Of a stretch of 64,000 nt of DNA, positions 1 to 64,000 are shown piece after piece. Made by a program: the position numbers and the translations under genes. This stretch comes from Kondoa malvinella (Eukaryota; Basidiomycota; Agaricostilbomycetes; Agaricostilbales; Kondoaceae): NCBI GenBank assembly GCA_039545315.1, contig BCIM01000001.1, forward strand, positions 3,381,783 through 3,445,782, in the 5' to 3' direction. The notes beneath the pieces were generated by a model, which saw only the letters and a list, made by a program, of their open reading frames with translations, was not told the origin of the DNA and searched no databases. Every line of letters starts with the position of its first letter. Position 1 is the stretch's first letter.

Positions 1-3000
1 ACAAGGCTGAAATTCTCATGCCCAATCGACATGTTGAAGAACACGGTAATATGTACGAAGGACATCTACTAGAATCTGAGACCTATGTTGGCGGTCACGT
101 TGAAGCGCTCGAAGCTGGTGTGTTTCGAAACGACATCGAGACGGATTTCAAGGTCACTCCTGCCGCTCTCCAAACTGTATGTTGTTGAGGTTGAAATACT
201 GCTTGATTAGCACTGATGTATGGGCATAGCTCATCGATGATTTGGACAAAGCTCTCAAGTTCGCCATCGTGGAAGAGAACAAGCTGGATCTGTCTGCCAT
301 TGCAAATTACGATGAGGTCAAGTCCTCGATTCAAGCGTCGCTCGAAGATCTTCGTGATAACCCAATGCGACGCGACAAACCGCTCATCTACCATTTGGAC
401 GTTGCAGCAATGTACCCAAACATCATGTTGTCAAATCGGCTGCAACCAGATTCTGTCGTCGATGAAGCGATGTGTGCGGCTTGCGACTATAACCGACCTG
501 GCAAGACTTGCGATCGGCGCATGACTTGGGCCTGGAGAGGCGAATTCTTCCCTGCCAAATTGGACGAGTACAAGATGATTCGAAATGCTTTGGAATCGGA
601 AAGCTTTCCACCGAAATGGCCTGGAAAGCCTGAACGCCGTTTTGTGGACTTGGCACCTGCCGAACAGACTTCTCTGTTGCACAAGCGTCTCGGCGACTAT
701 TCTCGCAAAGTGTACAAGAAGACGCACGAAACCAAAATTGTCGAGAAAGAGTCCATCATCTGTCAGCGCGAAAACCCCTTCTATATCGATACTGTCAGAG
801 CATTCAGAGATCGTCGCTACGAGTACAAAGGCCATCACAAAGACTGGAAGAAGAATTTGGACAAGGCAAGCAATCTGACAGAGAGTACCGAGGCCAAGAA
901 GATGATCGTGCTGTACGACTCGCTTCAACTGGCGCACAAGTGTATTCTCAACTCTTTCTACGGTTACGTCATGCGAAAAGGTGCTCGGTGGCATTCGATG
1001 GAGATGGCCGGCATCACTTGTCTGACTGGAGCACACATCATCCAGCTTGCTCGTCAGCTTGTTGAGCAGATCGGCAGACCTCTCGAACTCGATACCGACG
1101 GTATATGGTGCATGCTGCCCGGTACTTTTCCAGACAACTTCACCTTTGATCTCGTCGGCGGGAAGAAGCTCTCACTCTCCTACCCCTGCACCATGCTGAA
1201 TCACATGGTCCACGACAAGTTTACGAATCATCAGTACCACGATCTCGTTGATCCGGAACGAGGCACCTACAAGATACACAGCGAGAACAGTATCTTCTTC
1301 GAATTGGACGGACCCTATCGAGCAATGATTCTCCCAGCCAGTAAAGAGGAAGACAAGCTGCTGAAGAAGCGTTATGCTGTTTTCAATGAAGACGGCTCTC
1401 TAGCTGAATTGAAGGGTTTTGAGGTCAAGCGCAGAGGCGAACTTCAGCTCATCAAGATTTTCCAGAGCACCATCTTCGAGCAATTTTTGGAAGGCCGGAC
1501 CTTGCAAGATTGCTATTCAGCTGTTGCTTCCGTTGCCGACAAATGGCTGGATGTGTTGACCACCAAGGGCGCAAGTCTGGATGACAATGAACTGGTCGAA
1601 CTCATTGCCGAAAATAGAAGCATGTCTCGAACACTTGCTGAGTACGCTGGTCAGAAATCAACCTCTATCAGTACAGCAAAGCGACTGGCCGAGTTCTTGG
1701 GCGACCAAATGACAAAGGACAAGGGCTTGGCCTGCAAGTTCATCATCTCTGCAAAACCCCACGGTGCTCCTGTCACCGAACGTGCTGTACCAGTGGCAAT
1801 CTTCAACGCTGATCCGGCTGTTAAGAAGAATTTCTTGAGGAAATGGCTCAAGGACAATGGACTTGTCACATTCGAGCTTCGAGACGTCCTGGACTGGTCA
1901 TACTACATCGAAAGGCTTGGATCTGTCATTCAAAAAGTATGCAACTGCGACTGACATTGATACTGCCGCTAATCTGTTTTTCAGTTGATCACTATCCCAG
2001 CAGCTCTTCAGAAGATCCCAAATCCTGTTCCACGTATACACCACCCTGATTGGCTCGCTAGACGCATCGCAAACCTCGATGACAAATTCAAGCAGCATTC
2101 GCTAACCAGCATGTTCCAGCAGCAGCAAACCAAGATCAACGAGCGCGTTGGATCCGGTCTGTCTGCCTTGCCCGACCTGGAGGATGCAGTGGCAACCAAC
2201 AAGAAACGTGCTCTTCTACCTGTTGTACCCAAGGGTAAGAAAGCGAAGATCCAAGTGGACGATACTCTGCCTTCCGGTCCTGCTCCTAGTATCGATAGCG
2301 ATTATGTTGGTTGGCTTGCACACATGAAGAGAGTCTGGCGTCATGCTCGGAAAGAAAGGGCTGTCGCGTTAGCAGCGGGCTTCGCTCGGCCAGCTGGTCA
2401 AACCGGCCTTCTTGGCTCAATGATGCGACAGCAAACCTTCAGCTTGACCTCTGCCAACTGGGACATTGTTCAAATAACCGAAGCCGTTGGTCGGCCGGGC
2501 GAATTCAAGGTGTTCCTTCTGATCAAGGACAGCTTTCAAGTTGTTCGACTCAGAGTTCCGCGCCAATTTTACCTCAACCTCGACTCCATGCCAGCAGAAG
2601 AAGACTGGCCAGGCGAATGTCAAGTCGAAAAGCTCAGTCGCACACTACCACGCAATCAGAGAGCCCTCAATCTTGTGCGCGTCACAACTCAAGAGGACGT
2701 CTTTGTTCGGGAAGAAAGCGCGTTCTCCCTCTTACTTAATAGACCAGAAGTCGATGGCGTGTATGAGCTGCAAGTTCCACTACTTGTCAAGGCAATCCTG
2801 CAATTGGGCAACAGCGTCGTTCCAGGAAAAGGTCAGAATCTGGGCAAAGGATTGGACAAAGGCTTCGACTTGCGCGATCTCGTCAGGCCCGCAGCAACTT
2901 TGTCCAAGCATCGGTACCTTCAGAACGGCCTGCAACTGCGCTATGCTTACCTCTTCCATGCGAATGCCGATGCAAGACACATGATCGGCCTCGTGCTTCC

Positions 3001-5385
3001 TTCCGGCAAAGTCCGCGTCTTCATCGTCGAGAGGGGCAACAATCGCGAATTTCTTAGCCTGGAGAAATACTATAGCGAGCAGCTGCCTGCCGTGCGAGCG
3101 AAGAAGACTGGAGGACAAAATGTAGAAGGCGGGCTAGGCGTCTTTGATTATCCGAAATCGATCAAGTCAGAAGTGACCTTTCATGCAGCTGAAGATATTG
3201 CATTCCGAGCAGTCGCTCGAGAACTGATATCTTTCAACAATCAAAAGCAAGGCGCTACACTCCTTGCGATCTACTCTGCCCAAGATCGTACCTACTTCGA
3301 CGAACGAATGTCCGCAGCAGTGTCTCACTTTCCCGTCATGATGATCAACGCTCGAAGCGCCGACAACACCTTCAATGCTCTCGGCTGGAGAACACCTACA
3401 GGCAAACGCTTCATCCAGCACTACCTTCGCTTGTCCACTCACGTCCGCAATCAAATCGATGTCGCTGATCGTTTCGACCTACCGTTATGCAATCTCGAGC
3501 GCGACGAAACACTCTTTTGCGCAGATTTGGACTTCTCACGGCGTCTACTGAAAGCCGATATGGTTCTTTGGTGGTCGCCAGCTGCCAAGCCTGATCTCGG
3601 TGGCTCGGAAGAAGATGCCAACGCTCCCCAAGAAGAGACTGCTGCTAGCGAGCTGTCTAGGCCAGGCTGCTATACCAATGCCTGTCTGGAAGTCGAACTT
3701 CGCGATCTGGTCGTAGATGCTGTGTTACAATCAGCTTTGGTCTACGAGCTTGAGGGAGCAGAAGGCGCTGCTGTCGGCTTTGCTGCAGAAGCATCCCATA
3801 ACCTGGATGAATACTCGAAAGGCACTGCGCATGCAGCGGTCGAACTTGGTGATGCTGTTCTGCCAGCCGCAACATTTGCAATCTTGAAAAGTATGGTCAA
3901 GAAGTGGTGGACGGACAGCGGGAAAGCGGATGGCGCAAGCTCAAGAAAGGTTCTCGATCATTTCTGGAGATGGATCTCTTCGCCTTCAGCCAAATCTTTC
4001 GATCCTGCTATTCATCGCTTCATCATGGGTCTGATGCGCAAGACCTTTTCGCAACTAGTCGCAGAGTTCCGGCGACTTGGTTGCGATATAGTCTTTGCAG
4101 ACTTTGGGCGATTGTGAGCCTAATATGATTATTGTGATGATCATTGACTGACATCTCTTCGAAAGGTTCTTGGCAACAACGAAGCCAACGTCTAGCATGG
4201 CCTACGCATACTCGAACTATGGTATGTACAATGAACCTCATTGTGTTTTGATCCTCATTCGGTTCTGCACTAGTCGTGTCCTCCGTCAACTCACGCGAGC
4301 TCTTCAAATACGTCTCGCTGCAAATCATACATTACTGGGACATCCTGTTATGGATGGACTCGGCCAATTTCAGCGGCATCACCTGTCCTGATCCGCTAGT
4401 TGAAGTGGACGAGTCAGCAAGGGAGATCGACATGAACTGGAACATCGCGACTTTCCTCCCAGACGCGATTCGACCGGTGTTTCGTGAAATTGTCGCCGCA
4501 TTCGTCCACGGCATGCATATGGCAAAAGTGGAAACGACAGACGCCTGCCGCACACCGTTTAGAGTGCTGCAGAATGCTACCCAAACACAGCCAGATCCGA
4601 CCAAGGCGCAAGAACATGATCTGGCGAAGCAATTTGTTCAGCACAAGATGACTCGCCAATTGTTGAAAGCAGTGCAAACACTACAAAGACAACACGCCGA
4701 AGATGCACCGGATGTCGCTCTACGCAGAGCGTGGCTCTTTCCGCAACTGCCTGGATCTCATCTGCCCATGAAGAACCCGATTCTAGAGTGCATCAAATTT
4801 GTGTGTGCTGTGTTGGCTCTGTCGCGGGAGGTTAATGCAGAGGTTGGAGTGTTGAGGCGCAATCTGCTCGATCTCATATCGGTCAAAGAGTATGTTTTCG
4901 GTATTGCTTTCACTTTGAGGTAGCTGACAGATCTTGGTAGATTCTCTCCCCAAGCTGTCTTCAAGAACCCAGCTCTACCCTTCCGCATCGAGTTGGTCTG
5001 CCAATACTGCACAACAGTTCGCACATTCGACCTCACACGAGACACTGACCTCCTCGATCCCTTACAACCTGGTCAGAAGCGTGCCTTCCCTTGCCTGAAA
5101 TGCCATCACTCGCATGACAGCAAGGCCATTGAGGCCGGTCTGCTCGATCTCGTCACTCGACAAGCAACAGCCTTCCAGCTTGGCGATTTGCGCTGCGGAC
5201 GGTGCAAGCAGATCAAGTCAAACACCCTTTCGCTTCATTGCGACTGTTCTGGCTCATACACTACAGCTGATGCTCAGACGGAATACTCCAAACGGCTTCA
5301 GATCACAGCCAGTGTTGCTAATTTCTATCAATTCGGCGACTTGGAAGAGACTGTACAGATGATCAAACATCGATCGGGTATATAG
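1..5385 (+). CDS. POL2: DNA polymerase epsilon catalytic subunit (5' partial)
   Basis: This is the leading-strand replicative polymerase, a nuclear B-family enzyme. The window opens just upstream of polymerase motif A ([14 protein letters not shown] near 400-430). Motif C appears as DTDGIW near 1090. A long inactive second polymerase half follows, then the C-terminal cysteine modules: CysA with CQYC near 4999 and CLKC near 5092, then CysB with CGRC near 5197 and CDC near 5239. CysB is the type that holds an Fe-S cluster or zinc in this family. Exons read by eye: 1-176, 230-1936, 1985-4113, 4166-4221, 4274-4890 and 4941-5385. All introns are about 48-53 nt and GT-AG. The N-terminus, including most of the exonuclease domain, lies before the window. 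Identification is secure from the motifs and overall order. Confidence 0.96.
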
Positions 5386-5588
5386 ATTTGTACGTTCATA
5401 GACTGTAAGATAGCTGTAGACATGTATAACATTGCATTTGCATCTTGTTCCATTGCCATCTGTTTGTACACCATGCGTCTGATGATGGAAGGTGCCAATT
5501 AGAAGAGCGCTTTTACGTCATCGATTCATTGAGCCGCTTCGTCCTGCTCCAGAACATAGGCCAAGTACAGTCATCGTCGACAAGTGCT

Positions 5589-6968
5589 TCACTGGTCGGC
5601 GGCTCGTGTAGCTGTAAAGAAGACCGAGTTGTAGACATATCTGTTCGTTGTAGGTTCAGCTTCAAGACGAATCAAGATGAGAGCGGCTCACTTCAGCATG
5701 CTGTTCGGGTTCGCGGTATAGCCCGTGTCGATGAACCGCTCATCTTTGATCACAAAACCCATTCGACCCGCTAGACCGAGCAGATCCTCTAACGCGATTT
5801 CCAGCCCATCCTCTCCGAACTGTAACGGTCCGATTGATATCCATGTTCCGCCAATCGCCAGGCAGTTCTTGATGGTTTCCAGGTATTCAATAATGTTGTT
5901 GCCTGTATCCTGTTGTAGAATGTAAGACAACATCGATTGAGACTGTGAGTGCGCGTACGATAAAGAAGCAGGTGACTACACAGTTCCATTTTCGTCTTTC
6001 CGATTCCCGGGAATATACTTCAACAAAGTCGCTATCACGCTCATTCAGCAGCTTCTCAATCTTGAGCAAGGTAGCACTCACCCAGAAGCCATGCTCATCA
6101 ACCCAGGAGGTAACTCAGTCGGTAGGACATCAGGTACTTGAATAGGCTGAAGCAGATCTTGCAGATTCCGGACATTGGTCATAGAGTGCACCCAGGGGTA
6201 GATGACATATTGCAAAGGACTTGCAGTATGATTGAGAAGGTAATTGGAAACCATGAGCATGTACATGCTGCACTCGTTTCCTTGTGCTGACATTTTTCTC
6301 TTGCAAATTTCGAATTGTAGTCGACCGAGGCCAGCTCCTGGTACGAGTACATGGTACTCGCTTTTCTCTTTTGCAGAAAGACCTTCAACGAGCCGATCTA
6401 GAGTTTCCAGTATCGGTCCATAGGCGAGTTCACGCTCTGCAGCGCCTTCTTTCGACCAGTCCCTCACGACCTGCCGCAATGTCGACCGCAGACGATCATG
6501 CCCGACTTCTGAAGATCTTCCCTCAGATTCAACCATTTCTTCGCTGTCTTCCAGAAAAGCTCCAGCAGTCTGTGCTAGATCGTTGAGAAACGCAGCGTTC
6601 TCCAGGATCTTTAGGTCAATAGCTTCTAGCTGATCAACATAATCGGGTAGTAGCTTTTGGTGGCTTTTAGGTAGCGAGACAAAGTGTTTTCGTCGGCTGT
6701 TGTTTGTGCTTTGCATAGACGTGAGCATTGCAGGAGGAGGGCAATCCTATTCTTACGAGAGGGCATACTTCAGAGATGAGAATAAGATGCAAGCAGTAAA
6801 GTAGATGACAGAGCAATTACACCGCGATATTCGAGGAAGTCGGCAATCTACATTAGTCAATGAGACCAGAAGATGGGAGGTGGAGACTGAGCCAGAACGA
6901 ACGACATTCTGTACGTGAGAGGTCTCTGCACCGAGCCTTGCTTCCTCGATATCGCGCGGCTCGTGCAT
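5589..6968 (-). CDS. N2227-family carnosine N-methyltransferase-like protein
   Basis: A SAM-dependent methyltransferase of the N2227 family, whose animal member methylates carnosine. The yeast role is unclear. The SAM-binding loop reads LVPGAGLGRLQFEI. Other family blocks are a repeated RR-x-F-x-SLP start region, SGDFVEVY, TCFFIDT.NNIIEYL and the terminal NPNSMLKYVYNSVFF. Exons: 6968-6915, 6847-6821, 6746-6082, 6031-5959, 5912-5692 and 5640-5589. They sum to 1092 nt, giving 363 residues. The start was chosen because MHEPRDIEEARL leads in frame into the conserved FLEYR segment. The start codon is only 70 bp from the likely start of the divergent WD40 gene, so the two share a promoter. Confidence 0.9.
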
Positions 6969-7038
6969 GATTCGGTCCAATGACACTCGAGTCGGAAATG
7001 TAAAGAGGTTGGAGAGCAATAATATCGAGACGACACAA

Positions 7039-8748
7039 ATGTCTGAAGAGTCTACAGATCCGAGCCCAATGGCTTCCTCGCCAGCAGAAATGGAGACACC
7101 GCTCGTCGGTATAGCGCAAGGGACATCCAGCAGTCAAGCTCTCAAAGCAAATACCGGCAATGTCTCGTACAAAGACGCGATAGCACAGAGAAGAGCTGCT
7201 CTTGACCAAGCCGTGATTGCAGCTGCTGCAAAAGGCCAATCCTACCTCTTTGAACCTGTGCTGCACCTCCCTCATGGTGTTCCGGTCAACGCGAGCTACC
7301 TACCTCGAGGATCTGCCCATCTGTACACAAGTTCTGATGGTTATATACGCAAATATGCTCTGCTGGATAGCCTCAATGGCTGTTCTCAGCCTGCTGCTGT
7401 GTCGGGCAAACCGCTGGAAGGAGCGACTTCGAACGCTATCCTCTTGTCCTATTTTGAGAACACCGACAGTGAAGATGTGACTGCGCTGCACAAGAAAGAT
7501 CGATTGAGCAAAGCGCGGTTCGGTCCTCGTCCGGTTGGTGAATTGACACAGAAGACGGGAAACATTGCTGTGCATTCGCTTGTGGTTCAGCAGGAAGAAC
7601 TATGGGCTTTGGGAGGATCAGAAGTGAGTGGTGTCGTACTTTAGCTGTATCACAGCTAAATGGGCGTCGTAATCTCACAGAACGGATCAATCAACCTCTT
7701 TAGCATACGATTGGATGAAGGCCATGTGCGGCATGTTTTTGCACCTACCAAAGTCGATTCATCCACAACACATAAGACAGATCAGCCTATATCTGCTTTG
7801 GCACTAGCTTCAGACGAGACTACTTTCTGCTCAGGCGGATGGGATAAGAAAGTACTTGTGAGTACCTTTCCCTTCGTCTCGCTACAGCATCTCATACGAT
7901 GTAGCAATGGGATCTCAACACTGGTCAATGTATTCGTAACTTCGCTGGGCCGACAAACCAAATTACCAGTCTAGCTCATCGGCCTACATCGACAATTGAT
8001 TCAGCGCAACCGATGGATGAAGATCCAAACGAATCGTACGACCCGCTCTTTGACGATGACAAGTCTTCAGGTGAAGAAGATGTGGAAGCGCTGAAACCGA
8101 AATCTGCATCGAAAGAAATGGTCGATCGGAGCGCGAGAAGCTTATCATCGGATGTATTGCTAGGGACGTGTGTGAATGGTCAAGCTTTGTTATGGGATAG
8201 AAGGGCGGCGGGCAAGGAAGCGAGCGAGTTGAAACGAGGGGGAAATACTCCGCCTTGGGCTGTCCAAGTGCGTTGACATACCTTTCATTGATCATAGCTG
8301 ATGTTGGTGATAGGCGATATGGTCATTGAGCGGACAAGAGGTACTGATAGGTCGACGAAACGCCTCTATCGATGTATACGACCTAAGAACGCTCAAAAGC
8401 CGCACTCTTCGACTACCGGAAGCATCTGGTCCCGTAACAGCATTATCACTCATGCCTGATGGTCAGCATTTAGCTTGTGGTTCTCGTGATGTGATTAGGA
8501 TGTGGGATTTGAAAGCGCAAGAGGATAGCAGGAGTTTACCGTACAAGGTTGCGACGACTGCTCATTCTGGTACCATATCTTCTTTACGTGAGTGCATCAC
8601 TTCTAGACTGTTGCAAGCTAATCAGTGAGCAGATATGGACTACAAGGGAAAATTCATAGTCGCTGCTTTCGGCGACAGGGGGTTTGCGAGAGATTCGGCT
8701 GGGTACATGGATGGTGTCTCTGTGCATGCACGAATGCCAACGCTTTAG
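7039..8748 (+). CDS. SPT8: SPT8-like WD40 repeat protein (SAGA subunit)
   Basis: A WD40 beta-propeller protein of 504 residues. The segments YTSSDGYIRKYALLDS and ELWALGGSENGSINLFSIR match the early blades of Spt8, the SAGA co-activator subunit that contacts TATA-binding protein. Acidic text between blades (EDPNESYDPLFDDD) is also typical of Spt8. Exons: 7039-7623, 7681-7857, 7905-8267, 8314-8587 and 8633-8748, totalling 1515 nt. An in-frame ATG at 6967 could extend the N-terminus, but it overlaps the start of the opposite gene, so 7039 is preferred. The family call rests on blade wording and could be another WD40 protein of similar layout. Confidence 0.75.
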
Positions 8749-8913
8749 TCGCCTCAGGGGACTTTCACAGGGGAGTTCCTTTTGCTGTTGACCGGGCCTT
8801 CGGACGTCTTCTCCGGAATCTAAGCTCTTCCCTCTTGCCCAAAACGACGAGAGCTCTTCAAACAGCTCTTTCTTCCACCACTTTACGACTAGCTAGATAC
8901 CCGTCTGAACAAG

Positions 8914-11085
8914 ATGTCTGCTGAGAACGAGGACCTTATCGACTACGAGGAAGATGACCTCGCCGTCACACCCGCTGCACCAGCCACAAACGGAGCCGGC
9001 GCCAAAACTGCCGCAGCAGCAGAGTCCAAAGACCAAAAAGGATCTTATGTCGGCATTCACTCTGTACGCGGCTCAAGAGGCTAGAAAACACTTTCGTGTG
9101 CTCAATTTGCTCTCTCGCCTTTTTTCCTTCTCGTACTATAGACCGGCTTCAGAGACTTCTTGCTCAAGCCAGAACTGTTGCGAGCCATTTCGGATCTGGG
9201 TTTCGAACATCCTTCAGAAGGTAGGTTCCGGATGCATTCGGCTGTCTTTCCGTTGAACAGAAGCTAATCTCGTTGTTTCGCTACTCAGTCCAGCAAGAAT
9301 GCATTCCTCAAGCTATCTTGGGTATGGATGTGCTATGCCAGGCTAAATCAGGAATGGGTCAGTTTCGCTTGTTTCTCTTTCCAGATGATCCGGTATTAAA
9401 CATCGTGTCATTGACAGGTAAAACCGCCGTCTTCGTCTCTGCAACACTTCAGCAAATAGAGCCAGTCGCTGGTGAAGTCTCAGTTATCGTCTTGTGCCAT
9501 ACTCGAGAGTTGGCCTACCAAATCAAGAACGAATATGCTCGATTCGCTAAATACATGCCCGACGTTCGCACTGCCGTCTTCTACGGTGGTACACCAATCG
9601 CTTCCGACCGTGAAATGCTCAAGACCAAGGAGAAATGCCCACACATTGTCGTTGGTACACCAGGTCGTCTCAACGCTTTGATCAGAGACAAGTTCCTCAA
9701 AGCCTCGGCCGTCAAGAACTTTGTCCTGGACGAGTGCGACAAAATGCTTGAAACAGTTGGTTAGTCATCAATCTTCAACTTTACAAACTGCAAACCGGGG
9801 GAGCATCTATCTTCTCCTCCTCCTCTTCGTGCTGTGTTGTCGGCTTTGTGTCGCCAAAGTGGTGCTCGCTGCGGCTTCCGACAGTCGCTGAGACCGAAGA
9901 TCATCTCTCAGCTGCCCGATATGGCTGTTGGCCAAATGATGTTGATTGCGGGATGAGCGGTATCGAGAGGAGTAGTCGGTGTGCTTCGGATGCCAGACTC
10001 AGCATGGTCCTCGCCGGATACCTTTTGGGCAGCACAGCAGTCGCATTTCCAGCCCTTCTTTACCTCTTCTTTCCGTTTTTAGATGCGCCCAACGGTTGTG
10101 CTCACCGTTGAAGAACAAGATCGCTTACTTTTGCTTTCACTTGTGCCCGATTGATTAGACATGCGCCGCGATGTTCAAGAGATTTTTCGAATGACACCTC
10201 GAACCAAGCAAGTCATGATGTTCAGCGCTACTCTCAGCAAGGAGATTCGCCCTACTTGCAAAAAGTTTATGCAGAATGTTCGTCTTGCTCTGCTTGCCAT
10301 TCGATCAACGCTAAAGCCACTTCTCTGAAACAGCCTTTGGAAATTTACGTCGACGACGAGACCAAGCTCACCCTGCATGGTCTGCAACAACACTACGTCA
10401 AGCTCGAAGAGACCGCCAAGAACCGCAAGCTCAATGACTTGCTCGATGAGCTCGAATTCAACCAGGTTTGTACTAGATTGCCTCGCACTGGCGACGACTG
10501 ACAGTTTGTCCGCAGGTCGTCATCTTCGTCCGATCAGTGCAGCGTGCGATAGCCCTAGACAAGCTTTTGACCGAGTGCTCTTTCCCAAGTATCTCGATTC
10601 ACTCTGGTCTGAATCAAGAGGAGCGTATCAAGCGCTACAAGCAGTTCAAGGATTTCGAAAAGCGTATTTTGGTTGCGACTGACATTTTCGGTCGTGGTAT
10701 TGATGTCGTAAGTTGGCAGTCGTTGCGTTTCGTGATAGAAACTTACACCAGATTGACTCTTACAGGAGCGTGTCAACATCGTCATCAAGTCAGTCTGAAA
10801 AGCTTACCGATGGGCAAAACGCTGACACCGACAATAGCTACGACTGCTCGGGCGACGCACCTTCATACCTACACAGAGTTGGTCGTGCCGGTCGTTTCGG
10901 AACCAAGGGTCTCGCTATCACCTTTGTCACCTCTGAATCCGACGAAGAAGTCCTCAAAGAGATTCAATCTCGATTCGAAGTCGCTATCCCTACGCTGCCT
11001 GAGAAGATTGATTCCAGCACCTACAGTCAGTGACCATCTCGTTGTGCTGGTGTAACGCTGACTCGTTGCTATAGTGAACGCCTAA
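8914..11085 (+). CDS. SUB2: ATP-dependent RNA helicase SUB2/UAP56
   Basis: A DEAD-box helicase of 434 residues needed for spliceosome assembly and mRNA export in the TREX complex. It shows the family's own DECD form of the Walker B box ([11 protein letters not shown] near 9722-9756). It also has the Walker A SGMGKTA split across an intron, [10 protein letters not shown], and the C-terminal [10 protein letters not shown]. Exons: 8914-9063, 9142-9220, 9289-9357, 9418-9759, 10159-10277, 10334-10465, 10516-10707, 10766-10788, 10838-11025 and 11075-11085, totalling 1305 nt. The intron at 9760-10158 is 399 nt, far longer than any other resolved here. The stop codon sits in an 11-nt last exon segment. 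Confidence 0.97.
9760..10158 (+). other. 399-nt intron inside SUB2
   Basis: The intron starts GTTAGT and ends ATTGATTAG. It lies between the exon ending in LETV and the exon starting DMRRDV. It is about seven times the usual intron length in this window. It has several pyrimidine-rich stretches and no long conserved reading frame. I found no convincing snoRNA boxes in it. Confidence 0.85.
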
Positions 11086-11238
11086 GTGTTGGATTGGTTT
11101 GAACGTGTATTGGGTTGGGTCAAAGTACAAAAGCAGTGAAAGTCTCTTCAGCGAGTCATGTTCTCCATGCATTGGTTTCTGAAATGTGAATGTATTATAC
11201 AAAACCTCTCGATTTCTGTCAGATGCGCCTTCTTTTGC

Positions 11239-12266
11239 TCACCAGCGCCCTCTTGCGTTCTTCTGCTCTTGCACAGCAGCATCGTAACGTGCCACAACGC
11301 GAGGCCTGATTTCACGGAGAATACGCATTTGTGCAGATACATACTGAACAGAATACGTCAGATGCCTTGCTCAGGTTCTCGCAGGAGTCACACGTACATT
11401 AGCTACGTAGGCCTCTGCTCTCAAACGTTTGATTAATTGACAGTCGCATGTAGAGAATGACTTACTGTCTGCTTCACCAGCAGGCCGCCGTTGCCAATGG
11501 TGTCCATTGCGATAATGCGTCTCTTCTAGCGTCCTTTTCTCCAGTGCAGCGAGAAGGGCAGCCGTTCCCGGGTGATCCCCCGTCTCCTTCATTTGCAGAG
11601 ATGACAGTCCGGGCAACTCGATATCAGCTATATGAGAAAGAGAGAGTTAGGACATGGATGATGGGGCTGCTGGTAGCTGACCGATTTCCAACATGTCCGC
11701 CCAGGTATCTTGATGGGGCATGCCTAAATCTTCTGCCAGCACTCGAGCTTGAGATAGATTGGTGCACCATTTGTGATACGATGGATCACAGAGCTTGTTG
11801 TAGAGGATTGAAGGGACGCTGCCCATTCTGGATACGTGCGAGCAGGAGATCCAGTCTTGACCAGCAATACATATGAGGTCGACCGAAGCTGATCAAGCCC
11901 TTTTCTTGAGCTTGCCATTAAATTGATACCGAATGAGAAGACGTACTCCTTGGTCGACGCGGGTTGTGTTCCCCTGGTTGGTAGTCTTAGAAGGATCATG
12001 GGGGGAGATACAAAACGCATACAGTCAACGTAGACTGTCAAAGATAACGCCTTGTCAATTTCAGACATGCCCAAGAATTTCCTAAAGAGAAAGACGTTGG
12101 CGTCGAATGTACTTTCATGCCAGCGAAAGTCGATTGCAGGACGCGCTTCTTGCCATGACCAACGCGGTAATTTCTTGACTTTGGGTGATTTCGAGTAAGG
12201 GACTGGTTTGATGGGTAATTTGAAAGCTAGAGTCCTCTTCATGGTGGATGATAGCAAGCTTGACAC
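11239..12266 (-). CDS. Unrecognised small protein, basic N-terminus
   Basis: A gene of unknown function. The first exon encodes MSSLLSSTMKRTLAFKLP followed by a lysine- and tryptophan-containing basic segment (KVKKLPRWSW), which may be a mitochondrial targeting sequence. Later exons read LEIADIELPGLSSLQMKE, then LLAALEKRTLEETHYRNG, and a last segment MRILREIRPRVVARYDAA ending at the stop codon 11241-11239. Two introns near the 3' end are clear: one splits GEAD|KAYVAN and the next splits AYVAN|YVSAQM. The middle (about 11760-12060) could not be joined into one frame, so exon borders there are unresolved. Size and basic N-terminus would suit a mitochondrial ribosomal protein, but I cannot name a family. 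Confidence 0.6.
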
Positions 12267-12340
12267 ATATGTGATGACGGCAGGCGGCAGTGAGAGAACA
12301 AAAGAACGGGAATAGCTGGGGTGTGAAGGAAACAGCGGTC

Positions 12341-14107
12341 ATGTCGATGAATCAATGGCTGCAAGGTGTAGCACAAGCATACACGCAAGGGGATTCAAGC
12401 ACTATCGCGCGACATCTCGCGCCTTACAGCGATACATTCGCGGACCTCCGAACATCTTTGAAAGCAAGCTTCCCTTCATCAGACCTGCACAGAGCTCTCC
12501 AAGGAGGCTGATACGGTTGTCGTGGATGCTTTAGAACTCTCACATGCACAAGAAGGAAATACAGAAACAAGCATTGCGGTCGACGTCGAATGAACTCTTC
12601 TCAAATTTCTTGGTCGCCTATCTACTCTTCTGCAAGGACAGCTTTGATTCAGAGACGGACGACTATCAAGAAGCCAATGCTTCGTTTGATCTGCTTGGGA
12701 CATGCTATAGGTCAGGCTGGCGTTCGGATGGAAGTACTTGAATGCTGAAGGTTATGTCCAGTCAGGCGATACAGCTGCTAGCCCGCTCGCCTGACGCAGC
12801 CTGGTTTGTGCCTTCACTACGGTACTTGACAGAGTGGCTCGTAGGACTAGCTTTCAGGGTAAGCGAGTTTGTTTCCCTGCTTTGCAAGCACTGATTTTCT
12901 ATAGGCTGATGGGCTATCGCAAGAGTCGAATTCACCAAAGTGCTCAGATGCTTCTCGTCTTCTGACGAGAGCTCTAAGTACAGCGGCAACTGATCGGTAA
13001 TTTCCCTCTCTACCATCTCATGATCTCTTGTTCAACGATACTAGAACGGGTAACAAACGCGATGCGATCCTCTTCCTAGCCAACGAGACTTTCAAGATCT
13101 ACTTTCACGTCAGTCCCTTACCCATCCGCCTTTTACATCTCTTGAGTATAGATTCAGCTCAACAATCTCAGATTATGCGATACAGTCATTACCAACACTC
13201 GAAGTTCCGGTGCAAGCTTGCAAGACTATCCTAAAGCTGATCGAGTGGCTTTTGCGTATTACATGGGAAGGATACACCTTTTCCAGCGGAGGTTAAGAAA
13301 GGTAGGCTACCGATTAAAGCAGACCTAACCTAGATTGAAGGAGGTTCTAGGCAGCTGAAGAGCTCACACTAGCATTCGAGATGTGTTTGAATTCGCATAG
13401 GAAGAACAAGCGGTATGTCCCAACTCTTTCCATGTTCGAAACTGAACGATTTTACAGACTGATATTGACCTACCTGATCACGGCAAACCTCCCTCTGGGC
13501 ATCTTTCCTAGTCTCGCTCTGCTTCAGAAGTACGACCTACAACACCTCTACCAGCCTTTAATCAATCACCTCAAAGTCCGCTTTCAACCTTGTCTGACTG
13601 TGAAATACGCTGAAATATCGTAGGACGGGAATTATCGCGCTCTCTTAGGTCATCTAGACGATTGGCAAGAATGGCATGTCCGAAAAGGGACCTATCTTCT
13701 CTTACGGGAGAAACTAGAAGTATTGTGCTGGCGGAATTTGATCCGAAAAGCGTTTGTTCTCTGAATCCCGTTTTGGATCAAAGGCTGATCTAGGAAGCAG
13801 CTTATGGATAACGGATCGACCTGATGAGCAAAAGAAGAAACCGCCCGTTTTGACAATGCCGAACTTGTTGGCTTGTGCGCTGGTGGCTTTTGATGAACCT
13901 ACACTGGATTTGAATGATGTGGAATGCATGTGTGTAAGCTTGATAGATCAGGTCAGTACCTTTTCTGTTGCGCGCTATATATGCTGAGATGGGTTGTTGT
14001 AGGGATATTTGAAAGGTTATATCCAGCATTCTTCCGGATTCCTAGTTCTAGCAAGGGTAGCGCCAACATTTGGTTTCCCGCCCGTATCGAGTGTAACAAT
14101 AGAATAG
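12341..14107 (+). CDS. PCI-domain protein of the Csn12/Thp1 (PCID2) family
   Basis: Proteins of this family act with Sac3 in mRNA export or associate with the COP9 signalosome. The N-terminus MNQWLQGVAQAYTQGD matches the family. The PCI helices are clear from RVAFAYYMGRIHLFQ through LILTYLITANLPLGIFPS to YDLQHLYQPLINHLKDGN and the winged-helix end KGYIQHSSGFLVLA. Exons after the first are 12762-12858, 12905-12996, 13045-13108, 13152-13301, 13351-13412, 13458-13575, 13624-13751, 13801-13951 and 14003-14107. The first part does not join cleanly: the N-terminal frame stops at 12509-12511 while the next exon (ending 12710) is in another frame, with no GT donor between. This may be a sequence error, an unusual intron or a true break. 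The stop codon is 9 bp from the stop of COQ5 on the other strand. Confidence 0.8.
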
Positions 14108-14116
14108 AATTACGAA

Positions 14117-15307
<1,191 letters not shown>

Positions 15308-15843
15308 GATGGCTATTCGAGTTGAAGGCTCGAAACAACTGCAGGCGAGCAACTTGCCCTGGCAATCTCATCTCCTTTTCTCTTTCTTGCTCCATCTGCA
15401 CTGTCCTATTCCCCTCTTAAGAGCTAGCGGTCGCAATTGTGTCATACCAAAGACTCCTCGTCCGGGCAAAGTGCTATCTTGGTTGAGGTCTTCTATGCGC
15501 CAGATCTCTCAGACAACGACATGCGCTTGTCATCCTGGTCAGCGCCATCGAATTATCGCAATGCCTGCCTGATTCTTGGCTCCCTAGCACATCTGCCGGA
15601 CAGTTAGCCTCTGTCAATAAGCCAGGCTACTTTGCGGACCTCATTTGGCTGCAGGCTAGCGCCATGATCGTGTCCTGAGGTCTGTGCCGAAGACCTCCAC
15701 GCATCGAGGCTTCCATGCAGCGCACAGATGCAATCTCTTGCTGCGGCCTAATTTCCTTCGGCGCCTTTGCGCTTCGCACTCCTCCTGCTTCCTTTGATAC
15801 CACAAGTTGCTCTTTAGGCTTCAAAGAAGTCACCCAAATAGCA
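15308..15843. other. Divergent intergenic region COQ5 / exonuclease
   Basis: About 535 bp separating two divergent genes. It is pyrimidine-rich on the + strand near 15360-15410. An in-frame ATG at 15715 could extend the exonuclease gene by 43 residues. I see no other gene here. Confidence 0.6.
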
Positions 15844-16819
15844 ATGACTGACTCTCTGCTCTCATCTTTCGACAATCTTACCGTCAAAAGCGCATCGGAT
15901 TGGCCTTCAACGCTAGTACAAGACACCTCTGCTCTCGCCGACCTCGTCAGCAAGCTCACCTCACACTTTGCTGGCGGTGAAGACAAGTATATCCTCCTCG
16001 ACACGGAAGGTTGCGAGATCGGCACTACTGGCGGTTCGCTCGAGCTCATTCAAGTCGGCATCCCTTCGACTGTAGGCAAATACAAAGTCGACGTCTATCT
16101 GCTCGATCCCAAACATGAAGATATTGGCAATCTTTCAGCTTTTTGGAAAATCTTGGAAGATCCTAGTATGATCAAAGTCCTGTGGGATTGTAGATCGGAC
16201 TGGACAGAGATTCGTGCTTCGTACGGAGTCGAGATGAAAGGTGTGCTGGACTTGCAATTGGCTGAGATGAGAGCTCGGATGAGAAGTGAGGGAGCAAAGC
16301 CTGGCGGTTGGATCTGGTGTGTCAGCGGTATGCAGAGATCAGGTGTTGAGTATCGCGTCTTCGGATATGCGGACAAGGCTTCTGCAGAAAAGAGTGAGCT
16401 GCTCGTCTTGCAGTTTTCGACTCATCTGACATTCATTCCTTCTTACAGTCTATAAACGCATCTCTTCTCTACACAGCACCAACCAGTCCAAAATATGGAT
16501 GAACAGACCTTTCTCTGAGGATTTGCTCGAATACGCCGCTATCGACATCTACAAATTGGCCGCACTCTACCCGAAATTGATCAAAGGCCCTCAAACCGAC
16601 TTGATTGCTAATTCAGCTCGTTACAGTCGTCTTTACTCTCAGCGACGTGTACGGTCTGACAAGTTCTGCAATAATGGTTTTCTACCCAAAGAAGTGCTCG
16701 ACTCTCCATTGGGACCGAAACGAGCTTGTCGAGGATGCAAGCGGGATTTGACAGAGGCTAGCTATACTTCTTCTCGCAGGCCAATGTGTATTGTTTGTGT
16801 ACGGGTTGCTCGTGGATGA
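15844..16819 (+). CDS. EXD-type 3'-5' exonuclease-domain protein with C-terminal CxxC pairs
   Basis: A DEDD-superfamily 3'-5' exonuclease. The first catalytic block is ILLDTEGCEIG with LELIQVGIP following, in place of the usual D-x-E. The second block is VLWDCRSDWTEIRASYGVEM. The third, SEDLLEYAAIDIYKLAALY, carries the last acidic residue. EXD1-like relatives act in RNA processing, but the role here is not known. Exons are 15844-16393 and 16449-16819, totalling 921 nt and 306 residues. The C-terminus has CRGC followed about 20 residues later by CIVC, which suggests a small zinc-binding module. An in-frame upstream ATG at 15715 is possible. Its 3' end faces MPC2. Confidence 0.82.
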
Positions 16820-17035
16820 AGAACTTAGTTTCAAATGCAATGACCGATGCTCTCACTCTTTCAGCTCTAATGAGCGAGAGCCACCACTTGGTCTGGGTAT
16901 GGCTATTCCCAGAGTATCAAAAGAGCCTGAACTACGCTCAGAATCAAAGCTCTTCTTGTCATTCCGGACAACAGACTTGAAGGTATCGAGAAACAGAGCA
17001 TTGCATATACAGGATCCCTATTCTTGCCCGCTACG

Positions 17036-17941
17036 CTAATTGGTAAGGCCCATATAATAAGTCGTAGGTTTGCCCGGAACAGTTTGCCTCCATCTATCGG
17101 CCACAGCAAAGTCAGTATTTGCTTTACTAGAGTTACTAGAGTAGGAATGACCGTACCGTAGACCTTTCTGTAGCGAGTATAGACCTGTTGCACCGACAAA
17201 GGCGTTGACCTACAATAAATGAGTACATGAGATTGACAGTTGAAAGCAAAAAACCTTACCGCAGCAAGCGAATAATTGACTGGGTAGATGACGAAAGAGT
17301 ATCGAACCCAGATGACTGCACCTTGTAGCTTAGTAACGAGTTCATCAATCGGATAGTAAGCTTACAGCCAGTCGCAGTAAGGGCTGAAGAAAGTCAGCTT
17401 GTCCTTTCGAACAAAAACAGAAGACATACCCATGTTTTGGGGAATAGAGACCTTGTCTGCTGGTCTTTTAAGATCACTGACACCTGCTGCTACTAGACAC
17501 CTGTGCAGCAAGGTCGAGAAATTGAGTTCATGCATAAGAAGTCCGGCGAGCGATAATCACCATTCTGCAAGCAAGAAGATCAATATCGAGTTCAAACGGT
17601 AGGTCAGGTATTATTACGTACTGAATAGAGGTGCCCCTTTGCGTTCAAGTCGAGGTCAGTCTGCGGCCCGCTCGCGTATTCTTGGGTTGACCTACAGAAG
17701 ACTGGTCTCTAGCTTCAGCGAGTTCTCATGTACACGGAGAAGGTCTACACGTACACACAGTCCTTCAATCACCAGCCAGTGTCAGTACCAGCGTGTTACA
17801 AGATAAGCACAGAGCCGCACTTTGGTCCTGCCTATTTCCCAGCTCTAATCAGTATAGGCCATTGAATTCAAAGATGAAAGGGCACACAGGCGAGTTGAGA
17901 AATGTCTTGAACTTGCTTCCTGCTGCTCCCGCTGCTGCCAT
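17036..17941 (-). CDS. MPC2: Mitochondrial pyruvate carrier subunit MPC2, with microexons
   Basis: Half of the heterodimeric carrier that brings pyruvate across the inner mitochondrial membrane. The spliced product has 125 residues, the family's usual size. It reads FLNSPAGPKPVFWAPLFKW, then CLVAAGVSDLKRPADKVS, QNMALTATGCAVIWVRYS, FVIYPVNYSLAAVNAFVG and ATGLYSL. Exons: 17941-17888, 17831-17821, 17706-17696, 17636-17622, 17564-17561, 17500-17430, 17383-17366, 17321-17260, 17209-17164 and 17121-17036, totalling 378 nt. Exons 2 to 5 are 11, 11, 15 and 4 nt, yet all introns are GT-AG and phases match throughout. The conserved core (AGPKP-VFW-APLF-KW) is spelled only if all four tiny exons are included. 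Confidence 0.9.
17561..17831 (-). other. Microexon cluster of MPC2 (11, 11, 15 and 4 nt)
   Basis: Exons at 17831-17821, 17706-17696, 17636-17622 and 17564-17561 are separated by introns of 114, 59 and 57 nt. The 4-nt exon AATG supplies two bases of Lys and two bases of Trp in the FKW motif. Skipping it brings an in-frame stop. Confidence 0.82.
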
Positions 17942-18163
17942 GTTTTGCACTTTGATTTGGTTGAATGAGGTCGACAGCGAACAGCCAAGTCTCGTCGAAC
18001 GATACCTCCCACAGCTGCCTGTGCTGCATATACCCCTAGGAATTCTCTGTGCTCTGTCCGATATCCTGCCACGGGCTCTCACTTGCTCAGCTTGACACCT
18101 CTTCAGCATCGAACATCTCGATTCGACGGTCATCTCTCTTCGAAGTGCCTCATCAAGCACAAT

Positions 18164-19484
18164 ATGCTCTCCTTGTGCTTCCTCTCCTTGTTCGCTTCAA
18201 GCCTAGCAGCGCCGATCATACAGCGCTTCTCCTCGTCATCGTATTCAACAGCACTCCCCGTAGTCATCTGGCACGGTCTAGGCGACAGCGCTTCCAATGA
18301 CGGCCTTCAAGAATTAGCGCACGATCTAACATCAGCGCTCAATTCCACAGTCTACTTGATACATTTCGCAGAAGGTTCAGGCGATCAGTCCGTTCTGTCT
18401 ATTCCTAGTATCGACCTGACTGAAAAAGAATAATCAGGAAAGCGTCCTTTTTCGGTAAAGCAGCAGATCAAGTCGCTTCTGCTGCCGGACAAATTGCAGC
18501 ATTGCCAGAACTCAAAGATGGTTATAACGCTGTTGGGCTTTCACAAGGTGGTCAACTCCTGCGCGCATTAGTGCAGCAGTACCCTGAGCCTAAGTGTAAG
18601 AATCTAATCACTCTGGGTAGTCAGCATATGGGTGTGTTCTCCTATTCGTGTCTCTCCTGGGAGTACTGAGAAGGTTGGAATGCACAGGCGTCAGCGAGCT
18701 ACCGACTTGTAGATCAGGTGATTGGTTCTGTCGAGCTGCTGAAGTCGCTTTACGTGCTGGGTATGCTCTATTCTATCCCTTCTCTTCATGAATCTAATCG
18801 TATTGCAGCGTATGGACCGGCTATGCTCAATCTAACGTCATACCTGCTCAATACTTTCGTAACCAGCAAGACATCGGTGTTTATCTATTGAACAGCGGCT
18901 GGTTGCGAGAGATGAACAACGAGCGTTGGGGAGATAAGCAAGTTGGTGGAAGTGAGGATTATCTAAAGAAAAACAAGGATGGCGGTGAAGGAGATCGAAG
19001 TCCTAGGAATGAGACGTACAAGGAGAACTTGGTCAGGTTGGAGAATTTCGTCATGCTTTCTTTCTCGGTTAGTGGTCGAATGCCTTGCCATTTATTTTGG
19101 CTTAGCGGTAGACCGGTGACAGGAGGACACCGTCGTCGTACCTTACACATCACCTTCTTTCACTCTCTTGAACTATACCTCCGAGGTTCCAACGCCTATC
19201 AAGCTACAAGATTTGCCCATCTACAAAGAGGATTACATTGGCTTGAAGCAGCTTGATGAGCAAAAAGCTTTGCATTATGGCAGTTGTACGTCGACTTGTC
19301 TCCGTGCGTGACTTGACTGACTATTTGAGCAGGCAAAGGCGGTCATATGCAAATCGAGTCAGTCCGTCCTTTGTTTCTCATCATTGGATGCTAACGCTTT
19401 AACAGCGAGGAGTGCTGGAATCAAGTCATCGATTGGCTCAGACCTGCTGTCGCACCTGTACCATTCGTGATGCAAGGACACTGA
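18164..19484 (+). CDS. PPT1: Palmitoyl-protein thioesterase PPT1
   Basis: A lysosomal or vacuolar alpha/beta hydrolase that removes palmitate from cysteines during protein turnover. The N-terminus MLSLCFLSLFASSLAAP is a signal peptide. PVVIWHGLGDS begins the fold, and GLSQGGQLLRA holds the nucleophile serine. SEDTVVVPYTS offers the acid, and GGHMQIDEECW the catalytic histidine. Family blocks LGSQHMGVSELPTCRS and YFRNQQDIGVYLLNSG are present. Exons: 18164-18387, 18438-18631, 18688-18760, 18809-19067, 19123-19285, 19333-19357 and 19406-19484, totalling 1017 nt and 338 residues. Two potential N-glycosylation sites are visible. Its start lies about 220 bp from the divergent MPC2 start. Confidence 0.93.
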
Positions 19485-19607
19485 TTGTAATTCTTCGTCT
19501 TGCTTGTGCAAAGTTGTATCAATGTATTAAAATGCTATGCTTGGGTGAATATGCTACAATGCGAATGCGAGTGCGAAATGATGTGCTATGTCTACATCAA
19601 TTGTTGT

Positions 19608-21065
19608 TTAGTCAGAGTCTTGTCGTTCTTTGCCAAAGACCGGACGCAAGTCTACAGGTCCTGCCTGCATTGCGAAAAGGTTTCTTTTGTTCTGCCGAGT
19701 CTGCGGCCGATCTAGAGGCTGAGGTGGTGGAAGAGAATTAGGCAGCTTGATGACAAGTGGATTGGCAGGCTTGGACGAATGGGAAAGGACAAGCAAAGTT
19801 TTATTTGGCGGAGAATCAGGCTTGACGCGTAGAGTCGTCTGCTTCATCGGTCCTTTTTCCTCAGATGCGGCTAACAGCAATAGTCAGCCAGGTTGTTGCG
19901 CACAGAGACAAACGCACAAGAATAGACAGAAGTAGCAGTCGAATCCTTTTCTCCGTCTTCTTCCCAACCCGCCAGAATCGCTTCGCCTTCCGAGTAAGCG
20001 CTACTTAGAGGCGAGCTGCCGTCTGGATAGTCTTGGATGTTATCCCACAGGTCTTCCGTCTCGTTTGCTTCATCTCGCGCTGCAATAGCCAGTGGCATCA
20101 TCTCATCTGAAACCCGACCGCCCTCGCCATACTCATCCTCCTCATTCGATGCGCTGATCCCTAGTCTCCAATGTACGCCTACATATGGCCCAGGTACTTC
20201 TTGCGACTCGTCGACTATGGTCCAGCTGCAAGCCAGCTTGTCTTCGAATGGCATTGGAACGCGATACGACAGTTTAGGTGGATCTTGGAAGCGACTTTCA
20301 GGAAACGAGAGGTTCATCTCCGCTGCAATGGCGCGTAAATAGTCAAAATCGTCTTCTTTGCCAGGTATGGGTGAGTAAGAGCGAGGTGTTTCAATTTCAG
20401 GAGAAGAATTGCCAGGCGAGATCATGTCAGAGATGGCAGTGAGTGAAAGATGAGTGTGAGAAGTAGAAGGTCGGGCATCGTCTTCGCTCATCTCCATATC
20501 GCTGCCGTCGAGGTTCTCAGCTTCGTTCTCGTCGACGTTCTCTGTGTAAGTGGATTGGAGTGGAGCGAGAAGGGAAGCCGTAGGAACGATCTCGAAAGGC
20601 TCTTCTTCGCTCTTGCGTCTCCTCATGTGCGAGCGTGATGCAAACAGGCTGCGCGGAGACTTTGCTGCCCATGATTGCGCCAGAATCGATTGCATCTCTT
20701 GCACTGGCAGACTATTAGCTGCATCTTGTATACAAGCGTAAAGCCTACCTGTATGCTCGCTTTGACGCTGCCTTTTCGCTGGTCTCTCGTCCGCTTGCAT
20801 GACGCCTGTCCTTCCGCTCCAAGGTTGATGTTCCCGCTCGGTCTCTTGTTGGACAGTCTTGTGCTCTGCCTTGGGCGCAAAAGAGAAAGAGATGGGCTCT
20901 CTTTGAACAGGTGCACGAGCAGATGTTTGCTTGAAATGCGAACTGAGCGAAGGCAAATCTCGTCCGCTATTACCCCGACAAGCATGCTGAGTTTGATTAC
21001 AAGCTGAGCAGCTGTCAAACCCACTGAATAGCTTTGCGAGTGCGTTGTCTTTTCAACCTGGGCAT
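19608..21065 (-). CDS. Disordered protein of unknown function
   Basis: A Ser-, Glu- and Pro-rich reading frame with no recognised domain. The main exon (about 20930 down to 19930) contains SFSFAPKAEHKTVQQETE, a basic stretch RPAKRQRQSE that could be a nuclear localisation signal, an acidic stretch SDMEMSEDDARPSTS, and a conserved-looking SWTIVDESQEVPGPYVGV. After an intron ending near 19858 the frame continues EKGPMKQTTLRVKPDSPP and stops at 19610-19608. The 5' end is uncertain. A start MPRLKRQRTRKAIQ at 21065 is attractive because it is basic and nuclear-like, but I could not find a clean splice to the main exon. It may be a chromatin- or cell-cycle-related protein, which is only a guess from composition. 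Confidence 0.6.
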
Positions 21066-21354
21066 GTCAACATCACGTCAGGCAAAATAATCTTTCACGC
21101 GATAGCCTTGACAGACCTTGCAATGGACGACAACTGGTTTGTGCCATGCCAGCCACTCATTCGCAGACGTGCACTGAGCTCATATCAGACGAGGGCGAAA
21201 TAGCAGACACTTGGCGCCCCGGATCAAGCAACGCGGCTCTCTTAGATTTCAGACACCGATAGCGATAGAGCAGCGACGGACGAGCTACGACAGCGTCTAG
21301 ATGATCCATAATATATGCTTTCCACGTTGCTAAACCCAAGATTGCTATCTGATT

Positions 21355-22881
21355 CTAGTGACCTTCCTTCTCCAACTTGGCACGTAGGACACCACGGAGC
21401 TCAACAGCATCAGCGGCGAACTGTTCGTAACAAAGGCATTAAGCAAAGTGAATCTGCTTGAATCCGCCCGAACGAACCTTCTTGATACCCTCGTGCAACT
21501 TGTCGAAAGCCATTTGCTCATCGAGCAGCTCCCATCGGAACTTGGGCTCATCATCCACAAAGCTGACTTTCTCCATAGGTTGAGCTTTACCAGCCTTCTC
21601 GACCGACAATTTCTGTTCGAGCGACTTGTTGGAGTTTTTAAGTTCTTCCAAAAGCGATGGCGAAATGGTGAGGAAGTCGATACCGCAGAGCTCTTCAATT
21701 TCGGAAATGTTTCGGAAAGAAGCGCCCATGACGATAGTGTTGTAGTTGTGCTGTTTGTAGTAGCTGTGCGCAGCCAAAGTGCAGTTAGTCACAATCGAAC
21801 TAGGCAGGCGCTGGGACGCACTTGTAGATCTTCTGCACGGAGTGAACACCTGGATCACCAGCGCCCTCGTACTTGCCATCAGGTTTGGCCTTCTTGTACC
21901 AGTCCAAGATACGACCTGTAACCAAATGAGCGTACAAACAAAACAGCTGAAGCACACGACATACCGACGAAAGGCGAGATAAGAGTGACACCAGCCTCAG
22001 CACAAGCAACAGCCTGACCGAAACCGAAAAGAAGGGTCAAGTTACAGTGGATCTTGTGGTCGCGTTCGAGGATGCGGGCAGCCTGAATACCTTCCCAGGA
22101 TGAAGCAATCTTGATCAAGACGCGGTCCTTGTCGACTCCTCGGTCTTTGTATAGCTGAATAAGCTCGAGGGCTTTGTCAATGGTCGCTTTTGTGTCGAAA
22201 GATAGACGAGCGTCGACTTCGGTCGAGACACGACCTGGGATGAGCTTAAGAATCTCGGTACCGAATTCGATGAGCTGTACAGAAATTCGAAATTATCAAC
22301 ATATATCATGCTGAAGATTGGTACTGCGCACAAGAGCATCCATGGTAGCCTCAACCTTTTCATCGAGGTTGTTTCCCTTGTTGAGACCGTGCTTAACAGC
22401 GTTGTCTACTTGTTTTGCGTAGTTGGGCTTCTTTACGGCCGCCAAGATAAGGGAACTGTATGATTATAGTCAGGAAGAGCAGGACAAGTCGCGGTTGTGC
22501 TCACGCTATTGAGGAAAGGTCGTTCAGTCAGTCAGATGCCAATGATACTGCTTATGAAAGCCTACGGTTGGTAGTAGCATCCTGCGCGACATTATTCAGT
22601 GCCTTTTGACAAATGCTCGAAATAGACAAACCTGAGGCTTGTATTGGCTGGACAGCGTTAGGTTAGCACAATAAACTATCAGATCTGTTGGCCGCTCACG
22701 CAATGCTCTCGACTATCGCATGAGGTCAGCTCATTACTAGATTACAAAATACGTGAAGCTTACAGTCTCCAGAGTCTAAAGCAAGTCCAAAGCATTAGCA
22801 GCGTATACGCCATCAGAGGTCTAATAGCTTACCAGAGACGACGGTTGTGTATTGCTTGAGCGAGTCTAATGAGTTTGACAT
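21355..22881 (-). CDS. TAL1: Transaldolase TAL1 with five consecutive microexons
   Basis: Pentose phosphate pathway enzyme that moves a dihydroxyacetone unit between sugar phosphates, in the cytosol. Family signatures are QYKPQDATTNPSLIL near the N-terminus, [18 protein letters not shown] with the Schiff-base lysine, and [18 protein letters not shown]. The product has 328 residues, the normal size. Exons: 22881-22833, 22775-22764, 22712-22700, 22647-22632, 22581-22566, 22505, 22455-22332, 22274-21965, 21915-21822, 21763-21478 and 21420-21355, totalling 987 nt. Exons 2 to 6 are 12, 13, 16, 16 and 1 nt. The single base at 22505 is required: without it the total is 986 and the NPSL codons are lost. 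The gene is divergent from MCM2. Confidence 0.95.
22505..22505 (-). other. Single-nucleotide exon of TAL1
   Basis: The base C on the minus strand lies between an upstream intron of 60 nt (22565-22506, GTAGGC...CAATAG) and a downstream intron of 49 nt (22504-22456, GTGAGC...CATACAG). Both introns carry a CTGAC branch-like site about 20 nt before the 3' end. The base completes the proline codon of the active-site NPS motif. Confidence 0.8.
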
Positions 22882-23781
22882 GTTCTGTCAGGTGCGCGAG
22901 TCAGCTTTCGCCTCAATGCCGCTCTGAAGCACCGACTAACGTTTCTATTGCAGCGACGAGCGAGTCAGCCTTTGTGGGTAACAATGTCAGCTATATGAAC
23001 GCACTGTATAAGTATTCTGTGAAGAGATGACCGTGCGAAAGCAAGAGAATCCCCATTTTTGCTGGAATGACCGTCATTCGCCTCCGGACAATGGTAATAT
23101 CGCCCTCGTCAGTTCTTGCTATGCCCAATAAATCTGCCAGGCTCTTATACTGCTATGGCGCGCAACCCGCGAACAGCCGCTTAGCTTGTCTTTCGAGAAT
23201 CTTCACTTGACTTTGGCGCAACGTGCGAGTACGAAGCATGGTTATTATGCGCACGCAAGGCGTCCTATGCGCTCTACTGTCTCTCCCTGTTCTTCCCTGC
23301 CTTTGCGCGTTTTTCGACAGCAAGCTCTTTGCAGTGCGGGTCTTGTGTGCTTTTCCTGGCATTGTCGGATTGCAGCGACGTCTATCTGCTTTCTGCCTAC
23401 TACAACGCTGTGTTAATGCGAGTCTAGGGTATTCTACGAGCTGTATGCCCAGCTATCACAGCCAAATATCCTTCGCTCTCGCTTTGTTTCCGTGACCCTG
23501 GCCTCTCGCTTGGCTACAATGAATGTGTGTCGACTACATACCCAGTCATTGGACACTCAAACGCAGTCAGATGGGACTCATGCACTCTACAGCAAGGCAG
23601 GTTGACTTGAGCTTATGCGAATTTGCCTGTGATTTTCCAGCTGCTATTGCACAAATTACACATAGACATGTAGACTCCAGAGTATTTATACAGCGTATAG
23701 ACATACTGAACCTTGCCACTTTTGGGTTTTGACGCGACACCTCATTTAAATCGCGTTGACCTTGCACTTGCACTCCAAAAA
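22882..23781. other. 900-bp divergent intergenic region TAL1 / MCM2
   Basis: Shared upstream region of two divergent genes. No supported gene is visible, only short shadow frames. Two MCB-like sequences lie close to the MCM2 start. Confidence 0.6.
23732..23757. promoter_or_regulatory. Two MCB-like ACGCGA boxes upstream of MCM2
   Basis: ACGCGA occurs on the + strand at 23732-23737. The same hexamer occurs on the - strand within 23751-23757 (TCGCGTT). Both lie within 51 bp of the MCM2 ATG. The core resembles the MluI cell-cycle box (ACGCGT) bound by MBF-type factors at fungal G1/S genes. That function is inferred only from position and similarity. Confidence 0.4.
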
Positions 23782-26700
23782 ATGGTACGCGATTTCTCGC
23801 TCTAGACTCATTGCAAAGGCTCACTGCAGCACTCAGGCTACACCATCATCAGCAACCAAGCGAAGGAGAGACGAGCGAGATGCTCAACCAATTCAAGACC
23901 GACCCGTTTCGAGCGCGTCTTCTTTACCTCCAAGTTCCCCTCCTGCACCTTTTACGAGTGATTTCGAAGAAGACGATCCCGTGAGTGACTCAGCACAAGG
24001 GTATGACAGCGACCTTATGCATCTGAAAAAGGACGGAGATGAACCACGAGACTTGGAACCTGAATCCGACGGCGAAGATCTGTTTGGCGATAATATACAC
24101 GAGTAAGCTACCTCCGCTGCATATGTGAATGGAATGCTCAAATTTTGGTAATAGCGACTACCGCGAAAATCAAGGTCTAGATCAATACGATGTTGCCGGC
24201 CTGGATGATGAGCAAGACTTTGACGCTATGGATGCCGATTCTAGGGCTGCTGCAGAACGAAAGATGGCTAGAAGAGATCGTAAAGAAGGTAGAGCTGTTG
24301 AAGGTGATGGAGCTCGAAGGAGAAACCGCGCGCCAGCTTTCTTGCAAAGTGATAGCGAAGATGAACGGGATAGAGGACTTTTGCCTACTCGTCGGCGCAG
24401 GAGGAAGATCTATGATGAAGCGCAAGACGATGATGATGACTTTGATAATGAGGTATAGTCTGTCTGCGTTTTGCTGGAAAGTCATGCTCAAAGTTACTGC
24501 AGGAACTTCCGCTCGAACAACTCAGTGACATCAAAGCCAACAGTGTCAAAGAGTGGATAGAGACAGACGCCGTCCGACGCACCATCATTCGCGAATTCAG
24601 GCATTTCCTCATGACCCACGTCGATGAATCTGGCTCGTCCGTCTATGGTCAACGCATCAAGTCGCTCGGTGAAGTCAACTCTGAATCCCTTGAAGTCTCT
24701 TTCCTCCATCTCTCGGACGCCAAAGCTATCCTTGCTTACTTTTTGGCCAACTGTCCAGCTACCATGCTTTCCTACTTTGACATTGTCGCCCTGGATGCAG
24801 TCAAGCTCTACTACCCAGACTACGAGAACATTCACAAAGAGGTCCATGTCCGTATTACCGAACTCCCAACCTCATACACCTTGCGAGATCTCCGTCAAGT
24901 CCACCTCGACTGCCTCGTCCGAGTCTCTGGCGTAGTCACTCGTCGAACAGGTGTCTTCCCGCAGCTGAAATACGTCAAATTCGACTGTGGCAAGTGCGGA
25001 GAAGTCCTTGGTCCTTACTTTCAAGACGCCTCGAAAGAGCTTCGCATCAGCTTTTGCTCTTCTTGCAGCTCCAAAGGTCCTTTCACCGTCAATTCGGAGA
25101 ACACTGTCTACCGCAACTTTCAAAAGCTGACACTGCAGGAGACGCCTGGTACTGTGCCTGCTGGTCGGCTGCCGCGGCACAGAGAGGTCATCTGTCTGTG
25201 GGATCTGATTGATTCCGCCAAACCGGGTGAAGAAATTGTAAGCCGAGCGCAGAAGTAGCAATCACAGATTGCTGACCTTTAAGACTCTCTTACAGGAAGT
25301 CACTGGTGTCTACCGCAACAACTTTGATACCTCGCTGAACATCAAGAACGGTTTCCCTGTCTTCTCGACTATCCTCGAAGCCAACCACATTCTACGCAAG
25401 GAAGACATCTTCTCAGCCTACCGTCTGACGGAAGAAGACGAGAAGCAAATCCGAGCACTGGCACGAGATGAACGTATTGGCAAACGAATCATCAAATCTA
25501 TCGCTCCTTCTATTTATGGGCATGAAGATATCAGAACTGCGCTTGCTCTTTCCCTCTTTGGTGGTGTATCAAAAGACATCAACAGAAAGCATCGGATCAG
25601 AGGCGATATCAATGTCCTCTTGCTCGGTGATCCTGGTACTGCGAAATCTCAATTCTTGAAATACGTGGAAAAGACGTCGCATAGAGCAGTCTTTGCTACT
25701 GGTCAAGGAGCTAGTGCCGTCGGTTTGACGGCGAGTGTGAGGAAAGATCCCGTTACAAGAGAGTGGACGCTTGAAGGTGGTGCACTTGTGCTGGCTGATA
25801 AGGGCGTGTGCTTGATCGATGAGTTTGACAAGATGAACGATCAAGATCGCACGTCGATTCACGAGGTCCGTACTGAGCTGTATTGGTGATCGGTCGAGCT
25901 GATGAACTTTTGGTTTCCAGGCAATGGAGCAGCAATCTATTTCGATCTCGAAAGCTGGTATCGTCACCAGTCTACAAGCTCGATGTGCTATCATTGCAGC
26001 GGCCAATCCTATCGGTGGTCGTTATGACATGCGCAAACCTTTCAGCCAAAATGTCGAGCTTACAGGTCAGTCTTCTCTGCTCTATTGCACCATCAGGGTA
26101 TTAGCTGATGGAACTGTAGAACCCATCTTGTCTCGTTTCGATTTGACCTGCGTGGTGAAAGACACGGCAGACCCGGTGCTGGACGAAATGTTGGCAAAAT
26201 TCGTGGTCGGAAGTCATCTTCGCTCTCACCCAGACTTTGACAAGACTGCGGATGAAGTCAACGTCGCGACGTCTCTGGATCAAGATGTATGTTTGCGCCA
26301 TACACAGGATTGCCAGCTACTGATAAGATGAAAAGATCATTCCGCAAGATCTGCTACGGAAGTATATCCAATACGCGAAAGAACGTATAAAGCCCAAGCT
26401 TCATCATCTAGATCAGGACAAGCTTTCGCGGTTATATTCTGATCTCCGTCGCGAATCCCTTTCGACTGGATCTTACCCAATCACCGTCCGACATTTAGAA
26501 TCAATGATCCGCATGTCTGAAGCTAGTGCTCGCATGCACTTGAGAGAATATGTTCGAAGCAGCGACATTGATCTCGCCATTAGCGCAGCCATCCATTCCT
26601 TCGTCAGCGCGCAAAAGATGTCGATCAAGAAGCAGCTTGAAAGGGTAAGTTTGCATTCCGTATGACGTTGAAACGCCCTGATGTCTGCTTTTCAGTCTTT

Positions 26701-27090
26701 CCGCAAATACGTCAGAGGCGCTCAAGACTCGGAAGAGCTACTATCTTTCTTGCTTGGACAAATCGTCAAAGACAAAGTCCGCTACCATAACTTCAAGTAC
26801 CAAGAGATGCCCGAGACTGTCGAAGTCAAGGTCTCTGAGCTGGAAGGACGCGTAAGTCTTGCTTCTTTGTTCTGTTGAAACGAGATTGACAACAAATCGC
26901 GATAACAGGCAAAAGACTTGGAGCAGTACGACCTCGAACCGTTCTTGCGGTCAGCTCTGTTCCGCACAAACGGCTACAGACATCAAAATGGAGTCATCAG
27001 GTACGCTGCTAGACCTCCCAGGCACTGGCTGTTACTCATGCGCGATACAGTAAGAGCTTCAGTGGGGAGACGGATCAGTTTGCTGCTTGA
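23782..27090 (+). CDS. MCM2: MCM2, replicative helicase subunit
   Basis: Subunit of the MCM2-7 hexamer that licenses origins and unwinds DNA. The acidic N-terminus has [18 protein letters not shown] and [12 protein letters not shown], typical of the histone-binding tail of Mcm2. A zinc finger CGKC...CSSC follows. The AAA+ core shows [16 protein letters not shown] (Walker A), [14 protein letters not shown] (Walker B) and [12 protein letters not shown] (arginine finger). Exons: 23782-23784, 23837-24102, 24155-24452, 24503-25237, 25296-25865, 25921-26065, 26120-26286, 26336-26644, 26696-26851, then from 26909. The first coding exon is just ATG. The last intron, 50 nt near 27001, gives the end at 27090; reading through instead would end at about 27175. 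Confidence 0.95.
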
Positions 27091-27919
27091 GTATCGGTCA
27101 TTTGGGGTTGTACAGAAGCTTGTAACAATGTATCAGATGCAGGTCGTCTTGCTAGGGACTATCGCACAGTTCTGACTTTGTCGCGTCAATCTTTTGTTGT
27201 TCGCTGTCGTGAAACAGCCAAGCTGAGCCATGGTGAGGTTGCAGCTGCACATATTAAGCTTTCTCCAGCATGTAGCTAATGTCCGCGTTAGGCCCCGACA
27301 GATAGATTGGTCGGCGGGCTCATGCTGCTCACGAGCATTGTCACCTTTTCATATTATACTCTGTGGACGCTCATACTGGTCAGTAGCAGAGCAAGCTGCA
27401 CTTACGAGGCTCACTTGCAATTGCTGCCTAGCCATTCCTGCCTGAGGACCATCCAGCACAATCGGTGTTTCCCGACCGAATCTGGGCTATCCGAATACCA
27501 GTCTTCTTGATATTGCTAGGGCTTACGGGCGTTGGGTCATTTGTGGGGATGGTCATGATGAAATCGGCACGAAAGCGACAAGAGGCTGGCAAAAGAGGAG
27601 CATGACAGCATTAAAGCTCGAATGTCAAGATGGTCGGTATCAAGTCTGGGACTATAAGAAGCCCTGCTGCTACGTTGGACACCATGCTTGAGGTGTCCTT
27701 GTCGCTCTGTCAGCTCTCTGAAGTCCCTTCGTTTCTTTGACCATTGCTCTCTCCCGGCTTGAACCTGCATCGCCTGCCTTTTCGCGCTGGCTAAGCTGCG
27801 ACTCTCGTCTTGCCAGTCTACCATCGTCCTATAGCTCTTTCTCCCTCTTGTTACTCTCTTTCGGCTTCAGTAGATCTGCGGTCTATTCTCAAAAGGCTAG
27901 AAGCCTTGACGATGCCTTG
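27091..27919 (+). other. Intergenic region MCM2 / membrane protein gene
   Basis: About 830 bp between two + strand genes. It is pyrimidine-rich near 27740-27880 and probably holds the promoter and 5' leader of the next gene. No supported coding sequence is seen. Confidence 0.5.
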
Positions 27920-30900
27920 ATGGCGCCTGTCTCTACTACTGAAGATATTTCAACCGCAATGAGCTCGATGACTGAAACGGCAGGCCGCTTAGTAGCTTCT
28001 GCTACACCATCAGCTCGAAATGGCTCTTTGGACGTTAATGACATTGTTGGAACTTATCAAGATGCATCTACGGTTCGTCAGATCTTCTCAAGCAGCTGAT
28101 ATCATATGCTGACGTGTACTGTTGCCATGTTCCTAGCAAGCGACTGGTCCGCTTTCATCTTTGCTGAGTATGAAATCTATCTTCCTGTTCTCATGTTGAG
28201 CGCTGACTTGACTTTTCTCATCAGCCAATGTCACGTGAGTGTTTCTTTGTCTCAGATAAGTAGGCACTGGCTAACGTTTCGCTGGAAGGGTGCTCGTTCA
28301 AGCCGCAGCAATGTTTGGCGTCTGCGTCATCTTCTGGCTGCTTATCACAGCCGTTCGTAAATGCGGCGAAGCGACCATCTTTCGGCCTCGCGATGCCTAT
28401 GAACCTACCAAGCCGCCAGACTCGACTAATTTTGTTGGTCGATTGTTGCGCTGGTACGTCGCTTTCGAGGCTCGCGAATCATCTTCTCTGACGTGTATTA
28501 TAGCTTGGAGCCTCTAATCTCTGGTTCGGAGGGCAGATGTAGGTCCACACTCTCTGTATGGCTGGTCTGTCAGCTGAAGCATGTCTTGATCACCTGTAGG
28601 GGCTGATCTGCAGGTCGAACGCATGTTTGGTCATCACAATGGGTCTCGAGGCATCGGAATGGATAGTATGGTATATATCCTATTTGGAAGATTGGTGAGA
28701 CGCATAGATGGCACTTGCCATTTGAGGCTGAGCATTCCGTCTCAACAGTGTTCCCAGCTTCTCTTCATTGAGTGCGTCTATGGCGCATTCCTGGCCAACG
28801 TAGACTGTACGTATTGTGCGCTTCCGATCAGCTGCTTGAGCTGACATCTCGCAGATCAATACAACTACGAGAATACGCCTCAAGTTGCAGCGAGCTCAAT
28901 CTGGCGATTAGCGGAAGGCGCAAGCTCGAACGATACGTCGGCTACCGACATGCTGACCTACTTCAGCATCCAGCATCTGAAGGGCAATTCCATATGGTAT
29001 CATACGGCTGCCACTTGTGTAAGTACTTTGGAACTCAAGGTCTAGCTTTATTCTCATTAGGATGTTCCAAGTTCAACACATTTTTCTGCATCGCAGTAAG
29101 TGTCCTTGGCTGTAATTCTATGATAAGTCATTGATCAGGTCAAGCAGCTCGTTCTGCAGTACTATGAAGTCGTCAATAGGCTACGTACCGAGTTCTTGAA
29201 AGGCAGACCACAGAACATCGATGTCAACGAACCGGATCGGTGGACATCTGAGGTATTAGACGAGACGGAGCGCAAGCAAGATCGGAATTGGATCCTAGTA
29301 TGTACACCAATTCTGAACGAGCGAGTGCTCATACAGGCTATGAAGTGCACTATAGGTTCAGACATTGGTGGGTGACTCAAACGACTGTAACTCTCGGCTG
29401 ATGTGGTTATCCTGTCAGATGCCCGCCTCCGAAAGTTGTATGCAAAGGGCCTTAATGATTCGAGATCAAGCTACTTGGTCAAGGAGGGATGGACTCTCAA
29501 ATGTAAGGACATCCGAATCGCACAAGAGGTATGGTAAGCTAAAGCAGCAGTCCCAAAGTCTGACCATTGCGCAGCTCAAGCTGCGAAAAAAAGCGATAGA
29601 AAAGCTGGAATGTCATTTGCAGGCCGTCGCGGAACAATGCGCTGGTATTACATCTGACGCAGATCTGACTCCAAAGCAGTCTACCCTGTTACAAGATACA
29701 ACAAAAGCAGCATATGAAGCTTGCCAGCTAGACCGAAACTGCCGAAAGTATGATGGCAAGCCCTCAAAGTCACTTGGCAGATCTTGGTCGATGTTCAAGC
29801 GTGCAGACTATCATCTGATTGGCTTTGCTACAAGTGAGTGGTCGCTCATCTTCCGAAGCGCATAAGATCTGATTCGTATTAGACAATGCTGCTCGTTTGA
29901 CCATGAAGAGCCTGAGAAGTGGATCAGATTATGTCAGACCGCCGAGTGACTCTTCCAGACCAAAGATTGGAGACTCGTGTAGCAAGACAGAGCAGGTTGC
30001 CATCTTCGTAACTTGGGCCGTTATTGATTCTACTTAACCTCCAGCTGCGTGCTAGCTCCTTGCGTCTACGATGTAGCTTGGGAGAACGTGGAGAGTAGCT
30101 CATCGCGGCAGTTCGTTCATGTCATTGGCACATTTTCACAAATAGGTGCCATGCTGGCCTACGCGGGCCTGACTATTGTTATCTCTTTTGGTGCAAGCCA
30201 AGAGAGTTGGTCTATCATATGGCCAGGGTTTACTGACCGTCTCAAAGACTGGAAATGGATGGAGGTTGACTTTGGCAAGCTTGGTCTGGACACTTTGAGT
30301 AGGCCTGCCTGCCTCTGCTATTCTAAGGTCGCCTGTCTGACCACTCTTACGGTAATCAGCTGGACCTCTACCCGCCGCACTCACAGCTCTAGTCCGCTTC
30401 ATCATGCCGTGAGCCCTCACTGCTTCTCAGTTCTCTTGCGGCTGACAAATCTCGACAAGCATCGTAATTGAGTGGTTTGGAGATACACAAAAGCCACTCA
30501 CGTATTCGTTTCGGTGAGTGAATGCTTAAAACCCTAGACCTTGACTCTAACAGGCAGCAGAGATCGACGAGTGGTCTATTGGCTCTTCAGCGCGTGAGCG
30601 TCTTCTCCCTCGTAGTCATCGCGCTCTAATGGCGGAGCAAGTTATTTTCTCGCAAATTGGTTGGTCTTCTCATGCGCTTCAGTACTTCTCCCGTATATAG
30701 CTCGGTGGTGGACCAACACTCCAGACAATACCATCGACGACCTAGCGATAGCTATTGTGGAAGCATACCTCAATTCTGCCCTCTTTTGGCTGACCTGGCT
30801 GCCTGCGACCCTCTTCGCTTCTCTCTTGGTGCACACTGGCTTCCACCGGCTCGTTGAAACAAAGTTGAAACCGATCATCAAGAACCCTTTCAGCATCAAC

Positions 30901-32074
30901 AAGTATGCTACTATACGCGAAATCGCTGAGGCAAAGATCCCCGATCGCGACTTTCCTGTAGGCGAACGATCTACCAACCTGCTTTTCAGTAAGCTATTCT
31001 TCTACGCAGGTTGGCGCTTACCAATGCTCTCACACAGTGCTCGTTGTGGTCTGTAGTTTCTCGACCATTCAACGTTCGTCACTTGCATGCTCATTCCAGA
31101 CCACTCTCATGATTGACCTTTGATTCACAGCTGTTGTGCTTGCTATTGGTACTCTCGCCATTTTTCTTGAGCACCGAATTTCGGAAAGCGAATTGATACA
31201 CGTTTTCGAGGTTCCGGCCGATGTCGGCGGGGTGAGTCTGTAACTCTCCGCATGGCATAGCTGATGGCTTTTCTTCAGCCATTATGGGGATGCTTGATCA
31301 ATCGCTTACTATTCTTGAATGTCTTGAGCCCTGCCATCACTATAGCCGTCGTCAGTCTCAAAGGGAACAATGTGCTCATGGCATTACCACCTCTGGCGCC
31401 GATGCTAGTGACCAGTAGGCGGCTTTTGGTCTCCCTTGTGCATGCTCTGACTATACGAGCAGTTCTTTTCAAGATCCACTTGCGCTATGATTTCCGCAAC
31501 ATGTCTCCGCTTGGAAAGAGAAGAACCTCATTAGACGATCGCTTTGATTGGGGAAATGACCTTGCCGACGAGTCTATATGGGAATACGATTCTGGAAACG
31601 AGTCTTTGCCTGCACGGGAAGATGCTCCAGACTTTACCAAATTCTACGACTTTGCCAAGATCAAGCCAATGCTAGAAGCTACAAATGCAGGAATTGTGTA
31701 CAAGCTTGAACAGTCGGGCATCTCCTGCGGTTCATCGGATCTTAGAGAGTTGAAACCTCTTTACGTCGCAACGGAAGCGATGTCGGAAAAGGCAGCAGGG
31801 TCATGGGAACCGATATCTGTTTTCGATATACTCAACGAAGGCAAGAATATGTGGCGCGCGAGAGTGGGCTAAGCACGAAGATTGACGAACAGATGCCAAC
31901 TCATCCGGTGTCTGCACTAAGTACAAAAACAAGCTGGAAACCGGATGGCTGGGACAAGGTTCAAGTATGACGATGTCCTCGCTTGTCGTACGTAGTCCGC
32001 TGATACAGCGGCTGCTGGACCTCTCGCAAGTAATCTGCTATTTCCTTTGTCATCTCGAGCTCACCGTAATTTAG
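27920..32074 (+). CDS. Multi-pass membrane protein, CSC1/OSCA (DUF221)-like
   Basis: A large, intron-rich membrane protein. After a Ser/Thr-rich N-terminus with N-glycosylation sites (NGS, NVT) comes a first membrane helix (VLVQAAAMFGVCVIFWLL). A conserved-looking FRPRDAYEPTKPP and PLISGSEGRWADLQVERM follow, then further helices. A soluble stretch runs from QYYEVVNRLRTEFLKGRP to ERKQDRNWILVQTL. A distal cluster of helices includes LFWLTWLPATLFASLLVH, TVVLAIGTLAIFLEH and LLFLNVLSPAITIAVVSL. This order (helix, cytosolic domain, helix bundle) suits the Csc1/TMEM63 family of mechanosensitive or calcium-permeable channels, but I did not see a decisive motif. Early exons: 27920-28072, 28137-28167, 28225-28234 (10 nt), then from 28289. 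Later borders are not all resolved. An intron after MWRAR (31866) probably adds YKNKLETGWLGQG, so the exact 3' end lies between 31872 and 32074. Confidence 0.6.
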
Positions 32075-32414
32075 TTGGGTACTGTCTCGTCCGTTTCGCT
32101 TTCTGTCCGTGCCTTCTCTATCCATTTACAACCGCAGTCTGACATGAGAGATGCAGGTGCACCAGTGCTGGGAGCGAAGGCTGAGAAGTACTGGAGCAAG
32201 ACCGAGGAGAGGGAGTTGTACAAGGAAAATAATCCAGTGTTTTTCCCTTTCAAGCATGCTTTCCAGCGCATAGCTACGTTCTTCATTGCATATACTCATA
32301 AGCCCAAACACACCAAAGTCAATCAGAGCCTTGCTCGCTGTCCCTGTCTCCAGCCAAAATTTCCAGGCCGGAAGAGGAGGAGGCGCGTGAAAGGCAGTCG
32401 AAGACTTCTGTTAT

Positions 32415-33608
32415 TCAGTTCCAGCCGAAAGCAACTGTGCCACCTTCGAGACCATCGGTAGTGGCATCTGGAGCCGTGCAGCACATGTAGGTGGATGCGT
32501 TGCTATATCAGACACATCAATGCAGTCATGTGCGAATTGGAGAAGTCACTCACATGTGAGCGCTGCCCAAATAGACAGCAGCAGCAACACTGTAGGGTTT
32601 AGGACGGAAGACGATCCAGTCATAGCCCCAGGTCGAGTTGGTACCTGCAAAGACAAGTACATCAGTCCATGTGTGAAGGAAATGAAGAAGCGAAATAGCC
32701 TCACCGGAATTGGCAGTAAATTCGTAATGGCCACTAAGGAGCACGGATCCGACCACGTCGACAGCCTTGCTGCCTTTCGCGTTGTTCCAACAAGCAAAGA
32801 ATTTGGCACCGGGATACTGCGAAGCAACATCATCCTTCATAGCATTCAATGCGACATCAACGCTCTTGTTCTTCTTGTTGACTATCCGAGTATCAGTACG
32901 GGTACAATGTGTACGGACATTGCTCACTTTCTTCGTACTTGGCACCCGAAGCGTCGAAAGCACCGTTACCAGAACCAGACACTTCAAGCGAAGCGGATTC
33001 AGGTGAGCCGAAACAGAAAACGTATGCGCTGCCACCGGAAATGTACTTGGTCTTGAACGTGTCTGACCAGTAAAGACTCTTGTTGTTGTCTCGCCAAGCA
33101 GCAGTGTCGTCGATGGGATGATCGCTAGAAAGAGCCATACATGTCAATGCACCGCTCTGGCAGAGCAATAGCACCAGACTTACCCAACATAGACACCCTT
33201 GTATGGCCAGATAAACGCGCCAGAGGTGAAGACAAACCATTCGTAGCCCCAGGTCGAGTTGGTACCTACACTCGTGTATAAGCACCTCTGTCATCGACTG
33301 ACGATCGAACGACGTACCAGAATCTGCCTTGAATTCGAAATGCCCGGAGGTGGGTTCGCCTTCATTGGAGCTGAAGCTGTGTTTCAGACCGACGGGAAAA
33401 GCTCTCTTGCCATCTTGGTTGTTCCAGGCAATGAAGACCATGCCATCGGGATGATCGGCTTTGAGATCTTCGCGCATTTGCCAAAACGCCTCGGTAACAT
33501 CCTTCTTTTGCGATTGGACTATGCAACCTGGATCAGCTCTGACAGAAGAGCTCCAACAGACAGCATACTGTCATAGTACTTCTGTCCAGACTGGTCGAAG
33601 ACGGGCAT
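32415..33608 (-). CDS. Two-repeat protein of unknown function
   Basis: A 291-residue protein made of two similar halves. No signal peptide or known family is recognised. The first half carries MVFIAWNNQDGKRAFPVG, GHFEFKADSGTNSTWGYE and VYVGDHPIDDTAAW. The second carries AKFFACWNNAKGSKAVDVVG, GHYEFTANSGTNSTWGYD and VYLGSAHINA. Exons: 33608-33569, 33518-33318, 33265-33184, 33124-32928, 32881-32705, 32644-32554 and 32502-32415, totalling 876 nt. In both halves an intron splits the same glycine codon just before TNSTWGY, and the DNA after it is almost identical. This shows an internal duplication that included an intron. The function is unknown; the tryptophan-rich beta-like pattern might suit ligand or sugar binding, which is a guess. 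Confidence 0.8.
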
Positions 33609-34618
33609 GATTGAAAGTAATACGTTGTGAGGGGATGAAGATGGGCAGAGTTTGATTTGGGTGCAAGAAAAAGAAAGGTCTAGAGCGAGACAATACTGAT
33701 CTGGGAGTGGCAAGAATCAGACCACCGAGCCAACGCCTTTATTGCACTCTGACAGCGCAATTAGATTTAAGCTTGGATCATCAAACGAGAAGTCCAAGAT
33801 CTGTGTGGACTGGAACTGCCCGAAGCCCAGACCCTTGGCAATAAGATAGAGCAATTGAGCGACTAAGAGCAATTATCAGCGCGATTACAAGCGCGAGAGA
33901 ATGACAAACCTGTTTCTGGTATGATCCCGTTGTCCTCTTCGCCTAGAGTATTTGCAGCCCCTATGAGCTATTCCAGTAAAGCATTGATGATACAATATAC
34001 ACTTGTTCGCGCCTGATTGGTCTTCTGCCGCTTCAACTAATTCGATCCACAGGAGAAGTCTGCAGAAGTCACACAAGTGGTTTGAGATGCTGCAGAGCAA
34101 CAAGCATGCAGGCGAGCACCAATGCGGGGCGTACTAGCGTGTAGAGAGACCAGCTGTCGTTACGTAGCCCGGTATGTGACAGAAGCGAGTCATGCTGCGG
34201 ACTTCGATCTCGACCAGCTGGCTCGATGCACCATAGCCTGGGTAGAGCAGATACAGAGGGATAGAGTAAAGAAAAGGGCAGAGATAAGGCAGAGATGGAA
34301 ACATAGAAGAAACTTTTGAGTGATGGCACAACACGATGGTCATGCCGTGGTGCTTTGACTTGTACCGCGATGTCCTGCTCTGTGGTACAAATCCTGACGC
34401 ACCTGGACCCCTGACGCAGCCTATTCCAGCAGGCCATCAACTGGATGTGAGGGAACAACAGATTCACGCACGGACCCTTCGACGCTCAAGAAGTTGTCTT
34501 CTCATTGCTTGGTCTCTCTTGAGCTGTCTTGTGTCTTTGCTTCGTTTTCAACAAACTCCCGTATACCCACTTTCCATGTATTCGCCGTGTTAGAACAAGT
34601 CCCAGCGCCAAACTTCGC
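33609..34618. other. 1-kb intergenic region
   Basis: Lies between the divergent two-repeat gene and the beta-helix gene. Several short reading frames exist on both strands, but none shows a protein-like pattern or splice structure I can defend. No tRNA box pair was found. Confidence 0.5.
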
Positions 34619-37121
34619 ATGGCCTTGACACCTCTCGTCTGCTTTTCCATTTTCATTCGTGTTGCATTCAGCATGGGCCAAACACCTTCATTACACAACA
34701 CCGGTCTATCTATACCCTATTCACACTCTTACCACAATGTCAATATACCTACAGCCGACCTACAGCATGCCAAACGCGTCTTTGCACCAAGATCACTTTT
34801 ACAACCTAGACAACCAGAATACCGTACCGAAGTAGATTGGACAACACTTAGACTTTATGGCGAGGAGGATCGCTTACCGGACTTTTCTTACGCCGGAGCT
34901 TGGGCGTCCAGTCGAGAATTACCTTCGCCGAGAAGAAGCGCGAGTATTACGCTAGATCCTACTGGTGATAATACAGATCGAACGTATGTACAATTGCATC
35001 AGTGCAGCCCTGCCTCAGTTTCAAGTGCGTTGCAGAAAAGAGATTCAAGCAGCTATCAACAAACTAGCACGAGGCGGAGGCGGCGTACTAGAAGTCGGTC
35101 TACAATTTTTGCAATTGTACCTATGCTGATGGTTTGGCGCAGTTGTCAAAAGGCACATACTACCTCTCTGGAGCTACTATCGACATTTGGGGCAACAACG
35201 TCACCGTTCGTGGAGAATACGACAGTGATCTGCTCAACAAGGCGCCCACGACCGTGTTGATAGTCAACGGAACGTAAGTCTGCAGTGTCTTGTATTTGTC
35301 CATTCGCTCAATCGAGCCCTAGGCGGAGAGATGTGTTTACTATTGGTAATCCAGCTCTCAAAGCAGCGGAAATGGACAGCATTGCCAATTCTACTATCCG
35401 AGAGTGGGTTCTAATTCGCTTGTCAACCCTCGTACTGACGAATTAGCAGTGCACATGTTCCAGTCGGCGCTGAATCGCTTATGGTTTTCAATGCCAGTCT
35501 GTTTCAGGTCAAGCAGGTCAGCGCTTGTCCATATACTCTAGTCAAGCTCAATGTTGGAGATTCCAGGAAGTCTATGTGACAAGAGTAGTCACACCAGAGT
35601 GGATAGCAAATGTGGGAATGGATGATTTAGTAAGGGAAGGGGAGGATCAAGGTAAGTCTCCGTCTCCCTGCCCAAGTACGAGCTTACACATCCTCCAGTC
35701 TGGCTCGCTCCCGGAACGCTGTACCATCAACCACGTCGAATTGTAGCAATCAACCAAACTAGCAATACCTTATCCTTCGATTTTCCCCTTACCGACTCGC
35801 TCACACGACCGAATAACACCGGTTATGTAGTAGCTTACAAACCACCAGCAAATCGAACGAGCGGGTCTGGCGTAGAGAATTTCACTATTCGCTTGTTTGA
35901 AGATCAGTATGTTTTGCGATCGGATGTAATCGTGCGAGTGCTGATGAGAAGCAGATCGGATCTGGCCATCAATGACAGAACGCGCTTTGGCTATGTTCTC
36001 AAATTTGGTACATTCTCGCAAGACAATTGGGTCCGAAACCTAGATCTTGGCGTGAGCTGATTTATTATTTCAACTTCGATCATGCTTATGTCGTGTCGTA
36101 GGGATTCCTCCAATTCATCCATGTCGAGACTTGGGGTAAAAGGATAACGATACAGTGCGTTGCTAGACCTGGATTACGCGCTTGCTAATGTGGAACAGAG
36201 ATGTTGTCATGAGGAGAGACAAGGAGACCAACACGACTGCAGGTCTACCAGCTGATATCCTCATTGATGGATCGCAAGTCCTGGTGCATCGTTGTACAAC
36301 TACAGGAGTGCCGAATAGTCGGACTTTCACAGCTGCGACTGGAGCCCTAGTCTCGGGACCGAATGTGATGCTGCTTCATAGGTCAGTTCCTAGTGACCGG
36401 TGTTATCCCGCTGACGAGGGTGTAGCACGACTTTACCTGAACATGTCATTCAGCCTCATGCTCGATGGGCGACAGGCATCCTCGTAGACTCAAGCGATGT
36501 CGGGATCGTCGAGCTATACAACAGAGGAACGAAAGGATCAGGTCATGGTACGTTTTACGCAGCTTGCGTTCCTTCGCAGCTCAATTTTCGCCAGGCTGGG
36601 CTTGCGCAAACTCGGTTGCTTGGAATATCCGTACAACGGGGAGAATTGATGTGCAATCGCCTCCTGGTAGCGCAAATCTATGCGTTGGCTGCGTGGGCAA
36701 CATCAATAGGTACTTTGATTCCATCCACAATTTTTCGAAGCAGCTGATTGTACTTTGCCTTTGCAGCGACGCAACGCCTCTATCCTTCTTTTCGCCTCAG
36801 ATACCGGTCAATCCACCCAGTCTGTTCGAGCGACAGCTGATAGACCGTATCGGGCAAGAGCTTGCCTTCAAAATCGTCTACCCGCCTACGCCTGGCAGTC
36901 TGCTACCTTTGGCTGGAAATAGCTCAGGAGTGGTGGTGACAAATACAACAGGTCAGCTTGCTGTCTTGGTCAGCGATGACTTGCCTGACTCTGTTTTAGC
37001 TGCTGGAGGTACAGGCGGTCAAATCAGGCTGTCTGATGGACTTCATTCACAGACAATTCCAAGAACGGTACTGTTTATAAGCGTTCTAGCGCTCTTGATG
37101 GCGATGCTTAATGAACCATAG
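34619..37121 (+). CDS. Secreted beta-helix (pectin-lyase-fold) protein with probable GPI anchor
   Basis: An extracellular protein. The N-terminus MALTPLVCFSIFIRVAFSMG is a signal peptide. A lyase-like opening follows: FSYAGAWAS, DPTGDNTDRTKEIQAAIN, LARGGGGVLE, LSKGTYYLSGATIDIWG and NNVTVRGEYD. This is the usual start of right-handed beta-helix carbohydrate-active proteins. Later blocks are GTKGSGHGWA..VAWNI and VQSPPGSANLCVGCVG. The C-terminus (SQTIPRTVLFISVLALLMA) is a hydrophobic tail behind a small-residue region, typical of a GPI-attachment signal. Many N-glycosylation sites occur. Early splices read: intron after DRT near 34995 with the next exon at AAAAGAG, and an intron after VLE ending at 35136. 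Substrate and lyase activity are not known. Confidence 0.78.
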
Positions 37122-37519
37122 AACAACACATTCCGGCAAGAGGGTATTTCTCCTCTTCCCTGCATGATTGCTGTTCTTACGATAAACTATCGATCGGGCT
37201 TTCACTTGTTACGTCTAGATCTCAAATCTTCTCCGGTCGGTCGCTCCACTGCTCAATGCTTCCCTCCTCAATGTTGCTCGGTACAGCAAGGGAATCGTCT
37301 GGTAACCAATTTTCTCGCAAATCAGCCGCAGAGACGCAACATCACCTGATCCAACCCCACTCTAGCATTTTCTGAAACAGAAGCTGCCTTCTGGATCTCG
37401 CTTCTGAGATTGTTCGCGTCTTTGACAACTTGATCTCCCGCGAAGAGCAGCTCCAGTCTGCCTCTTGTCCTATCCCATCATCTGTATCCTCTCTTGCCAT
37501 CCTCGCGAAAAGCTTCAAG
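37122..37519 (+). other. Intergenic region
   Basis: About 400 bp between two + strand genes, pyrimidine-rich towards its right end. No gene is supported. Confidence 0.45.
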
Positions 37520-38265
37520 ATGCCTCTTCCTCAACATGATCCTAATCATCCCGCAAAACTCCTTGATCTATCAGACGGGAACGCTGAGAGACACGAGTAT
37601 GACGCTCGAGTACAGCGCAACAACGTGCATGCCCAGTACGGGTTCTGCCTTCATCATGGCCAAGAGGTATGTCAAGGCAGAGAACGTTCGCGCCATGTAC
37701 TAATACCGTAGCACTAGCCGGGGCTTCATCCAGATGAATGGTACAGCGCGTATAAGCAGAAGTGGGGAAAAGACTTCCCGCACCTTGGCAACGTGAGTCT
37801 CGTTCTCCGCTCTGATTAATCACGATTACTCACGAGAACAGGAAAACATCGATGATGAGAAGCACAGCCGCTGTTCGCCTTTCCATCCCTTGAACATCGA
37901 AGATCGGGATACCACTGACAACAAGCATGCTGAGGAAGCTTTCATCTTACAGACCAGCCACATCCAATTGCAGGTAAGTTCTGGTTGTTTTGGTCTTATT
38001 ACCTTTGGACTGTGATTTTACCTTCGCATTGTAGGTCGATATGCGCAACGGAAGGAAGCAGCAACCCTTCAACGAATCGGACATCGCAAAATACGCGGAG
38101 GATTGGCACCGGACGTATAAGCTCCATTATCCCCAGTCTCACTTGGATATCCCTCATTCAAGTGAATTCTCTCCTCTTGCGGTTCAATCTCAGCTTATTA
38201 TAGGTGTCCGACAGAGCTCGAAAATCGAATCAGGCGATGAAGTCAAATCGGACGTCGGAGAATAA
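37520..38265 (+). CDS. Small hydrophilic protein of unknown function
   Basis: A 194-residue protein in four exons: 37520-37666, 37718-37792, 37842-37973 and 38035-38265, totalling 585 nt with matching phases. It begins MPLPQHDPNHPAKLLDLS and contains LHPDEWYSAYKQKWGKDF, CSPFHPLNIEDRDTTDNK and DIAKYAEDWHRTYKLHYP. It is rich in His, Asp and Lys, with no signal peptide or membrane helix. I do not recognise a family. The clean splice structure makes it a real gene. It converges on RMD5, with 179 bp between stops. Confidence 0.75.
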
Positions 38266-38444
38266 GGGACAACGTGGTATAACGACCTATGTAGCCCCTA
38301 TAGATGCCTAGAAATGTAGTCTGCCCGAAACCCAGGATGTCGCCGGTACTGTCGTCCAATGACTTCAAGGACTCCCAACTTGAGTTGGAAGGTCATGCGC
38401 ACGGTTAGTCGATGTTGTACAATAAGTATGCACATGCGGTAAGC

Positions 38445-39840
38445 CTAGAAATACACCCTCATAGCCTTATCTACTGCACTACTCGCCGGACAATAAGGAC
38501 ATTTGACATTCCTATATGATCTGATCAGCTTGACTCATCGATCGGACAAAGACGACAACTCACGCTCCACCTTTGCTCAACCTATTCAAACTCTCCTTTG
38601 CAATAACATGACCACAAGGCAACATCATTGGCGGGTTCAATTCGGTCGTTTGTTCTTTACTGACTGGACAAGCGAAAACGGAATGAAAGCGATATTCTTC
38701 CCATTGCGTTGGGATTTCAACTGGTAATTCTTCTGAAGCTGACCAACCCGTTCGAGTTTCTTTCATTACGCTTCTGACTTTGGCGAGTTTTGATAATGCC
38801 CCTCCACCGCCTATATCGGTGAGTGTTTTGAGCGGTGGGGTGAGTGGTAGGTTTGTGAGTTGGGCAAAAGTGGATTGGAACAAGGGGACGAGGTAGGTAG
38901 CGTGGATTGGGGTGTTGAGGAGATCGGCATAGGGTGAGTTGGATAGTTTCGTTGAGGGTGAATAGAGGGATGCAGCGAGCAAGCGAGAGAGTTCTGGCAA
39001 ATGCCGCGATGTGTAGAAAGGTTGGAAATGATCACGGGCGTATTGAAGTGCCATGATTGAGCCGGGTTTGCTGCTTGGATAACGTGCAGATAAGGATGCT
39101 GGTAGTGGATTCGATAACAGGCAATGCATGAAATATGATCGATGGAGAGCGAATTCGAGAGGCGAGCAAGTCTCGTTTAATTGCGATTGGTGTTCCGCTA
39201 CCCAGCTTGATAGCAGGGTGAGCGGAGATTCAACGGAAAGATAAGGGAAACATACGCAAGAGCCGGTTCTAGATTAGATTCTGCAATAGCCTGACCGATA
39301 TTGTGCATCTCGCCATAGCTATTGAACGTCTCTTGAGGGAATTCGATGCCTGCTTCAGCTACGAATTGCCTGATAGCGTCTTCGTTTGCATTCGTCCGCA
39401 CCAGATGGTCCGCTATCACTTGATCTATCTGGTGCTGGTCTTCTGGAGAGGAAAAGTACATGTGTTCGAAAGGATTGACAGCATTGTCTGGAATAGGCGG
39501 TAGGACGTGCGTCAAGTCTGCCGAGAATTTCTGCCAAACCCAACGCCTGAATACAGGCCAAACACATAGTAGCTGCACCACACACCTTGTCTATGCTCTT
39601 GCCTAGCTTGTTCAAAGGATTATGAACGTCCTTGACAGCATCTGACATTCGACCAGAGCCATTTTGAACGGCTGTAAGCAGACCAGGCAGAGCAGCTTGT
39701 AATGTGGTTGAGCCATTGCCCAGACGTTGTTGAATCTCTTCAAGTCTTCCTATCAATGTGCCTAGGACAGCAGCTTGCGTCGATTCGAGCGCTGTCGACT
39801 TGGCCTTCACTTTGGCAAGATCCGCTTGCAGTGAGTTCAT
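38445..39840 (-). CDS. RMD5: GID/CTLH E3 ubiquitin ligase subunit RMD5
   Basis: RING-type subunit of the GID (CTLH) complex, which in yeast degrades gluconeogenic enzymes when glucose returns. The N-terminal half is coiled coil (TLIGRLEEIQQRLGNG). It is followed by LisH/CTLH-like helices (QVIADHLVRTNANEDAIR, NIGQAIAESNLEPALAWV) and the non-canonical RING: FACPVSKEQTTELNPPMM, LPCGHVIAKESLNRLSKG, NVKCPYCPAS. Exons: 39840-39586, 39530-39256, 39205-38564 and 38511-38445, totalling 1239 nt and 412 residues. The last splice is needed to restore CPYCPAS. It shares a 267-bp divergent promoter with SEC2. Confidence 0.93.
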
Positions 39841-40107
39841 TGCAGGCCCGTGAAAGGTGTTGGATTTAAGACCTCAGCGATCTTGTCGTGGCAATAATAG
39901 CCCTTCGGCGCGTCGCATCATCAGGTCAAGAGCTGTTGTTCAGAAGCAGTCCAGAAGTGAGTTGAGCATACGAGGCATAGCTCTTCGTTCTGTGAGAGCC
40001 ATACGCACTGCTCAATTCCAGGTGCTCATCTCTTTGTCCCACAGACACACGTCAAAGCAAACATCTGAAGGGCGCAACACGCAAACAGGCGTACAACAGG
40101 CTCAGCC

Positions 40108-42451
40108 ATGGCCGAGACGGAGCCTGCAACTCCTGTAATGGATGCACAAGATGACGCAGACCGCTCTGAAGCAATAGCTGGTCGAGGTCGCATGGATTCG
40201 GTCTATTCGACTCCGCCAATAGGTGGACCAACATCGCCTGAAATACCTGTAAGCTGCTCCTCTGACTCCCCGTGCACTTGCTGAAATGTAGCAGCAAACC
40301 ATTACCGAAAACGAGGTTGCGCCAGAAGTGCCTGACGTACCAGCACCTCGGGAAGACACAGAACAAGAAATAGCTCTGAAAGGTCAAGTGGCAGACCTGC
40401 AGAGTCAGCTTGCTTCTCTCAATTCCAAGTTGGTCAAGACGTTTGGGCGGATCGGGGATCTAGAGGATGAGGTAGAAAACGCGAATGGTATTACTGTTGG
40501 CTTGCGGAATAAGGTCAATGATCTGGAGGTCGAAAGAGTAGCTTGGGATAGGCGGCTAGAGGGAGGTCTGATTGTAGAAAAGGTGAACTTCCTCTCATGC
40601 TTTCATTGCACGCGTACTTATGATGAAGAATAGGCTCATGTCCAATCCGAATTGACTCTGCTTATGGACCGCGTCATTGCCGAAACAGCATCTCGAGGCA
40701 AAGCAGAAGCAGACAAAGCAAAGTTCGAAGGCGAATTAGACGAATTGTCCGCTTCTCTGTTCAACGAAGCGAATCGAATGGTCGCTGCCGAACGCATTGC
40801 CAAAGTCATAGCCGAGCGCAAATCAGAATCACTAGAAGAGCGTCTCAAGGATACAGAGGTCCTCATGGGCGGTCAATCAGAGCAGATGAAGGACTTGGGC
40901 AACAAGCTAGATTCCATTGAGCGAGAACGAGATCAGCTTCGGAATTTATTGAACAGCATGGAAGCGGATCCGACAGTGTCGGGAGCAAGACAATCAACTC
41001 CAACTGCTACTTTCGTCAATGGCGATTCCATCCCGACTATTATAGCTTCTCGACCTGCCTCGCCTGGATCATCATCTCAGCCCGCCTTCTCTCTAGCACA
41101 TCCTATGCCATCTCTCATGACTGATATACTACCTTACCATGAATTCATACTCTACCTCCGACATCTCGGTCGCTTAAAACTTCAACTAGATCAACCTTTC
41201 CTGCCCGGCCAAAACCCAGGCTACTCTCGTTCCGAACACCTAGCCAACATACTCAACATTACCTCACACACCTCACAGCCATTCATCAAACGTTGCGTGG
41301 AGGAAGACAGCGATCCATGCCTTCGCCTCGATCTCGCCCCCGGTCTGAATTGGTTATCGAGACGCAATGTCCAATCCGCTATTCTAGAAGGTCAACTCAT
41401 CATTGAGCCCACGCACAATGCTCCTTCTACTTCATGTGCGCTTTGTGGTACCGAATCGCTTTCTTCTCGACCTGGATTAGATCGAATTCCATCGCAACAA
41501 GGCACTATGAGGAAATTGATTGGCGCCACTTCTTGGGGTTTCAGATCTTCTTCTCCCTCTGCAAACACGTCCACTAACCGACCTGCCAATTCGCAGCAAG
41601 TCTACATTTTTAGGATAGACAATACTACTAATCCAGCTTCTTTCTTGCTCTGCTCGAATTATTGTTTGGAGCGATTAAGAAGCACATGCGAATTTTGGGG
41701 CGCGGTGAGAGGAGTAGCTAGAGCTGTGGTAGTGGATGGGAAAAATTTGAGCGAGAAGAAAGCTGGTGCGATTGGTAGAGGGGTGCCGCCTGCGCTGGAG
41801 AGGAAGAGTGAAGAAGGCGACAATAGGAGGGTTACGCCTCTTTCTACTCCCGAGGAACAGCCAAAGAGGAGCGTTCCGCCTCTACCTGCGTCGTTGGACA
41901 AGAAAGAGGAAGATGTGGAAGAAAAGCCTGTAGCAAGTGAAGAGGAAGTTGAATCATCTCCAGCTGTCGATGAGAAGGATGCTGTAACGGAAGAATCAGT
42001 GCCTGATGAACAGTCAGAAAAAACTGATCCAGCAGGAAGCAGTTCAACAACAGAGGAGAAGTCATCTACCGAGAATGAGAAGTTGGAAGATGTTTCAACG
42101 CCTCCAGAGGTGAAGCTCACTTCTGAGGAGCCAAAAGAAGAGTCCACACCTGTCGCTCCAGCTGTCGTTCCACCACCAGTACCCCGTCGATCTGGTGCTC
42201 GACCCAAAATCAACACTACACCTTCTTCCTCCAACCTCTCGTCTAGTCAACCACCATCAGCAGCTCAAGAACTAGCTACACCAGTCACACCAGCAGCACA
42301 GCCCTTGTCGAGGCAAGGCAGCTATATGAACCTGAAACAGGAAGACAGCCGAGCTTGGGAGGTGAAGCAGTGGGACGAACTGATACGGATCAAGGAGAAG
42401 CTGTTTTGGACTAGAGTTGGGATGCAGTCTCCGAACAGAGCTAATGTATAA
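40108..42451 (+). CDS. SEC2: Rab guanine nucleotide exchange factor SEC2
   Basis: Activates the exocytic Rab (Sec4 type) on secretory vesicles. The decisive part is a long coiled coil ending with ELDELSASLFNEANRMVAAE, the Sec2/Rabin8 exchange signature. Coiled coil covers roughly residues 60-330. A conserved region LRHLGRLKLQLDQPFLPG and CALCGTESLSSRPGLD follows, resembling the second conserved block of fungal Sec2 proteins. A low-complexity Glu/Ser/Pro tail (EEKPVASEEEVESSPAVD) precedes a short end, SRAWEVKQWDEL. Exons: 40108-40248, 40292-40582 and 40634-42451, totalling 2250 nt and 749 residues. Confidence 0.85.
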
Positions 42452-42522
42452 TGGCCATTTTCACTATTTGACTCTCTTGCCTTCAAACCATCGAACATCT
42501 ACAAACGCATATTTTGGTAAAA

Positions 42523-44086
42523 ATGAGCAGCCAGTGGGTAGGTTGGAATCCGACAATGGGCGTCAAGATCAGTCCATCAAAGCCCAAAGCTGTCAAGGCC
42601 GATGCTGCGTCTGTCATGCGAATTCCACCCCGCAAGAAAACACCAAAGTGAGAAGCTCTGCAATATCCTTGATGCACAGCGCTTACAAGCCACTGCAGAC
42701 ACTCGACAGCTGCTCAAAGAGGTTCTCTCCTACCTGTCAAATTCGCACCGACCTCCTCAGATTCTGATGACGATCTGCCCGACGTCAATGTTGATTTGGC
42801 AACTTTACGCAAGTTATCCTCCTCGAGAGCTACGTTCGGCAGCTATGAGACTGAGCGGCCTGTCAAGAAAGCCTCCAAGCAAAAGCTTCAGCCCGTTATT
42901 GACCTGTCTGCTTCGTCGGAAGAGGAAGCCCCTCCTGTAAGATCTGTCAAAGGCCCACTAGGCGCTCGTGCTCCACCTCAGAAGACTGCTTCGTGGAATG
43001 ATATTTTCACCTCTCCGCCCGTTGCTGTTGTCCCTAAAGCGAAATCAACGAAAGCTTCGACCAAATCGACAACGAAAACAGCAGCCAAGAGCACCACAAA
43101 GCCATTGACAAAGACTTTTCAAGAGAAGAAATATTGGAGAGCAGAACTAGACAAGAAGAAGCAGGAGGAAAGCAACAGGCTCAAAGCTCAATACCCGCGC
43201 TTTCATTGGGCCAACGTTAATAGAAAAGGCAATTTCCGACCACCTTCTAAACGAATCTTCACTTCTGATCCTGATGAGTTGAGAGTGGCTCTGGAGGAGA
43301 TGTATGCCAAGGGCGAGAGGGTCTGTAGTCTGGATTTGGAATGGGAGTTTGATCGGAAAGGAGCGCATAGAACGGCTTTGGTTCAGGTTGGGACGCTCAG
43401 TACGGTTGCGATCTTCTCTGTTTCTCAGAGAGAGCAGGACGGTGAGCTGATTTGCTGTTCTGTGATTCAAGCTAATATGAGGCCAGTGCTACCTCAATGT
43501 CTTGTGAACTTCCTAGAAGACCCAGAGTTCATCAAAGTAGGCGTCAACATCAAAGGTACTTCCTCCTCTATGTGCATATATACGCGAGCTGACCCTGAAC
43601 TAGGCGACGCGGACAAGCTTCATCGGGATTTCCCAAACCTCATCTCATCCATCAGAGGGCTGCTCGAAGTACAGAAACTCGCTTTCGGTCTTGATCAACC
43701 GCACTTCGACGCGATAGGGATGAAGCGCCATCACATAAGTCTACAGAAATTGGTTGCGCATTATATGAATCTGTATTTGGTTCGTTCGCTTGGTCCGAGC
43801 ATGGCAAGTACTGATTATAAGACCAGGATAAAGGCGAAAGAAAGTCTGCATGGGAAGATAAGGAGTTATCGGAGATGCAGCTGGATTGTGAGTGTTCAGA
43901 ATTGGTTGTGATATCGATCTGAATGAGGTGCAGATGCCGCTGGAGATGTGGTCGCTGCGTTGCAAGTCTTTTTACGGCTGGTGGATGTGAGTATATTCTT
44001 TCTGTAGCTATAGCATAGCTAATCAAAAGGGACAGCTGGCTATGCTTTCGCCTGAACAGGTTCGAGAGTATTGTTTTGACGTTTGA
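42523..44086 (+). CDS. Werner-type 3'-5' exonuclease
   Basis: A DEDDy 3'-5' exonuclease of the WRN family, probably acting on DNA ends. Exo I is VCSLDLEWEFDRKGAHRT followed by ALVQVGT. The middle block reads FLEDPEFIKVGVNIKGDA. Exo III is a tyrosine-less YAAGDVVAALQVFLRL. The N-terminus is a basic, low-complexity linker (KSTKASTKSTTKTAAKST). Exons: 42523-42647, 42690-43441, 43487-43555, 43604-43779, 43827-43887, 43934-43986 and 44030-44086, totalling 1293 nt and 430 residues. The last exon is the least certain. There is no helicase domain, so it resembles the stand-alone WRN exonucleases of plants and fungi. Confidence 0.85.
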
Positions 44087-44218
44087 TCAGCTATCGCTTG
44101 AGATTGTGGATGCGGATAAGGTTGTGAGGAGTGTACAGCGTGTATTACAAAGTGATTTCAGACTGGGTCATGATCCAAAATTGCCGTCGCGTTGGTTGGT
44201 TCGACACTACGAAACATC

Positions 44219-46737
44219 ATGGCTTCAGGCAAACGCCAGAGAGACCGCGAACTCGTAGCTGAATCTTCACGCTCGTCCAAGAAGCACAAGCATAGCAGCC
44301 CTAAACGCGACTACACATCTCGAGAGGATGCCAAACCTTCTACGTCTTCACGTAAACGCAACAGGCAGGCGAGGAGCGTGTCTGTGTCTCAAGCGCTGGC
44401 TATGAAAAGGGAAGCGCGTGATGAAAGCGCTCAATCTTCTGCTACGCTGCAAGATGAAATCAACGTCGAACAGGATGCGGATGCTTCGATACTGTTCGTT
44501 GATGGCCCGAGTCCAAAGCAAAAGAGGAAACACAAGACTAAAGCTAAGAAAGAAGACGATGATCTCGCGTCTGGACAATTCAAAGTCGAGCCTGATGAAC
44601 TACAAGCTATAGTGACTATCGCCTCTTCCGCGCCTGTACTTCTTGACCCAAAGACTGAGGATGCACTTGAAGAAGATATCAAGCCAGTACTGGAGGATGC
44701 TAATCCTTCAAAGATATCAAAGAAGAACAAGGGTAAAGGCAAAGAAGAGGGTTGGGCTGTCGGTTTGGCATCATCGCCTAGAGCGGCCGATCCACCTGTC
44801 GTAGCTGCCATAGCGCATGTGCAAGATCCTGAAATTGAGCGACTCAAGTTGGAAATTGAGCGGATGCAAAAGGAGCTGCTGTTCAAAGATGAGGTACTTT
44901 CTTTTGTCTTTGCATTTAGTGATATGCTGATATTGCTCTAGGTCCTGAGCGCGCACCGAAGCGTGACTACCTTCCTGCAAGATTCGCTGAACTGCTCGAT
45001 TTGTCTCATGACGTTTGTCGACCCGCTAGCGTAAGCATTGCTTGTCTACATGCTTTTTATAAGGCTTACAAGACATGTCGATGTTACAGACTCTCATGCG
45101 GACATGTCTTCTGCCGAAAATGTCTCAAAGACTGTTTCATCCATCAAAGAGCTCGTTGTTCAAACGAAGGTCCAGTCCGCACCGAATGTCCTTCTTGTCG
45201 GAATGCAAACATCACTCGACCTTTTCCTGTGTTTGTCGTGAGGGATCTGACGGCGAAAATGAAGTTGCTCGAAGCTGCTGGTGGGTTGTTGTGGGTTGGT
45301 GAAGAAGCTGGTAGTAGTCCCGGTAGGAAGAGTGTTGAATTGCCCGGGAGTGAGGCGGATGAGTGGCATGTACGTCCTGATATCACTATAGCGATGAGCT
45401 ATTTTTGATGTCGTGTGCGTACAGGGCTTCTTTCCGACGCAAGATCGCACTGCCACTTATGCCCATGCTGTCCGTCGTGGTCTGGTCGACGCGGAAGATG
45501 GAGTTCAGCGGTGTGTCAACTGTAATTGGGAGATTGAAGATGGCATGTGTTTGCATTGGTTCGTCATCGGGGTTACTTTCAGCCTATCGTAGCTGATGCT
45601 TTATCTTCCGACTCGGACAGCGGCGAGCAATATGATGGCGGTCATCTATCCGATCTCGATGCAGACTTTGGCCTAGACCGCGGACAAGATCTCGACCTAC
45701 CTAGCTTTCGCTCAGACGACGATGAAGGCGACTTATCAGATCTCGTCGTACCGGATGAAACACTCTCTGATGATCCCGACACGTCTTTTATGGTTCCAAC
45801 TCGTCGTTCTGCTGGTGATCAAGCGCTTCGACAAGCTTTGCGAGATCGATATGGTCCTGATGAAAGTGAAAGTGGGTCTAGCAGCTCCGACTCAGAAGAA
45901 CAAGACGATGAGGGCGAGGGAGATGCTGAACTGGACGCTACGGTTGATCTTCAGGATCTGACGCAGCAAAACTCGGACGACGAAGACTCAAGACCACCAT
46001 TTTCAGACGAAGATGGCGATGACCAGCAATCCCTGCCTCCGCTACGAAAACCAAAGCATCTTGACGTTAACTCGGATGTCCTCAGCGGCGATGATCTACC
46101 TGCAGATAGCGAAGAGTTAGAGTATGGAGATTCGCCCGACGTCTCTGCGCAATTTCAGCGAATTGTACGACATGCTACATCAGATGGCATCGATCCAGAA
46201 GAAGATTCCGAACCTATCGCTCCCAGGAGGAGGAAGAAAAGGATCATTTCGTCTGACTCAGAGGACGACATTCAAGTCATTTCGGCACCAGCAGTACGCA
46301 GGCCGCAGCTCAACCCTTACCTCGACGAGGAAGCCGAAGATAGCGAAGAGCTCGAGTATACTGGAGCTACCAGAGGAGATGAAAGCAGAGTGGCTCGATA
46401 TGGAAGCTTGAGTCCTGAATCGGAAGCGCAGGCTATGATGGATTATGAAGACCATCTGGAAGCAGAACTGGCGCAAGAGATGTTGGAACAAGAGATCGAG
46501 AATGACTTGGAAGCAGACAATGACATGGAACGGGATGCTGAGGAAGAAGGAGAGCTTGAAGGCGAAATGGCGGAATACAGCGACATTGAAGAGATTGATC
46601 GTCCTCATTATGGTCAGCCGCAGGTCTACCTTCATCCGGACCCAGATGTCGTTGACTCGGAAGAAGACTTTTTGGAAGGGAGAGAATCGGATGCGGAAGG
46701 GAGCCTGCAAATGGATAGTGACGGTCAGCTGTACTGA
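44219..46737 (+). CDS. RING-finger protein with long acidic tail
   Basis: Probable E3 ubiquitin ligase, nuclear by composition. The N-terminus is basic (SSRSSKKHKHSSPKRDYT). A coiled-coil lead (IERLKLEIERMQKELLFK) precedes the RING: NCSICLMTFVDPLA, LSCGHVFCRKCLKDC and TECPSCRNANITRPF. A long acidic Ser/Asp/Glu tail follows. Exons: 44219-44893, 44942-45030, 45090-45369, 45425-45548 and 45593-46737, totalling 2313 nt and 770 residues. A segment RCVNCNWEIEDGMCLH just before the last splice looks like half of a second zinc module. The intron chosen here (44 nt, 45549-45592) removes part of it, but other joins break the frame. The combination with an acidic tail recalls Psh1-like histone ligases, but this is not proven. 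Confidence 0.78.
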
Positions 46738-46821
46738 TAGAGCCCAGAGAGAACGTATGTAGGCATGACACTCTGAACCTGAGATTATACAATATAATGC
46801 TTGATGTGCGCGCTTGAAAGC

Positions 46822-47755
46822 CTACTTGCCAAAAGCATCGATCAAAGCAGCTACTTTCTCCGGCGCCTCTACCGCCTGCCAGTGACCGACGTCCTGTAAC
46901 ACCTCAACGCGGCAATGCGAAATCTTCGATGCCAGGCTCTCAAGAGCTGATGGAGGAGCCAGGGCGTCTTCGGAACCTCCAATGAGAAGAGTCGACGCTT
47001 GAACTTTGGTGTATTCTGGATCTTTAGCTTCGATAAGCGCATCACAGGCAGCAATGTACGATAGAGGTTTGGTGGATCTGACCAGTGCCTTGACTTGTTT
47101 GAACACTTCAGGCTTGTTCTTCTTTGTAGCTTCTGAAAGAGCGCCGTTGGCTACAGCTTCGGAAACTGGTTCGAGACCTTTTGATCGGGTTGTACTACAT
47201 CGTTGTCGCATGTTCGAGACGCCAGCTTCAGGTAGCTGCTGAACTCCGCCGACACAGACTAGAAGGCGTTTAGCATTCCTCACTAAAACTGCAGAATTAC
47301 TTACTGAGACGCTTTACTCGGTTCGGATGTTCCGCTGCTACTTTGCTAACGACAAGCTGGGTTGTCGTTAAATCAGCTATCTGATGAAAAAGCGAGGGGA
47401 TGACTAACTGCTGACATGGAATGGCCAACAAGAGCTGCTTTATCGAGCTCTAATGCATCCATCAAGTCGATGACATCTTGACTGAGACTTTCGATCGTGA
47501 GAGGACCAGAAAGAGAAGATGCTCCGTGTCCATCAAAATCGACTAGATAGCAAGTTGATGACTTGAGTACCGAGCTGGCTTCGACAACACCATTCCAATA
47601 TGTGCCATTTGATCCGAGCCCATGCAAGAGTATGACGGCAGGTCCGGAACCTGTTACTCTGACGTGTAGTTGCTTGGTAGGCAAATTTACGAATGTGCTG
47701 AATGTTCATCCATTAGCTTAGACTCGGTGCAGGGAAAAGTGACTGACCTCTTCAT
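46822..47755 (-). CDS. Alpha/beta hydrolase
   Basis: A 269-residue hydrolase of the enol-lactonase or esterase-like type. The fold starts VTGSGPAVILLHGLGSNGTY with the oxyanion HG. The nucleophile elbow is VGHSMSA. The acid is likely in LLIGGSEDALAPP and the histidine in DVGHWQAVEAPEKV. Exons: 47755-47748, 47697-47409, 47380-47305 and 47258-46822, totalling 810 nt. The first coding exon is only 8 nt (MK plus two bases), and the following intron restores STFVNLPTKQ. Substrate is unknown. The gene lies 29 bp downstream of the stop of the NTF2-like gene on the same strand. Confidence 0.85.
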
Positions 47756-47784
47756 GCTGCTGCTTTGATGCGGCAAGGTCTTGG

Positions 47785-48336
47785 CTACCTTTCCTGGAGT
47801 TGCGTCCTAATCTTCTCAATCAGCCTAGCTTGCGCTTCGAGAGTGTGTACGTACAAAGAACACCTGGTAGTGCTTCATCTTCAGGTTCTCAGAGTCCGCA
47901 AATTGCATCTGTCCGCTGATCAGAACTGTTTCAGGCCTGTTATAAGAAGCTTACACGAGCGGCAAAGTCTATACCATGCGCAGCATGACAATTCTCAAAG
48001 TCTAGATCCACATGACCTTGAATCATGTAGTCTTTGCCTTTGTGCGATTGGTAGATCTTGCTGACAGTGTGTCGCCTCTTGACGACTTGATCCCACATGC
48101 CTTTGCGAAGCGCAGGTATAGCAGATGCTGGGAACTCCGCATTACCAAACTTGATTGTAGCACTTTGGAGGTGTGTCAGCGTCTGAGCGAGATGAATGTG
48201 ATCTGGCTCACTCTTCTGTGAATGCAGCTATGTAAGCTTGTAGCGCTTCAGGATTATCGCTTGTGCTGTAGAAGCTGACAATGAAGTCGAACACCTCTTT
48301 GCCCAATTGCGAAGGCCTGTCGATGTTCGTTGACAT
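47785..48336 (-). CDS. NTF2/SnoaL-like small protein
   Basis: A 136-residue protein. It reads EVFDFILHSQKSEPDHIH, LAQTLTHLQSATIKFGNA, WDQVVKRRHTVSKIYQSH and YMIQGHVDLDFENCHAAH, then MQFADSENLKMKHYQVFF. The helical start followed by a curved-sheet pattern and the HVDLDF strand suits the SnoaL/NTF2-like fold. Exons: 48336-48280, 48227-47955, 47908-47855 and 47811-47785, totalling 411 nt. The first intron of 52 nt was chosen because the unspliced frame stops. It is divergent from TERT, with starts about 150 bp apart. No specific function can be given. Confidence 0.7.
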
Positions 48337-48487
48337 TTCTGTCCTAACCGTGGTTCCTCAAGAGAGCTCAACGACTCAGGCTGATGCTTGTCCACTCAAC
48401 TTCTCCACAGACAGTCGTGAAGGTGGGTGTCCACTATTGGCCTGTCCTGCAACGGTGAGCTCACCCTGAGCATGATACCAGACACAA

Positions 48488-51400
48488 ATGATACCTAGAA
48501 CACCTGCGGAGCGTTTGCTAAAGCAATACTATGCTGAAATAACCCCGTTACGAGCCTACCTTGAGCGATTTGTTGTTTGCGCCAACGACAGCCAATTGCT
48601 GCGTGAAGGAGATGATGAAGCCTACAGACAGCTGTTGGAAGAAACTCTTGTTGCTACGGCCGTTGAAGAGGCGAAAGAATTGCCTCTGCGAGCGGTGACA
48701 GCCAGTCAAGATGCTCAAGACATGTCGGAAGTGGTGACGCGCGCTCTGCATGCCATCTTCTTTGGAAACAATGCAAACAGAGCAAACGTACTGGCCCAGG
48801 GCTATCAGGTCGGCATTATTCGACTACACGCAAAGTAGAGCTCAAAGCGAAACAGGATGCCTCTCGCAGCGACTCTCGCGCTATAGCAAGCCATGGAGGT
48901 CTGGTGGCCGAATATACCAACACACAAGTTACTCTCTTGCAAACGTCCCCTGAGTGGCAGGTTCTGCTCGACAGGTACGCTGTGCCGAACATGTTTCTGC
49001 TGCGAGGTTCTCATTTGGACGCTCAGAATTGGCTCTACGACGATGATCCGCTTGATATCTCAAACTAGCCTGTTTTATGCTCTTCCGAATGACTGCTATG
49101 TGCAATTGAGCGGCGTCAAGCTACTTGACCTATGGGACAAGAAGCCGTCTTCTTCTTTGAAGATCAATCATTCGACCCAGCCAGCTGAGACTCAGGCAAG
49201 CCTACAGAGATCGCTCGCCGTACAGAGGGATACTGGCTCGTTGAAACGCGCTGCCTCTTTGGCTGAAGCATTACCTGTTGCTAAAAAGCGCAAGATTGCT
49301 CTGCTTGAAGTGTCAGTCTGGCATCACCAAAGTCGTTTCCGCTGAGTAGCTGTGTAGGAAGAATCCCAATGATATCATCTTTGTTCGAGCGAGAATACTG
49401 CATGCCACTACTGCTTACAATCCCGAAACGAGACAAACAGCTGTTGGATTGTCACCTTATCGTATGCGCTTGCTTCGTCGTCATACCTGCTGTACTGAAG
49501 CCTTCAATCAGATCTCTTGAATAAGATCAACTCGCTCGAGGTGTCTTCAGATCGCTTTGCCAGAGAACGACACATGCTCAAGCACATCTTCCCGCGTGCA
49601 TTCGGCTTACAAAACCCGTTCGAAATCACAAGGGATACACCTAAAGGCTCTTATAGTATACGGTTCGACGAACGGGAAGAGGAGATCAAGAATTTCGGCG
49701 GTATGAAGACGCCGAAAAGGTTGCGTGGTGCTGCGAGAAAGATGATTGCTCAAGCGTTAGGGAGCCATGAGAAGTACGATTACAAGTTGGCTTTGAACCA
49801 GACTTGCCCGTCAAGAGTAAGGATGCTTTGATAAACCGGAGAAATGATACTGAGCAGAATGCAAAACAGCTCAAGCACACGAAACTTACAAAAGCCGAAA
49901 AATCAGCCTTATACGTGAGAGACCTCTCATATGTCATTACGACATTTTGAAAAAGAATACAGGAGCTCATCACGGCGGAACCGAAAGCGACTAGCAGTGT
50001 TGATCAGCTAGCTCCATCAGTCGACCTCAACTTCAGTTTCCTCGCATCCGGTCGTCCGCCGATAACGCAATCGCTCAAGCACAAAGAAGTGCCCAAGCCT
50101 AGATTTGCTGAATTTGCTATATCTCATGGCGAAGTCGGCATGTTTGTCCAAAGAGCGTTACGAGCCTGCTTTCCACTAGCCGTCTGGGGATCTCAGCACA
50201 ACATGGATCGCGCTATCGCCGTCTGTGAGGAAATCACTCGTTACAAAAGATACGAATCTGCCTCCTTGCATACACACTTGCAAGGCTTTCGTCTCGGGGA
50301 CTTTGCAATATTCCAGCACGATGACCAGAAGTCAGACCGCATCAGTCTGGCAGAACGCAAAGCTCGCGAAGAATACTTTCAGGAGTTTCTGTACTGGTTC
50401 ATTGATCAGTGGCTGTTTGATCTTCTAGCAGTAAGTTCTGCTCGTTTTGGTCTGTTGCAACTGAACTGACATCTGCTTCAGACCACCTTCTACATTACCG
50501 AGACGAGTACCTTGGGTCATCGCTGCCTTTACTTCCGAAGAGACGACTGGAGAGTGCTTTGCGAACCGCTTGTAGAAGAAATGTCTTCAAGAATCTTCAC
50601 TGTTTTGCCCGAAGTAAGTGCTAATGCCCATTGAGTGCATCACACTTGATACCCCACCACTATTAGCAAGAGGCTAGCTCCTGGATGCAAGGTCGGACGC
50701 TGGGCTTCTCGACTGTACGGCTTGTCCCGAAAGAAGCGGGCGTGCGACCCATAGTCAATCTGTCTCGCAAGAACATAGAAGTAAGAGACTTACATGAGTT
50801 TGATGTTATCTCGATTGATTGAACTCGGTCCAAGGAGCCATCATCTGGACGCTTTAAACGGTCTATCAACGACATCTTGGCGGATACTTTCGCCATCTTA
50901 AAATATGAGGCGGTGAGCTCGTTTGCCTGATCTGTCTCTCTTCACTAATCGTTTCGGCCAGACTGCTCATCCCGAGCTCCTGGGTGCTTCAGCAATGAGT
51001 TGGACATCGATCTACGATAGCTTACGGACATTCCAGCAAAAGCAGGCGAAAATGGGCAATGCCGTAAGGTGAGTCATGTGTCTATTTATCATTCAACAAT
51101 GATCGATACTGCGGCATAAAAGACTCTACTTCGTCAAAGTCGATGTGCAAGCCTGCTTCGACACCATCAATCAGGACAAGATGATTGATCTACTGCTCAG
51201 CATTATCTCGCACGAAGCATATTCGGTTCAAAAGTATGGCACAACACACTCGTCCAATGGTAGACCTCGACGCTTGTTCAAGAGTCAAGCAAGGCCTTCA
51301 ACGGAAAGAAGCGTCTTCCTTGAGCTAGCAAGAGCGCTATCAGCAGAGTTGGAGCACGTCATATTCACTGACCGTGTTCGGCACAACTCAGTGGACAAAG

Positions 51401-52667
51401 ATGCTCTTATGGAACTTCTTGATGACCATGTGAAGGGCAACATCGTCAAGGCACGTGCCATCGGATAACGCATTTAATTCTGGCTCACCTGCGTTCCGAC
51501 AGATAAGCGGGCTGTTGTATCGACAGACTAGTGGGATCCCTCAAGGATCGGTGTTATCGACCTTGCTGTGCAAGTGAGGCGACTGCCCTAATCCTCGATT
51601 GACGGCTCACGAGTGCTTAGCTTCTATTACGCAGAGGTTGAGAAGAACAAGCTCGCTTTTGCACGACGTGACGATAGTGTAGGTCTCCACTGCCTCGTCT
51701 CTTCAAACCTCATGTGCTTTGCTAGATCTTACTTCGCCAAACGGACGACTTCCTCTACATAACTGCCGATTTCAACTCTGCTGCCGACTTTCTACACTCG
51801 ATGCATCGTGGTCAGTCAGTACAACTCGGGCAGCTCTCCGACCGGCTGATGCCAAACGACAGGTCATCCCGAATACGGGTGTCATATTTCTTCTGCAAAG
51901 ACCATGACCAACTTTTCGGCGCAAACGGTGAGCAAGCTATGTTCTTCGGGCGCAGGTAAGCTCGAGCATGCATTTCTTCGAACGGTTAATAAGATGCAAT
52001 CAGGCTTTCCCTATTGCGGTCTACTCATCGACCAGCAAACCCTGGCCGTGAGAGTTGATTACTCGCGTCAAGCCAATCTGCCAATCAGCGAGACCTTGAA
52101 TGTTGAGCGAAGTCGCTCTCCCGGACTGTACATGCGACGCAAGATCTATCAGTACATCAGAGTCCGCTCGCACAATATCTTTACGGACGGTAGCTTCAAC
52201 ACTCCGCATACTGTGCTCCTCAATTGTTATCAGAATGCTTTGCTGACGGCTATGCGCTTCGTGTCATACATTGCGGTCTGGCAGCCCGACCTTCAGCGGA
52301 GTCAGGCTATGTTCAAAAGTATGTGTGTTTCTCAGCATGTGTGACCCGTCTTACGAACACGCCAGACATCATCAACGAAACGATATCGATGCCATTCACT
52401 GCGAATATGGCTCGTCAAAAAGCCGTCTCACACCGAGCGGTCACCTGGTGGGTCACGCAGTCAGTCTAGAAAGCCTTCTGAGACCTCCACAGGTTGGCTC
52501 GCAAAGCGTTCCAGCTCGTTCTCAGTCGACGACCCACCAAATTTGACTTCTTGCTGAAGATGCTCTCTCACCGGCTGAGAAAAAGCAGAAGACTGTACCT
52601 GGACAAGCGTGTTCATCGTGTGCTGAAGGACAGCAGTAATGCAGCAGTCCTTGCATTACAATACTGA
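48488..52667 (+). CDS. TERT: Telomerase reverse transcriptase (TERT)
   Basis: Catalytic subunit of telomerase. TEN-like and RNA-binding regions come first: ALPNDCYVQLSGVKLLDL, HMLKHIFPRAFGLQNPF, and the T-motif-like WFIDQWLFDLLATTFYIT. The reverse transcriptase motifs follow: STVRLVPKEAGVRPIVNL (motifs 1-2), FVKVDVQACFDTI (motif A), LLYRQTSGIPQGSVLSTL (motif B), and LLRQTDDFLYIT (motif C; QTDD, with the catalytic aspartates). PYCGLLIDQQTLAVRVDY (motif E region) precedes the C-terminal extension WLARKAFQLVLSRRPTKF. The 19 exons run 48488-48808, 48841-48974, 49027-49311, 49358-49461, 49512-49816, 49858-49914, 49963-50430, 50482-50613, 50667-50780, 50835-50912, 50962-51068, 51123-51444, 51503-51573, 51621-51678, 51726-51810, 51863-51927, 51994-52318, 52366-52447 and 52493-52667. 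They total 3288 nt and 1095 residues. The first intron (32 nt) is the least certain. Confidence 0.95.
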
Positions 52668-52731
52668 CATGCGTGATACAAGTACAAGTGACCTTCTATC
52701 CCCCACTGAACAGAAACCCCATACAAACAGA

Positions 52732-55128
52732 TTAAGACTGCGCAGCGCCCAATAATTCTTCTAATCGTCCCGAAATGTATTGCTTGTAGGAGATGATCGC
52801 TTCGAGCTGCTCAGCGAACGCCTCGTGATTCTCGAGACGGAGTCTGTCCACATCAGCCAAAAGCCGAGCATGCCTGCGAAGATGCAATCAGTAAATCCTC
52901 AAAAGAGTCGGAGAAGCCTACTCGTTTTCTAGACTTTGCAAGCGTTGATCAGCAGCCATGAGACCGCCAGACATGTGATTGCGCAATTCGGTGATCTGCC
53001 TCGACATTTGATCTATAGATGCATTCGCTGTCGCCATGTATTGGTTCAAGGACTAGAAACCATCAGATAAGGTCCACCAACGGACATTACTGACTCACCT
53101 CCTTGCTTTGGTTGACCTCTTTGGTAAGGACATCATGTCTGCCTTCTGCTTCTTCGACCGCCTCGCCAACATCCTGCAAGCGCTCCAAAATCTGCTGCAA
53201 CTCTTCCTCGACTTGAATGACCCGGTTGCCATTCTCATGCCTTCCCCTCGCTGCATTCTGCTTCATCTGGGCTATAGCAGGTCTGATCCTTGTCATACAA
53301 TCCGGCACGATATTAGCAGGAATCGAAGCGCTACCATTCAATTCTTGCGCAAAGTTGATGTCTTCGTACCCTTCTGGACCGGTAGGTAAGAGTCCGAGCT
53401 TGGTAGCCAGCGCATGGTATTGTTCAGCGAGCTTTTCAACCCGGTTGAAGTTCCGCGAGAGGGAGACTTCAAGGTCGAGCGTGTTTTGCATGGTTTCTGA
53501 TAGTTTGGCAGAGGTAAGACGATGCGCTTCATCTAGTTGATGTCGATCTGAAGTGAGTTTCTGGATCTCGTGATCCGTCAGACCTTGGGCGTCGACTTGG
53601 TTCTTGAGCGTCGCGCGTTCGGTCTCTCGGTCGACGAGTATTTGCTCTGCGCAGATGTCAACGTGGACCTTAAGCAAAGCGTGAAGTAAGGCTCACCGAA
53701 TTCTGATATCCGTTTCTTGAACTCTTCTATCTGCTTTTCCATGCGCGCAGACTTGTCTTGTAGACTAGAGACATACTTGTTGATCGCTTCCATGTCCTTC
53801 TGGCAGAACTTTTGCTCTTTCTGCTTCATCTCCAGATCGGACTATCAAGTGACCTCTTGGTTCAGCATTCGAACCGAGCTATAATCCAGTTCGAACTGAC
53901 CGGCATGTCTTCCAACCTGCTTTTCTCGACCTGCAACTTTTCACACTCTTCTTCCAAAAAAGCAATCTTGGCCCTACTCCGCTCATTGGCAGCCTCGAAA
54001 CGTTCATCCAATCGTTCCGCATAAGGCGTCGCATCGTAATCTTCCGAAGCGAGGAAAGCAGGGTAAAGACCAGCCAAGTATTCAGCCCAGTATTCTGTTT
54101 TTGCTTGTGGGCGTTCAAAGTCTTCTTGTTGGTGTGAAGGAGCATTAACGTCTATCCGGACTTCATCGTATCCTTCTATTATCTGACCGCGTGACTGAAG
54201 ACAGAGTTAGCACCAGCGTCCAAGCCTGGATGAAAGAACATACCTTGATAGAAGTGATGAACCAATGAAGCATAGCGACAATGCCAGGCCAAGAATGCAT
54301 GTTTCCCACCGCTTGCAAATGACTCCTACTGATGCTTTCCGCAAAGGGATACCCGCTCGCTCTCAAACACAGCGCTACGTCCTCCTCAAACTTCTTTCCC
54401 CAAGCTCGATGAGAAGGATCGAACAAGACGTAGATGAATTTGAAAATGTTTGCGAAATCTTTGCCGGTAGGTTGAGCCAGTGTTTTGTGCGTCAAATTGT
54501 CGGGATAGTTTTGCGATGTGAGAAAATCGAGAATGTCGTTCTGGCAGCGTGCGAGAAAAGATCTGTCCCGTACGTTTCGCGGGTCTTTAGCTATTCGAGT
54601 TGGTTGGACAAAGTGTTGTAAAGTTGGTGGATGAGAAGGGTTTGTGGATTGTCTTCTGCCTGTGGATGATCGTCGAATGCTGTAACGTATGTGTCAGCTA
54701 CGTTGGGGAAGGATAGATAGGACTCGCCTTGGAGGTGCATAAGGTGCATTCTGCTGTTGGCTCGACTTGAGGAAGGCCGCATCGCCTCTTGTGCCACTCA
54801 TAGGTATAGGAGCATGACTCTGTCGCTTGACAGTGCCAGGTACATTGAGCGACGCGCCGAGATAGCCGGCCTGACTTCCTTGAGAAGACTGTTGCGAGCT
54901 AAAGAAAGGCGGATGCTCTTGCGATGGTTGAGGAGCCATAGATTGCCTGCTGACCACTCTAGAAGGGGCCATGCTGTACCTCCCACCTCCAGCTGCTGCA
55001 TGAGGTCGGTTTTGTTGTTGTGACGCGCCGAAATTGTATTCGGAAGGACGCTGTTTCCGCGCTGTGCTTTGTGGAATACTCGTGCCTCCATCGTAGGTTG
55101 CTAAAGTGCGTCGACGGCTGCCTTCCAT
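52732..55128 (-). CDS. NDC80: Kinetochore protein NDC80/HEC1
   Basis: Microtubule-binding subunit of the outer-kinetochore NDC80 complex. The N-terminal tail is basic and Ser/Gln-rich (MEGSRRRTLATYDGG). The calponin-homology head reads DPRNVRDRSFLARCQNDI, TGKDFANIFKFIYVLFDP and YPFAESISRSHLQAVG. Long coiled coils follow to the end at LLGAAQS. Exons: 55128-54728, 54679-54244, 54194-53901, 53841-53697, 53646-53099, 53052-52922 and 52873-52732, totalling 2097 nt and 698 residues. The first intron (54727-54680) starts with GC rather than GT. A GT donor 5 nt further would break the frame, so a GC-AG intron is required. Confidence 0.95.
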
Positions 55129-55908
55129 GCCTTTGCAAAGTGCTGCTGAGGTGACTGATGCAAGAAAACAACGAAAATGTGAGAATCAAGCTTGTCTTCC
55201 GACGGCCACTCCTGTGCAAATTGAAGTGCAAGAATTGACCTCTCTATACCCTAAAGTCTGGTCAATCGTAATCAGATTGCCAGCTATGAGGCGCTACTAT
55301 AGCTTCAATCCGTTCTGTATATGTGTCTTGACCAGCGGACGTAGCCAGATCTCTGGCCTTCTTCTTCAGTATCGCAAACCTCGATGGCTATTCTATCATC
55401 GGATCGACCGTGACAGCAAGATTATTAAGAGCAGCAGACTTTGCTTTGCTCGCATTCATCAAGTGAATCAGCTCTTCCGACTCGCTAGGCTCAGTCGCTC
55501 AGCTCATGTATCAGGAGCACCTATTCCCTCCTGCGTCTTGCGTTTCAGACTTTAATTCTATCTTCCTCCTGGTCCCTTCTTGAACCTAGTTTTCGTCATT
55601 GCTCAGCTTTCTCCGATAAGTATTTCTGGTTAGGTTGTGGCAGGCTGTCTTCTCAATGAAGCATGTGATTTCCTTATGGCCGTCCGTCTTTGGGAAACCG
55701 AATCCCCTTTGTTTTGATCCCGAAGCAAGGCGGACCATTTTTCTGTCTCCTCTCTTCTTCTCCTTCTCATCAACCCAATTCCTCGATACTCTTTCCGCCT
55801 CCATCCTCTCTTCAACCCTACAAAGCTCATCTCACGAAAGCACTGGTACGTCTTGATACTTGTGTCAGCCTGTATTTTCCGAGCTCAGCTTTTGTCAAGG
55901 TCGTCATG
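55129..55908. other. Intergenic region NDC80 / unknown gene
   Basis: About 780 bp of divergent intergenic DNA. It is rich in CT tracts near 55730-55830 that would suit a fungal promoter. A reading frame in phase with the next gene enters it, but no start is more convincing. Confidence 0.45.
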
Positions 55909-56652
55909 AATGAACAAACCCGACTTCAGGAAGCAGTAAACCTGTACCACTCGACGGCTAGCTCACACGGAAAGTATCGAACGGTATCCTCTCCCGACTG
56001 GCAGCAACATGCTGAACAACATCGTATCATGTGGCAGTGCTCGGATCCGTCTTGCACTGTTCCAGCCAAATTTCTCTACGTGGTTTTTCAGAATGGAACA
56101 CATTGCAACCATTCGCAGTCGGCCCACCTTGGTACGCTGGCAACATTGGCAATGCACGCACGTTTTGGGCGCCTTGGATCGGGCACGATGGTGTAACCTA
56201 TCACAGTGAAGTATCTCCAGAAACATTCACTATACTTGAGAACTCGCGACACGTGAGATCAGGCTGTTCGAAGAGTCATAGTGATCGCTGATTCATGAAT
56301 TTTGTATCAGGCCTATAGGCGACCTCCGGCCAATGTCCGTGCGATCGTAAGCATCCTTCCCTCCCTCTCACGCCTGGGTAGCATTGACAGGAGATTCTTC
56401 TTAGGCGCTAAGCAAAGGCGCAGACTGTCAATGGTATTGTCCGCACGAGAAATGCAAGAAAGCTGGAACTTTAAGATGGGCTGTAGAACATGGCTACAAA
56501 CCATCAAGGGGCGCGCAAACGATTCTGCACACTCCTTACTGGAAAGCCGGTGCCACACAAGGATACTTTATCTATCCCACCACGCACCCGGACCAGTACT
56601 TTTACTGGAACGAGCAAGCGCAAAATGTGTGGCTTTACCCGGCGCACCAATA
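55909..56652 (+). CDS. Unknown protein, Trp/Tyr-rich
   Basis: At least three exon segments read as protein. One frame gives GFSEWNTLQPFAVGPPWYAG followed by NIGNARTFWAPWIGHDG and ETFTILENSRH, ending at a GT donor near 56250. The last exon, roughly 56478-56652, reads WAVEHGYKPSRGAQTILH, TPYWKAGATQGYFIYPTT and DQYFYWNEQAQNVWLYPA before the stop. The N-terminal part (MNEQTRLQEAVNLYHST from 55909) is in another frame, so one splice remains unresolved. The density of aromatic residues suggests a beta-rich extracellular or carbohydrate-binding protein, but no signal peptide is seen in this model. Function unknown. Confidence 0.5.
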
Positions 56653-57152
56653 GGATCAGCGAAGAAAGTCTGAAAGCGACTGCATGATTCTCTTTTTCAT
56701 CTTGTACATACATGCTATTTGCCAGATTGTATATTAGATTCAAGTTCTTCTTCCACATGTCACAGCTCCTTCGTGAGGATCGAGTCATGGTCTACATGCG
56801 AGCCTGATAGCTGGAAGAAACGGTCATCTCGGAAGTGGACAATCCGACATGAACCAAAATAGCCAAAGAGATGGAGGAGTGAAAGATCATGCTGTCTAGT
56901 GCTACCGTCGGTGGTTGACTCGACTCGAAACGTTCAGGCGTCGAACAAGACTTGAGCGAAGGCTGCAGAGCGAGCTTGGAGTCGCCTTGAGGGCGCAAAT
57001 CCGATCTCGGGCACTGCACATGAGCTCTTGCAGTATCTTGACAGCTATCGCAGCTAGTATACGAACAGAAAGCCTTTGACGTGACATTGCCTTTGCGAAA
57101 AACTTCTCTTCGACAGGTTTGCCCTCTCTCACCCAGACAAGCGCGAGCAAGA
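56653..57152. other. Intergenic region
   Basis: About 500 bp between two + strand genes. Nothing I can support as a gene. Confidence 0.4.
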
Positions 57153-59704
57153 ATGCCACGAGAATTTCAAAAGAAGCGAAGGAAAGCCAACAAGGATGGA
57201 ATATCAACAGCGCAAGAAGACGTTGCAGCAACAAAAGTGATTCCCAAAATCAAACCAACATTACCGGATGCCATACTCGAGGAGGACTCTGTTGTTGGCC
57301 AGTCCACTGTTAAAGTAGCTTCTAGCGAGGATTGGCCTCTTTTGGACCCAGACACGAAAGCGTACTGGAAACAGATTGAAGGAAAGATTTTAGAACTCGA
57401 GCGACTCGGCATTACGGATGCGAGCAACGAAGACCCAGATGCTGAAGATGGTCAGTCTTATATGTTTTTCATCCTGTCACTGTATGCTCATATGGTGCTG
57501 TCAAGAGAGGAAGATATTGCTCAGAACAGTCTTGACGAATCTGCTCGAGAATGAAATTGGATTGGCGACGGATCCAGATACTTCTATCGTCGTAGAACGC
57601 TTGATCTATAGCACGGACGATTATTCGCGTAGGCAGCTTGCTCAAAAGTTCCTTGGAAGGTTCGTTGACCATCTGTTTTTGCTCTGCCGATAGCTCATTT
57701 GATTCAGATATGCTGATCTTGCCCGACATCAATATGCTTCACATGTTCTACAGACACTCTTCACTCTAGGCGCAGCAACAGCAGAGCGAGAGGTTTGTCA
57801 TTCACTCCTTCGCATACCCAAATGCTAAACAATTACATCCGCCGAACAGACCAGAGGCCAGCTAGCTACTTCCTCTATCTACGACGTTGATCCCACCGCT
57901 GAATTGCCCAGCATGACCTCACTCCTTGTTTCCGCCATAAGGGAATTCATACCATCCGCTCATTCAGCTTTACGAGACATTTACGCTTCCCACCTCATTC
58001 GTAGTGCTCTACTATTACTATCTGGAAAACCTATGCCTACTGCTACGAATGATCGAAACAGGAGCAACAAGAGCAAGAAATGGAAAGCTTCTCAAGCGCC
58101 TTTAAGAGCTTTGATCTTATCAGAAGAAGAAAAGGGCAAAGCAGCTGCAAGAGTTGTGCCTGATGAATTTGAGCAAGTTTTAGGCGAATTGGTCGAGGCG
58201 CTTGATGTTGCGTTAGGAAAGGGAACGTTAGGTCAAGCAGCTAGGCAAGCAGCAACGGAAGGGACTGCAGGTGTCGTTGTGCAAATGTTGTTGACGCTGG
58301 AAAACGAGAAAGGATGCTCTGATGTGCCAGGAAGTTTGATGGATCGCCTTTTATTAGGATTAATCACTTCTATGCGTATGTACTCTTCTGACTTACCATC
58401 TCGACTAACATCGCGCGTAGATGAGGACGACACCGCATCGCCAGAACGTAAAGATTTCCTCGATGCTTCATTACGAGAACAAGCTTCGGCGCATACCTTC
58501 GAACTCATCCTCTCTCTCGCCCCTAAACCCGTTTTCGACGCTCTATGGTCAACTTATTTCGTTCCGCACGTCTCAAAATTAGCTGGTCATCCTGTTGCCA
58601 ATTTCTTGGTGGCAAAGAGCGTTGAGCGATTGGCTTTAGATCAAGTGAGGGGTTTGTTGATTGATTTGACAGCAAGTGAGACGGGTTGTACTCTGGTCGA
58701 AAATCATCGGGCTGGTACTGTGACCGCGTTGCTAGAGAGGAGTTTGGTATTGCCTGAATCTCAGGGAGCTGTTGTGGAAGTAAGTAACTGATCCTCACGC
58801 TGTTTCGCATGTTAACTGTTGAGCAGTTCCTGTATGCCTCATTCAAGCTTGAAGAGGAGCAAAGAGCATTCTTAGTGCCTTGCGCTATGAGTCTAATGTT
58901 CTACAATGTTAGCACCGTGCTTCACCCATTGTACGAAGCTTACAGACGTGTTGCAGCAATATGCGAAATCAGCAGGTGCCTCGAATGAAAATACACTAAA
59001 CGAGCCCTCTTTACAAGGCGCTCTTCTCCTTCAATCCTGGCTCAAGCTATCCACTACCTATTCGTCTCAAGTAGTCGCCAGTCTATGCGGTCTACCAATA
59101 CCTCAACTAGTCGCGATGGGCAAACATCCAGTCGCTTCGCATGTCATTGATGCAGCGCTGGAATCTCCTACTGTCTCGCCAAAGGATAGAAGGAAATTAT
59201 TGCTTAGGTTCTCAGGGCATTATCATGAACTCGCGGACGATCGTTTGGGTAGTCGAGTAGCTGACAAGTGCTGGGCTACGGCGGATGTCTTTCTCAAGGT
59301 GAGGGAGGCTTACTTTTGTCATGACCACGACCGAGGCATGCTTTTCTCCACAGGACAAGATCGCAGAATCATTAGTCGGGCATGACAACTTTTTGCTCTC
59401 CTCTCATTTCGGTCATTACTTCCTCAAGAAAGTCCAGCTACCTTTACACCAGCGCCGAAGAGAAGAATGGAAGGCTAAAATGGTCGCGCAAGCAGCAGCA
59501 GCCAAGGCGAAGGAGGCAGAAGCAGCACAAGCAATCGAACGACAGGGTAAAAAGCGGAAAGCGCCTGACGAGATTGATGAGCTCTTTGCTGCCGCCAAGC
59601 CCGGCAAGAAGGCCAGTAAGAGCCACGTCAAGCGAGTCGCTGCAGAGGTGGACGACCCGAACCTGCAAGAAGTCTTTGGCGCTTTGAAAGCGAGTGCACA
59701 ATGA
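57153..59704 (+). CDS. NOP9: Nucleolar Pumilio-like protein NOP9
   Basis: RNA-binding protein of pre-40S ribosome assembly. It starts with the basic MPREFQKKRRKANKDGIS. Pumilio-type repeats follow: RQLAQKFLGRYADLARHQ, YASHVLQTLFTLGAATAE, GHPVANFLVAKSVERLA, SALRYESNVLQYVLQQYA and MGKHPVASHVIDAALESP. The C-terminus is basic and Ala-rich (QGKKRKAPDEIDELFAAA). Exons: 57153-57450, 57506-57659, 57708-57792, 57850-58779, 58865-58907, 58946-59298 and 59354-59704, totalling 2214 nt and 737 residues. The 43-nt exon is needed to rebuild a repeat. Its stop is 39 bp from the stop of LAG1 on the other strand. Confidence 0.92.
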
Positions 59705-59743
59705 GGTAGTACTATTAGATATGCTATAGATATGCTGTACGAG

Positions 59744-61327
59744 TTACTGCTGTTTCTTCTCATCCTCGTCGTCCGAGTTTTCGTCTTCTTCTCGCACGTC
59801 ACTTGCTTTGTCATTTCGCAAGATCCTGCATCAAGATCAGTCTTGATACAAAGCATCAGGGCCAAAAGCGTACTTGTAGATGACTCGCCAGATGAGGTAG
59901 TACCAGCTGAAAGAATGTGTTGGCTCTTGGTCCTCATAAACAAGAGAATCACTCACAAGAGGTTGACAAACTGCAGCAGCAAAATCGGCAAGAAAGTCTG
60001 CCACTGAATCCACCAAACCATCCATTGCCCCTTCGTTGGATCAAAGACCATCTCGTTGATGCCTGGGATGAGGGTGAACTCAAAGTATACTGACCACAGG
60101 ATGACGAGGTTTAGGTAGTGTCGGAAATATCTGTGAGTGACCGGTTAGTCATGAGCAGATGCGATGTTTAAATGCTCACGTCCATACGCCCATGAAGAAG
60201 ACAAAGGCAATCTCTGAAGTTCGTTGAAGCTTGAGGTAGTTCAAGCATTTTGATAGCTGTAGGCCGTACAAATTCTTCTGAGCGAGTGTATGCACAGTAG
60301 AATGTAGGCGCGTACCGCCAAGAAGATGTCAGACACGTCCATAGTGACGAATATAGCCACGCCAATGCGCGTCAAGTCCATCACGTAGCTCCAGCCGATA
60401 AGCCAAAGAGTAACCATGTGCTTGAGGAATTTCAGCCAGATGCCACACAGCTAGCATAGACTCACATGGATGACAAGCTCTCTGAAATCACTGCGAGGCT
60501 TCTCCATCCGAAGGACAAGCACGAGCATCTGTTGCAACCAATAGGAGAATTGCAAAAGGTAGTACGTCTTGACTTCTGGTCTGAGCCTGTTGTGAGGCCA
60601 ATCGAGCCAAAATTGTTCTGTCTTGAACCACCAAGTCGGTTGACGAGACATGACCCACTGTCCCATGCTTAGACTTAGGTTCATCCATATACTTTATGCG
60701 AACTTACGAGACCAAGCGAACCAAAGACGGAGAAATACAGGAAAGCATAACCTTGCTCCATGAACCGCAAAAGCTTTGTTTCACCCTTGATACCTTGAGA
60801 TTTCGCGAAAGGTCTAAGCACGTATTCCGTCACGCTTTGCCTTATGCAACTAAACACGACAACATAGAAAGCGAGGAAGTAATAATCCAAAGGTCCTTTG
60901 CCGTAGTGTGTTACTGTTTCTTCTGGTAATCGAGGTAGAGGGTAAGAGATCATGATGCCTGGTGCGAGAGGGTTTGGTTTGCTTGGTGCGCGAAAGGCTT
61001 CGAGCGTGCCCCAGTACAGCAGGACCATGAAGATCATCTTCATGGAGGATTCTAGTATAATGTTAGCTTGTATTGGCAGCTGGCTCCAATGGACCGACTT
61101 GGTTTCCGCAGCCAATTCATGGTGATTATCTGCTGCCCATCAATTCATGTGAAAGGGATGCAAACGCGATAGCTTACATCTTCCAGCAGGCCTGCTTCTT
61201 CCTCTACAGGAGGTGGCCTCACAGCTTTATTCGTGACTGTGTCTGTCGGTTCCATCACGCTCTTGCCTTCATTTGATGTTTTGAAATGTTGTCCCGACAA
61301 ATGATGGTCCGCAGGCGGTGAGACCAT
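59744..61327 (-). CDS. LAG1: Ceramide synthase LAG1/LAC1
   Basis: Multi-pass endoplasmic reticulum enzyme that acylates sphingoid bases. The start of the TLC region is YGKGPLDYYFLAFYVVVF. The Lag1 motif is complete: RELVIHHVVTLWLIGWSY followed by TRIGVAIFVTMDVSDIFL, with the HH pair and the aspartates. Later helices include HYLNLVILWSVYFEFTLI. The last exon (59825-59744) gives the acidic tail DVREEDENSDDEDEKKQQ, reached through a 48-nt intron at 59873-59826. Without that splice the frame stops at 59837. The start MVSPPADHHLSG at 61327 is provisional. A separate 118-codon frame upstream (61740-61384) is in another phase. Confidence 0.9.
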
Positions 61328-62169
61328 ATAGCTGCTCTGAAAATATCAGAACTTCCTCTGAAAGATTTCGCGAACTGCGCACTCTACCCTGAAAGCAGCA
61401 ACATCTTGTCAAAATCCTTTCCTTCCGCGAATGTCAACGCACGCTTTCTGTATGGACGACGACCTCTTTCTGGTCTTTGCTGTATCTGCCATGCCGCGAT
61501 AACTGTGGCTTCGTCTCTCTGCAGCCCTGATACGCGTGAATATGGCTGTTGAGCGCCAAACAAGCGGGCGACCCTCTTTCGCTCGAGGTTCCCGTGTCTT
61601 TCGTTCGGATCCTTTCTGATCTTCAAACTGTCGCTTTCTCGCTCATTGTCCCATCCCATCGTTACCTCAGATCTATAATTTTTCGCTGCGGTACAGATTG
61701 GGAACGAACTTCGGCTTTGGACCTTCATAATGTCAAGCATTCCTGTTCTCGCGATGGCTGCATTCTTTTTGACACCACACAGTATCTGGACTGGCCGTAT
61801 TGCCGACGTTGGTTTGCTGAATCAATGCTCTCGTTCTAGAAATGATCATGTTCAGCTGTGGCCTCAGCTTGTCTACTGTATGCGTTACATGCTGCCTATA
61901 GTATCTCCCGCGCATCCTTTCTAGTCTGCTTCACGGAAGCCTAGGTAGAGCTGAGAGCCGCAGTGATCTACAAGGCAAAAAAGCTTTCATTCATAACAAC
62001 TCTATGTGTGTGCACAAGCGAGACGACACAAGCAGTGCAAGTGATAGCCTCTTATCAACGGGCAAATTCGGTACGTTGCGCTTCGAGCAAAAGCTGCATG
62101 GCTTTGCGTCCTCCGAGAGCCATAGCTAAGTATCAACAGGAAGGTAAGTGAGATCAAGGGTTGGAACGC
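61328..62169. other. Region upstream of LAG1
   Basis: It holds a 118-codon open frame on the - strand (61740-61384; MGWDNERESDSLKIRKDP...). The frame is Arg-rich and could be an untranslated leader, an upstream exon or a separate small gene. It does not join LAG1 in frame. The remaining 430 bp show nothing supportable. Confidence 0.35.
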
Positions 62170-63974
62170 TCAAAACTGACTGATACTATGGCATTTGGTC
62201 AATTGGTTGTCGGCATTGCTACCACTTGAGTTGCTGTAGAAGTGTCTTGTATAGTCGGCCCTTGGAATCTGTCGGTCTGCGACGTTTTTGTTGATGGCCA
62301 AGCTTTGGGCACACATAGGGTTCAAGCAGCTGACGGTCTGGAGGCGGTCGTTCGGCCCACTAAGGCGCAGACAAATCCTTTCCAAGATAGTCTATATAAT
62401 TGTCAGGAGGAAAGATCATTCAGGTAGATAGCGGCTTGCCTTCATGTTAGAAGGCAGCAACCATGTGGTACAGGCTTAGGACCTAGACTGTGGATCGAAT
62501 GCTCTTGGTCATTGCGCTTGGAATCAATGTGCTGAACCATTAGAAGGGCTCTCAGATCCAGAGCGCAGAATCTGCACGAATAGTGTGCGCGACTTTCCTT
62601 GACGCCAATGTAGTATACAGGATCTGCTGTTCTACGGTGGTTCTGCGTGTCCATCGTTGCCAACGAAAAGAGCTGTAGAGGCTTTGACCAAGGAACTTCT
62701 AAGCTATGGAGACACTCACGGCTGTATAATTGTCGGCAAATTCACGCATCTCATGGTATAGTGAAACATCTTGGCCTGGCGCGATCGTTCGAGCTGAGTC
62801 TCTTGCTTGGGTAGTTAATTTGGACCAATCATGTCGAGTTGTTAAGCACTTGAGGAAATAACGCAGTCGCTCGGCGATGTGGTCTCCGTCATGCCACACA
62901 GGAGCTTGTTGGTGATCGCGTATCTTACGCAAGGCTTCGCCTGTTGCAAAAGCCATGTATTCATCATGCGTATCTGCTGATCATATTAACTAGCGGACCA
63001 ATGGTAGCAAATGGCGACATACGCCAAGGGGGAGGTCTGACCTCAAAATGCCCACTAGGGTTGGCATGAAAGTTGGTATAGCCTATGAAGTAGAACTGCT
63101 AGGCATTAGTACAGGCTTCCTATACGATTGAGAGAAGCATACTTTGAAAAGGTGGAACGGCAGATTCGGGACATACTGGCGGTCACTAACTCTCACTGAC
63201 TCGCCATTTCTTTGGTATTCGATCACCTGCTCTTTGTGGTATTCCATGACTACGGCGAAGCCACGGCCTAATTTGTAGATGGAATGCTCATGATCGTGTG
63301 CAAGATCTATGCGGAAATGATTAGCAGGCATCAACCTAGTCAAAGTGGACCGACCATATGGTGTGCAGTGTTTTTGTCCGACGCCTTCTAGTCCGCGAGT
63401 GAGATGTGCTTTACGGATTTGTCTATTTGCTGACGACCTCTCCTGCTGTCAGACAGGTAAGCTGTGGTGCGGTTTCAGCAATACTGCAAACAAACTTCAG
63501 TCGCCCCGTAACAATGATTGCGAAATTGGGCGTGCCAGCCAAAGTAGAATTGAGATGTAGTTGCCTTGTATCACAAGTCAGCTCAAGGCAATGTTAAGAA
63601 ACCTGAATTACCTGGTCTGCGTCCATCCATTGCAAGATTTGCTTACAGTCGGAGTTTGTGAGGCGGCTGCTACCGATTGCCTCGATCTCGAGTCGTTCAT
63701 CAGTAGAGGTATACCAAGTGAAGACGTTAGCTCACCCTGAGATACGACAGCGAACGATCAAACCCCAACTCAAAGAATCGGTTTCCAGCATGCGGGCGGT
63801 CTGCCCAAGTTTAACATGAAGCTCAGTACTAAACTGAAGAGACTTACTTTGAGGGTCTGGTTTATAGTGTAATCCCTTCAGATAAATATCGGTTGCCTCC
63901 GTTGCAGTCTTCTTGACTGGGTTGACAATTGATAGACTGAATGCGCGGTGCACATTCTGCAGCAGCAGATCCAT
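62170..63974 (-). CDS. Unknown multi-exon gene, possibly incomplete
   Basis: A gene with many short exons. It begins MDLLLQNVHRAFSLSIVN near the window edge and may extend beyond it. Protein-like exons read AGNRFFEFGFDRSLSYL, CTPYDLAHDHEHSIYKLG with RGFAVVMEYHKEQVIEYQ, SDRQYVPNLPFHLFKFYF, NFHANPSGHFE, WHDGDHIAERLRYFLKCL, and SLYHEMREFADNYTA. Later frames (VYYIGVKESRAHYSCRFC, DLRALLM; near 62600) and a terminal frame ending at 62170 may belong to it. I do not recognise the family. Histidine- and aspartate-rich segments (HDHEH, WHDGDH) could bind metal. The 3' end is uncertain. Confidence 0.5.
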
Positions 63975-64000
63975 GCGTCTACATGCAAGCAGCCCAATCT

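Follow-up and report, generated by a model that had tools for sequence, protein, structure and literature searches.

Evidence for a one-nucleotide exon between two short introns in the transaldolase gene TAL1 of Kondoa malvinella

Described nuclear exons of a single nucleotide

The comparison made here draws on the accessible parts of the reports cited. In Arabidopsis thaliana, APC11 contains a constitutive single-nucleotide exon that is essential for the frame, lies between AG and GT, and has been studied by means of reporter constructs; its authors prefer an explanation by intron definition and successive removal, and they cite the case of potato invertase, where the second intron is removed before the first (PMC4674806). 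In plants, APC11 and VPS55 have conserved 1-nt microexons, which form two well-conserved land-plant clusters, are absent from genome annotations, and were verified by RNA reads and RT-PCR (PMC8831610). Also, the MEPDB database catalogues 20,224 plant microexons between 1 and 15 nt in length, among which there may be further one-base exons (PMC12409088). For fungi, a nuclear one-nucleotide exon has been described in Fusarium CYP621A, within a 139-nt stretch in F. graminearum, and is backed by relatives and by reads; in its available text, the report presents this gene as the first case from a fungus and the second overall, counting only APC11 as earlier (PMC12940212). A related arrangement of fungi is the [D1,2] stwintron, where an inner intron splits the donor of an outer one between bases 1 and 2 (PMC12403724, PMC5639578).

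In the literature covered, with subscription journals mostly outside its scope, no other nuclear one-base exon was found beyond APC11, VPS55, and CYP621A, and no report was found that deals with transaldolase and microexons. The earlier note on this DNA had called one-base exons almost unknown, which is a fair description as long as these precedents in plants and Fusarium are added to it.

The TAL1 gene and the base at position 22505

The window (the whole 64-kb stretch of DNA analyzed) carries the transaldolase gene TAL1 on its minus strand, from 22881 to 21355, with a span of 1,527 nt including introns and a coding sequence of 987 nt (328 aa) in 11 exons without an internal stop (Table 1). 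These exons measure, in order, 49, 12, 13, 16, 16, 1, 124, 310, 94, 286, and 66 nt, and all ten introns are GT-AG introns of 49-60 nt, the first six being 57, 51, 52, 50, 60, and 49 nt long. The earlier note had proposed the lengths of the first seven exons together with the coordinates 22505 and 22775, which are exact to the base; the six GT-AG introns of 49-60 nt that it listed are all present, as is the C at 22505 between the introns that start with GTAGGC and GTGAGC, each with a CTGAC branch-like site.

The TAL1 product contains a full-length TAL_FSA domain (PF00923, 296 bits, profile positions 1-283 of 285), and solved transaldolases align with it over almost the whole length. The motif DATTNPSLIL, present in 112 of 120 relatives among the matches listed, holds the active-site Asn35, as judged by E. 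coli TalB, and does not include the catalytic lysine. Modestly supported trees of TAL1 and of the gene KRR1 considered below place both within Pucciniomycotina, close to Mixia and Cystobasidium. A family search of the genome found one other transaldolase-like gene (L004, C4:1104489-1104806), which by eye is too divergent for its intron positions to be set against those of TAL1 and shows no microexon run.

Table 1. Exons and introns of TAL1 in window coordinates, with the basis of each call.
Feature	Position	Strand	Basis
Exon 1, 49 nt, start codon	22833..22881	-	sequence; start matches P0001 protein
Intron 1, 57 nt, GTAAGC...CTTTAG	22776..22832	-	sequence
Microexon 2, 12 nt	22764..22775	-	sequence and gene finder
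Intron 2, 51 nt	22713..22763	-	sequence
Microexon 3, 13 nt	22700..22712	-	sequence and gene finder
Intron 3, 52 nt	22648..22699	-	sequence
Microexon 4, 16 nt	22632..22647	-	sequence and gene finder
Intron 4, 50 nt	22582..22631	-	sequence
Microexon 5, 16 nt; codes DATTN and first base of Pro36	22566..22581	-	sequence and gene finder
Intron 5, 60 nt, GTAGGC...CAATAG, branch-like CTGAC	22506..22565	-	11th percentile among 564 reference introns
Probable one-nucleotide exon, C, middle base of Pro36 codon	22505	-	gene finder, enumeration, P0001
Intron 6, 49 nt, GTGAGC...ATACAG, branch-like CTGAC	22456..22504	-	60th percentile among 564 reference introns
Exon 7, 124 nt	22332..22455	-	sequence
Exon 8, 310 nt	21965..22274	-	sequence
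Exon 9, 94 nt	21822..21915	-	sequence
Exon 10, 286 nt	21478..21763	-	sequence
Exon 11, 66 nt, stop codon	21355..21420	-	sequence

Joining the end of exon 5 (AACC), C22505, and the start of exon 7 (TTCC) gives AAC CCT TCC, which corresponds to Asn35-Pro36-Ser37. Possible excisions were enumerated over the region 22581-22405 against the required 15-residue peptide containing DATTNPSLIL, in one or two steps, with introns of 20 nt or more bounded by GT-AG, GC-AG, or AT-AC, and with nested introns included. No single excision within this region yields the peptide, even when the splice sites are left unconstrained. The two-step solutions are two in number, and both of them correspond to the removal of introns 5 and 6, in opposite orders, with C22505 retained. 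As the earlier note had held, C22505 is needed both for the reading frame and for a residue of the conserved motif, this being the only outcome of the enumeration, and the base is flanked by two complete spliceosomal introns, directly after the 3' AG of one and before the 5' GT of the other.

The same enumeration bears on the suggestion of the earlier note that the pair may work as a twin intron, that is, a stwintron in which the inner intron lies within a splice element of the outer one and must leave first. The two introns do lie nearly back to back, and stwintrons occur in fungi. However, introns 5 and 6 each have their own donor, acceptor, and branch-like site, all of them complete and uninterrupted, and no solution was found among the nested ones enumerated; moreover, C22505 must stay behind as an exonic base and either order of removal works, which makes a stwintron at this site extremely improbable. 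Also, the site reads AG-C-GT and differs in this from the zero-nucleotide AG/GT junction of a recursive ratchet point.

The run 12-13-16-16-1-124 was called independently, without protein similarity, by a self-trained semi-Markov gene finder that took as input the window and 200 kb of contig C1 (L010-L029, 1,021 N included). Its seed training included introns 1-4 of TAL1 and excluded introns 5 and 6, the later training sets contained only introns flanked by exons of at least 30 nt, and the priors were adjusted by hand before the final run. For TAL1, the finder places the start too far upstream, adding two exons (73 and 8 nt) and giving 52 instead of 49 nt for the first exon of the gene. Since it has no exon-length prior and uses exons of 0 to 2 nt to rescue frames elsewhere, its vote taken by itself would be weak proof.

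The output of the finder comprises 115 genes, and the 102 that score at least 25 contain 732 introns, with a median length of 50 nt and a 95th percentile of 61 nt. Short exons are frequent in this genome: internal exons of 16 nt or less are 42 of the 630 in these high-scoring genes, two of them being zero-length, and the run of five microexons in TAL1 exceeds any other in the 115 genes, the next comprising three. The two predicted zero-length exons, in which AG directly abuts GT, lie at L010:8697 (minus strand, introns of 54 and 57 nt) and L021:2738 (minus strand, 47 and 59 nt); they may reflect recursive splicing or, equally well, rare single introns of 111 and 106 nt. For TAL1, intron 5 scores 3.77, intron 6 scores 8.05, and the merged 110-nt intron scores 2.79, which corresponds to the 7th percentile among the 564 reference introns. 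With a per-intron prior of -5.5, two introns amount to +0.8 vs -2.7 for a single one, the cost of a lost base not yet being added to the latter. The low rank of intron 5 in the same reference set (Table 1) counts against two separate introns.

These values are relevant for a possible assembly error, according to which the genome would truly read AACCC before GTAGGC and a single intron of 110 nt (22565-22456) would be removed, leading to the same transcript. In favor of this explanation, exon 5 ends in CC, the loss of one C would account for the frame, and P0001, the protein match described below, fits equally well, being protein evidence only. However, a run of two bases is not an error-prone sequence context, which counts against such an error, and introns of 100 nt or more are rare, being 4 of the 732 predicted. 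Moreover, the 110-nt stretch splits into two complete introns at the exact base required, whereas among 5,000 dinucleotide-preserving shuffles of it only one contained an AG-N-GT that splits it equally well, and the gene KRR1 would require an identical accident. With these points considered, an assembly error appears quite unlikely.

The best database match to the TAL1 product is P0001, a protein of 328 aa in which 327 of 328 residues are identical, the sole difference being residue 205 (H in the TAL1 product, Q in P0001). Its contig, from a JGI sample, has a length of 1,086 nt, less than the 1,527 nt of the gene with introns, and would almost certainly represent spliced mRNA, as judged from this size, the record itself being silent on RNA; an uninterrupted frame of 987 nt in such a contig is the pattern expected of a metatranscriptome. 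If the contig is RNA, all ten introns would have been removed and the Pro36 codon would be intact in a near-identical sequence.

P0001 weighs against a decoding explanation, yet it is compatible with a base lost from the genome assembly. In the former, the ribosome would slip back one base after AAC on an mRNA from which a single 110-nt intron had been removed, reading CCT TCC and producing the same peptide; by eye, the joined sequence AACCTTCCC would permit this movement. However, P0001 is continuous on its contig; provided that this contig stems from RNA, the base is already contained in the transcript. This explanation is hardly credible. Another alternative is that splicing of TAL1 yields no functional product, or that P0001 derives from an intronless copy in a different organism; it takes into account that P0001 comes from another sample and has one residue different. 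Nonetheless, the family search of the genome gave just the one further transaldolase-like gene, that in L004, divergent by eye, and an mRNA is a more probable source than an intronless copy with 327 of 328 residues retained, so this alternative has very little to recommend it.

Based on the enumeration, the intron statistics, and a protein encoded on a contig shorter than the unspliced gene, TAL1 very probably has a one-nucleotide exon, most likely constitutive, flanked by two ordinary short introns.

A probable second case in KRR1 and the frequency of such exons

The final run of the finder contained three one-nucleotide exons, those of TAL1 and KRR1 and a third at L027:6459 (minus strand, base G). 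The latter is unsupported, and its protein has no Pfam match at an E value of 0.001. Two further calls of the first finder version, at 61383 and in a low-scoring gene starting at 3794, were gone after retuning.

In KRR1, a gene product identified by its Pfam KH_KRR1 domains, the finder places a one-nucleotide exon C at L029:5565 (plus strand, genome C1:1195565), between introns of 50 and 52 nt. Within DKPWDTEDID-H-WKIEVFE, the single C occupies the third position of the His codon. The Krr1 structures 5wlc and 5jpq align across this site without a gap, with Lys as the residue there, and 14 relatives, hand-picked from the 120 listed, are likewise ungapped. Among these 120 listed relatives, the residue is His in 80 and Gln in 19, while the other 21 were unmatched by the search expression. 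In the enumeration under canonical splicing, no single intron works, and a two-intron solution exists, whichever intron leaves first, only with the C at L029:5565. Were splice sites outside the canonical set allowed, one excision displaced by a single base (GT...TA or TG...AG) would yield Gln. None of 5,000 shuffles splits equally well. A transcript of KRR1 from the same species was not found among the 120 listed matches, which are 60-70% identical. From the sequence, KRR1 would be a second supported one-nucleotide exon in the same genome.

A wider sample of conserved genes comprised 22 loci of 1.4 kb (about 31 kb), with 10 proteasome and 12 Ras-like loci hand-picked from 28 and 52 family matches, respectively. 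Models scoring at least 15 were obtained in 21 of the 22 loci, with none for L041, and no one-nucleotide exon was predicted in the sample. By eye, at least three loci (L042, L043, and L050) were misread in part by the finder, the first two at apparent GC-AG introns. In L042 (plus strand, about 378-431), the apparent GC-AG intron, which starts with GCAAGT, belongs to a Rho-like gene. The reverse strand of L043 (about 257-437 and from 614) carries a Ras-family gene, which we take to be Rab11, with two short exons, 9 and 5 nt in length, around the P-loop region, the 5-nt exon falling within GKSNLLSRF, and this gene also has an apparent GC-AG intron by eye.

The 200 kb outside the window, unselected for such exons, contain one protein-supported case, KRR1. 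Extrapolated to the genome of 19.09 Mb (20 contigs), this would correspond to roughly 95 one-nucleotide exons, with hand-computed Poisson limits of about 2 to 530. One-nucleotide exons might then be a recurrent class in this fungal lineage, with tens to a few hundred per genome and most of them unannotated, where exon length would have no lower bound because minimal introns would be read by intron definition. This generalization is tentative, its chances being slightly below even.

Other features were noted in the same genome. A SEC2-like protein of the window (40652-42451, plus strand) has a 95% identical relative, P0121, on a 267-kb contig, so that a close relative has probably been sequenced at the genomic level. 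Five U1-like RNA genes fall below the Rfam cut-off, one at C2:2433017-2433196 and four elsewhere; the one in L005 starts with ATACTTACCT, the usual donor-pairing end. An Rfam scan of the window gave 0 matches at the gathering score.

Proposed intron removal in TAL1 and comparison with known systems

For the splicing of TAL1, we propose that introns 5 and 6 would each be recognized alone by intron definition, with the donor, branch site, and acceptor contained in one unit of 50-60 nt. Under intron definition, the one-nucleotide exon itself would need no recognition, and the lower limit of exon size would be set only by the need for two machines at one place simultaneously. Moreover, only a single base separates the intron 5 acceptor from the intron 6 donor, which would leave hardly enough room for two spliceosomes and suggests a sequential removal. 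Because each intron is complete, no order would be forced, and either one would lead to the same mRNA. Intron 6, with a better score than intron 5, is expected to be removed first in most transcripts, a proposal that is somewhat more probable than the opposite order.

One-base exons represent a limiting case for splice-site pairing, where exon definition is hardly able to act on a single nucleotide. In this sense, TAL1 and KRR1 provide a natural system to measure removal order, steric exclusion, and minimal spacing. Also, gene prediction with standard programs will probably split genes of this type at conserved motifs.

The introns of placozoan cox1 are reportedly not spliceosomal. That gene shares a one-base exon with TAL1, although it is mitochondrial (PMC5436844). 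Recursive ratchet points, as described in the accessible parts of the reports, resemble TAL1 in that an acceptor adjoins a donor and removal is stepwise, but no base is retained and the introns are long (PMC8605326, PMC6110457), whereas in TAL1 one base would be kept in the mRNA between introns of 60 and 49 nt. The [D1,2] stwintrons have in common with TAL1 two short tandem introns and successive removal; however, their outer donor forms only after excision of the inner intron and no exonic base is left between them (PMC12403724, PMC5639578).

The likeness to APC11 is closer in form, with one base between AG and GT that is needed for the frame. Nonetheless, the base of the plant gene lies 333 nt into a 422-nt stretch, whereas that of TAL1 lies between two introns of typical minimal size and after four microexons, and APC11 is reporter-tested, whereas the TAL1 exon is known from sequence. 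Plant APC11 and VPS55 share with TAL1 that the one-base exons belong to conserved housekeeping genes (PMC8831610). CYP621A is, like TAL1, a fungal nuclear gene in which the single nucleotide is the middle base of a codon within a conserved motif, but it is an ascomycete P450 whose base G, in AGGGT, fits both splice consensuses (PMC12940212), whereas TAL1 is a basidiomycete housekeeping gene and its base C fits the donor consensus poorly. With these differences, TAL1 would join APC11, VPS55, and CYP621A as a nuclear gene with a single-nucleotide exon of the same kind, and it is not a stwintron.
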